Translations under genes and position numbers: made by a program
Origin: a virus
Reading direction: 5' to 3' (one strand)
IMG/VR virus record: IMGVR_UViG_3300025679_000016
Span: 1 to 37,592 of that record
Length of the DNA: 37,592 bases
Part shown: positions 1-37,592 of the stretch, piece by piece
How the letters are laid out: every line of letters starts with the position of its first letter
Position numbering within the stretch: the stretch's first letter is position 1
Notes under the pieces: generated by a model
Told to the model about the DNA's origin: nothing
Databases searched by the model: none
What the model saw: the letters and a program-made list of their open reading frames with translations, nothing else

Positions 1-164
1 CTGCCGAAGGCGCCGGCGATCACGATCACCGCGATCACGCTCACCCCGGTCAGCCGGGTCCGCCACCCGCCCCTGACGCTTGCCTTGCTGGTGGAGGCGG
101 ACGCCAGCCAGTAGATCCAGAAGACCAGCCACGCGCAGCCGATGGCGAGTTTGAGCGCTTGCAT
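1..164 (-). CDS. Isoprenylcysteine carboxyl methyltransferase-like membrane protein, N-terminal fragment (foreign to the phage)
   Basis: Reading leftward from an ATG at 162-164, the frame is open to the contig edge and gives about 54 residues. It has a hydrophobic first segment (WLVFWIYWLASA), a basic linker with K and R, and a second Val/Ile/Ala-rich segment. This layout resembles the N-terminus of actinobacterial isoprenylcysteine carboxyl methyltransferase-family proteins; I judged that by eye. A GGAG Shine-Dalgarno lies about 10 bases upstream. GC content is clearly higher than in the phage genes, and no phage module is expected here. I read it as a chimeric or contaminating end rather than a phage gene. 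The coding call is moderate and the exact family is uncertain. Confidence 0.5.
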   Translation of the reverse strand, partial: MQALKLAIGCAWLVFWIYWLASASTSKASVRGGWRTRLTGVSVIAVIVIAGAFG

Positions 165-342
165 GCCGCTTCTCCGATTCCTCCGACTGAAGCTGCCGGA
201 CAGACATCGCTCACCGTATGCCTCGGCCAAGGCGCCGTCATCGGCTCCTGGGTTGACCGGCGTAGGCCCGTGGGTTGATTCCCGGTCACCATCCAAAGAT
301 CAAATTCATCATCCCGAAGCCACCCCACCCCACCCCACCCAA
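165..342. other. Junction zone between foreign fragment and phage DNA, with C4A repeat
   Basis: No gene is supported here. Bases 165 to about 300 look like the upstream region of the leftward methyltransferase-like gene. Bases 320-340 are a CCCCA repeat that encodes prolines in the frame of the following phage gene. On the minus strand it reads as four or more G3-4 runs separated by single T. The foreign-to-phage switch probably lies within or just before this low-complexity tract, which would be an easy place for reads to be joined wrongly. Confidence 0.5.
320..340 (-). repeat. G-quadruplex-forming tract
   Basis: The minus strand carries a GGGT(GGGGT)3GG pattern: one G3 run and three G4 runs separated by single T. 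Short one-base loops are the most stable known class of G-quadruplex. On the coding strand the repeat specifies the Pro-rich linker of the DUF1376 protein. If native to the phage it could stall polymerases and explain the assembly break; if not, it is the overlap that joined two unrelated molecules. Confidence 0.7.
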
Positions 343-741
343 GAAGAAACCACAAGAGTGGTTTCTCCCCCCTCCCCCGTGTGTGACATGCAGGCGGCTT
401 TTGAGCTCTACAACGTGACGGCAGAAAAGGCCGGATTGCCCAAGTGTCAGGTGCTCAGTCAAAAGCGCAAAAGCCATCTCAAGCTCCGGCTCAAAGAGTG
501 CGGTGGCATTGACGGGTGGAAAGTGGCACTTGAAAAGGTTGCTGGCTCTAGTTTTCTGACGGGAGGCGGCCCAAAGGGCTGGCGCGCCTCTTTTGACTTT
601 TTGATGCAAGAAAGCTCTTTTATTAAACTTATGGAAGGAACCTACGATGACCGGAAATCAACTTCAAAACCAAAAACAAGTGCTCACGATGCCCTTGCCG
701 CCGGATTTGCTCAAGCCCTTGCTGACCACGAAGTACGCTAG
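343..741 (+). CDS. DUF1376-type phage replication protein, C-terminal part
   Basis: The visible part begins with a Pro-rich linker and continues with AFELYN, a GLPKC stretch, RLKECGGIDGW, SSFLTGGGPKGW, FDFLMQESSFIKLMEGTYD and a short tail. This is the conserved C-terminal block of phage proteins that start with a DUF1376 domain and act like replisome organisers or lambda O. The matching N-terminal half is the last gene of the window (37195 to the end), so this is one gene cut by the contig ends. The frame is open upstream to 142, but residues before about 343 may be foreign. The next gene starts inside this one at 647. Family recognition is good; the replication role is inferred from family and context. 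Confidence 0.75.
   Translation, partial: EETTRVVSPPSPVCDMQAAFELYNVTAEKAGLPKCQVLSQKRKSHLKLRLKECGGIDGWKVALEKVAGSSFLTGGGPKGWRASFDFLMQESSFIKLMEGTYDDRKSTSKPKTSAHDALAAGFAQALADHEVR
345..366. other. Perfect 9-bp inverted repeat inside the DUF1376 linker
   Basis: AGAAACCAC (345-353) and GTGGTTTCT (358-366) flank a 4-base loop. No U-run follows on either strand, and the sequence lies inside the reading frame, so it is not a convincing terminator. It could be an origin-type hairpin inside the replication gene, as lambdoid phages place their origins in gene O. That is only inference. Confidence 0.35.
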
Positions 742-1297
742 TGGTTTCGACAAGGCAGGGACATGGGCGGTGCCTTTGAAAGCGACAATGGCCCAGATCA
801 CCGCGGCGCAAACATTCTGCAGGGACGTGGTGCAGGCCAGACCACCGGCTCCGCTGGAATGGTTGAGCGAGCGCCTTGCAGCCTTGCTCATGCACTTTTT
901 CACCGGCGCCACCGGCGAAAGGCTCAACGCCATTGTGGCAGCCGATTGGATGGGCATTTTGCGCCCCTTCCCAAGGGACGTGGTGGCCAACGCTGTCACC
1001 CGCTGGCTTGAAACCAACACCGGAAAACCAAGGCCCGCGGAAATCCGCGACCTCTGCATACAATTTTATGGGTTTGTGGCTTGGGAGAACTTCGAGCGCA
1101 GCATGCAGATTTCACGCATGCTGCCCAGCGCAGAGAGTACGGCAGCGAGCGACAATGACGGCGAGTGGAAAAAACCCACCACGGAGCAAATGACCGCCAC
1201 CATGACCCTCATGCACAACAACGGTTTTCACACCGGCTCAGGCCGATCAGAGAAATGCCCGATATGCGCAGCGGAGGCAAAAACTTATGCGGATTAA
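647..1297 (+). CDS. Hypothetical replication-module protein, possibly helicase-loader-like
   Basis: The product is 216 residues. ATG at 647 follows AAGGAAC at a good distance and overlaps the end of the DUF1376 gene by 95 bases in another frame. Residues around 100-140 (DWMGILRPFPRDVVANAV, then GKPRPAEIRDLC) match the helical pattern of short phage proteins next to replication initiators: a Trp/Leu helix, a Pro-bounded helix, then a P-x-x-AEI element, as in G39P/DnaI-like helicase loaders. The C-terminus has a CPIC pair that could bind metal with another Cys or His. Position after a replisome organiser and before SSB supports a replication role, but no catalytic motif is visible and the function is an inference. 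Confidence 0.6.
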   Translation: MTGNQLQNQKQVLTMPLPPDLLKPLLTTKYASGFDKAGTWAVPLKATMAQITAAQTFCRDVVQARPPAPLEWLSERLAALLMHFFTGATGERLNAIVAADWMGILRPFPRDVVANAVTRWLETNTGKPRPAEIRDLCIQFYGFVAWENFERSMQISRMLPSAESTAASDNDGEWKKPTTEQMTATMTLMHNNGFHTGSGRSEKCPICAAEAKTYAD

Positions 1298-1439
1298 TAA
1301 AACAACTCTCTGGGCCTGCATGGCGGTGGCTTTGCTTTTCTTAAAACCATCCATTGCAGACACAGCAAACTACAGCGAAGCGCAGGCCGCCTTTGCCGAC
1401 ACCTACACCCACCTCACACAACCCCTGAAAGGAAAATAA
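1287..1439 (+). CDS. Small secreted peptide, 50 residues
   Basis: ATG at 1287 follows a strong GGAGG and overlaps the upstream gene by 11 bases. The stop at 1437-1439 sits directly before the SSB start at 1441. The peptide begins with a short basic stretch (MRINK), a hydrophobic core (LWACMAVALLFL) and a likely signal-peptidase I site after KPSIA, leaving a mature peptide of about 26 polar residues. There is no lipobox Cys at the cleavage point. Secretion is predicted from sequence only. A periplasmic peptide is unusual between replication genes. Confidence 0.6.
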   Translation: MRINKTTLWACMAVALLFLKPSIADTANYSEAQAAFADTYTHLTQPLKGK

Positions 1440-1440
1440 A

Positions 1441-1890
1441 ATGAGCGGATACCAAAGAGTTATCGTTTGCGGCAACGTGGGCAAGGACCCAGAAATAAAA
1501 TCCTTCGCCAACGGCGGCAAGATCGCCAATTTCAGCATTGCCACCTCCGAGACATGGAAGGACAAATCCACCGGCGAAAAAAAAGAACGGACGGAATGGC
1601 ACCGCATAAGCGTCAAGGGCAATGACAGGCTCATCGACAACGTCATCGTCCCGTACGTCAAGAAAGGCAGCACCGTCCTCATCGAGGGCATTTTGCAAAC
1701 ACGAAAATGGGACAAGGATGGCGTGGACCACTACACCACGGAGATCGTGCTGGGTGCCTTCAACGGCAGCCTGACCCTCATGGGCAGCCCCAAGGGCAAG
1801 GGCACAGCCGGTGAGGCGACAGCAGAGCCGGTGCAGGCGGCAACACACGCGGCAGGCACCAACCCCATGGACGATGAAATACCATTCTGA
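1441..1890 (+). CDS. ssb: Single-stranded DNA-binding protein
   Basis: The 149-residue protein has the bacterial SSB pattern: RVIVCGNVGKDPEIK, NFSIATSETWKD, EWHRISVKG, YVKKGSTVLIEG and a YTTEIVL strand form the OB fold over about residues 1-115. A flexible Ala/Thr-rich linker leads to the acidic tip DDEIPF, the tail that recruits replication and repair partners. AAAGGAAAATAAA precedes the ATG. It would coat ssDNA during replication and support the ERF/YqaJ recombination pair encoded on the other strand. A terminator follows directly, closing this transcription unit. Confidence 0.95.
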   Translation: MSGYQRVIVCGNVGKDPEIKSFANGGKIANFSIATSETWKDKSTGEKKERTEWHRISVKGNDRLIDNVIVPYVKKGSTVLIEGILQTRKWDKDGVDHYTTEIVLGAFNGSLTLMGSPKGKGTAGEATAEPVQAATHAAGTNPMDDEIPF

Positions 1891-1922
1891 CCATTGATTT
1901 ACCCGCCACCATAAGGAAAGTT

Positions 1923-1960
1923 AACCCGCAGGCACACACAGCTTGCGGGTTTTCCTTTTT
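1923..1960 (+). terminator. Rho-independent terminator after ssb
   Basis: AACCCGCA (1923-1930) pairs with TGCGGGTT (1944-1951) around a 13-base loop. A T-rich run (TTTTCCTTTTT) follows to 1960. It separates the replication genes from the methyltransferase gene at 1990. Confidence 0.75.
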
Positions 1961-1989
1961 CGGATAATACTAAACGCAAGGAGAACCCC

Positions 1990-3252
1990 ATGAAGATCAC
2001 AACCCGCAAGACCGCCGACCTCAAGCCTTACGACAAGAATGCACGGACGCACAGCGCAGAACAAATCAAGCAGCTGGCGGCGAGCATCAAGGAATTCGGT
2101 TTCAACGTGCCCATCCTGATCGATGACAAGGACCAGATCATAGCCGGCCATGGCAGGCAGATGGCGGCGCTGGCCAATAAACTGCAGGACGTGCCGTGCA
2201 TCGAGATCAAGCACCTGACGGAAGCGCAGCGGCGGGCGTACATCATCGCGGATAACAAGCTGGCAGCAAACGCCGGCTGGGACAATGCCTTGCTGGCCGG
2301 CGAGCTGTCATGGCTCAAGGGCGAGGGCTTCGCGCTGGACCTGACCGGCTTCGACCAGAAAGAGCTGGACGGCCTGCTGGGCAAAGCGGTGCCCCTGACG
2401 GATGAGGATGACGTGCCGGCCGTACCGGTCACGCCCGTGGCCAAGCTGGGGCAGGTCTGGAAGATGGGACCGCACCGGCTGATGTGCGGCGACAGCACCA
2501 GCGCCAAGGACGTGAGCCGCCTGATGGCCGGCGCCAAGGCCGACATGGTGTGGACGGACCCCCCATACAACGTGGCGATCGAGGGCACGGCCGGCAAGAT
2601 CATGAACGATGACATGAGCGCCGCGGCTTTCAGAGACTTTCTGGGCGCATCTTTCCGGAATTACTACGCCAACATGCGGGACGGCGCCGTGATCTACGTG
2701 GCCCACGCCGACACGGAGCGCGTCAATTTCACAGAGATGTTCCTGCACAGCGGCCTCAAACTGTCCCAAGTCCTGATCTGGGTCAAGCAATCCGGCACCC
2801 TGTCGCGGCAAGACTTCAACTGGCGGCATGAGCCGATCTTGTACGGCTGGAAAGAGGGCGCGCGGCACTACTTCGCCGGCGACTTCACCAAGACAACCGT
2901 CATCGAGGATGACCTCGACCTCGACAAGATGACCAAGCCCCAGCTGTTGCAGAAAGTGCAACAGCTCATGGCCAGCATCAAGACCACAGCAATCCACCAT
3001 GACCGCCCGACCAAGAGCAACCTCCACCCGACCATGAAGCCGGTGGGGCTGGTGCGCGACATGATCGAGAACAGCAGCACAGAGGGCCAGACCGTCCTCG
3101 ATCTGTTTGGCGGCAGCGGCTCGACCCTCATGGCCTGCGAGACAGCCGGACGCGCCTGCAACCTCATGGAGCTGGACCCGAAGTACTGCGATGTGATCGT
3201 GCAACGGTGGCAGGAATTCACCGGAAAGCAGGCGACCCGTGAAAAAACCTAA
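1990..3252 (+). CDS. ParB-like domain fused to beta-class DNA methyltransferase
   Basis: The product is 420 residues. Residues 1 to about 110 are a ParB/sulfiredoxin-like domain (NARTHS, EFGFNVPILID, IIAGHGRQMAA, DNKLAANAGWD). From about 150 it is an adenine or N4-cytosine methyltransferase, with motif IV DPPY at 190-193 and the SAM-binding FGGSGST at 373-379. DPPY before FGGSGST defines the beta order. Both motifs are intact, so it is probably active. AAGGAGA precedes the ATG. Such fusions are common in phages, where methylation is thought to protect phage DNA from host restriction or mark it for replication or packaging. The small terminase gene starts inside its last codons, linking the two in translation. 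No cognate restriction enzyme is present. Confidence 0.9.
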   Translation: MKITTRKTADLKPYDKNARTHSAEQIKQLAASIKEFGFNVPILIDDKDQIIAGHGRQMAALANKLQDVPCIEIKHLTEAQRRAYIIADNKLAANAGWDNALLAGELSWLKGEGFALDLTGFDQKELDGLLGKAVPLTDEDDVPAVPVTPVAKLGQVWKMGPHRLMCGDSTSAKDVSRLMAGAKADMVWTDPPYNVAIEGTAGKIMNDDMSAAAFRDFLGASFRNYYANMRDGAVIYVAHADTERVNFTEMFLHSGLKLSQVLIWVKQSGTLSRQDFNWRHEPILYGWKEGARHYFAGDFTKTTVIEDDLDLDKMTKPQLLQKVQQLMASIKTTAIHHDRPTKSNLHPTMKPVGLVRDMIENSSTEGQTVLDLFGGSGSTLMACETAGRACNLMELDPKYCDVIVQRWQEFTGKQATREKT

Positions 3253-3688
3253 GCCCCCAAAGAAACCAGCCGGCGCGCCGAAGGGCAACAACAACGCTGA
3301 GGCGCTCAAGACACCCAAGGAACGGGCTGACGCCTTCCGGCTTTACTGCCTGCATATCGCGGCCGGCTACGCCTCCGACAGCTTCTACGACCCCGTCTGC
3401 GATGACACGATGCTGGACACCATCGCCAAATACCCTCAGGAGCTGCCGGCCGTTGAGCTGCGCAAGGCTAAGGCCAAGGGCAGGCTGGTCTGGGAGCAGA
3501 TCGGCTTTCAGGGCACCATTGGAAAGCTCAAGGGCTTCAATGCACACAGCTGGAAGTTTAACATGCAAAACCGCCTTGGCTGGAAGGACCGTAGCGAGCA
3601 CGGCCTCGATGAGCCGACCCGCGCCGTGTTCAAACTGAAACTTGGAAAGCAAGGCTTGGGCAAAGACCATGACCCTGATGCCACCTGA
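3239..3688 (+). CDS. terS: Terminase small subunit (putative)
   Basis: The product is 149 residues with a GTG start, overlapping the methyltransferase end by 14 bases. The N-terminus is basic and proline-rich with GAPKGNNNAEA, a motif typical of small terminases of the P22/Sf6-like DNA-packaging type. A helical middle follows, then a FNAHSWKFNMQNRLGWKDR segment near residues 100-120; this pattern recurs in phage packaging proteins. It would recognise the phage pac or cos site and deliver DNA to the large subunit at 5323. Four small genes and a promoter separate the two subunits, which is uncommon but known. Confidence 0.75.
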   Translation: MKKPKPPKKPAGAPKGNNNAEALKTPKERADAFRLYCLHIAAGYASDSFYDPVCDDTMLDTIAKYPQELPAVELRKAKAKGRLVWEQIGFQGTIGKLKGFNAHSWKFNMQNRLGWKDRSEHGLDEPTRAVFKLKLGKQGLGKDHDPDAT

Positions 3689-3848
3689 CCCGAACCGCAG
3701 GCCAACCGCAGCTGACAAGCTCTGCGAGCTTTGCTGCCAGCCGATGATCGGAATAATGAAATCAGAGGACAGGCCGCGCCGCCGGATATGCGACCCGTGC
3801 GGTGGCCATCCTATCCGGTACATCGACGCCCGTGAGCCTGACGAATAG
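3669..3848 (+). CDS. Small zinc-finger-like protein
   Basis: The product is 59 residues from ATG 3669 (ATG 3678 and TTG 3642 are alternatives). It overlaps the small terminase by 20 bases. CELC and CDPC pairs, 19 residues apart and separated by a basic stretch, suggest a single zinc knuckle. There is no clear Shine-Dalgarno, so coupling to terS translation is likely. Function is unknown. Confidence 0.5.
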   Translation: MTLMPPDPNRRPTAADKLCELCCQPMIGIMKSEDRPRRRICDPCGGHPIRYIDAREPDE

Positions 3849-3851
3849 GGC

Positions 3852-3881
3852 TTGACGTATACCCACAAATTTTTCTAGATT
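3852..3881 (+). promoter_or_regulatory. Sigma70-like promoter
   Basis: TTGACG (3852-3857) and TAGATT (3876-3881) are separated by 18 bases in the gap after the zinc-finger gene. Transcription would start near 3888. That excludes the upstream ATG at 3885 and favours ATG 3924 as the next gene's start. It would drive the 3924-6690 genes, including the large terminase. Confidence 0.55.
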
Positions 3882-3923
3882 GGGATGGAACTGAAACATC
3901 AACCTCATAGGGAACCCACCAAG

Positions 3924-4298
3924 ATGACCGAGCCAACCGCCATGGACCGCTTTAAGGCACTCATCCACGCCAAGACGCACCCAAACCAGAACAACGCACC
4001 GCAGACCCCTCCCAGCCCCGCTATTGAGGCGCAAGATAATTACTCAACCGGCCTGAAAACCCCCGAACAGGTCGATGCAGCCATAGCAGCCACAGTCCCG
4101 CCGGCCCTCATCGACACCCAAATTGCTTTAAATGCCAATGGCTTGACCATGGCAGTTAGCAGCGTCATGGTCCACAACGTCACCGTCACCAAGCAAACCG
4201 CCACGGAAAGCCGGCAATTCGGCCTCCAAATCCATGGCGAGATCACGGCAGAGGATGCCGCCAACATCGTGCGCCGCGCTGCGCTGGAGCTGAAATGA
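3924..4298 (+). CDS. Hypothetical protein
   Basis: The product is 124 residues. I chose ATG 3924 (MTEPTAMDR) because it follows AGGGAA at 9 bases and lies downstream of the predicted transcription start; ATG 3885 would lie at or before it. The N-terminal half is polar and Pro/Gln/Asn-rich. The C-terminal half has alternating beta-like runs (MAVSSVMVHNVTVTK) and ends in a helix with AEDAANIVRRAALE. I do not recognise a family. Its stop overlaps the next start as ATGA, indicating translational coupling. Confidence 0.65.
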   Translation: MTEPTAMDRFKALIHAKTHPNQNNAPQTPPSPAIEAQDNYSTGLKTPEQVDAAIAATVPPALIDTQIALNANGLTMAVSSVMVHNVTVTKQTATESRQFGLQIHGEITAEDAANIVRRAALELK

Positions 4299-4555
4299 TG
4301 CCCACAGACAGCAAAGAGCTGGGCGCCTTCGCCAAGGAAAAGCTCAAGCCAGCAGAGACAACCCACTTTCAGGTCATCTACACCCTCCACGAAATGGGAA
4401 CCCAGATGTGGCGCGAGGGCCAGCCGACACGGGACAGCGAGGCAGCCGGCAAGGCCGCGCGCACCCTCATGGCGCGGCACGATGTCAAAGAGGTTTTTAT
4501 CTGCACCATCCATGCGGCTTACGAGAAAGAAACCACCGTCAAACAGGTGATTTGA
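4295..4555 (+). CDS. Hypothetical small helical protein
   Basis: The product is 86 residues, begins with a double ATG in the 4-base overlap with the previous gene, and ends in an ATGA overlap with the next. It appears alpha-helical with many Lys, Glu and His residues, and has no recognisable motif. It belongs to a chain of small genes between the terminase subunits; function unknown. Confidence 0.65.
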   Translation: MMPTDSKELGAFAKEKLKPAETTHFQVIYTLHEMGTQMWREGQPTRDSEAAGKAARTLMARHDVKEVFICTIHAAYEKETTVKQVI

Positions 4556-4956
4556 TGAGCTTCCACAGAAACAAGGCCACCGAGCTGGGCCTGACAGCAG
4601 CAACTAAAGCCCTTTTGCTGGACATGCACACAGGCAACTCTAGAGACTTCAACGATGCCGTCTATGGAGAAACAACCCCAAAGAAAGAGAGAACACTATG
4701 CACCCACAACGAAACGAGAACGTCACCTCAAGAGGACCGCTTGCAGCGGGGAGCTATGGAGCGTCAGAAACGAGAACAAGAGACAGCAGCAGCGGCGTCA
4801 CCGCCTCAAACAGTCTTGAAATTTCAGCGCTCGAAGGGATCGCCGGCCGGCTGCAATTCTTGGCCCAGAGACTTGACGATACAAACCGTCACACCCTTGC
4901 GTTTATTGAACGCATTGTCGGCCCAGAACCCACCAAGCCAGAGCCCGCGCCCATGA
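4555..4956 (+). CDS. Hypothetical protein overlapping the next gene in another frame
   Basis: The product is 133 residues and starts at ATG 4555 in the TGATTTGATGA overlap with the preceding gene. The first 50 residues (MSFHRNKATELGLTAATKAL onward) have normal codon character. The rest shares DNA with the 4698 gene in the -1 frame and is rich in Arg, Gln, Ser and Pro, as a shadow frame would be. The functional product may therefore be only the first part, either ending normally or continuing by -1 frameshift at CCCAAAG (4677-4683) into the next gene. The start region is likely real; the full length is doubtful. Confidence 0.4.
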   Translation: MSFHRNKATELGLTAATKALLLDMHTGNSRDFNDAVYGETTPKKERTLCTHNETRTSPQEDRLQRGAMERQKREQETAAAASPPQTVLKFQRSKGSPAGCNSWPRDLTIQTVTPLRLLNALSAQNPPSQSPRP

Positions 4957-5075
4957 CCGATGGACTTGGTGATCGCATGCCGGCGCTGGCCGTCATCACC
5001 ACCCTGCTCGACAGGATTGAGTGCCACACCCACAACGCCGACAGCCTCAGCCACAAACTAACCCGCATCGGGTAA
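4698..5075 (+). CDS. Hypothetical protein with helical C-terminal half
   Basis: The product is 125 residues and ATG 4698 follows AGAGAG. Residues 1-40 are polar and low in complexity. From about 41 there are amphipathic helices (ISALEGIAGRLQFLAQRLDD, TTLLDRIECHTHNADSLSHK), compatible with a coiled coil. No family is recognised. The frame is open upstream back to 4644, which leaves room for frameshift fusion with the 4555 gene. Confidence 0.6.
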   Translation: MHPQRNENVTSRGPLAAGSYGASETRTRDSSSGVTASNSLEISALEGIAGRLQFLAQRLDDTNRHTLAFIERIVGPEPTKPEPAPMTDGLGDRMPALAVITTLLDRIECHTHNADSLSHKLTRIG

Positions 5076-5098
5076 TCAACCACGAAAGGAAAACGACA

Positions 5099-5323
5099 AT
5101 GACAGACGAAAACCAAACAGGCGTGACCAAGACCATCGGCCAAGTGGTCCATGAAGCACTGGCAAAATTCGAGACAGAGGCAACAGCGGAATGGGCATCC
5201 CTGAGTGATGACGCCAAGTCCGAGGCTGAGAGGTTTGCAGCCGTCATCGAGGCCGTTGTTTTACACGTCCTTGGCAAGCAAGCCCCCGCCCAGCCGTCAG
5301 AACCAACCACAGCGGCAGGCTGA
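5099..5323 (+). CDS. Hypothetical small acidic helical protein
   Basis: The product is 74 residues. ATG 5099 follows GAAAGGAAAA, a clear ribosome site, so it is preferred to the frame's earlier start at 5021. The protein is mainly helical (EALAKFETEATAEWASL and the following AERFAAVIEAVVLHVL) with a Pro-rich end. Its stop overlaps the large terminase start as TGATG. Function unknown. Confidence 0.65.
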   Translation: MTDENQTGVTKTIGQVVHEALAKFETEATAEWASLSDDAKSEAERFAAVIEAVVLHVLGKQAPAQPSEPTTAAG

Positions 5324-6690
5324 TGACTGACATTTCCCCCAATAAGCTGAGGGAAATAGAATATGAACGCCCTTGGCTGTACGATAAGCAGTCAGGGGCT
5401 TTCTTTACCACAAAACGATATTCCTATGTCGAAGCCAGCACCAAGGCCGGCAAGACACACGCCTGCATCGTCTGGATAACAGAGCAGGCCGCGCTGGAAG
5501 GCTTCGAGGGCTGGAATGGCTGGTGGGTGGCACCGACCAAGGCGCAGGCCAAGATCGCCTATACCCGTATCTGCAACGCCCTCCCGAAATCACACTACGT
5601 CAAGAACGAGGGCGAGCTTTTCATTCAGCTAATCAACGGCGCGCGCCTCTGGTTTAAGAGCGCCGAAAAGCCTGACAACCTCTACGGAGAGGACGTGCAT
5701 GCCGCTGTGCTCGATGAGGCCAGCCGCACCCGATATGACAGCTTCAAGGCGCTCAGGTCGACCCTGACGGCAACCGGCGGCCAGCTCAGGCTGATCGGGA
5801 ACGTCAAGGGGAAATCGAACTGGTTTTACATGGCCTGCCGCGGCGCGGAGCGGGGCCGTGAGAATGCGCTCTTCACACGCATCACCTGTTATGACGCGGT
5901 GGCGGCCGGCATCCTGACCCAAGCCGAAATAGATGACGCGCGGCAATCCGGCATCACCGCCAATGATTTCATGGAACTGTACGAGGCGCGCGCGGCCGAT
6001 GACGCTGACGCCTTCCTGCCCAGCAAGTACGTCGAGGAAGCGATCTCCCGCGGCCGGCTTCCCAAGGACCACAAGGACAAGCCGCGCCCTTACGGTCAGC
6101 TCATCATTGGCGCCGACCCCAGCCAAGGCAAGGGTGACGCGGCAGCCTTCTGCTTCCGGCGCGGGTCGGTGGTGGAAAAGGTTGAGGAACACCCGAACAT
6201 GGATGAGTTTGGCTTCAAGGCTCACTGCCTGCGCCTGATTGAAGTCCACAAGCCGCAGGGGCTGGCCAAGATATTCGTGGATGGTACCGGCTTCGGGTCG
6301 ACAATCGTCAAGATGCTGCACGAGAACAGCGCCGCGCGCGAGATCGTCAAGGGCTTCCACATGGCCGAGCGCTCCACCTACCCAGACGAATATGAGAACA
6401 AGCGCGCCGAGTGCTGGGGCGAGGGGCGAAAGGCGTTAATTTCCACAACAGACCCGTATAGCATCGAGGCAGACGATGACGGTTTCTGCATAGAGCTCAC
6501 GTGCATACGCAAGGTTGACAACCATTCCGGCCGCCTGCAGCTCGAAAGCAAAGAGCAGCTGAAAGAGCGCGGATATGACAGCCCGAACAGGGGTGATGCG
6601 TGGTCGTTAACCTATGCGGAGCCCGTCACATTTTACACCAGCCAAAAAATCGAATACCCTAAGGCAAGATTAAGCCGCAACATGACATAA
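5323..6690 (+). CDS. terL: Terminase large subunit
   Basis: The product is 455 residues. The ATPase half shows a Walker A-like ASTKAGKT (38-45) and Walker B AAVLDE (D131, E132), then a coupling segment around LRLIGNVKGKSNW. The nuclease half has the RNase H-like acidic residues D265 in IIGADPSQGKGD, D320 in IFVDGTGFGS and D425 in NRGDAWSLTY. It would pump DNA through the portal into the prohead and cut the concatemer. It overlaps the preceding gene by 3 bases, and the portal gene follows after 11 bases. Length and motif spacing fit the P22/Sf6-like terminases. Confidence 0.93.
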   Translation: MTDISPNKLREIEYERPWLYDKQSGAFFTTKRYSYVEASTKAGKTHACIVWITEQAALEGFEGWNGWWVAPTKAQAKIAYTRICNALPKSHYVKNEGELFIQLINGARLWFKSAEKPDNLYGEDVHAAVLDEASRTRYDSFKALRSTLTATGGQLRLIGNVKGKSNWFYMACRGAERGRENALFTRITCYDAVAAGILTQAEIDDARQSGITANDFMELYEARAADDADAFLPSKYVEEAISRGRLPKDHKDKPRPYGQLIIGADPSQGKGDAAAFCFRRGSVVEKVEEHPNMDEFGFKAHCLRLIEVHKPQGLAKIFVDGTGFGSTIVKMLHENSAAREIVKGFHMAERSTYPDEYENKRAECWGEGRKALISTTDPYSIEADDDGFCIELTCIRKVDNHSGRLQLESKEQLKERGYDSPNRGDAWSLTYAEPVTFYTSQKIEYPKARLSRNMT

Positions 6691-6701
6691 GGACCAAAAG
6701 C

Positions 6702-9218
6702 ATGGCCAGCAAAGACAGAACGCCCACCCAGATGCCGATACCGAAGGCGCAGAAGCCCACAAAGATGACAGAGCGCGAGCTTGGCAGCCTCTGTACCCGT
6801 GAATTCGATGACGCCCAGCTCTTGACCACGGAAATCCAGAAAGAACGCACTCAATCGATGAACGCCTATAACCAAGAGCCATACGGCAACGAGGAAGATG
6901 GCCTTAGCACCTTCATCAGCTCAGACGTGCGGGACGTTATCGAGTGGACCCTGCCGCAGCTCGTGGACATCTTTGTTGGCGGTGACAGCCCCGTAGTTTT
7001 CAACCCGACCAATGACGGACAGGACGTGCAGGACGCCAAGTGCGAAACCAGCTACAGCCAATACGTCTTTGAACAGCAGAACAAAGGCGTCATACTCGCC
7101 ACCAGCTGGTTTAAGGACGCCCTGATGGAGAAGAACGGCATCGTCAAGTGCTGGCGCCAAAAACAGGTCAGGCGCGAGCGCGAGGAATACGAGGGCAAGA
7201 GCAGCCTCCAATACATGGCGCTTGAACAGGATGACGAGTTTGAGATCACGGAATGTACCGTGACGGTCCACGGGGTCGAGTACACCGAGGAAGAATACAC
7301 CAAAGTGCTGGCCAGCCTGCCAAACCACAAGGCCGACATTGACCAAGAGGCCACCTACAGGATTGTCGGATACCGCAAAAAGACCGTGTCACAGACCATG
7401 ATCGAGAACGTGCCGCCGGAGAACTTCGTGGTGCAGAAAGACCACCCGTCCATCTTCCTCAAGGACGCGCGCTACTGCTGCGACTTCTATGAGAAAACCA
7501 GATCGGAGCTTTTAGAGCAGGGGTATGATTACGACCTCGTCATGGCGCTGCCGGCCAGCACGGGCGTGGCAGAGAGCCTGAGCTTTGAGGGGCAGACCCG
7601 CCGCAAGAAAGAGGGCGGGATTATCATGACCCAGAACATCACGAGCGGTGACCGCAGCCGCGAGCTGGTCATGATTTACGACCACTATATCCGCACAGAC
7701 TTTAACCATGACGGCTTCGCAGAGCTGCGCCACGTGCGCACGGCCGGCAAGGCCAACTTTTACATACTGGAAAACGAGGAAGTCGACCGCATCATCTACC
7801 ACGCGATCACCCCGTACATTAACAGCTTCCGTTTCTTCGGGCGCTCACTGGCCGACAACATCATGGACCTACAAAAAGCCAAGAGCCAGCTCTGGCGCAA
7901 CGCATTTGACAACGTGGCTTATTCGGCCATCCCGCGCAAGGTGGTGTCTGGCAACGTGGACATCGCGGCCCTCATGACATACGTGCAGGGCGGCATCATC
8001 AAAAAGGATACTGGCGCCACGGTTGAGAACGAGATAACGCCATTTGTAGCTGACAGCGCGCTCGCTATGGCAGACAAGGTAGACCAGCTGCGATCGGAGC
8101 GCTCCGGTTTCAGCCAGCAGACCATGGGCCTCGACCCGTCAGCGCTGGCTAACGCAACCAGCCCCGTGGGCATGTCAATTCTCTCCCAGAGCCAGCTGCT
8201 CGTAAAAATGATTGCCACCATCTTTGCCCACAGCGGTTTCCAGACACTCATGGAGCACATACGTGAGCTTGTCCTGAAATACGAGGACGGTGAAAAGGTG
8301 TTTGAACTGACCGGCAAGCAGATGAGCACCAACGTCAGGCGCTGGCGCAAGGAACGCTCATCCACCGTCAAGGTCGGCATCGGCTTTGCTGGCAAGAATG
8401 AAGAACTGACCATGCTGGACAAGCTCATGACCACGCAGGCGCAGTTTATTCTCGCGCAAGGCGGCCAGATCGACGGCCCGCTGACCAACGCCAAGGGCAT
8501 CTACGCCACCGTGCAGCGCATGTGCGCGCGCATGAACATCAAGGACGCTGAAACCTATTTCACCGATCCAGCCACCTACAAGCCGCCCGCGCCGCAGCCG
8601 ACCATTGCAGAGAAAACGCTGGGCGCTCAGGTCAACAACATGGGCAACCAGCAACAGATACAAGAGGCAAAGATGCTGCTCGAAAAGCAGCAGGCAGACG
8701 ATGCCCACGCGGCCACCATGCTCAAGCTGCAGCAGGACCACGCGCTTGAAATCATTAAAATCCAGAGCCAAGAGAAAATGCACGAGCAGACCCTCCTGCA
8801 GCAATACGGCGAGGCCTCAAGGGCGCGGCATGACAAGATGCACGAGGTGCCGACCATGCCGGTAGCACCACAGCAGCCGACCCAGCCGGCCGGCAGCAAC
8901 GACAGCGGCGAGTTTAAGGTGGCCCGCTTCATCAATGCCGTGAGCGACCAGAAGAAGGGCCAAGAGACAGCCCTGAGCACGGCAACGGACAGCTTGGCAA
9001 AAGCCCACAAGACGCTGGCCGACACCACAGCCAAGGCGGCCCAGACTGCCCAGACGCATCAGGACACCGTCAACACTCTGGCCGGCAGCATGAATGACGG
9101 ACTAAAAGCCCTCGCTGATGCTCACAAAGAGAGCAGCCAACACATCGTGCAGGCACTTACCCGCAAAAAGAAAATCACCCGTGACCCCGTAACCAAACAA
9201 ATTATTGACATTGAATAA
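6702..9218 (+). CDS. Portal protein (P22-like podovirus type)
   Basis: The product is 838 residues. The N-terminal region has features of podovirus portals (DDAQLLTTEIQKER, FISSDVRDVIEWTLPQL, VFEQQNKGVILATSWFKDAL). The central part contains RFFGRSLADNIMDLQKAKS and a predicted stem/wing region. The last 200 residues are Gln/Lys-rich coiled coil (around QQIQEAKMLLEKQQADDAH), like the barrel extension of long podovirus portals. It forms the dodecameric channel at the capsid vertex where terminase docks and DNA exits. It sits directly after terL, and its stop overlaps the next ATG as TAATG. Confidence 0.9.
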   Translation: MASKDRTPTQMPIPKAQKPTKMTERELGSLCTREFDDAQLLTTEIQKERTQSMNAYNQEPYGNEEDGLSTFISSDVRDVIEWTLPQLVDIFVGGDSPVVFNPTNDGQDVQDAKCETSYSQYVFEQQNKGVILATSWFKDALMEKNGIVKCWRQKQVRREREEYEGKSSLQYMALEQDDEFEITECTVTVHGVEYTEEEYTKVLASLPNHKADIDQEATYRIVGYRKKTVSQTMIENVPPENFVVQKDHPSIFLKDARYCCDFYEKTRSELLEQGYDYDLVMALPASTGVAESLSFEGQTRRKKEGGIIMTQNITSGDRSRELVMIYDHYIRTDFNHDGFAELRHVRTAGKANFYILENEEVDRIIYHAITPYINSFRFFGRSLADNIMDLQKAKSQLWRNAFDNVAYSAIPRKVVSGNVDIAALMTYVQGGIIKKDTGATVENEITPFVADSALAMADKVDQLRSERSGFSQQTMGLDPSALANATSPVGMSILSQSQLLVKMIATIFAHSGFQTLMEHIRELVLKYEDGEKVFELTGKQMSTNVRRWRKERSSTVKVGIGFAGKNEELTMLDKLMTTQAQFILAQGGQIDGPLTNAKGIYATVQRMCARMNIKDAETYFTDPATYKPPAPQPTIAEKTLGAQVNNMGNQQQIQEAKMLLEKQQADDAHAATMLKLQQDHALEIIKIQSQEKMHEQTLLQQYGEASRARHDKMHEVPTMPVAPQQPTQPAGSNDSGEFKVARFINAVSDQKKGQETALSTATDSLAKAHKTLADTTAKAAQTAQTHQDTVNTLAGSMNDGLKALADAHKESSQHIVQALTRKKKITRDPVTKQIIDIE

Positions 9219-10303
9219 TGAGCCTTATTACAAAAATTCAGAGTGTTGCAATAACGGTTGCCGCGGGGGCAACCACAGGCACCGCCTCGATTTCAAGCGT
9301 CAACACGTCACTCTCAGCCGTCTTTTATAATGGCAGCAATTATGCCGCCAACGTAGCCAACGCCTCTGAGGTGATGGGCGGCGTGGTGCTCACAAATGCC
9401 ACGACAGTCACCGGCAATAGAAACACCTCTGACGCCAGCAACGCGCTCACGCTCTATGCCACGGTTGTCACATTTGCCAGCACCGCCATTAAGAGCATAC
9501 AGGCCGGCAGCACGGCAATGACCACCTCGCAGGCATCTAATACGTCAACAATCACAGGGGTGACAACGGCAAATTCTGGCATCCTTTATAATGGGTGCAT
9601 AACGGCCCTGACGGGCACCGTGCAGGCGCAATTTATGACGGCGGCGGTGCTGACAAACGCGACAACCGTGACCGTCAGCCGTGGCTCTGCCAGCGGCGCC
9701 ATGACGGTATATTGGACGGTAATAGAATTTAACAGCGGAATTTTGCACTCAAACACACAGGCCGGCAACGTTCTTGTTAGCTCGTCAACGCCGGCCACCA
9801 CCACCATCACGAGCGTGACGGCGGCAAATTCTATGCTTTTCTGGGGTGGCCAGACTTCGGCCAGCACCGGCTCGTCTGCATGGTGTAATGCCACGGCCAT
9901 GACGCTGACAAATGCCACCACGGTCACGGCGACCATGGACAATAGCCCCGTGTCAGGCACCACGGCCTATTTCACGGTTATCGAGTTTAAAAGCACAGAC
10001 ATAAAATCTGTCAACAGGGCCACCACAACGATTGCAAGCGGCAACAGCCTGACAGATACCACAATATCAGCGGTTGTGCTGGCAAATACCCTGCCAAACT
10101 TTCTTGGCAGCACAACGTCAGCCACGGCAAGCTTTCAAACAAGCTGGATATTCCCAAAAATCACCCTGACGAGCACGACAAATGCCCGCGTGTCCACCAA
10201 CAGCGTCACGAGCGGCAACACCGACCTTGTGGGATGGGAGGCAATCGAGTTTGTGCCCTTCATACCGGCACCGTATTTTTATGACCTTATAGGAGGAATG
10301 TAA
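9218..10303 (+). CDS. Four-repeat beta-rich virion protein (putative decoration or fibre)
   Basis: The product is 361 residues with almost no charge and very high Thr, Ser, Ala and Asn. It consists of about four imperfect repeats of 75-85 residues. Each contains an Ile/Val strand, a small-residue loop, the motif LTNATTVT (degenerate in the last copy) and a WTVIEF-type strand. Such tandem beta domains suggest an elongated surface or fibre protein. It lies between portal and the scaffold genes, where P22-like phages do not normally carry a gene. It has no signal peptide. A virion role is inferred from composition and position; the family is not firmly recognised. Confidence 0.65.
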   Translation: MSLITKIQSVAITVAAGATTGTASISSVNTSLSAVFYNGSNYAANVANASEVMGGVVLTNATTVTGNRNTSDASNALTLYATVVTFASTAIKSIQAGSTAMTTSQASNTSTITGVTTANSGILYNGCITALTGTVQAQFMTAAVLTNATTVTVSRGSASGAMTVYWTVIEFNSGILHSNTQAGNVLVSSSTPATTTITSVTAANSMLFWGGQTSASTGSSAWCNATAMTLTNATTVTATMDNSPVSGTTAYFTVIEFKSTDIKSVNRATTTIASGNSLTDTTISAVVLANTLPNFLGSTTSATASFQTSWIFPKITLTSTTNARVSTNSVTSGNTDLVGWEAIEFVPFIPAPYFYDLIGGM

Positions 10304-10305
10304 CC

Positions 10306-12333
10306 ATGTTCAAAAACGTAGGCAGCCAAAAGTGTATTTTCTTTGCCTTTGACAGCACGACCAACTTGCCAAAGACCGGTGACGGGGCAAACATAACGCC
10401 ATACCGCAGCCTTGACCAAGGCACGGTCACGGTGCTGGGCACCACGACAGCCACAGAGCTCGATAGCACCAACGCCAAGGGCTATTATTCATGTGTGCTG
10501 ACGCAGGCAGAGACAAATGGCGATTGCCTTTTACTGTCAGCCAAGAGCAGCACGGCCAACGTGGTTGTCATCGGCGCGCCTGCCGTCATCTACCTCGACC
10601 CGCCAAATTACACAAAGACCAGCGTGGACAGCAACGGCAGACTGGACATTATCAACGTCAACGGAACGGCGCAGACGGCGCGGGACCTTGGCGCCAGCGT
10701 CCTATTGTCAGCCGGCACGGGCACCGGCCAGCTTGATTTCACCTCTGGCGTGGTCAAAGGCAATGCCGTGCAGATACTTGGCACAGCCGTGTCAACACCG
10801 GCCACCGCTGGCATCCTTGACGTGAATGTCAAGAACATGAACAACGTGGCAGGCACGGCAATCACGACCATCAAGGCCGTGCAGGGATTGACAACAGCCG
10901 ACACCATAACGACATGCACGACAGCCACGAACCTGACCAACGCCCCGACCAACGGGGATTTCACGGCAACAATGAAAACGTCCATCGGCACAGCCGTGGC
11001 AGCCAGCGCGGTGGCCAGCGTCACCGCCGGCGTCACCTTGGCAGCAAACGCATTAAACGCGGCCAGCGTTAATGCAGACACCGGCTTGATTGTGCGGGCA
11101 AGCACAGCCACAGCATCCGGCGCCGCCACGCTCACGCTCGATGCCAGCGCATCGGCAACGGACGGCTTTTATGTTGATGATTGGCTGGTCATCACGTCAG
11201 GGACGGGCGTGGGTCAGTCAAACAGGATTTCCGGCTATGTCGGCAGCACGAAAGTGGCAACAGTGTCGCCGGCATGGGTCACAACACCATCGGCAACCTC
11301 AAAATTCAGCATATTGCCGGCTGCCCGCGTGGACGTTGACGCAATCCTTGGCACGGCCAGCGCCGGCGCTGCCGGCTACATGGGCCCAGATTGGGGCCAC
11401 GTAAATGCGCCGACCACCACCGTGGGCCTGAGTGGCACGACAGTCGGGACGGTGACAACCACAACGACAGCGACAAACTTGACAAACGCCCCCACCAACG
11501 GCGACCTGACGGCGACCATGAAAACCAGCGTCACAACGGCAGCAACGGCAGCAACGCCGGCGGCAGCCTCAGTGACAGGAGCCGTGGGCAGCGTCACGGG
11601 CAATGTCGGCGGCAACGTCAACGGCAATGTTGTCGGCTCAGTCGGCAGCGTGACGGGCCTGACAGCGTCCAACGTGGGCGCCATAAAGACGGTCACGGAC
11701 AAGTTTGCCTTTACCGTGGCAAATCAGGTGGATGCAAACGCCCTGTCAGTCAGCGGCACGGCGCAGACGGCCAGAGATTTGGGCGCCAGCGTCTTGCTCT
11801 CTGCCGGCACCGGCACGGGTCAGCTCGACTTTACCAGCGGGGTGGTGAAAGCCAATTTGGCGCAAATCCTTGGCACAGCCCTGACGGAAACGGCTGGCCA
11901 GATTGCCGCGGCTTTCAAGAAATTCTTTAACATCGCCACGCCGGCCAGCACCATGGACCACCTCACCCTCATCGACACGGTGACAACGGCCACCACGGCC
12001 ACCAACCTGACAAATGCTCCGACAGCCGGAGATTTGACAGCGACAATGAAAACGTCAGTCACCACCGCAGCCACCGCGGCCACGCCAACGGCGGCGGCGG
12101 TCACTGGCGCAGTCGGGTCAGTCACGGGCAATGTCGGGGGCAGCGTTGGCAGCGTCACCGGAGCCGTGGGGAGCGTGACCGGCATCACAGCGTCAAACAT
12201 CGGCGCCATAAAGACCCAGACAGATAAGCTCACGTTTACGGTGGCCGGTCAGGTTGACAGCAACACCAAGTCAATGAACGGCTCAACCGTCAACGGCAGC
12301 GGCACGAGCGGCGACCTTTGGAGGGGGTCATAA
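10306..12333 (+). CDS. Large repeat-rich virion protein, tail-fibre-like
   Basis: The product is 675 residues, after AGGAGGAATGTAACC. Residues 1-115 form a non-repetitive head domain containing GYYSCVLTQAETNGDCLLLS. Repeats follow. A GTAQTARDLGASVLLSAGTG block occurs at 120 and 484. A NLTNAPTxGDxTATMKTS block occurs three times. GAVGSVTGNVGG arrays occur near 425 and 600. A GAIKTxTDKxxFTVAxQVDxN block occurs twice. AAAFKKFFN and these blocks recur in many phage fibre-like proteins. It probably makes an extended trimeric beta structure on the virion, perhaps with the 9218 product. The C-terminus lacks a receptor-tip domain I can recognise. Confidence 0.65.
   Translation: MFKNVGSQKCIFFAFDSTTNLPKTGDGANITPYRSLDQGTVTVLGTTTATELDSTNAKGYYSCVLTQAETNGDCLLLSAKSSTANVVVIGAPAVIYLDPPNYTKTSVDSNGRLDIINVNGTAQTARDLGASVLLSAGTGTGQLDFTSGVVKGNAVQILGTAVSTPATAGILDVNVKNMNNVAGTAITTIKAVQGLTTADTITTCTTATNLTNAPTNGDFTATMKTSIGTAVAASAVASVTAGVTLAANALNAASVNADTGLIVRASTATASGAATLTLDASASATDGFYVDDWLVITSGTGVGQSNRISGYVGSTKVATVSPAWVTTPSATSKFSILPAARVDVDAILGTASAGAAGYMGPDWGHVNAPTTTVGLSGTTVGTVTTTTTATNLTNAPTNGDLTATMKTSVTTAATAATPAAASVTGAVGSVTGNVGGNVNGNVVGSVGSVTGLTASNVGAIKTVTDKFAFTVANQVDANALSVSGTAQTARDLGASVLLSAGTGTGQLDFTSGVVKANLAQILGTALTETAGQIAAAFKKFFNIATPASTMDHLTLIDTVTTATTATNLTNAPTAGDLTATMKTSVTTAATAATPTAAAVTGAVGSVTGNVGGSVGSVTGAVGSVTGITASNIGAIKTQTDKLTFTVAGQVDSNTKSMNGSTVNGSGTSGDLWRGS
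10663..12260 (+). repeat. Internal duplications within the 675-residue protein gene
   Basis: Block A at 10663-10758 recurs at 11755-11850, an offset of 1092 bases (364 codons). A composite module (NLTNAPT block, then GSVTG array, then TDK-FTVA block) spans about 11465-11740 and recurs at about 11989-12260. The copies differ at many third positions, so the duplications are old or under protein-level selection. Confidence 0.7.
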
Positions 12334-12785
12334 TGACCTCTTTTCTAGCCACAGCATTTTCTGAAAGCGCCTTTAGCGTGCTGGCGTTTGACTTCGGTGG
12401 AGCGCCACCGCCACCGCCAACAGAGCCGGTGCAGGGCTATCAGAGCGGGTCATACGTCACGAAAATGACGGAGGCAGAGTTTGAACGGCGGCGCGCCGTT
12501 TTCAAGACAGACATCGACGGCATGATCTACCGCATGACCGGCGAAAAGGCCAAGGACGAGATGCTGGCGGCCATGGAAGCGGTGGCAAGAGCCAAGAATA
12601 TCGCCCAGCGGCGCGCGCGGGAAAAGAACCTGTCTGCCCTGATTGACCGGCAGATAATGGCCGACCATATTGTTGAGGTCAACAAAATGGCAGCAGCTCA
12701 AGAGACAGAACGGCAGCGGCAAGCATGGGAGAGCATGATTGAGGCTGAGGATGAGGAAATTGCTCTCAACTTCTTAATCCATTAA
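12333..12785 (+). CDS. Hypothetical protein with hydrophobic N-terminus and helical, charged remainder
   Basis: The product is 150 residues. ATG 12333 overlaps the previous stop as TAATG and follows GGAGGGGG, so it is preferred to the TTG at 12318. Residues 1-25 are Phe/Ala/Ser-rich, followed by a Pro stretch. From about 45 the protein is strongly helical with Arg/Glu/Ala (ERRRAVFKTDIDGMIYRM, EAVARAKNIAQRRAREKNL). It may be a coiled-coil accessory of the repeat proteins or a minor virion protein. I recognise no family. Confidence 0.6.
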   Translation: MTSFLATAFSESAFSVLAFDFGGAPPPPPTEPVQGYQSGSYVTKMTEAEFERRRAVFKTDIDGMIYRMTGEKAKDEMLAAMEAVARAKNIAQRRAREKNLSALIDRQIMADHIVEVNKMAAAQETERQRQAWESMIEAEDEEIALNFLIH

Positions 12786-12798
12786 CAAAAGGAACCCC

Positions 12799-13077
12799 AT
12801 GAGACAGAAACCCCCCAAATCTCCAAACATCGAGAGAATGGCCAACGCAGCCAGCCTCCTGAAAAACAACCCAGCCTTTAAAGAGGCCATGGCTGTAGTG
12901 CGCGGCGCCTATACGCAAGAAATGATAAACTCCGCTCCTGACGATGCGGCCAAGCGCGAGCACTTCCACAGGTGCATCCATTCGTTAACGGACATCGAGA
13001 GCGCTTTGACAGCTTTCATACAAAGTGGCACTCTTGAAAAGTTAACCGCCACAAAACAAGAAAAGGCTAAAAAATGA
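12799..13077 (+). CDS. Small conserved phage protein upstream of scaffold
   Basis: The product is 92 residues, after AAAAGGAACCCC. The pattern (AxFKEAMAVVRGAYTQEM, APDDAAKREHFHRCIHSLTD, then AFIQSGTLEK) matches the short helical proteins found directly before the scaffold gene in podovirus genomes. It overlaps the scaffold start by 4 bases. The role is probably in head assembly; this is inference. Confidence 0.65.
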   Translation: MRQKPPKSPNIERMANAASLLKNNPAFKEAMAVVRGAYTQEMINSAPDDAAKREHFHRCIHSLTDIESALTAFIQSGTLEKLTATKQEKAKK

Positions 13078-14270
13078 CCACAGCAACCCCCCAGAAAGCC
13101 ACCACAGCCCCCGCAGCAGCCACGAAACCGGCGGCCGCGGCTACCCCAGCCAAACCCAGCGCAGAACAGCGCCTAGCCTCTATCCTGACCCCCACAGCAG
13201 ACAATTCGACAGACGGCAAGAAGAAGCCGCCGGTCAAACAGAAATCAGCACCCGCCAAGCCAGCAGCAGAGGCACCCGCAAAGCCAAAGGCAGCCCCACA
13301 GGGCCAAGCCGAAGGTGATGAGGATGCCGCTGATGCGGCCACAGACGGCGCTGATGATACCGACCCTTTCGACCCAGACGCAAAGCATGCCGAAGGTGGC
13401 GACACGGGAGCTGTCGATGACGGCGACCCCGATGGCGAGACTGACGATGCCGGCGATGACGAAACTGGCGAGAGTGAGGGTGACGATGATGACGGGACGC
13501 TCTACAAGGTCAAAGTGGCCGGAAAAGAGCTGGAAGTGCCCCTGCACGAACTCATAAAGGGTTACAGTCGGACCGCAGACTACACGCAAAAGACCGAAGC
13601 CCTAGCGAAAGAGCGCAAGGAACTCGAAACCGTCAAGGAAAGCGTCAAAGACCTACCTGTGCAGCGCGAAACCTATGTAAAGCAAGCGCAGTTTTTCGGA
13701 ACTGCAGCCATGGCTACAAAGGCCGCTCTGACCAAGTTTATGCCAGCCCCGCCAAATCCTGAATTAGCAAAGACAGACCCCGCGGCTTATTTTGCCCAGC
13801 AAAAGAACCATGAGGATGCCAAGCAATTCGTGGCGGCCATCGATGACCAGCTCGCCAAGAACCAAAGCAGATTTGCTGAGGAACAAACGCAAGCCCATCA
13901 GAAGGCCATCAAGGAAAGCAGGGTAAAGCTTTATGAAGCTATGCCGGATATGGCCCAGCCAGTCGCTCGCCAAAAGCTGCGCGAGTATGCGAATAGTTTG
14001 GGATTTTCTGACCAGTCAATCCAGAACGAAACCAACCACGTCCTTTTCGTATGTGTCGAAAAGGCAAGACGCTGGGACGAGCTACAGGCCAAGAAAGCAT
14101 CCATGAAGCCACAAGCACCTGTCCAAAAAGTAACACGGCGCACCAATGCGGCAGAGACTGTCCGCGCTGTAAAGCAACGTGACAAAAATGGTGTTCTTGC
14201 TGACCACAGCAAGAATAAAACAGTAAAATCCGCTGAAAAGGCCCTTATGGCCATATTTTCAGGGGAATAA
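13074..14270 (+). CDS. Scaffolding protein (putative)
   Basis: The product is 398 residues. The N-terminal 60 residues are Ala/Pro/Lys-rich, then a long Asp/Gly/Glu-rich acidic stretch to about 140. Next comes YKVKVAGKELEVPLHELIKGYS with RTADYTQKTEAL, a block typical of phage scaffolding and head-morphogenesis proteins. A helical Gln/Lys-rich C-terminus ends with a basic segment that would contact the coat protein. Its position directly before the capsid gene supports the call. No serine-protease motif is visible. Confidence 0.75.
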   Translation: MTTATPQKATTAPAAATKPAAAATPAKPSAEQRLASILTPTADNSTDGKKKPPVKQKSAPAKPAAEAPAKPKAAPQGQAEGDEDAADAATDGADDTDPFDPDAKHAEGGDTGAVDDGDPDGETDDAGDDETGESEGDDDDGTLYKVKVAGKELEVPLHELIKGYSRTADYTQKTEALAKERKELETVKESVKDLPVQRETYVKQAQFFGTAAMATKAALTKFMPAPPNPELAKTDPAAYFAQQKNHEDAKQFVAAIDDQLAKNQSRFAEEQTQAHQKAIKESRVKLYEAMPDMAQPVARQKLREYANSLGFSDQSIQNETNHVLFVCVEKARRWDELQAKKASMKPQAPVQKVTRRTNAAETVRAVKQRDKNGVLADHSKNKTVKSAEKALMAIFSGE

Positions 14271-14291
14271 CAACGCAAAGGAAAATATTAA

Positions 14292-15248
14292 ATGGTACAA
14301 CCAGTAAATGAGTACGACAGCTACGATGGCTCGAAAGGCAACAGGGAAGATCTGGCGTCTATCATCTATGACATTTCGCCAACTGAAACCCCAGTCCTCT
14401 CGATGGCCGCACAAGGCACAGCAACCGCAACCCTGCATGAATGGCTGACGGACGCTCTCGACAGTCCTGACGGCTCCAACGCACGGGTTGAAGGCGAGGA
14501 CAAGGATGCTCTCTCCATCTCAACCCCGACCCGCCTGCAGAACTACTGCCAAATCTCTGACAAGACCATCGTCATGTCAGGCACCCAGCAGTCTGTCAAT
14601 GCCGTGGACTACAACGGCGACCTGAGCCGCCAAGTAGCCCGTAAGGCTCTGGCACTCAAGCGCGACATGGAAACCATCCTCACCGGCAACCAGTATCAGG
14701 CAGCCGGCGACCTGAGCACGGCTCGCAAGCTCCGTGCTCTTGAGGCGTGGTATCCGTCTGCCAACTCTGACCGCGGTGCGGGCGGTGCGGCAGGCTCTAC
14801 CACAGAGGGCGCAACCGACAGCACCACGGGCGACCTGAGAGCAATCCGTGAGAGCATGCTTAAAAACGTTGTTCAGCTCGTCTGGACCGTTGGCGGCAAC
14901 TCGGACGCAATCGTGGCCGGCGGTGTCAACAAGCAGCGTATCTCCGGCTTTGCCGGTAACGCTAACCGCGAAACGGAAGCAACGGACGGAAAGCTGTCGG
15001 CTTACATCGACATCTATGCCTCCGACTTTGGCAAGGTGATGAAAATCATCCCCAACCGTTTCAGCCGCGCTCGCACCGTTCACGTCTTGGATAGTGAAAT
15101 GCTTGGGGTCGATTACCTCCGCAAGTTTTTCCAAATTCCTCTGGCGAAAACGGGCGACAGCGACAAGCGTCTTGTCGGTGCAGAGTACACCCTTAAAGTC
15201 AACAACCCAAGTGCGCACGGCGTCATTGCCGACTTGAGTGTGACATAA
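14292..15248 (+). CDS. Major capsid protein (SU10-type, DUF5309 family)
   Basis: The product is 318 residues, after AAAGGAAAATATTAA. Recognisable blocks are the N-terminal YDISPTETPVLSM with HEWLTDAL, NYCQISDKTIVMSGTQQSV, a central Gly/Thr loop (about 150-180), VVAGG-like VAGGVNKQRIS, and the C-terminal IDIYASDFGKVMKIIPNRF and DVDYLR-like GVDYLRKFFQIPL. These fit the SU10-like HK97-fold capsid family. It follows the scaffold gene and precedes a terminator, as expected for a strongly expressed coat gene. Confidence 0.9.
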   Translation: MVQPVNEYDSYDGSKGNREDLASIIYDISPTETPVLSMAAQGTATATLHEWLTDALDSPDGSNARVEGEDKDALSISTPTRLQNYCQISDKTIVMSGTQQSVNAVDYNGDLSRQVARKALALKRDMETILTGNQYQAAGDLSTARKLRALEAWYPSANSDRGAGGAAGSTTEGATDSTTGDLRAIRESMLKNVVQLVWTVGGNSDAIVAGGVNKQRISGFAGNANRETEATDGKLSAYIDIYASDFGKVMKIIPNRFSRARTVHVLDSEMLGVDYLRKFFQIPLAKTGDSDKRLVGAEYTLKVNNPSAHGVIADLSVT

Positions 15249-15252
15249 GGAT

Positions 15253-15284
15253 AAGGGGCGGGGCTTCACGGCCTCGCCCTTCTT
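15253..15284 (+). terminator. Hairpin terminator after the capsid gene
   Basis: AAGGG (53-57 of this 15.2 kb stretch) pairs with CCCTT, and CGGGGC (15259-15264) pairs with GCCTCG (15271-15276), with one bulged G and a 6-base loop. The following tract (CTTCCTC) is pyrimidine-rich but poor in T, so termination may be partial. Confidence 0.6.
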
Positions 15285-15316
15285 CCTCAACAACCCACAA
15301 GAAAAGGACAAAAACT

Positions 15317-15550
15317 ATGTGGATAAGGCAACAACTTGATACCGGTGACCAAAAAACACTAGCCAACGAGGCGTCAAGCTTCGCCGGCTGTGAAAACATC
15401 ATCGAATGGGACAAGAATGTGGACGCGGCTTTTGGTAGGGGTGTGGCTGATACTGACCGCACTTATATCAGGCTCCGCAACTCCGCAGGGACCATTTACT
15501 ACCTTTATGTTGACACCACCACGTTGGTGGTTTCTGCAACACAACCGTAA
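15317..15550 (+). CDS. Small head protein, unknown function
   Basis: The product is 77 residues, after AAAAGGACAAAAACT. It has mixed alpha/beta character with a C-terminal beta run (YIRLRNSAGTIYYLYVDTTT). Its place between two terminators, directly after the capsid gene, suggests a small capsid-associated protein. No family is recognised. Confidence 0.6.
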   Translation: MWIRQQLDTGDQKTLANEASSFAGCENIIEWDKNVDAAFGRGVADTDRTYIRLRNSAGTIYYLYVDTTTLVVSATQP

Positions 15551-15577
15551 CCAACTGAAAGAAAAGGAAAATAAAAC

Positions 15578-16117
15578 ATGACAATCGCACCAATCGAAAC
15601 CACCCCGTATGCAAGCAGAGGCGTTGACGTTAACGGCCTCGATTGCTTTCCCACGGGCATCGCCGTTGCGGGCGTGCAGCAACCAGCCGTAAAAGGCTCA
15701 GTCGCTGGCGGCGCAACCTTGACGCTTGTGGAAGCTACCCACAACGGCAAGATCATCAACCTCGACACGGCAGCCGGTACTATCGTAACGCTGCCGGCAT
15801 CGACAGGGAACGGCGCAAAATACCGTTTCCGCGTGTCTGTGCTTGCAACGACCAACAGCCACATTGTCAAGGCCGGCGGCACCGCTGACAGCCTTGAGGG
15901 CGTATTGTTTAGCATGGATGACACCAGCGCCAACGGCGTGGCTTTTGCCGCGGTTGCCGGCACTGATGACACAATCACGCTGAACCGCACGACAACGGGC
16001 TCCGTCACGGTTGGTGAATACTTTGAACTTGAGGACGTTGTCTCTGGCCGTTTCCTCGTGCGTGGTGGTATCACCAACACGGGAACGCCTGCAACGCCAT
16101 TCTCAGCCACCGTTTAA
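15578..16117 (+). CDS. Capsid decoration or head-fibre-like protein
   Basis: The product is 179 residues, after GAAAAGGAAAATAAAAC. The pattern (GGATLTLVEATHNGKIINLD, AGTIVTLPASTGNGAKYRF, a long beta-rich middle, and the ending GTPATPFSATV) is recurrent in phage genes just after capsid genes. It is beta-rich, low in charge and lacks catalytic motifs. It probably binds the outer capsid surface. A strong terminator follows. Confidence 0.65.
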   Translation: MTIAPIETTPYASRGVDVNGLDCFPTGIAVAGVQQPAVKGSVAGGATLTLVEATHNGKIINLDTAAGTIVTLPASTGNGAKYRFRVSVLATTNSHIVKAGGTADSLEGVLFSMDDTSANGVAFAAVAGTDDTITLNRTTTGSVTVGEYFELEDVVSGRFLVRGGITNTGTPATPFSATV

Positions 16118-16132
16118 ACTGAGGCGAGTATT

Positions 16133-16173
16133 AAGGGAGGGGGAGGCGGCGGCACAAACCGCCCCCCCTTTTT
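16133..16173 (+). terminator. Rho-independent terminator after decoration gene
   Basis: GGGGGAGGCGG (16139-16149) pairs with CCGCCCCCCCT (16159-16169) with one A-C mismatch and a 9-base loop. TTTTT (16169-16173) follows. This is the cleanest terminator in the window. Confidence 0.8.
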
Positions 16174-16193
16174 AACAGGAAAGGAATTATAAG

Positions 16194-16478
16194 ATGAGCG
16201 ACACCTTACACAGATTTATGAAGCCTACAACCAGCCAGACGGTAGCCTACACTGGGACTGCCGGCACTCTTGCAAACCCTCTCAACACTTACACGCGCGT
16301 AATCCGTGTAGTTTTGACAACGGCAGGATTTTTTGCCGTAGGCCATACTGCGACAACGGCAGACACTTATATGCCGGCCGGCGTCCCTGATTACTTCGCA
16401 GTAAGCGGTGGAGAAACTCCATCTGCAATTCAATCCGCTGCCGGCGGCACTCTGTACGTTACAGAAATGAGCATGTAA
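16194..16478 (+). CDS. Small beta-rich virion protein
   Basis: The product is 94 residues, after GGAAAGGAATTATAAG. The pattern TVAYTGTAGTLAN, TRVIRVVLTTAGFFAVGH, MPAGVPDYFAVSGGE and AAGGTLYVTEMSM is a common small phage structural domain found near head-completion genes. It is probably a decoration or head-tail accessory protein. Confidence 0.7.
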   Translation: MSDTLHRFMKPTTSQTVAYTGTAGTLANPLNTYTRVIRVVLTTAGFFAVGHTATTADTYMPAGVPDYFAVSGGETPSAIQSAAGGTLYVTEMSM

Positions 16479-16494
16479 AAAAGGAGCCACCCCC

Positions 16495-16836
16495 ATGGCC
16501 AATGAGATCATCACCGATGTTGCTGCAAACGGCATCATAACCAAGTTTGAAATCGTGTCTAAAGATGCCTTTAACGTCCTCCGCACGCAGGACGTTTCTG
16601 GCATTTTGGATAAGAACAAAGCCGACCAGAACGACAGCTCTTTTAATGACGGCTACACGCCTGAGGGGGATATGAAGCATGTAGCCCGCATCCCTCTCAT
16701 CGTGCTTGAACAATGGGCGCGCGAGGCCGGCATCAACAAAAAAGACGTCTACGGGAAAGCAATGAACGAGGTTATCCGCAAAAAGCTCAACGACCCTGAC
16801 AACAAGTTTCTCCGCACCGGCATGGGTGAACTATGA
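16495..16836 (+). CDS. Virion-associated protein of unknown function
   Basis: The product is 113 residues, after AAAGGAGCCACCCCC. The C-terminal half (DGYTPEGDMKHVARIPLIVL, then NDPDNKFLRTGMG) is a block often seen in small proteins of podovirus head modules. It overlaps the glycosyltransferase start as ATGA. Function unknown. Confidence 0.65.
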   Translation: MANEIITDVAANGIITKFEIVSKDAFNVLRTQDVSGILDKNKADQNDSSFNDGYTPEGDMKHVARIPLIVLEQWAREAGINKKDVYGKAMNEVIRKKLNDPDNKFLRTGMGEL

Positions 16837-17522
16837 TCGAAAAGATTGAAAACAGCCAGATCGTGGACATGACCAAAGAGCCAAACGGCCCAGCAGGCGC
16901 CCACCTGAGGGGCAGGGTGATGATTGCCGTGCCCAGCCGGAATAACTCGTGGTGGTCAGACTTCGGCCTGTCACTGGCAGCTATGACCGCAGCCACGGCC
17001 TACGAGGCCCCTGAGGTGTCCATGGTACTGGACAACACCTTCGGCAGCGGCCTCGCCATGAACCGGATAAAGCTCTGCAGGGCGGCGATTAAGCGCGAGT
17101 GCACCCATATCCTTTTCCTTGACGACGACATGCGCATCCCCATGCATACCCTCATGATGCTATTGGCGAGGGACAAGGACATTGTGGCGGCAAACTGCTC
17201 GCGCAAAGAACTGCCCCCAAGGTCGACAGCAAAAGGATTTGACAACAACTGCGTATGGACCCGCAAGAAATCCACCGGCATCGAGGAAGTCAAGAGCATC
17301 GGAACGGCTGTCATGCTCATCCGAACCGACCTTCTGGACAAGCTGCCGGCGCCTTGGTTTTGCGAGGACCCTGTCAAGGAAATCGGTGAGGACGTGTTTT
17401 TCTGCAATCTGGCCCGTGAGCACGGTTTCAAAATATGGATTGACCACGACATAAGCAAAGAGGTCATTCACATGGGCGGCTTTGAGTTTTGTCATCAACT
17501 TATGGAGGAATACGACACATGA
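16833..17522 (+). CDS. Phage GT-A-fold glycosyltransferase
   Basis: The product is 229 residues. It shows a GT2-like order: VMIAVPSRNNS near 30 (nucleotide-binding strand), NTFGSGLAMNRIKLCRAAI, then the metal-binding FLDDDMRIP with D97-D99 (DxD). Next come IVAANCSRKELPPRS, GTAVMLIRTDLLDKL, the acceptor-side GEDVFFCNLA (E186-D187) and IDHD near 203-206. It would transfer a sugar from a nucleotide-sugar. It sits inside the head-tail gene cluster, coupled to genes on both sides, so a virion protein is the likeliest acceptor; phage DNA or host surface sugar are alternatives. There is no membrane segment. Confidence 0.8.
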   Translation: MIEKIENSQIVDMTKEPNGPAGAHLRGRVMIAVPSRNNSWWSDFGLSLAAMTAATAYEAPEVSMVLDNTFGSGLAMNRIKLCRAAIKRECTHILFLDDDMRIPMHTLMMLLARDKDIVAANCSRKELPPRSTAKGFDNNCVWTRKKSTGIEEVKSIGTAVMLIRTDLLDKLPAPWFCEDPVKEIGEDVFFCNLAREHGFKIWIDHDISKEVIHMGGFEFCHQLMEEYDT

Positions 17523-18160
17523 GCGGTGGAATTATCAACTATGCCAGCCTGCAAAGCGCCGTGTCTGCATGGATGCTCAGAGCAACCTCTGACGCGGTGG
17601 TGACGGCCCAACAAGTGCAGAACTATATACAGCTATGCGAGGCAGAGCTGAACAGAGAGCTGAGGGTGCGCGAGCTTGAGACTGATGTAGCACTCCCGAC
17701 AGTGGCCGCTCAGGACTATTTAACCCTGCCGTCTGATTTCAAGCGGATCTCATCCTTGGAATACGATGACCAGAGCGCCAACCTCGACCCAGTAGGCACC
17801 CGCCAAGAGCTGAAAAGGAAATGGGGCCTCACGACAGACCAGCCGACAGAATACGCCATTTTTGGACAAAAGGCGTATCTGGGGTCGACACCTGACGCCA
17901 TATACCCCAGCCACCTCTACTATTTCAAGGCAATACCGGCCCTGTCCGACAGTAACACCACCAACATCATTCTTACGACATTTCCTGACGCTTACCTGTA
18001 CGGCGCCCTCCGGCAGGGATGCATGCAAATATCCAATAAGGCTAAAAAGGATGAGGCAGAGACAAACTACGGCACCGTCATGGGCCGCATTAAGCAGGCC
18101 GACATGGACAGCCGCATTTCAAGCAACGCCCGCATGAAAACACGCCGGAGGCTGGTATAA
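17519..18160 (+). CDS. Head-to-tail adaptor (P22 gp4-like)
   Basis: The product is 213 residues. ATG 17519 has GGAGG 8 bases upstream and overlaps the previous stop; the start at 17489 lacks this. The first half is helical (AVSAWMLRATSDAVVTAQQV, IQLCEAELNRELRVRELE), followed by LPTVAAQDYLTLPSDFKRI and YYFKAIPAL, ending in a basic tail. This is the pattern of gp4-like adaptors that bind the portal ring and start the tail. Its position before the gp10-like gene agrees. Confidence 0.8.
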   Translation: MSGGIINYASLQSAVSAWMLRATSDAVVTAQQVQNYIQLCEAELNRELRVRELETDVALPTVAAQDYLTLPSDFKRISSLEYDDQSANLDPVGTRQELKRKWGLTTDQPTEYAIFGQKAYLGSTPDAIYPSHLYYFKAIPALSDSNTTNIILTTFPDAYLYGALRQGCMQISNKAKKDEAETNYGTVMGRIKQADMDSRISSNARMKTRRRLV

Positions 18161-19666
18161 ATGTTAAATCTAAATAACTACAAAGACGGAAACCCGCAGC
18201 TGCCCTTTGGGGCCCTTATGCCAGACATGGGGGATTACGGAAGCAGCGGCGCTCTTGTGGTTAGCAACTGCCTGCCGTATGGCGCAAAATACAAGCCAAT
18301 GCCCAGCTTGGCATCAATTACCGCAGCGCTTGGCGCTTACTGCAAAGGCGCTTTCTCATATAGGGATGCAGCCGGCAACGTCACCGTTTTTGCTGGCACA
18401 CAGACGGGGCTCTTCCAGCTCAGCGCCGGAACATGGACGGACGTGACGCGGGCGAGCGGCGGGGCTTACACGGGTGGCGCAGACAACTTCTGGCGCTTTG
18501 TGCCGTTTGGCAACCTCATCATCGCCACCAACTACACAGACGATATTCAGGTTTTTGACATCACAACAGACAGTAAATTCAGCCAGCTCTCAAGCACGGC
18601 CCCGCGCTGCCGTGACCTTGCCGTGATTGCCAACTTCCTCGTCTGTATTGACGTGGTGGACGGTGACGGCGCCATTGGGTATCGCGTGCGCTGGTCACCT
18701 ATCGCCAACCCGCAAGGGACATGGGGAAGTGTTCCGGCCACCCAGACAGACTATCAGGATATTTTTGATACGGTCTATTCCAACAGCTACATAACAGACT
18801 TTGGGGATTACGGGGTCATCGTGCAGGGCCGCAGCATGTACCGCATGGACTATGTCGGCGGGACGGACATCTTCACATTCACCAAGCTCGACAAGGGCCG
18901 CGGAACCCTCCTGACGCGCGCCAACGTCTACAATGGGCAGTCAATCTTTCTCCGCTGCGAGGACGGCTTCTATGAGTTTAACGGCAGCCAGATGCTGCCA
19001 ATCGGAGACATGCTGATAGACCAGTACTTTCTCGACAACTTCAATGATGCCTATGACTACAACAGCACGTGCATGATTGACCCCGTGCGCAAGCTGGTTA
19101 TGTGGTCGGTGCCGCACACCGATGCCATTGGCGGCCTGCCGAATAAAATCTATGTCTTTAACTGGGTTTCCCGCAACTGGTCAATCATCGACCAGCAATG
19201 TGAGCTTTTATTCTCGTACATAACAGCCGGATACACGCTTGAAGGCCTTGACGCTGTCAGCACCTCGCTCGATGCGCTGCCATTTTCCCTCGACAGCCGT
19301 GCATGGGAAGGCGGCAAGACGGTGCTGGCGGCATTTGACAGTAGCCACACGCTCGGCCTTTTCACGGGAGTGCCGATGACGGCAGTCATCCAGACCGGAG
19401 AGGCAAAGCTCAACACGTACGGAAATTGTTTGGTGTCAAATATCTCCGCTTATGTGGAGGGGGGAACGGTGACGGTCCAGCTCGGATACAGAACAAGCCT
19501 CGCCAATTCCGTGACGTGGACCGGCGCAACCAGCGCCAACCCGTACACCGGAAACTATGATTTTGACATTGACAGCGTGTTTTTCAGAGCACAGGTGACA
19601 ATTTCAGGCGCTTGGACCATAGCTGACGGGCTGGCCATAAACATATCAGAGAGCGGTGCAGCATGA
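18161..19666 (+). CDS. Tail hub/stabilisation protein (P22 gp10-like)
   Basis: The product is 501 residues and starts directly after the adaptor stop, with GGAGG upstream. It is beta-rich, with successive WxxV/FxF strands such as AGTQTGLFQLSAGTWTDVT and DYGVIVQGRSMYRMDYVGG, consistent with a beta-propeller. MIDPVRKLVMWSVPHT and IYVFNWVSRNWSI are typical of tail proteins that close the portal channel after packaging. The C-terminal 90 residues look like a separate beta domain. It overlaps the next gene by 4 bases. Confidence 0.78.
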   Translation: MLNLNNYKDGNPQLPFGALMPDMGDYGSSGALVVSNCLPYGAKYKPMPSLASITAALGAYCKGAFSYRDAAGNVTVFAGTQTGLFQLSAGTWTDVTRASGGAYTGGADNFWRFVPFGNLIIATNYTDDIQVFDITTDSKFSQLSSTAPRCRDLAVIANFLVCIDVVDGDGAIGYRVRWSPIANPQGTWGSVPATQTDYQDIFDTVYSNSYITDFGDYGVIVQGRSMYRMDYVGGTDIFTFTKLDKGRGTLLTRANVYNGQSIFLRCEDGFYEFNGSQMLPIGDMLIDQYFLDNFNDAYDYNSTCMIDPVRKLVMWSVPHTDAIGGLPNKIYVFNWVSRNWSIIDQQCELLFSYITAGYTLEGLDAVSTSLDALPFSLDSRAWEGGKTVLAAFDSSHTLGLFTGVPMTAVIQTGEAKLNTYGNCLVSNISAYVEGGTVTVQLGYRTSLANSVTWTGATSANPYTGNYDFDIDSVFFRAQVTISGAWTIADGLAINISESGAA

Positions 19667-19986
19667 GCAACAACTACCCTTATGTCCCTGAAAAAGTCAG
19701 CTCGGAGCCCCCGTTTCTTCGCCTCCTTATGAAGGCAATAAACAGGGCGATCGCCGGAAAGCTGAACTGCACGGGAACGGTCACCCTGACGGCATCGGCA
19801 GCCAGCACAGCCATCACAGACAACAACTGCAGCGCTGCCAGCACGGTGCTCCTGCAGCCGACAACAGCCCACGCGGCAGCGGAGCTGGCAACGGCATACA
19901 TCGTGGCGGCAGACGGGTCCTTTACCGTTAACCACGCCAACAACGGCCAGACTGACAGGGTTTTTAATTATGCCATTCTCGGATAA
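19663..19986 (+). CDS. Small tail-associated beta protein
   Basis: The product is 107 residues. After a helical start (PFLRLLMKAINRAIAGKL), the block GTVTLTASAASTAITDNNCS, VLLQPTTAHAAAEL and GSFTVNHANNGQTDRVFNYA follows. This pattern recurs widely in phage tail modules as a small knob or fibre-like domain. It overlaps the GNAT gene by 17 bases. Confidence 0.7.
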   Translation: MSNNYPYVPEKVSSEPPFLRLLMKAINRAIAGKLNCTGTVTLTASAASTAITDNNCSAASTVLLQPTTAHAAAELATAYIVAADGSFTVNHANNGQTDRVFNYAILG

Positions 19987-20401
19987 AGCCGAAATATTAA
20001 CAATCCAATCAAGTGAAATTGGACAATATGAGAAAATTGCTCTACCTTTCATAGTAAGTGCTTTGGAGCATACGGACGGGGAAACCACCGCTGGTCACAT
20101 CCTGTCCGATATAGCCACCCAGAAAAGGCAGCTTTGGCTCATACGGGCGAAAGATGAATTTATAGGGGCTATAGTGACGCAGATTTACACAACACAATCA
20201 GGACAAAAAATAGGGGAGATAACGCTGGCAGCCGGCCGCGATTATCAAACATGGGACCATTTCAGCGATGTATTCGCGGTATGGGCAAAAGAGATCGGCT
20301 GCGTGACGCTTCAAGTAATTGGCCGTCAGGGCTGGGAAAAGCTCCTAAAGGGCAAACAGTTTGTCAAGAAATATGCAATTTTTAAGAGGGCATTGATATG
20401 A
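19970..20401 (+). CDS. GNAT-fold virion or ejection-module protein (T7 gp13-like)
   Basis: The product is 143 residues. RQLWLIRAKDEFIGAIVTQI, KIGEITLAAGRDYQTW, WAKEIGCVTLQVIGRQGWE and a short C-terminus follow the GNAT order seen in T7-type gp13 proteins. The classic acetyl-CoA loop (Q/RxxGxG/A) is not clear, so an assembly role is as likely as catalysis. Its position just before the ejection proteins is as in T7-like phages. It ends in an ATGA overlap. Confidence 0.65.
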   Translation: MPFSDKAEILTIQSSEIGQYEKIALPFIVSALEHTDGETTAGHILSDIATQKRQLWLIRAKDEFIGAIVTQIYTTQSGQKIGEITLAAGRDYQTWDHFSDVFAVWAKEIGCVTLQVIGRQGWEKLLKGKQFVKKYAIFKRALI

Positions 20402-21297
20402 GCAAGGGCGGCGGCGGCGGCGGGACAAATACCGTACAATCATCACAACCACCAGATTATATTCTGCCATACCTGACACAGGCAGCGAAAGCAGCGCAGG
20501 GCATATACAATCAAGGGGCTCCGTCACTTTACCCCACCCAGACCTACGCCCCTATCAATTCCACCCAGCAGCAGGCGCTCGACCAAACACTGGCATACGG
20601 CACGAGCGGCCCCAGCCAAGCGACCCAGACGGGCATCAATGCGCTGATGGGAGAGGCGAACAGCAACCCAGACCCCATGCAAAACCCGTATATTGCAAAC
20701 CTTGTACAGCAGCAGGGCCTGCAGGCAAACCAGATCGTGGCCGGAAACTTTAACACGGCCGGCCGGTACGGGTCGGGCTCGCAGGCGGCGGCGGCAGGGA
20801 CGGCGGTCACGAATGCCCAGCTCCCAACGCTGGCAGCACAGTACAACACCGACATGGCCACAAAAATGGCAGCTGCCAACGCCCTGCCAAATGCGTCGAC
20901 AACCCAGCAACAGCAGATACTTTCTCAAGCGCAGGCCGTTGGCACCGTTGGCGACCAGTACGCAAATCAGGCGCAGCAGGCCATAAACGATGCAATCACG
21001 CGCTACCAGTACGCAAACGGCGGCTCTCAGAATATGGCGCTGCAGAACTACTACAAGAACCTTACAGGGCCGACAGCACAGGGCGGGACGTCCAGCAGCA
21101 CGACGAGCAATAACTCCGCTGGTGTCGGCGGCACCATCGGCAGCATCGTGTCAGGCCTCGGCTCTATCTATGGTTTAAGCAATATGGTTGGTGGACTAGG
21201 TAGCTTAGGGACAGCGGGCATTACAGCTCTAGCTGGTGGAATGAACGCCGCCGGCGCAGGCACAGCTGCTTATTCATTACTTAGTGCTTTGGGATAG
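20398..21297 (+). CDS. Ejection (internal virion) protein, small
   Basis: The product is 299 residues. The N-terminus is a Gly run (SKGGGGGG). The middle is Gln/Ala-rich and helical (QQQALDQTLAYGTSGPSQAT, GLQANQIVAGNFNTAGRYG, SGSQAAAAGTAVTNAQLP). The C-terminal 70 residues are Gly/Ser/Ala-rich and hydrophobic (GGLGSLGTAGITALAGG) and could enter a membrane. These traits fit P22 gp7/T7 gp14-type proteins that form a channel in the host envelope. It is the first of three ejection-protein genes. Confidence 0.7.
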   Translation: MSKGGGGGGTNTVQSSQPPDYILPYLTQAAKAAQGIYNQGAPSLYPTQTYAPINSTQQQALDQTLAYGTSGPSQATQTGINALMGEANSNPDPMQNPYIANLVQQQGLQANQIVAGNFNTAGRYGSGSQAAAAGTAVTNAQLPTLAAQYNTDMATKMAAANALPNASTTQQQQILSQAQAVGTVGDQYANQAQQAINDAITRYQYANGGSQNMALQNYYKNLTGPTAQGGTSSSTTSNNSAGVGGTIGSIVSGLGSIYGLSNMVGGLGSLGTAGITALAGGMNAAGAGTAAYSLLSALG

Positions 21298-21305
21298 GGG
21301 ATAAA

Positions 21306-21440
21306 ATGAACAAAAAAGAGCAAAAAACAGAATTTGGTGCCTTGGCATCACTTAGCAGCCCTGCACTGGCCTCTCTGCTTCATGGGGATTGCCAGATCGA
21401 GGCCGGTGCAGGCGCTGGTTATTCACAGGGGAGCCGGTAA
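21306..21440 (+). CDS. Hypothetical 44-residue peptide
   Basis: ATG 21306 follows GGGGAT and the stop abuts the next ATG (TAAATG). The sequence starts basic (MNKKEQKTEFG), then Ala/Leu/Ser (ALASLSSPALASLL) and ends Gly-rich. The coding call rests on good ribosome sites and tight packing. It may simply space or couple the two ejection genes. Confidence 0.5.
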   Translation: MNKKEQKTEFGALASLSSPALASLLHGDCQIEAGAGAGYSQGSR

Positions 21441-23015
21441 ATGCCACCAGATCAGTATGCAGGCTACAACTTAAACAGCGACCCGATAGGCATGAACGCA
21501 GGAGCGGGCGGCGGCGGTGACCCCATAGGGCTCGGACTGACGCAAGGGCTGCCTGACGCAGCTGCGCCCATTGGCGGCGGCGGTGTATTGCCTCCCCCCA
21601 GCCCAGACCAGACCTCTCAGGACATGGGCGTACAAATGACAGGCATCCCCCAAATGCCGGTATTGCCGCCTCCCACGCTTTCGCAAAAACTAATCGCTAT
21701 GGGGCAGGGGATGCTTGACAGCGCCCGCACCGGCGCGCCGATCGGCTCATCCATGGGCGCCGGCATGCAGGCCGTGACAAATCAGCAGATCGGCTACAAT
21801 GATTTATTGATGAAGCAGCGCCAGCAGCAGCTGACAGATTACCAGCTTATGGGGTCAATCGCTGACCGGCACAACACAGAGCTGGCCATGCAGCGCAAGC
21901 TGGCCGCGGGTGTCCAATTCAAGCAGGCATACCCAGCGCTGGCGACCATGTACGATGCAGACCCAGCCGCAGCCACAAAGATGGTGAGCGATTACTACAC
22001 AAACAATGGCATGTCACCCCTGAGCGGCGGCGCAGCTGGCACGACAGAGCCGGCGCCGGTATCAGCAGGGACCGCAGACCCAACCACGGGCCAGACAGCC
22101 CCAGCAGCCATGCCAGCTTCCTATGCATCATATAGGTCCCAGCTCGACCCAGCGACCACGCAGTACCTGAACAGCCTGCCCCCTGAGGTGCAGAACAAGG
22201 CCCTCGGTTATGCCAGCGGAAACGTGTCCCTTCCCAGCCCGCGCTCCCCGACATACCCAGCCTCTCTGGCAATGGCCCAAAAGCTCAACCCGAATTTCAA
22301 TGAAAAGACGGTTGATGAGCAAGAAAAGGTTGTCAACGACTTCAACACGGGCGAGGCCGGCCAAAAGGCCCGTGCGCTCAATACGGCAATTTACCACCTC
22401 TCAGGCCTCGACCCCCTGATTGACCAGCTCCACAACCATGAGGGAACCATGGGTGACAGCCTCCTAAATTATGTCGGCAACGCCATGCATGAGAGCGCAG
22501 GGAACACGAATATAACTGAATTTCAAAACCACGCCGACAAGCTCAGTGATGAGCTTTCAAAGGTTTACGGCGGTGCATCGGGCGGCACGGACAGCCTCAG
22601 AAAGTCACAGGGCGCAAGTTTCAGCTCATCCCTCGGACCTTCCCAGCTTCATGCCAACGTGGCCGATACTGTCGACCTCATGACGGGCGTCCTTAAAGGC
22701 CTGCAAAACCAGTACAACAGCGGCATGGTGCCTCTCGACAAGCGCAAGCCATTATTGACGCCTGAGAGCGCCGCAGCCCTCAAAAAGCTCGGTGTTGACC
22801 CTGACAGCATCGCCGGCGCCACCTCGCCGTCACTGGCAGACCCCAACAAAGTAGACGCCATAACCAAAGCAGCCGCGGGTCCTGTCCGCGCTGCACCCCC
22901 CGCAGCTGCGCCGTCCCTTACCGGCGTGGCTGCACCAAAAACACAAGCGGAATATAACGCCCTGCCAAGTGGAGCGCTTTATACCGTAAATGGCGTCACC
23001 AAGAGGAAAAGATAA
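21441..23015 (+). CDS. Ejection (internal virion) protein, middle
   Basis: The product is 524 residues, with AGGGGAG upstream. A Gly/Pro-rich start is followed by helices (LSQKLIAMGQGMLDSARTG, then NQQIGYNDLLMKQRQQQLTD), a long helical region around 280-430, and a C-terminal YNALPSGALYTVNG motif of the kind that ends many phage ejection proteins. It is the P22 gp16/gp20 or T7 gp15 analogue by position. Its last base is shared with the next ATG region (TAATGG). Confidence 0.72.
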   Translation: MPPDQYAGYNLNSDPIGMNAGAGGGGDPIGLGLTQGLPDAAAPIGGGGVLPPPSPDQTSQDMGVQMTGIPQMPVLPPPTLSQKLIAMGQGMLDSARTGAPIGSSMGAGMQAVTNQQIGYNDLLMKQRQQQLTDYQLMGSIADRHNTELAMQRKLAAGVQFKQAYPALATMYDADPAAATKMVSDYYTNNGMSPLSGGAAGTTEPAPVSAGTADPTTGQTAPAAMPASYASYRSQLDPATTQYLNSLPPEVQNKALGYASGNVSLPSPRSPTYPASLAMAQKLNPNFNEKTVDEQEKVVNDFNTGEAGQKARALNTAIYHLSGLDPLIDQLHNHEGTMGDSLLNYVGNAMHESAGNTNITEFQNHADKLSDELSKVYGGASGGTDSLRKSQGASFSSSLGPSQLHANVADTVDLMTGVLKGLQNQYNSGMVPLDKRKPLLTPESAAALKKLGVDPDSIAGATSPSLADPNKVDAITKAAAGPVRAAPPAAAPSLTGVAAPKTQAEYNALPSGALYTVNGVTKRKR

Positions 23016-25774
23016 TGGCATACCAGCCCTCCCCTCAGTACCTTGACAATGTGGCCCAGATCGAGAGCGGCGGCGACCCGACAGCCCAGAACCCCAACAG
23101 CTCGGCTTCTGGCCTGTACCAATTCACCGACCCCGTGGCGGCGCAGTACGGCCTTGATGACCCAACAGACCCGCAGGCAGCCACACAGGCCATGAAGGCC
23201 CTGACGGCCGACAATTACGCCACCATGAGTAAGGCCCTCGGCCGCGCGCCGACAGAGGCAGAGCTGTACCTCGCCCACCAACAGGGAGCCACCGGCGCTG
23301 CAAAGCTCCTGTCAGACCCTGACGCTCCGGCCGTTGACGTGCTGGGCAAAAAACAGGTCTTAAACAACGGTGGAAATGCCGACATGACCGCCGGAGACTT
23401 TGCCAATATGTGGCAAGGGAAATATAACAAGGTGGCCGGCTTTAAAGACCCTATCGCAAACGGCGTACAGGTTGCCGACAGCGGCCAGATTGCCAGTGAC
23501 GCCTCAAATTTTGGCGCTGATGACGCGGTTGTTCCTGATTTTGGCGCAGGCGACCCCACCGTTGCAGCGGCGGCCGTAAAGCACCCCAGCGCTGTCTCTG
23601 ACAATTTCACGCCCGACACAGGAAAATTCCGCACGGCCGTGGATAACTTCAATGACGGCACGATGATGGGCTGGGGTGGCGACATCACGGACAAGATCGG
23701 CGCAGCCTATGCCCGCGCGGTCATGGGAAATAACGACCCAGCCCTTGAGGCGCAGATCGCCACCATGCGCCAAGACAATCAGGCCAACATGAAAGCAGAA
23801 AGCGCAGCCCATCCGGTGCTCGCGCCGGCCGCCAATGTAGCTGGCCTCTTGACAGGAGCCGTGGATTTAGGTGGTATAGGCAAAGCCGTTCTCCCTGAAA
23901 GTGTCGCAGCAAATGCCGCAAAAATCGCAGCCGCAAACCCGTGGAAAACCGCCGCTCTCATTGGTGGAGGTGGGCAGGCTGTACGTGACCTCGGAGAAGC
24001 TCCACAAACTGGTACAGGACGCTTTGATAATCTCGGCCTTGACGTCCCTCTGGCTGCCGGCGCTGGTGTTGCTGGCTCTACTCTGGCTAAAGGTCTGGTT
24101 AAGGTAGGCGGGGCTGTTGCTGACCGCTTCGGACAACCCATAAAAGATTTGATTGACGATTGGAAGGGCGGCGCCGGCGGCGGCGGCATCCTCGGTGACG
24201 ATGCTGAGGCAGCAGCCACGGCCGGAGAGGGAGCGGCTCCATTCTCGCCGGCAAACCCCCCGCCTGTAACGGGCACAGCCACAGCCGCAATCTCTCCTAT
24301 GCAGATGCACGGCATCCTCGATGATGAGGACCTGTCAAAGCTGCAAAATGGCCGCGTCCTCCCGATGACCGCCGGCCAGCGCACTCAGGACGTTGGCACC
24401 CAGCGCATGGAAGAAGTGGCATTAAAGAGCGGATCTATCCCCATGAAAAACGCGCTGGCCGCCCAGCAGGCAGCCGTGGCAAAGCCCCTGCAGAGCGTCC
24501 TCGGTGACAACCAGCAGATGGACCCGCTGGCACTCAACGGGCGCACACAGGACGAGATGACCAACGCGGCCAACATCTTGCGCAACCAGTACGACACGCT
24601 GGGGAACAAGGTAAATGCGGCATATACCACCGCACGTCAGGGAGCCAACGGCGTGGCGATTGATGCCGGCAGCATTAAAAACGACTTCTTGAGCAACGTG
24701 ACAAACACGCTGGCAGATGAGAACGTGCAGACCGGCGACATACCGAAGCTCGACAAGAACCTGAGCGAGCTGCAGGGCATCCTCAACCCTGTTGACGAGG
24801 AAGGAAACCCCACCGGCAACGTGACAGCCCTCAAGCTCGACCAGCTTGAGGCATGGAAAAAGCGCCTCAACCGCACCATCGGGAACACGGCAGAGCCGGC
24901 AGACCAGCGCATCGTCAAGATGGTCGGCAGACACTATGACGATTTTCTTGGAAATCTCTCCGATGACGCCATTGTGGGCGGCGACAGCACGGCCGTGGAT
25001 GCTTTCAAGAACGCCCGCGGGCTTGCGGCGCAAAAATTCAAGTTTTACGACAGCGACAGAACCGTGCAACGCATCCTCGACAATCGTGAGCTATCCGGCA
25101 GCCAGCTCGTCAACACCATCCTTGGTGCCACCCGCATGGCCGGCAAGGGAGATGACGGGCGCATTGTTGAAACGATGCTTGACCACGCCGGAGATCAGGC
25201 CCCGCAGATGCTCGACAGTATGCGCAAGGGCACGATGGCCAAGGTGCTGGGCGACAGTCTCAGCCCAACGCTCGACCCGTCAACAGTCGGAACGCCGGCA
25301 GAGCGCAATCTGATAGATTTCGGCAAAATGAAAAAGAGCCTCGGCGGCCTTATGGCGCAGCGCGAGACTTTCAATACGCTTTTCACCCCGCAAGAGCAGG
25401 CTTATTTTAAGCAGTTTTATCAAGATGTCGGGCAAATCGCATCTAAGCAGAGCGGCGCGGTCAATAACTCGTCCACCGGCTCTTATATGGCTGACATGGT
25501 CAGCGGCATCGGCAAGATCGTCAACAACCCCCTTTTCAAGAACGTCCTCGTTGTCGGCGCAGCCACCACGCTCGTGCAGGACGGGCTGGAAAAGCAGGCC
25601 GCGGCCATCGTGACCGGAAAAGCAGAGGCAGGCCTTAATGAGTTTTTGGCCAAGAGCTTCAAAGCCGCTGACGCGCCGGCGGTCCTGTATGGCGGTTATG
25701 TCGGCGGGCAGGCGCTCGACCCTATAGCGCAATCAATCACAGGAGGCACGACCAATGACAGCAACAGGCATTAA
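23015..25774 (+). CDS. Large ejection protein with N-terminal lytic transglycosylase domain
   Basis: The product is 919 residues. Residues 1 to about 140 match a soluble lytic transglycosylase fold: catalytic E17 in VAQIESGGDPTAQNPNSSASG, then LYQFT, a Thr/Pro helix and AELYLAHQQGATGAAKLL. This domain would cut peptidoglycan locally for DNA entry, like T7 gp16. From about 160 onward it is mostly helical with Gly/Ala hydrophobic patches (about 250-400) and a long helical C-terminus ending near a hydrophobic ALDPIAQSITGG segment. It overlaps the fibre gene by 20 bases. Confidence 0.82.
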   Translation: MAYQPSPQYLDNVAQIESGGDPTAQNPNSSASGLYQFTDPVAAQYGLDDPTDPQAATQAMKALTADNYATMSKALGRAPTEAELYLAHQQGATGAAKLLSDPDAPAVDVLGKKQVLNNGGNADMTAGDFANMWQGKYNKVAGFKDPIANGVQVADSGQIASDASNFGADDAVVPDFGAGDPTVAAAAVKHPSAVSDNFTPDTGKFRTAVDNFNDGTMMGWGGDITDKIGAAYARAVMGNNDPALEAQIATMRQDNQANMKAESAAHPVLAPAANVAGLLTGAVDLGGIGKAVLPESVAANAAKIAAANPWKTAALIGGGGQAVRDLGEAPQTGTGRFDNLGLDVPLAAGAGVAGSTLAKGLVKVGGAVADRFGQPIKDLIDDWKGGAGGGGILGDDAEAAATAGEGAAPFSPANPPPVTGTATAAISPMQMHGILDDEDLSKLQNGRVLPMTAGQRTQDVGTQRMEEVALKSGSIPMKNALAAQQAAVAKPLQSVLGDNQQMDPLALNGRTQDEMTNAANILRNQYDTLGNKVNAAYTTARQGANGVAIDAGSIKNDFLSNVTNTLADENVQTGDIPKLDKNLSELQGILNPVDEEGNPTGNVTALKLDQLEAWKKRLNRTIGNTAEPADQRIVKMVGRHYDDFLGNLSDDAIVGGDSTAVDAFKNARGLAAQKFKFYDSDRTVQRILDNRELSGSQLVNTILGATRMAGKGDDGRIVETMLDHAGDQAPQMLDSMRKGTMAKVLGDSLSPTLDPSTVGTPAERNLIDFGKMKKSLGGLMAQRETFNTLFTPQEQAYFKQFYQDVGQIASKQSGAVNNSSTGSYMADMVSGIGKIVNNPLFKNVLVVGAATTLVQDGLEKQAAAIVTGKAEAGLNEFLAKSFKAADAPAVLYGGYVGGQALDPIAQSITGGTTNDSNRH

Positions 25775-26864
25775 GAGCTATTCGGCCACGCCGGCCAGCA
25801 ACAACAGCGCCTCGCCCAACGGCGCGCCGGAAGGCATGGCCCCCAGCGGCGTCAACGACAGCATGCGGCAGATGATGGCAGAAACGCGCCGTTGGTATGA
25901 GGACCCCGCGTGGATTGATTACGGCTACACATATAGCTATGTCGGAGCAGCATCTTTTAAGGTTTCGACCATAGACGTCACCGCAAACTTCGTGGTTGGC
26001 AGGCGGGTGCGCATTGTCGGCAGCACCACCGGCACGATTTACGGCACGATAGCCACCAGCGCCTTTTCGACAGACACCACCGTGACCGTGACGCTCGACA
26101 GCGGCACAGTGCAGAACGAGACATTGGCGGTTTCGATCGGCATGCCGTCTCTTGGAAATCCAATTGTCGTGTCAACTGTCTCTGGCAATGCTGGAACGGC
26201 CACAACACTCGCAACGGGCCGCACACTTGCGATTACAGGAGATGTGGCTTATACGAGCCCTAGCTTTGACGGGTCTGCAAACGTCACAGCGGCCGCAACG
26301 CTGGCGAATACAGCGGTAACCGCAGCGTCCTACACCAATACAAACCTGACCGTTGATGCAAAGGGACGGATTACCGCAGCGTCAAGCGGCTCGGCCGGCG
26401 GCCTTACTCTGGGAACCGCCACAGCCTTCAATTCAGCCGCAGCCTATAATATCACGGGGCTTCCGGCTGGCATAAATCATATAATTGTAAACTGTCAGGG
26501 GGTTACTTGGAACGCGGCTTCAGCTTTGACATTTCAAATAGGTGATGCAAGTGGTGGATTAAAAACCAGCGGGTATATATCAGAAGCAATGACACAAAGC
26601 GGAACTACGGGAGCGGTTACCAATGGCATTGGGTGTACTGCTGGGATAACGGGGCCTACAATATGCTCCGGCTTTATAACCTTTAATTTAGTAGATGCAA
26701 CAAACTTTATATGGGTTGCCACGTCTATCTTTACACAAAGTGGAGCTGTTTTCACAGCCTCAGGTCAAGTAACTCTTGCCGCTGCTCTTGATAGGGTGAC
26801 GGTCACGACTACCGGCGGCACAGCTACATGGACGGCAGGCAAGATTAATATTTCCTATATGTAA
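25755..26864 (+). CDS. Tail fibre / receptor-binding protein
   Basis: The product is 369 residues, with AGGAGG upstream. Residues 1-60 are the common fibre anchor block (IKSYSATPASNN, PEGMAPSGVNDSMRQMMAET, WYEDPAWIDYGYTY) that binds the tail. Then come beta repeats with VSGNAGTATTLATGRTLAIT and LTVDAKGRITAASSG, a fibre-shaft motif. The last 140 residues (FNITGLPAGINHIIVN-like start, then IGDASGGLKTSGYIS) resemble a C-terminal carbohydrate-binding tip. That tip is noticeably more AT-rich than the anchor, suggesting module exchange. It is the only clear adhesin with a recognisable tip. Confidence 0.82.
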   Translation: MTATGIKSYSATPASNNSASPNGAPEGMAPSGVNDSMRQMMAETRRWYEDPAWIDYGYTYSYVGAASFKVSTIDVTANFVVGRRVRIVGSTTGTIYGTIATSAFSTDTTVTVTLDSGTVQNETLAVSIGMPSLGNPIVVSTVSGNAGTATTLATGRTLAITGDVAYTSPSFDGSANVTAAATLANTAVTAASYTNTNLTVDAKGRITAASSGSAGGLTLGTATAFNSAAAYNITGLPAGINHIIVNCQGVTWNAASALTFQIGDASGGLKTSGYISEAMTQSGTTGAVTNGIGCTAGITGPTICSGFITFNLVDATNFIWVATSIFTQSGAVFTASGQVTLAAALDRVTVTTTGGTATWTAGKINISYM

Positions 26865-26874
26865 CGGGACGGGA

Positions 26875-27027
26875 ATGGATGAGGACAACCACAGGGTGAT
26901 ACACATTTGCAACATGCTGGACGCTAACAACAAAATCCGGCAGCGCATAAGTGACGGAGAGGAAAACGTGCCTGACTTCAACAGGCCACAAAACGAAGCG
27001 AAAAGGGGAGTAAAGAATGATAAATGA
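26875..27027 (+). CDS. Hypothetical 50-residue peptide before holin
   Basis: The peptide runs from ATG 26875 to TGA 27025-27027. An in-frame GTG at 26896 has a better-spaced GAGG. It is polar and charged with a short helix (LDANNKIRQRISDGEEN). It overlaps the next gene by 11 bases in another frame. Position at the head of the lysis cassette makes a lysis regulator possible, but nothing in the sequence shows this. Confidence 0.45.
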   Translation: MDEDNHRVIHICNMLDANNKIRQRISDGEENVPDFNRPQNEAKRGVKNDK

Positions 27028-27211
27028 CCATTTAAAAGAAGTCGGAAAAACCATGGCGGGGGGTGTTGGCGTTGCCGGCACGACACATGCAGCCTTTGAC
27101 ATCGCGCAGGCAACTCAATATGCCAGCTTTGCGGCGGCGGTTGCTACAACTATTTATTTTGTGGTCACCACCTATCTGGCGATAAAGGCCCATAAAAATG
27201 CCCCCGATTAA
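27017..27211 (+). CDS. Putative holin
   Basis: The product is 64 residues, after AAAAGGGGAGTAAAG. There is a Gly/Ala/Thr segment (GKTMAGGVGVAGTTHAAFDIAQ), then one strong membrane segment (ASFAAAVATTIYFVVTTYLA) and a short basic tail (IKAHKNAPD). Small size, a membrane helix and a place directly before the endolysin fit a holin or pinholin that would release or activate the SAR endolysin. No family signature is visible, so the call is from context. Confidence 0.6.
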   Translation: MINDHLKEVGKTMAGGVGVAGTTHAAFDIAQATQYASFAAAVATTIYFVVTTYLAIKAHKNAPD

Positions 27212-27698
27212 AAAACCAGTAGTCACAGGCACGATTGCAGCGGCTTTTATCGCATTGTGCTGCAACTTCATTGGCCCGCATGAGGGAACTGAGTTTAAGG
27301 CATACCCTGACAGCGGTGGTGTATGGTCGATTTGTAAGGGGCACACCAAGAATGTCCATAAAGGCGATATTGCCACACAGGCGCAATGTGATGATTTTTT
27401 TAAGTCTGACACGGTGCAGGCCATTGCTGAGGTGAACTTTCTGACAGAGGACGCTCCAATACCTGACGCAGCCAAAAAGGTGTTTGTAGATGAGGTTTTC
27501 AACGCTGGTGCTGGTAATTTCCAAAAATCAACAATGCTCAGGCTCATCAAGGCCGGTGACTTGGCGGGCGCATGCCGTCAGTTTCCCCGCTGGAAGTATG
27601 TCAACGGCCATGACTGTACTTTACCAGAGAGCCATTGCCGTGGCATCATAGTAAGGCGGCAAGAGCAAATGGCCGCATGTTTGAAAGGATTGAAATAA
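27198..27698 (+). CDS. SAR endolysin, T4-lysozyme/R21 type (GH24)
   Basis: The product is 166 residues. A weakly hydrophobic N-terminal segment rich in Ala, Gly and Thr (VVTGTIAAAFIAL, 8-20) followed by Cys21-Cys22 looks like a signal-anchor-release domain. The catalytic triad region reads HEGTEFKAYPDSGGVWSICKG, with E29 and D38 in place. The third position, usually Thr, is Ser44. Cys46 and Cys64 may pair with the SAR cysteines, as in disulfide-controlled P1 Lyz-type enzymes. It would cut glycan strands of peptidoglycan after membrane depolarisation. It overlaps the holin candidate by 14 bases. Confidence 0.85.
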   Translation: MPPIKKPVVTGTIAAAFIALCCNFIGPHEGTEFKAYPDSGGVWSICKGHTKNVHKGDIATQAQCDDFFKSDTVQAIAEVNFLTEDAPIPDAAKKVFVDEVFNAGAGNFQKSTMLRLIKAGDLAGACRQFPRWKYVNGHDCTLPESHCRGIIVRRQEQMAACLKGLK

Positions 27699-28012
27699 TG
27701 TTATTTTTCACTGAAATGTCGCTCTTGGGCCGGCTGGCATTTATAGCCACCACGCTGGCAGCTATTGGCGGCATGTACGGCCTCTGGCATCATCATATTT
27801 ACAAGGCCGGTGAGGACGCATGCCAAGCCAGATACACAGCGGCGGCGGCCCAGCAGGCGACCAAGGCCAACAAGGAAATTGCAACAGAAAAGGTGAAATA
27901 TGCCCAGCTCGACCAAGACCTCCAAAAAAGTACGGGTTTTTCTCACCCTGTCAGCCCTCTTGTCGCTGACGCCATTGGCCGGATGCCAGCACCTCATTCT
28001 CGCAGCAAGTGA
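27698..28012 (+). CDS. Rz: i-spanin (Rz-like)
   Basis: The product is 104 residues. ATG 27698 overlaps the endolysin stop as TAATG and follows GAAAGGA, so it is preferred to the longer frame from 27635. A membrane segment (LLGRLAFIATTLAAIGGMYG, about 8-27) is followed by a helical periplasmic part (AAAAQQATKANKEIATEKV). This is the inner-membrane partner of the spanin pair that disrupts the outer membrane at lysis. The outer partner starts inside it. Confidence 0.78.
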   Translation: MLFFTEMSLLGRLAFIATTLAAIGGMYGLWHHHIYKAGEDACQARYTAAAAQQATKANKEIATEKVKYAQLDQDLQKSTGFSHPVSPLVADAIGRMPAPHSRSK

Positions 28013-28136
28013 CCCTCTCGACCTTTGCGACCACCCACAAAAGCCAAAGCCGCCCATAACGGACGGCTTGGCGGCTCAATACATCGTTGGCCAAGGCGAG
28101 GTCATTGACCGGTGCAGGGCGCTTTTAGGTCACTAA
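27900..28136 (+). CDS. Rz1: o-spanin (Rz1-like lipoprotein)
   Basis: The product is 78 residues and starts inside Rz in a different frame, extending 124 bases past it. The signal peptide KVRVFLTLSALLSLTPLAGC ends in the lipobox L-A-G-C with Cys29. The mature part has a Pro/Lys stretch (HPQKPKPPITD) and two further cysteines. It would be lipid-anchored in the outer membrane and pair with the i-spanin. The overlapping Rz/Rz1 arrangement is classic and implies a Gram-negative host. Its end overlaps the convergent gene by 12 bases. Confidence 0.85.
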   Translation: MPSSTKTSKKVRVFLTLSALLSLTPLAGCQHLILAASDPLDLCDHPQKPKPPITDGLAAQYIVGQGEVIDRCRALLGH

Positions 28137-28673
28137 GATCAGACCCACAATCAGTCCAGCATAGGCACCGGAGATAATCTCCTGCCAATCCCAGACGGCA
28201 CCGGCTTTCCAGCTCAATTCCCCAAGGTAATACGCCAGCGGCCACAGGACGCCCAGCAGCAGGCCGAAAGGCTGCACGGACAGCCCTATGAGCGCCCCCT
28301 TGAGTGCCATGAACGCCCAGCAGTAAAACACCCCGCCCAGAGGCAGCCCCAAGGCCTTAGTGAGGGGGTCTATGAGTGGGGAAAGGAACTCCTGACGGCC
28401 AGATTGCGCCTCGGAGGGGTCAAAACCCATTTCCCAAGCCGTGCCGTGGCCGGTGTCCATCCAAAAGCCTGAAATGAGCGTGGCGAGCGCTGCCAGCCAC
28501 AGGCTGCCATGCAGGCTGTATGAGGCCACCCCGAAGCCCAGCCCAAACAGGAACTTTGGCACCTTTTTGAGAGCGTCTGGTACTTTGACAAGCCCGCCGC
28601 CACAAATATGCGCCATGGCGCTCATATAGGCCGTGCAGCCCAGCACCTCAGCGATTTGGTAAAATAACGTCAT
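28125..28673 (-). CDS. Phage membrane protein with GHG motif, unknown function
   Basis: The product is 182 residues with AAGGAG upstream. It has about four or five hydrophobic segments (around 5-25, 44-70, 100-135 and 165-180). Between two of them lies SGFWMDTGHGTAWEMGFDPS, a conserved polar loop I associate with an uncharacterised phage membrane protein family. It is the last gene of the leftward operon and ends tail-to-tail with Rz1. A superinfection or membrane-modifying role is possible but unsupported. Confidence 0.7.
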   Translation of the reverse strand: MTLFYQIAEVLGCTAYMSAMAHICGGGLVKVPDALKKVPKFLFGLGFGVASYSLHGSLWLAALATLISGFWMDTGHGTAWEMGFDPSEAQSGRQEFLSPLIDPLTKALGLPLGGVFYCWAFMALKGALIGLSVQPFGLLLGVLWPLAYYLGELSWKAGAVWDWQEIISGAYAGLIVGLILVT

Positions 28674-28809
28674 CGAGTGTTTTCTCCTTTATTTTGTAGC
28701 CCTCGTCATCGAGGTCCCTGATTATACGATCGACAGTCAACCGGACAAGGGGGAGCCGGATATTTGGGATGGCGGTGACGGCGCGGGTGATGATTTCATG
28801 AGGCGTCAC
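28648..28809 (-). CDS. Hypothetical 53-residue protein (GTG start)
   Basis: The GTG at 28807-28809 follows AGGTGA and overlaps the upstream stop by 4 bases (GTGA). The protein is basic and amphipathic (RLPLVRLTVDRIIRDLDDEG) and ends DDVILPNR. Its 3-prime end overlaps the membrane-protein gene by 26 bases. No family is recognised. The position and overlaps support expression. Confidence 0.55.
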   Translation of the reverse strand: MTPHEIITRAVTAIPNIRLPLVRLTVDRIIRDLDDEGYKIKEKTLDDVILPNR

Positions 28810-28961
28810 TCGTCACCTATTTTAAAGTTATTTTCCAAAGCTCTTTTAATTTCTGACAGCTCTTTCTCAAGAGCCTGATTGCGGGCGTCAAGCTCTTTAT
28901 TGCGCTCATGGACACGTTGTAGGCTCTTTCTCGGCAAGGTGACCGTGTCCTCGTCCATCAT
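28806..28961 (-). CDS. Hypothetical coiled-coil micro-protein
   Basis: The product is 51 residues and starts with a double ATG (28961 or 28958) after AGGACA. After a short start it is one long helix with heptad-like Leu spacing (VHERNKELDARNQALEKELS and beyond), so a dimeric coiled coil is likely. It overlaps its neighbours on both sides by 4 bases. Function unknown. Confidence 0.6.
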   Translation of the reverse strand: MMDEDTVTLPRKSLQRVHERNKELDARNQALEKELSEIKRALENNFKIGDE

Positions 28962-29119
28962 GTCCTGTTGTCCTTTGGTGTTGGTGGCTGCTCGTTGAGG
29001 GCTTCATGTGCTTCCAAATGAATAACAGCCAATGCAGCCATAGCGTCAACTTTATTTTTATAAGGAAATGCAGCCCTATCGCGTATCTTCTCCAACGCCT
29101 TCTCTCTCTCATCCATCAT
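28958..29119 (-). CDS. Hypothetical helical micro-protein
   Basis: The product is 53 residues with a double ATG after AAGGAC. The sequence has two helices (DEREKALEKIRDRAAF and VDAMAALAVIHLEAHEAL) and a Pro-rich end. It overlaps both neighbours. No family is recognised. Confidence 0.6.
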   Translation of the reverse strand: MMDEREKALEKIRDRAAFPYKNKVDAMAALAVIHLEAHEALNEQPPTPKDNRT

Positions 29120-29225
29120 TTTTGTCCTTCATTTTAATCTTATCGGCTTCTTTCAGTATGGTTTTCTTTGTAACTGGCCGATACTCAAAATAAGTTCCCA
29201 TGTCATATCTTTTATATAATGTCAT
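29109..29225 (-). CDS. Hypothetical 38-residue micro-protein
   Basis: ATG at 29223-29225 lies in an ATGA overlap with the upstream stop, and the stop overlaps the next start region. The product is rich in Lys, Tyr and Thr (MTLYKRYDMGTYFEYRPVTK). The start has only a close AGGG, so it depends on translational coupling. Support comes mainly from filling an otherwise empty slot in a gapless operon. Confidence 0.5.
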   Translation of the reverse strand: MTLYKRYDMGTYFEYRPVTKKTILKEADKIKMKDKNDG

Positions 29226-29422
29226 TGCCCTGTACCCCGTTCCCCATGATATTCAGTTAATACAACAGCTTCTGCATCCGGCTTAAAAAGATGTATTCCA
29301 GATTTACAAACAGGACACGCAACGCCAAACTGATTTGCGCCGTCAATACAGGCAAGGTCTTTAAATTTGAACTTGCTACTGCAATTCGTGCAGCCCCATT
29401 CTTGTTCCATCGTGTCTGTCAT
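29222..29422 (-). CDS. Zinc-ribbon protein
   Basis: The product is 66 residues. CTNC near the N-terminus and CPVC about 25 residues later form a four-Cys zinc ribbon with beta-type spacing between (FKFKDLACIDGANQFGVA). The C-terminal part is short and polar. Such ribbons often bind nucleic acid or protein partners. It is coupled by ATGA overlaps to both neighbours. Confidence 0.7.
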   Translation of the reverse strand: MTDTMEQEWGCTNCSSKFKFKDLACIDGANQFGVACPVCKSGIHLFKPDAEAVVLTEYHGERGTGQ

Positions 29423-29967
29423 GCTTTATCCTCTGGCTCAATCGATGGGGGCGGGGGAAGGGGTTGCCAGTGGGTAGGCGCGGCTGTGTATTTTTGCCAA
29501 CCGTTCCATTCGTTTTCATACCTGTTCCAGCTAATTAAATACTGGTTCCAGTTCCCCGTTTCTGTGTCAACAATGGCATAGGCGATTATTATTTTCCCAT
29601 CCCTCGGCGCACTCTCAATCCCCATCCATCCCTGCGTCTGCTGCGTTGCGGCGCGGATGATTTGTATTAAATCTTCTTCTAAAGCAGACAATTCCTCGCC
29701 GTAAATTAGATGTGATACCTGTAGTAATTTATCATGTACAGCCTCCACCTCCTTATCCGCAGGGCGGGGCTGGATAGTTTCATATTTATGCACGACATTA
29801 ATCAGGTCTACCAATTCAGAATCAACGAATGTCTTGCCTGTGTTTTCTAGCAGCCAGTCGAATACTTCCTGATAGGAGGGCTTTGCTTTTTGTTGCTCGG
29901 TGGTCATTTTAATATCATTCCTTTCATAAAAATCATCACTAAGCTTTTGTTCTATCTCTGTAGGCAT
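29419..29967 (-). CDS. DUF551-like phage protein
   Basis: The product is 182 residues. I chose ATG 29967 because GGGAGG lies just upstream and an earlier start would overlap the Lar-like gene by over 100 bases. The N-terminal two-thirds is helical and charged. The C-terminus has the GWMGIESAPRDGKIIIAYA, LISWNRYENEWNGW and THWQPLPPPP pattern of DUF551 domains, common in phage early operons with no known function. Confidence 0.72.
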   Translation of the reverse strand: MPTEIEQKLSDDFYERNDIKMTTEQQKAKPSYQEVFDWLLENTGKTFVDSELVDLINVVHKYETIQPRPADKEVEAVHDKLLQVSHLIYGEELSALEEDLIQIIRAATQQTQGWMGIESAPRDGKIIIAYAIVDTETGNWNQYLISWNRYENEWNGWQKYTAAPTHWQPLPPPPSIEPEDKA

Positions 29968-30290
29968 CCCATCCTCCCTATAATCAAATCGAGCGCGGCG
30001 AGTGCTGGCCTTGCTATTGTTCTGCATTGCACCCCTGTCAAGTCGTAGGCTGGCTTCCACATGGCAATCTTTCCCAGCGCATCCCTCACCCCCTTCAACA
30101 CCTCAACATCGGCGGTGCGCTTATCATCCACCACGGGTAGATCGGCGCGGGTGTTCCATTCAGATGTCTTAAACGGATAACCGTGCATATTGCATGATTT
30201 TGTGCAACATTCCACAGTGTCTTTATAGGGTATCCGTGGCTCGTATCCACAAAACGGGCACGCCTGCAACTCAGGGGGTTTGTCGGTCAT
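29952..30290 (-). CDS. Lar-like restriction alleviation family protein
   Basis: The product is 112 residues. The N-terminal block LQACPFCGYEPRIPYKD, followed by VECCTKSC, GYPFKTSEWNTRA, is the Lar-type zinc-binding pattern (CxxC plus later Cys pair and the W-N-x-R motif). The Rac prophage Lar protein modulates type I restriction; most family members are untested. The C-terminal helical part is an extension. It overlaps the next gene by 16 bases. Confidence 0.72.
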   Translation of the reverse strand: MTDKPPELQACPFCGYEPRIPYKDTVECCTKSCNMHGYPFKTSEWNTRADLPVVDDKRTADVEVLKGVRDALGKIAMWKPAYDLTGVQCRTIARPALAALDLIIGRMGCLQR

Positions 30291-30421
30291 TTCTGCACCT
30301 CAATGGGTTTATAAATTCTTACAGTCCCGCCGCCGATACGGTGAACATGCACGGGCTTACGCATCGGGCGGTGGCAGACGGAGCACTTAAACGCATCTTG
30401 TGGCCTAATCTTATTTTTCAC
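30287..30421 (-). CDS. Hypothetical micro-protein with CxxC
   Basis: The product is 44 residues from a GTG at 30419-30421 preceded by AAGGTGG. It contains CSVC plus His residues (CHRPMRKPVHVH) that could form a C2H2-like metal site, and ends with basic beta-type sequence. It overlaps the upstream stop (GTGA) and the downstream start (ATGA). Confidence 0.55.
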   Translation of the reverse strand: MKNKIRPQDAFKCSVCHRPMRKPVHVHRIGGGTVRIYKPIEVQK

Positions 30422-30636
30422 CGCGCCCACCTTTGCCGCTCGAAAGCAGCGCCCACGGCGTTTTCCTCTGGGATTTTCCAGTCAATTTCTTTCCACAACA
30501 CGCCGTCCTTGCTGATGTGTGGCTGCCGGTCAGGGTGAGCCAGCACGATATAGCCACCGATGTCGGCGCGTATCATTCCCTTGAGAGGAAACCCTGACGG
30601 TACGCGCTTAATTGGTTTTTTTGATAAGAGATGCAT
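30418..30636 (-). CDS. Hypothetical small protein
   Basis: The product is 72 residues. It begins with a basic segment (MHLLSKKPIKRVPSGFPLKG), then beta-type runs (DIGGYIVLAHP) and a Trp-containing end (VLWKEIDWKIPEEN). It overlaps the winged-helix gene by 29 bases. No family is recognised. Confidence 0.55.
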   Translation of the reverse strand: MHLLSKKPIKRVPSGFPLKGMIRADIGGYIVLAHPDRQPHISKDGVLWKEIDWKIPEENAVGAAFERQRWAR

Positions 30637-30877
30637 CTTTTTTCTCCACTACTGTTATCGAACGGTGTTTCTTGGGGTCACGGTGTATGCACCCCTTTTC
30701 CACAAGCGCATTGACAAGAAGGTGGACCTGTTGCTTTGTCACAAGCGATTGATTAAGGCGCCCCATTATGGTGGCAACCTCGTCAAGTGTAGGGCTTACG
30801 CCGGTATCGTCAATATGCCGGATGATGGCATAAAGGCATTGGCCCTGACGGGTTGGCAGGCCGATAAAACTTGTCAT
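30608..30877 (-). CDS. LexA-like winged-helix DNA-binding protein
   Basis: The product is 89 residues. TRQGQCLYAIIRHIDDTGVS with PTLDEVATIMG, then QQVHLLVNALVEKGCIHRD, follows the N-terminal DNA-binding domain of LexA (helix, SPT turn, recognition helix, wing). There is no peptidase domain, so it cannot self-cleave like LexA or CI. It may repress a phage or SOS promoter. It overlaps the nuclease gene by 4 bases. Confidence 0.7.
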   Translation of the reverse strand: MTSFIGLPTRQGQCLYAIIRHIDDTGVSPTLDEVATIMGRLNQSLVTKQQVHLLVNALVEKGCIHRDPKKHRSITVVEKKDASLIKKTN

Positions 30878-31509
30878 GCTGTCCTCATTTCCGCGACTTT
30901 TTCAGCCACGTTTTTCACCATTTGATTTAAAGCTGCCTCAAGTTTTGCGCAGTAAAGAACGTCCATTTCCAGACGAATACAAAAAGGTTTCAATTTGGGG
31001 TGGTAAAAGAAATTGTCGCACCACTTCCTCTTTGCCACCCAGAGCTGGCCCTGACACTGAGGAAAGTGCTTGGCTGAGATTTCCTTTTTATAAAACAGCC
31101 CGACATGGTTACGGCGTTTCAGGCACTTGATTTCAACCGTGCCGTCCTTGCCAAGCAGCCCGTCAAGGCTTGCCCCGATGGTGCCAGCATCGTTGGTGAT
31201 AAAGCCAGCCCGCTTGACGGTGTTGCCGGTCATCATTTCATAGGCCTGAATGGCCTTAGGCTCCAAACGCTTGCCGCGCTCGGTGAAATAGCTGCCGCCA
31301 AACTCATCGTCATAGCCGTCATCACCTTCCTCACCGTCATATTCTCCGGTCAGGATTTGGCCAACAACCTCGTTTTCAAGCTGGATGGATGAGGCTGACA
31401 TTTTATGCGTTTTGGGCGTCAGGACCTTGCCAAAGGTGCTGGCCGTGAACTTGCCAAGGCGCAGCTTGTACCACTCAGGAGAGCCTTGTACTACGTCATG
31501 GACAATCAT
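30874..31509 (-). CDS. YqaJ/lambda-Exo-type recombination exonuclease
   Basis: The product is 211 residues. QGSPEWYKLRLGKFTAS opens the YqaJ fold. The catalytic acids and Lys are visible as D116 in GASLDGL and E127-x-K129 in VEIKC. The family digests dsDNA 5-prime to 3-prime to expose a strand for an annealing protein. The ERF gene lies in the same operon, three genes upstream, so this is a two-part recombination system with SSB. Length is close to lambda Exo. Confidence 0.88.
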   Translation of the reverse strand: MIVHDVVQGSPEWYKLRLGKFTASTFGKVLTPKTHKMSASSIQLENEVVGQILTGEYDGEEGDDGYDDEFGGSYFTERGKRLEPKAIQAYEMMTGNTVKRAGFITNDAGTIGASLDGLLGKDGTVEIKCLKRRNHVGLFYKKEISAKHFPQCQGQLWVAKRKWCDNFFYHPKLKPFCIRLEMDVLYCAKLEAALNQMVKNVAEKVAEMRTA

Positions 31510-31727
31510 TTTACACCGCCAATATTGGCAATCGCGTGAATGTCACTTACGTCAAGGACACGATAAATTTGATTTTCAATCATGCACTTAAAGCTTGTCG
31601 GCCACCAGTTTACTAGTTTTCCATTTATAGTTTTTTGGTAGTGCCACTCTGTGCATTTCTTCCACCCAGCAGTTTCAGCAGTTAAAAGCCTGTTGCGCCT
31701 GTTCTGTTTGTATGTTGCGCGGCTCAT
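31506..31727 (-). CDS. Hypothetical small basic protein
   Basis: The product is 73 residues, basic and Trp-rich (MSRATYKQNRRNRLL, GWKKCTEWHY, LVNWWPTSFKCMI). The C-terminal YRVLDVSDIHAIANIGGVK is beta-alpha in character. It is coupled by 4-base overlaps to the two nuclease genes around it, suggesting an accessory role in recombination. Unrecognised. Confidence 0.6.
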   Translation of the reverse strand: MSRATYKQNRRNRLLTAETAGWKKCTEWHYQKTINGKLVNWWPTSFKCMIENQIYRVLDVSDIHAIANIGGVK

Positions 31728-32284
31728 GCTGCCACCGCCTGCCGGTCAAGGTATGCCCAATAGACGCGGGCGCAGGCCCACACGTCTGCCAGAGCATCGT
31801 GCGCCCCGTCAAAGCCTTGGCCGGTAAAGAACTCATGCGCCTCTTTGAGAGACGGCGGCTTATTGCCCGTGCGACCGGCAGCAACCATCTTCTCAGTCGG
31901 CGGCAGGCCCACGAGATCGGTGGTCAACTTCATGGTGCACTCCACCCGCGGCATGGCCAGAGGAAAGCCGGTGCGGCCCATGGTGTACTGCAGGCGCCCA
32001 ACGTCATACTGAGAATTGTGAAAGACCAGAACGTCAGCGCGCGCGCAAAAGCCGTTAAACACGGACAGGACCCCACGGACATCGAGGCCGTACTTTTCAC
32101 ACATCTCCTGAGTGATACCATGGAAAGCGGCGGTTTCTGGCGGCATCACCCAGCCGTCAGGCTTAATCAGGCTCTTGAACTGGCCCATGACCTTCCTGTC
32201 CTTGTCGAAAAGTAGAAATGCAATCTGGGCGATTTCGGCGTCAGCCCGCAGGCCGGTGGTTTCTGTGTCGGCTACAACGTACAT
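31724..32284 (-). CDS. DnaQ-like 3-prime to 5-prime exonuclease (DEDDh)
   Basis: The product is 186 residues. All five DEDDh positions are visible: D6 and E8 in DTETTG, D94 in HNSQYDVGRL, H162 and D167 in HDALADV. It is a stand-alone exonuclease with no polymerase domain. The phage encodes no DNA polymerase, so it probably acts with the ERF/YqaJ recombination set, trimming 3-prime ends or RNA. Length matches small phage DnaQ-like proteins. Confidence 0.87.
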   Translation of the reverse strand: MYVVADTETTGLRADAEIAQIAFLLFDKDRKVMGQFKSLIKPDGWVMPPETAAFHGITQEMCEKYGLDVRGVLSVFNGFCARADVLVFHNSQYDVGRLQYTMGRTGFPLAMPRVECTMKLTTDLVGLPPTEKMVAAGRTGNKPPSLKEAHEFFTGQGFDGAHDALADVWACARVYWAYLDRQAVAA

Positions 32285-32288
32285 GATT

Positions 32289-33233
32289 TTATGCTTTCTT
32301 CTGTTGGGGTTTTTGCCCGATGCTGGCGATCAGCACCTTGGCGGCTTGGTAGTCTTTTGCCTTGAGTGAGGGGATGGCGTCAACCTCAAAATGGGCTAGG
32401 AAGCGCTCTTTTAGCTTTTTGGCGCCGTCAGCATCAAAGGCGGCAATCTTGGCGCGCAGCAGCGTGTCAATCTCCGCAGCCAGCTCGCTCTCCATTGCCT
32501 CGCCCTTGGCACCCAGACCATCGTCATCCTCGTTTATCGTGATGAGGTTGAGCAATATCTTGGTGCCGTACCGGACGCCATAAGAGGCCGTGCTGCCCAT
32601 GCCCTGCAGATTAGTCTTTCCACCGGACGTGTCGATGGCCAGAGGCAGCTCGCAGACGGTTTCGTGGCCGTCCTTGTGGGTTAGCTTGGCGATGGAGATC
32701 AGGCCACCCCCCTCGCGCACCTTTGACGTGAAAGACAGAGTGAACCCGAAGCGCGGCAAGATCGGGCGCACCACCTCGTCAATGTCCTCGATGACGGCAT
32801 AGGTGAAGGCCTCGGACATTTTGCCGGTTTCTTTGTCTTTGTACTCAACGCCCTTGGTTTTGACGATGCGGGGCAGCTCCAACGACATGGCAGAAAAATC
32901 ACGGGCAAATGCCATTTTTGCCATGCGGTCCCAAATCTGCAGCTGCATGTCGAGCAGGGCCTGAACCTTGGTCACATCAATGTCTGGGTTTTGCGCGAGC
33001 TTCTCAATCAGGCCAGACATGCCGGCAGCAGCCATTGCAGCGCTGTCGGTGGCCGGAGCGCCCGTCAGGACGGCCGGCAGCTTTGCGGCAGGCGCCACGG
33101 CCGTGGGTTTCATTTTGGCGATGCCGCCATTTCGGGGCAGCTTTTCGCCAACATTGACGGCAGCGACAGCCTCGGCGCTGGCAAGCAGATCAGGGTTTAC
33201 TTGGGGGGATTGTTTTTTCACGTTACGCTCCAT
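32289..33233 (-). CDS. ERF-family single-strand annealing protein
   Basis: The product is 314 residues. After an Ala/Pro-rich N-terminus of about 90 residues, the ERF core appears: RIVKTKGVEYKD, FTYAVIEDIDEVVRPILPR, GFTLSFTSKV, AKLTHKDGHETV, LQGMGSTASYGVRYG and LLNLITINEDDDG. ERF proteins pair complementary single strands and can circularise phage DNA, as in P22. The C-terminal 70 residues are a helical tail. Its start overlaps the upstream gene by 11 bases. Confidence 0.9.
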   Translation of the reverse strand: MERNVKKQSPQVNPDLLASAEAVAAVNVGEKLPRNGGIAKMKPTAVAPAAKLPAVLTGAPATDSAAMAAAGMSGLIEKLAQNPDIDVTKVQALLDMQLQIWDRMAKMAFARDFSAMSLELPRIVKTKGVEYKDKETGKMSEAFTYAVIEDIDEVVRPILPRFGFTLSFTSKVREGGGLISIAKLTHKDGHETVCELPLAIDTSGGKTNLQGMGSTASYGVRYGTKILLNLITINEDDDGLGAKGEAMESELAAEIDTLLRAKIAAFDADGAKKLKERFLAHFEVDAIPSLKAKDYQAAKVLIASIGQKPQQKKA

Positions 33234-34269
33234 AGTTAATTGTTACGTGCCGGATTGTTCCGGTCACGATAGCTTTAATAAGTGCCTTGGCTCCGTCCTC
33301 TTTGCAGCCATAGGCCATAAGGTCAGCAAGCACCTCACGGTTAATGAGCGCCTTGGCCTCGTCCTTGATCGGCGCTGACGGTTTTGGAGCTGCAAAGCTC
33401 GCATAACCTCCGGCGCTTTGTGGCTGGCTGACGATGGGCGCAGCAACGGCAGACTGTGCAGCTGGCGCAGCTGGAGCTATTGAGGCGAGGCGCTGTCCCT
33501 CCGCAATCCCGTCAATCCGCGCTTGTTCAACACGGGCGTCCTCAAGGGCCTTTGCTTGACTGGCCCGCAGCTTGACCAGCTCGGCAGCGTCAGCCTCAGC
33601 CTGTTTGGATACCACAAGGGTGGCGGCGAGACTTTCAGAAACGGCCTTATAGGTTGTCTGGTAAAGCTCGTCAAATTCCTCCCAATTGCGCTGCTGGAAA
33701 ACCATGATGAAGTCAATGCGGCGCTGCACTTCGGCGCTTGACGGGCGGGCGGTCATAAACATCAGCTGGTCACCGATGTCCTTCAGGTGCTTCTCGTGCG
33801 TATCTTTGCGCTTTTTGTCGGCATCCTCAAGCAGCGTGACAGGGCGGCGCACTTCCTCATGCCATTGGTCCAGAGTGTCCCTGAACAGCTTGCGCAGGGC
33901 GTCAATGCGCTTCGGCTCGTCTTTAAGAACGGCCACGTAGTCCTTGCCCAGATCATCGACGGCAGTCTTTGTCTTGGTAAAACGGTTTGCAAAGGAGACT
34001 ATCGCCTTTCTGCCGGCCGGCGTGGTGGCATCGGGAGCAACAAAATCATTTTTCTCCTTCTCAATGCGGGACAAAAACTCCTGTATATTTTCGGATGTAA
34101 ACACCTTGACGGGCAGCATGCCCTCGATGTTGACAAGCTCGACGGTGACAACAGACGTGGCGACATCTTGCACGGGGTTGGTTGTTTTTTTAATATCGGC
34201 CGCGTCAGTGATGCCTTGAGCGATTTCTGCGGCGATTTTCTTGGAGGTCTTTTTAGCGGTGGCGGTCAT
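33223..34269 (-). CDS. Recombination-operon coiled-coil protein, unknown function
   Basis: The product is 348 residues. ATG 34269 (MTATAKKTSKK) follows AAGAGAG and starts just after the upstream gene's stop; the longer frame would overlap that gene fully. Residues about 60-190 (VFTSENIQEFLSRIEKEKND, FTKTKTAVDDLGKDYVAVLK, IDALRKLFRDTLDQWHEEVR) resemble the N-terminal part of phage DUF1351-like proteins found beside recombinases. A long coiled coil and an Ala/Pro hinge follow, then a C-terminal domain around INREVLADLMAYGCKEDGA. It probably assists the ERF/YqaJ pair. Confidence 0.68.
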   Translation of the reverse strand: MTATAKKTSKKIAAEIAQGITDAADIKKTTNPVQDVATSVVTVELVNIEGMLPVKVFTSENIQEFLSRIEKEKNDFVAPDATTPAGRKAIVSFANRFTKTKTAVDDLGKDYVAVLKDEPKRIDALRKLFRDTLDQWHEEVRRPVTLLEDADKKRKDTHEKHLKDIGDQLMFMTARPSSAEVQRRIDFIMVFQQRNWEEFDELYQTTYKAVSESLAATLVVSKQAEADAAELVKLRASQAKALEDARVEQARIDGIAEGQRLASIAPAAPAAQSAVAAPIVSQPQSAGGYASFAAPKPSAPIKDEAKALINREVLADLMAYGCKEDGAKALIKAIVTGTIRHVTINYGA

Positions 34270-34270
34270 T

Positions 34271-34477
34271 TTAGGCTCTCTTTCTTTGGTTAAGGATGAT
34301 GACGTTTGAGGGAAGTGCCGGAGAGGTGGCGGGGGGTCTTTGGGGGTCAAAGCATGGCCACCCCTCCGGTTGTCTTGGCTGCATGTGGGGGTGCGTCTTG
34401 GGGTTTCTCATGCAGTACCAAAAATGGTGCCAGTTAACGGTGGAGGCAAAGGGGCCGGTGGGGTCATGCGGTTTCAT
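34271..34477 (-). CDS. Hypothetical protein, low confidence
   Basis: The product is 68 residues, Pro/His/Trp-rich (TVNWHHFWYCMRNPKTHPHM), with no clear secondary structure. It is coupled by ATGA to the upstream gene and its stop lies 1 base before the next ATG. The composition is unusual for an early phage gene, so it could be a leader or spacer frame; the tight junctions favour translation. Confidence 0.45.
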   Translation of the reverse strand: MKPHDPTGPFASTVNWHHFWYCMRNPKTHPHMQPRQPEGWPCFDPQRPPATSPALPSNVIILNQRKRA

Positions 34478-34641
34478 GCGTCACCTACTTGGTCCATCAA
34501 ATCGTTGATTTCGTCAATGATGGTGTCCACCCAATTTAAGGCACCGGCGTCAGTTTCAATGCGGTTGCGCACCTTTGTCAGCTCGTCCTTGGATTTGGCG
34601 AGGTTTTCTTTGTCGGCAGCGGTGAATTTATGCTTGGCCAT
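34474..34641 (-). CDS. Hypothetical helical micro-protein
   Basis: The product is 55 residues with AAGGACG upstream. It is one or two helices (ADKENLAKSKDELTKVRNRI, WVDTIIDEINDLMDQV). The stop overlaps the next ATG. It is well supported by ribosome site, overlap and helical periodicity; no family is known to me. Confidence 0.62.
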   Translation of the reverse strand: MAKHKFTAADKENLAKSKDELTKVRNRIETDAGALNWVDTIIDEINDLMDQVGDA

Positions 34642-34642
34642 T

Positions 34643-34861
34643 TTAAGCGTCCTTTCTATTGTTTTTAGCGTTGTTGCAGCGGTGCGCGGCGATGGTGTTG
34701 TTTGCGTCCATTTCAGCCTCGGCCAATTTTACAAGCCACCTCAATTCTTTGAGTGCGAAAGCATGCTTACTGACGGCATTATTGGCTGCACAGGTTGGCA
34801 CAGATGCTTCGAGGGCATCAAGCGCGGCCACGGCGGTGTCGTAAAAATCTGAGGTGTCCAT
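34643..34861 (-). CDS. Hypothetical helical small protein
   Basis: The product is 72 residues. It is helical throughout (FYDTAVAALDALEASV, SKHAFALKELRWLVKLAEAE) with a basic end. It starts one base past the upstream stop region (shared A) and is preceded by a GAGAG-type site. Unrecognised. Confidence 0.6.
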   Translation of the reverse strand: MDTSDFYDTAVAALDALEASVPTCAANNAVSKHAFALKELRWLVKLAEAEMDANNTIAAHRCNNAKNNRKDA

Positions 34862-35055
34862 TATTTGCCCTCTCTTTTATAGAGGTCAAAATACTTGAAA
34901 TTAGACCTCTCGCTGCCGTGGTTTTTGCAATCGTCACAGAAGCCGGAACGATACCCTGTGTCCTTCTGGCCTATCCATACGGCGGGTGCGCCGCACTCGT
35001 GCCCGTATGTTCCTATATTTGAATTGTGGCATTTTCCGTCTGTCGCGTATGTCAT
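34861..35055 (-). CDS. Small Cys/His metal-binding-like protein, first gene of the leftward operon
   Basis: The product is 64 residues. ATG 35055 follows GGAGAAA, and the promoter at 35117-35145 would start RNA near 35110, which excludes the start at 35148. Residues C9 and H10, then H20, C22 and a later FCDDCKNHG give a probable zinc site of the kind seen in early phage proteins. Function unknown. Confidence 0.65.
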   Translation of the reverse strand: MTYATDGKCHNSNIGTYGHECGAPAVWIGQKDTGYRSGFCDDCKNHGSERSNFKYFDLYKREGK

Positions 35056-35116
35056 TTTATTTTCTCCGTTTTTTGTTTCGATGACGTTGCAGGGTGCAGC
35101 GCCTTGCCTGATTGCG

Positions 35117-35145
35117 AATGTAAACAAAACGTCAGAGGCGGTCAA
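35117..35145 (-). promoter_or_regulatory. Sigma70 promoter of the leftward early operon
   Basis: On the minus strand, TTGACC (35140-35145) and TACATT (35117-35122) are 17 bases apart, the strongest consensus pair in the window. RNA would start near 35110, about 55 bases before the first gene. No other good leftward promoter was seen, so it probably drives the whole operon down to 28125. Confidence 0.75.
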
Positions 35146-35165
35146 CATTTATTTCAGCATAATTT

Positions 35166-35175
35166 AAAATATTTT
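35166..35175. promoter_or_regulatory. AT palindrome between divergent promoters (candidate operator)
   Basis: AAAATATTTT is a perfect palindrome lying between the two divergent -35 boxes (GGTCAA at 35140 and TTGACC at 35179), which are 33 bases apart. The next rightward gene encodes an Arc-type protein, and such proteins bind short palindromic operators. Operator function is inferred. Confidence 0.35.
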
Positions 35176-35178
35176 CTA

Positions 35179-35207
35179 TTGACCACCATTTTATATTCCT
35201 ATATGGT
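35179..35207 (+). promoter_or_regulatory. Rightward promoter for the Arc-type gene
   Basis: TTGACC (35179-35184) and TATGGT (35202-35207) are 17 bases apart. TATATG at 35200-35205 is an alternative -10. The -10 is weaker than that of the facing leftward promoter. AAAGGACAC lies before the ATG at 35228. Confidence 0.5.
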
Positions 35208-35227
35208 TTCACCGAAAGGACACATAA

Positions 35228-35386
35228 ATGGCAGACAATATCCCCAAAAGCCTATCATTACCCCCAGAATTGGTTGACAAGATAGAAAAGCTCAGAACCA
35301 AGGAACGGCGCTCTTTTAATGCACAGGTTACAATATTGCTCGAAAAGAGCTTTTCCAGTGGGGAAAGACGTAGAAATGGCCTATAA
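35228..35386 (+). CDS. Arc/MetJ-type ribbon-helix-helix repressor
   Basis: The product is 52 residues, after GAAAGGACACATAA. KSLSLPPELVDKIEKLR forms the strand and first helix, and RRSFNAQVTILLEKSF the second, matching the Arc/Mnt family of phage regulators that pair a beta strand in the major groove. It sits directly downstream of the divergent promoters and probably controls both. It overlaps the next start by 11 bases. Confidence 0.82.
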   Translation: MADNIPKSLSLPPELVDKIEKLRTKERRSFNAQVTILLEKSFSSGERRRNGL

Positions 35387-35828
35387 GGACCACAGACCCA
35401 AGGGCAACCCGTTCCTGAGGACTACAGAGGATTGGCGGCAGCTGGCCAAGAAATCGCACCTGTGCACAGCCTGCCTGCACAGCCAGCCGGAGACATGGAA
35501 GGCCGCCTGCCCCAAGTGTGGGGCTCCGCAGGGCAACCGTGAATACATGCCCAGCGCAGCAGAGCTCCGGCGCGCCTCCCAGCTCATCCTGCTCCTGCGC
35601 TCCGGCCAGATCAGCCAGCTCAAGTTTCACCCCCGCTTTGACCTCAAGGTCGACGGCATACTGGTGTGCAAGTATGAAGCAGATGCCCAATACGTCGAGA
35701 ACGGAAAACAGGTCATCGAGGACACCAAGGCGCAGGGTGACTTTATCGAGCCGGTTGCCAAGCTCAAGATTGCCCTGTTTAATGCCCTGCACCACAAGCT
35801 GGGCCTGACGGTCAAGCTGCACAGATAA
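35376..35828 (+). CDS. DUF1064 nuclease-like protein with N-terminal zinc ribbon
   Basis: The product is 150 residues. ATG 35376 follows GGGGAAAG; the frame's earlier start at 35319 would lie within the Arc gene. Residues 30-48 hold a CxxC-11-CxxC zinc ribbon. Residues 61-140 follow the DUF1064 pattern: RRASQLILLLRSGQISQLKF, a KYEADAQYVENG strand with D103, and QVIEDTKA with E115-D116 and K118. This fits a PD-(D/E)xK nuclease, suggested to be a resolvase-like enzyme. The zinc-ribbon fusion is uncommon. Confidence 0.75.
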   Translation: MAYKDHRPKGNPFLRTTEDWRQLAKKSHLCTACLHSQPETWKAACPKCGAPQGNREYMPSAAELRRASQLILLLRSGQISQLKFHPRFDLKVDGILVCKYEADAQYVENGKQVIEDTKAQGDFIEPVAKLKIALFNALHHKLGLTVKLHR

Positions 35829-35832
35829 TTCT

Positions 35833-35865
35833 AAACGGCAAAAACCCCCGTTTTAATTGGGTTTT
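35833..35865 (+). terminator. Weak hairpin, possible terminator
   Basis: AAAACCC (35841-35847) can pair with GGGTTTT (35859-35865), or AAACGG (35833-35838) with CCGTTT (35848-35853). The two folds are mutually exclusive, as in an attenuator. Neither is followed by a long T-run, so termination would be partial. Confidence 0.35.
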
Positions 35866-35887
35866 AAACACAAAAGGAGAGACTAAA

Positions 35888-36283
35888 ATGGCTAAAGCAA
35901 AGAAAAAGGCTGTCGAGGACTTTGATGACAACGTCGATATGACCGGAAACGCCAAGGTGGCGGCGATGGGCGGCAACATCAAGGGGATTCACGATGACTG
36001 CAAAACGTCCTATGACCGCATCGAGCAATGGAAGAAAGAGCGCAAGGCCATAAACGACAAGATCAAGGCAGAGCGGGAAACCATGGAGGCCAAGGGCATC
36101 ACCAAGACAGCCTTTGACGCCGCCATGCACTACGTCAACATGGACCCAGACAAGCGAAACGGCTTTGACACAGCCTACATCATTGCCCGTGAGGGTCTTG
36201 GTGCGCCGGTCAAGGGTGCGCAAGCCGACCTTTTCGGCTTGGCCGTAGCAGCTGACGAAACGGTGGACGGCGATGACGAATAG
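35888..36283 (+). CDS. GapR/DUF2312-like coiled-coil protein
   Basis: The product is 131 residues, after AAAAGGAGAGACTAAA. An acidic start is followed by a long helix (CKTSYDRIEQWKKERKAIND and on) and AKGITKTAFDAAMHYV with NMDPDKRNGFDTAYI. The helix-plus-KGI pattern recalls GapR-type DNA-associated proteins of Alphaproteobacteria and related phage proteins, but conservation is loose by eye. Nucleoid or replication association is a guess. It overlaps the next gene by 11 bases. Confidence 0.6.
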   Translation: MAKAKKKAVEDFDDNVDMTGNAKVAAMGGNIKGIHDDCKTSYDRIEQWKKERKAINDKIKAERETMEAKGITKTAFDAAMHYVNMDPDKRNGFDTAYIIAREGLGAPVKGAQADLFGLAVAADETVDGDDE

Positions 36284-36698
36284 CACAGAAAAAAAGCCGG
36301 TCTGGCAGTACGCCAAAGAGGCACGGGAACGGAAAGCAACGGCAGCGGGGGAATCGGCTAAAAAGCCAATAAAACCCAATGCCGGCGCAGTCTCCAAGGG
36401 GTCAGAGGAAATCAGTGTCAAGGTGTCCAACCCTGACGTCGATTTCAATGCCCAAATCATCCCCATGAAGTTTTTGAAGCGCGCGGGCGTAAAAACATAC
36501 GCTGGCGAGCTGAAAGAGCGCCTGCTGGACGTGGAAGAGGCCCCTGACGGGGCTTATTTCCTCCTGCCGGTCAAGCTGCCCAAAAAGGTCTATAAAAAGC
36601 TCCTTTTGGCGGCAATCGAAATGGAAAAAGTAAGCCCAGACTGGACCGAGCGCGACATGATCGAGGCCATTATCATCTTTTCTAAAACAAAACCTTGA
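36273..36698 (+). CDS. Hypothetical protein
   Basis: The product is 141 residues. The N-terminal 50 residues are basic and disordered-looking (Lys/Ala/Glu). The C-terminal part is alpha/beta: VDFNAQIIPMKFLKRAGVKT, GAYFLLPVKLPKKVYKKLLL, then MEKVSPDWTERDMIEAIIIF. Unrecognised. The promoter of the next unit begins within its stop region. Confidence 0.65.
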   Translation: MTNSTEKKPVWQYAKEARERKATAAGESAKKPIKPNAGAVSKGSEEISVKVSNPDVDFNAQIIPMKFLKRAGVKTYAGELKERLLDVEEAPDGAYFLLPVKLPKKVYKKLLLAAIEMEKVSPDWTERDMIEAIIIFSKTKP

Positions 36699-36722
36699 TT
36701 ACAATCAAATCTGAGGCATAAT
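36695..36722 (+). promoter_or_regulatory. Promoter for HNH and DUF1376 genes
   Basis: TTGATT (36695-36700) and CATAAT (36717-36722) are 16 bases apart. TTGATT also forms an inverted repeat with AATCAA (36703-36708), a possible operator. RNA would begin near 36729, exactly at the 5-prime arm of a long hairpin. Confidence 0.6.
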
Positions 36723-36727
36723 ACCAA

Positions 36728-36788
36728 AAATGAGGGCTAGGTTTTGCCGCCGAAAAGGGTTTTCTCCAAGTAATCCCTGCCCTCATTT
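36728..36788 (+). ncRNA. Structured 5-prime leader (candidate cis-regulatory RNA)
   Basis: AAATGAGGGC (36728-36737) and GCCCTCATTT (36779-36788) form a perfect 10-bp stem enclosing 41 bases. Inside, GAAAA (36752-36756) and TTTTC (36760-36764) form a second hairpin. The predicted RNA would start with this fold and run about 60 further bases to the HNH start. No U-run follows, so it is not a simple terminator. An RNA or DNA-level role (leader, operator or origin) is possible. Confidence 0.45.
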
Positions 36789-36851
36789 CCTTCCTTAAAC
36801 TTGGTGCGCGAATGGCAATAGCGTAAAAACTTCAAACCTTGGGGATAATCA

Positions 36852-37202
36852 ATGAAACAAACATATTCAGAGCTTTTAGCATCATCAGAATGGCAAGAAA
36901 AACGCCATAAAATACTGGTGCGCGACAAATTTACATGCCGTCATTGTGGCTCTTATGATCGGCTTGAGGTGCATCACACCGCATATAAATTCGGTGACCC
37001 GCCGTGGTGTTACCCCGACCATTTTTTACTGACTTTATGCCGCCCATGCCATGAAAACGAGGGGTTAAACGGTTCAAAGGACGCCATAGCTATGCTTTCA
37101 CAGGTAGGATTTAAAGAGGATGATTTTTATGAGCTTTCTATGGCCATAGCGCGCAACCCAGCACCGTTTAAAAATCTTTTGGAGGTGCTGAGAAATGGCT
37201 GA
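36852..37202 (+). CDS. HNH endonuclease
   Basis: The product is 116 residues, with GGGGAT upstream. The HNH core reads C29-x-x-C32, LEVHHTAY (H41, H42), a GDPPWCYP loop, then C63-x-x-C66-H67-E. The fold binds zinc and a catalytic metal. The C-terminal 40 residues are helical. It could be a homing-type nuclease or a replication/packaging nick enzyme; its position before a replication gene, away from terminase, favours a homing or replication role. It overlaps the next gene by 8 bases. Confidence 0.85.
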   Translation: MKQTYSELLASSEWQEKRHKILVRDKFTCRHCGSYDRLEVHHTAYKFGDPPWCYPDHFLLTLCRPCHENEGLNGSKDAIAMLSQVGFKEDDFYELSMAIARNPAPFKNLLEVLRNG

Positions 37203-37592
37203 GTTTCCCGCACTCCCCCTCTTTACTGACGCCGTTGTTGCCGATTGCAACCACCTTTCTGATGACGAGTTTGGCCTGTATATGAGGATTTTAATTCTCA
37301 TGTGGCGGTCACCAGAATGTCAGATACCGGCACAAGCTGAGTGGCTCGAAAAGAGGCTCAAAAGAGACATAACTGTCATCGTTCCTTTGCTCACGGAATT
37401 TTGCATTTCTGACGGCAATTTTTTCACGCAAAAAAGATTATATAAAGAGTATCTTTGGGTGAAGAAAAGGAGCAAAAAACAGAGCGTTAACGCTAAGTCA
37501 TTGTGGAATAAGAAAAAAGTGTTAAGCCAAACCGATGCCAAGTCGATGCCAAACGACAGCCAAACCGATGCCCCCCCCCCCCCCCCCCCCCC
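37195..37592 (+). CDS. DUF1376-type replication protein, N-terminal part (cut by contig end)
   Basis: The sequence starts at ATG 37195 after GGAGG. The first 60 residues (MAEFPALPLFTDAVVADCNH, LSDDEFGLYMRILILMWRSP) are a clear DUF1376 domain. A basic helical stretch (KKRSKKQSVNAKSLWNKKK) and a polar linker with repeated DAKSMP/TDA follow. The frame then enters 22 C residues and ends at the contig edge. The C-terminal half is at 343-741. The proteins act near phage origins, probably as replisome organisers; this role is from family context. Confidence 0.85.
   Translation, partial: MAEFPALPLFTDAVVADCNHLSDDEFGLYMRILILMWRSPECQIPAQAEWLEKRLKRDITVIVPLLTEFCISDGNFFTQKRLYKEYLWVKKRSKKQSVNAKSLWNKKKVLSQTDAKSMPNDSQTDAPPPPPP
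37571..37592 (+). repeat. Terminal poly-C run (22 bases)
   Basis: Twenty-two consecutive C end the contig inside the Pro linker of the DUF1376 gene. It may be a real Pro-coding tract that stopped assembly, or an artefact of two-colour sequencing (poly-G). The C-rich start of the partner half at 320-340 suggests the true linker is C-rich. Confidence 0.8.

Follow-up and report, generated by a model that had tools for sequence, protein, structure and literature searches.

A divergent int-alpA-type RNA before an HNH endonuclease-like gene in a viral genome, and its probable role as a C4-like antisense repressor

The locus and the fold of its RNA

The window (by which we mean the full viral stretch of 37,592 nt, IMG/VR record IMGVR_UViG_3300025679_000016, with positions counted from its first letter) contains a 153-nt gap at 36699-36851, bounded by a 141-aa ORF of no known kind that ends at 36698 and by an HNH-type gene that starts at 36852. 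The gap is the largest among the listed rightward ORFs from 35228 on, as the initial annotation had proposed when it placed a promoter and a stable leader fold here, ahead of HNH and DUF1376 genes. Both gene assignments are borne out, the first through PHROG, where the protein matched HNH endonuclease families with no Pfam match at 0.01, and the second through a Pfam match to DUF1376 that falls under its cut-off (25.6 against 30.1 bits) together with a PHROG match to a primosomal protein (E 4.4e-11). The DUF1376 start (37195) overlaps the HNH stop, and from this overlap we postulate that the two genes are probably translationally coupled and controlled together. Farther upstream lie an Arc-like repressor gene (35228-35386, PHROG E 3.9e-5) and, on the same strand as the gap's features, a protein (35376-35828) with a PHROG Holliday-junction-resolvase match (E 4.6e-9) and zinc-ribbon and DUF1064 matches below cut-off. 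The DUF1376 gene is cut at the record end by a C run (37571-37592) that looks like an assembly or library artefact.

The features are as follows, with the evidence for each; RF02996 is the Rfam model of int-alpA RNA and R1 a model built from relatives of the window RNA.

36695..36722, + strand: sigma-70-type promoter-like pair, -35 TTGATT (36695-36700), 16-nt spacer, -10 CATAAT (36717-36722); 9 of 12 matches
36695..36708, no strand: perfect palindrome TTGATT-AC-AATCAA (TTGATTACAATCAA) over the -35 box, possible operator; sequence
36728..36737, + strand: P1 helix, 5' arm; inverted repeat, R1 model, covariation in relatives
36740..36751, + strand: P2 hairpin, 36740-36742 with 36749-36751, last pair U-G; RF02996 and R1 models, covariation in relatives
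36752..36756, + strand: GAAAA junction, inside a CGAAAAG string; alignment, R1 model
36757..36776, + strand: P3 hairpin, with loop 36762-36771 (UUCUCCAAGU) as proposed antisense element; models and loop-site matching
36779..36788, + strand: P1 helix, 3' arm; inverted repeat, R1 model
36789..36796, + strand: pyrimidine stretch after P1, possible RNA 3' end; family base composition
36799..36804, + strand: site 1, ACUUGG, complementary to loop CCAAGU (36766-36771); loop-site matching
36838..36845, + strand: site 2, CUUGGGGA, over the HNH Shine-Dalgarno, pairing with UCUCCAAG (36763-36770); 8 pairs, one G-U
36852..37202, + strand: HNH endonuclease-like gene, 116 aa, proposed direct target; PHROG HNH endonuclease families, best E 1.5e-12
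37195..37592, + strand: DUF1376/primosomal-like gene, cut by the record end; Pfam, PHROG

The perfect 10-bp stem claimed for the leader is present, with AAATGAGGGC (36728-36737) pairing with GCCCTCATTT (36779-36788), and when the 153-nt gap was dinucleotide-shuffled 300 times, 3 of the products contained a perfect inverted repeat of 10 bp or more. The stability claimed for the leader holds for the 73 nt at 36723-36795 (folding z -2.96; 0 of 200 shuffles as stable) and fails for the whole 129-nt leader, which is unremarkable (z -0.99; 28 of 200 shuffles as stable) and is not supported as an unusually stable fold. Likewise, the stem does enclose hairpin structure, but according to the family model this consists of two hairpins, P2 and P3, rather than the single inner hairpin first described. 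No clear terminator follows P1, and the tail after it contains no run of four T; the terminator scan covered loops of 3-8 nt, a range that puts P1 itself beyond reach.

Family membership, covariation and the promoter

No Rfam family was matched at its curated cut-off anywhere in the window. At permissive settings, RF02996 matched 36730-36800 over the whole model (31.3 bits, E 2.1e-6 for the record), and because this score falls short of the gathering cut-off of 35.8 bits, the RNA is filed as a divergent relative and not as a formal Rfam member. At the permissive limit (E 10) the model also matched 7 of 14 control genomes, none above the cut-off. The full-length match includes the P1-P2-P3 fold and all three of the strings CUAG, CGAAAAG and CCUG that characterize int-alpA RNA, and RF02996 matched all seven of the pattern-picked loci that were scanned, three of them also below the cut-off (34.7, 33.1 and 32.3 bits). 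Model R1, built from 57 relatives with the window excluded, gave a match at 36730-36786 (39.9 bits, E 1.3e-8) that was the only one in 37.6 kb, and it recovered 34 of 37 loci fetched through RF02996, some of which coincide with loci used to build it. Judged by sequence and predicted fold, the RNA at 36728-36788 is a divergent int-alpA-type RNA, which is an already known class. The suggestion of a new cis-regulatory RNA is therefore upheld in that the element belongs to a conserved structured RNA type, but the class is not new. The int-alpA name was taken from a position between integrase and alpA-like genes; in the window, the immediate neighbors, to which this comparison was confined, are the 141-aa ORF of no known kind and the HNH-type gene, and among the relatives a Phage_integrase match was found for 16 of 73 upstream ORFs.

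Relatives were collected with DNA patterns in which CTAG, CGAAAAG and parts of P3 were fixed, and the instances were filtered for a P1 of at least 6 pairs, so that conservation of these strings, of P3 and of P1 in the covariation test is partly by construction; P2 and the loop-site match described below are independent of the selection. The collection comprised at least 149 motif instances with at least 95 distinct cores, counting the window and its copy L001 and skipping L300. From 145 of these, 90 sequences including the window were obtained by dropping L001 and rows with less than 90 nt downstream and by merging near-copies. A start codon was assigned by script to 89 of the 90, some perhaps wrongly. 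The next gene was scanned in 78 of these 89, leaving out 11 short or doubtful reading frames, and the upstream ORF (the longest on either strand within 700 nt, which may not always be a gene) in 73 of 75, leaving out those of the window and of L097. The alignment of 57 relatives was reached by leaving out 9 of 66 rows (five long misaligned loops and four P2 or loop variants). A second set, picked by the Rfam model, consisted of the 33 scored among 34 R1 matches at 37 RF02996 loci. By blastn, no close relatives of the window were found among phages; neither its HNH protein nor its upstream protein had close relatives in viral contigs, and one structural protein gave a single weak phage match. 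Covariation could consequently be assessed on distant relatives only.

In the 57 relatives, 96.4% of cells were paired over the three helices, and the covariation score was 0.785, compared with 0.155 in shuffled and at most 0.145 in slid alignments, while the number of pairs with two-sided change showed no excess (11 versus 10.8 in shuffles). P2, which played no part in the selection, was 97% paired, with changes on both sides in two of its three pairs. When the P1 filter was omitted, P1 was lengthened by at least 5 pairs in 61 of 98 distinct matches of one pattern, compared with 7 of 588 slid positions. The CGAAAAG string, itself part of the search patterns, was present in 57/57 aligned relatives. 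The covariation check that had been proposed for homologous leaders thus gave a positive outcome for P1 and P2, in distant relatives.

The promoter described in the initial annotation exists as a promoter-like pair whose -35 box overlaps the stop codon of the upstream ORF, and its predicted RNA start (~36728-36730) sits on the 5' arm of the stem, as claimed. Taken by itself the pair is a weak signal, pairs like TTGATT-16-CATAAT numbering 12 in 30000-37592 against 5.6 +/- 2.1 in shuffles. Its placement is, however, backed by the relatives. Boxes resembling -10 (5 of 6 matches, with A2 and T6) numbered 25 where the gap to the P1 5' end was 1-9 nt and 8 across the remaining 31 gaps tested (89 sequences, window included), and promoter pairs scoring at least 8.5 occurred in 26% of the family versus 11% of shuffles. 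Most members were without a clear promoter in this test; because the boxes cluster and the pairs exceed shuffles, an RNA start on the P1 arm appears to be a supported trait of part of the family. The palindrome over the -35 box may be an operator, for which the Arc-like repressor (35228-35386) is one candidate binder. Allowing up to 2 mismatches, it occurs just once in the window, and a repeated operator within this phage was accordingly rejected. Counting the window, 15 of the 89 sequences carry an upstream palindrome with arms of at least 6 bp, against 6% of shuffles, and palindromes with arms of at least 5 bp were hardly enriched (28 of 89 versus 24.5%), giving a weak signal of a family trait.

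The pyrimidine-rich stretch after P1 raises the question of whether the RNA is an attenuator or terminator of the upstream operon. In the 89 sequences, window included, the first 5 nt past P1 were 40% T, 31% C and 5% G, and TTTT occurred within 14 nt in 16 of 89, compared with 8% in shuffled 14-mers and 4% of upstream 14-mers, as might be expected of such an element. The window tail, however, has no four-T run, and conservation of three helices together with loop matching exceeds what a terminator would call for, making this explanation very improbable.

The P3 loop and its downstream sites

Across the relatives, the reverse complement of the P3 loop recurs once or twice just downstream of the RNA, in many cases overlying the next gene's ribosome-binding site. 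The duplex energy between loops and their own tails was -11.1 kcal/mol, compared with -8.34 +/- 0.22 kcal/mol for permuted pairs (z -12.6; n=90, window included). At least one Watson-Crick 5-mer site was found for 18 of 20 loop types (17 of 19 without the window) versus 24% of 380 swapped pairs, and two or more sites for 10 of 20 (9 of 19) versus 2.4% of the swapped pairs; the P1 arms, P2 hairpin and GAAAA junction gave background levels in the same test. Counted by sequence, 79 of 89 had a site, 54 had two or more and 10 had no 5-mer site, and in 60 of 89 a site ended within 13 nt of the start codon, with site ends peaking 5-9 and 20-24 nt before it. Related copies showed matched changes, the loop reading ATCCA and the site TGGAT in L240, and GTCCA and TGGAC (more than one site) in L242. 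The loci picked by the Rfam model behaved similarly, with a site in 30 of 33 and two or more in 19 of 33; by loop type, sites were found in 4 of 5 own versus 30% of 20 swapped pairs, and two or more in 3 of 5 versus 0 of 20, a swap control that is weak because this set contains just 5 loop types. When targets were ranked by energy, a loop's own target came first for 5 of the 90 loops and reached the best 5% for 26 of them; it is seldom top-ranked because many loops resemble each other. Sequence comparison thus makes a strong case for the antisense reading in the pattern-picked set.

Hairpins at site 2 were also enriched, with a best stem of at least 6 bp in 43 of 89 sequences versus 21% of mononucleotide shuffles, which suggests that a hairpin-presented site 2 may form a kissing contact with the P3 loop. 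In L262, L154, L003 and others, the region separating site 1 from the start codon often forms a small hairpin that carries site 2 in its loop. This presentation, enriched in the set, is absent in the window, where the best hairpin before the start codon has 5 bp and site 2 is not in a loop.

In the window itself, the P3 loop has its complement at the HNH ribosome site, and the HNH start region is its best partner, rank 1 among the starts of 53 ORFs (mechanical ORFs with ATG, at least 60 aa); the DUF1376 start region ranks fifth. Over the whole record, 11 of 6830 scanned segments pair with the loop as well as the HNH start region does. Against shuffles of its own tail, the loop-tail match reached p 0.04 in duplex energy, p 0.064 in site number and p 0.11 in the longest run when G-U pairs count, a modest result for the window alone. 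Its two sites start 39 nt apart, wider than the spacing common in relatives. With the family comparison, the antisense reading is probable for the window as well.

Likeness to C4, mechanism and the genes behind the RNA

The arrangement resembles that of C4, the antisense RNA of phages P1 and P7, whose 5' end is generated by RNase P and which represses translation as a separate molecule. In the phage P1 record, promoters are followed by C4 RNA, by sites a2 and b2, and then by icd, which overlaps ant1. In the Rfam C4 model (RF01695), P1 closes P2 and P3, a topology that the window RNA shares, and in both cases there are two downstream sites, the second immediately preceding a gene whose end overlaps the gene after it. 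When the C4 sites were held against the sequence by eye, b2, just before icd, matched the P3 loop, and a2 matched the P3-P1 junction, giving C4 two antisense elements. The window RNA, in contrast, has one loop for two similar sites, a P3-P1 junction of 2 nt and no second antisense element. Membership in the C4 family was rejected: no C4 (RF01695) match was found in the window at E up to 5, whereas C4 of phage P1 itself scored 68.8 bits with that model, and R1 had no match in a 20-kb phage P1 stretch. The window RNA is thus like C4 in anatomy and yet not C4. The c4-a1b1 target region of phage P1 (L300, 8231-8312) also matched isrK RNA at 35.1 bits, under the cut-off of 50.

We propose, at a probability of roughly three in four, that the window RNA is a C4-like antisense repressor of the HNH-DUF1376 pair, an int-alpA-type RNA made from its own promoter. 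The RNA at 36728-36788 would be transcribed from that promoter, and P1 would close a three-way junction presenting the P3 loop. The loop would then pair with the two short downstream sites, the second of which overlaps the HNH Shine-Dalgarno, and its binding to site 2 would block ribosome entry at the HNH gene. Since the DUF1376 start overlaps the HNH stop, repression of HNH would also lower expression of the coupled, replication-type DUF1376 gene. The logic would be that of C4 in phage P1 (promoter, RNA, sites a2 and b2, icd-ant). From this anatomy, which fits a C4-like antisense RNA, we infer a separate RNA molecule that represses, with action in trans conceivable alongside action in cis.

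According to passages of PMC5320573, C4 is processed by RNase P and then binds target mRNAs, and its b' loop partly occludes ribosome-binding sites. A different reading of the same parts is that of a leader acting in cis only. The P3 loop would reach the Shine-Dalgarno of its own transcript by forming a pseudoknot and would work as a thermosensor, a riboswitch or a delay switch, without any separate RNA. In keeping with such a leader, both sites follow shortly after the RNA in that transcript and P1 has no clear terminator behind it; a single pseudoknot, however, should need no two sites for one loop, and in its -10 box ahead of P1 and its sequence of parts the locus agrees with C4, a processed RNA in the passages just cited. 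We consider the leader unlikely, although it deserves to be kept in mind alongside the antisense repressor.

Other known systems are less similar. In T4-like phages, leader hairpins control translation of free-standing homing endonucleases, and the likeness lies in RNA structure at the ribosome site holding nuclease translation down; those leaders are simple local hairpins, whereas the window has a conserved three-helix RNA with a matched loop. With int-alpA RNA (RF02996), the window RNA has in common the three helices and the CUAG, CGAAAAG and CCUG strings, and the Rfam-picked loci share the loop-matched sites (30 of 33 scored); it differs in its score under the cut-off and in its HNH-type next gene. 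Within the terms that we used, the searchable literature yielded no function for int-alpA RNA or RF02996, and the passages in which int-alpA RNA appears list it among predicted RNAs. Among the titles listed on homing endonucleases with antisense RNA or leader structure, none concerned int-alpA-type RNA; PMC12197685 cites a title on a cyanophage homing endonuclease gene and an antisense RNA associated with it.

Examination of the genes behind the relatives revealed homing-type nuclease families (HNH types, endonuclease VII, GIY-YIG and LAGLIDADG) in 15 of 78 next genes, window included, with L203 and L257 called just under Pfam cut-offs and L194, L242 and the window through PHROGs. Among the 25 families listed, out of 27, for the 73 upstream ORFs, there was no homing-type nuclease. 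The other next genes, among the 25 families listed out of 29 and with families that can overlap on one protein, included KilA-N (4), Rha (2), Bro-N (1), ORF11CD3 (4), Dam (2), DUF927 (4), DUF6387 (4) and Lin1244_N (1); Rha and ORF11CD3 each occurred once among upstream ORFs too. The RNAs of the relatives hence precede homing-type nucleases, antirepressor-type genes and replication genes, and the next genes with a family match are mostly non-nuclease.

These neighborhoods bear on the idea, raised in the initial annotation, that the leader serves HNH as a recognition or insertion site and travels with the nuclease. The nuclease share of next genes speaks for it, and so does one phage locus, L098, in which the RNA and a KilA-N next gene lie together inside a 915-bp accessory block; phage AUS531phi shares the two flanks at 96% without matching the block, in whose place it has 408 bp of other DNA. 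This was the one case of joint carriage seen, in a block comparison made for KilA-N only, and the gene was not a nuclease. For the nuclease-bearing copy L244, a search for an empty site with one flank (a 558-aa neighbor) returned 35 records, all below 60% identity. What is conserved, moreover, is a set of compensatory RNA pairings and a loop that changes along with the ribosome site of the next gene, and most family-matched next genes are not nucleases. We regard a recognition or insertion site as hardly credible; of the notion of carriage with a nuclease, the frequent nuclease neighbors stand, and the joint movement was observed with KilA-N instead.

It is conceivable that int-alpA-type RNAs in general form a re-targetable phage antisense module, C4-like yet separate, in which a conserved scaffold carries a rewritable loop and moves with guest or early genes (HNH, endonuclease VII, GIY-YIG and LAGLIDADG nucleases, antirepressors, methylases, primase and initiator). 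Each copy would silence its own gene, and likewise that gene in any superinfecting phage whose loop is identical, amounting to gene-by-gene immunity. We offer this generalization tentatively, as somewhat short of an even chance. The antisense reading offers a concrete, testable function for int-alpA RNA, and would mean that C4-type antisense control is also exercised by another RNA type, separate from C4 and common, that stands before nuclease and replication genes. Loop-target pairs would then be natural translation switches, with partners readable straight from sequence.

Within the class to which one matched genome belongs, 40 of 369 sampled genomes have an RF02996 match, and 17 of 274 genomes likewise drawn have an R1 match at E 1e-5 or better. 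In L014, a Brevibacillus record, an int-alpA-type RNA (6028-6095, 50.8 bits) is followed by a LAGLIDADG-type gene; the other named genome matches are mostly Gram-negative. In L263, the RNA and its HNH gene are encoded together on the other strand from a neck-type gene. The L098 slot adjoins tail assembly gene I, and beside this gene in Pseudomonas phages the accessory DNA varies (L098 versus L338-L341), one version carrying the RNA with KilA-N.
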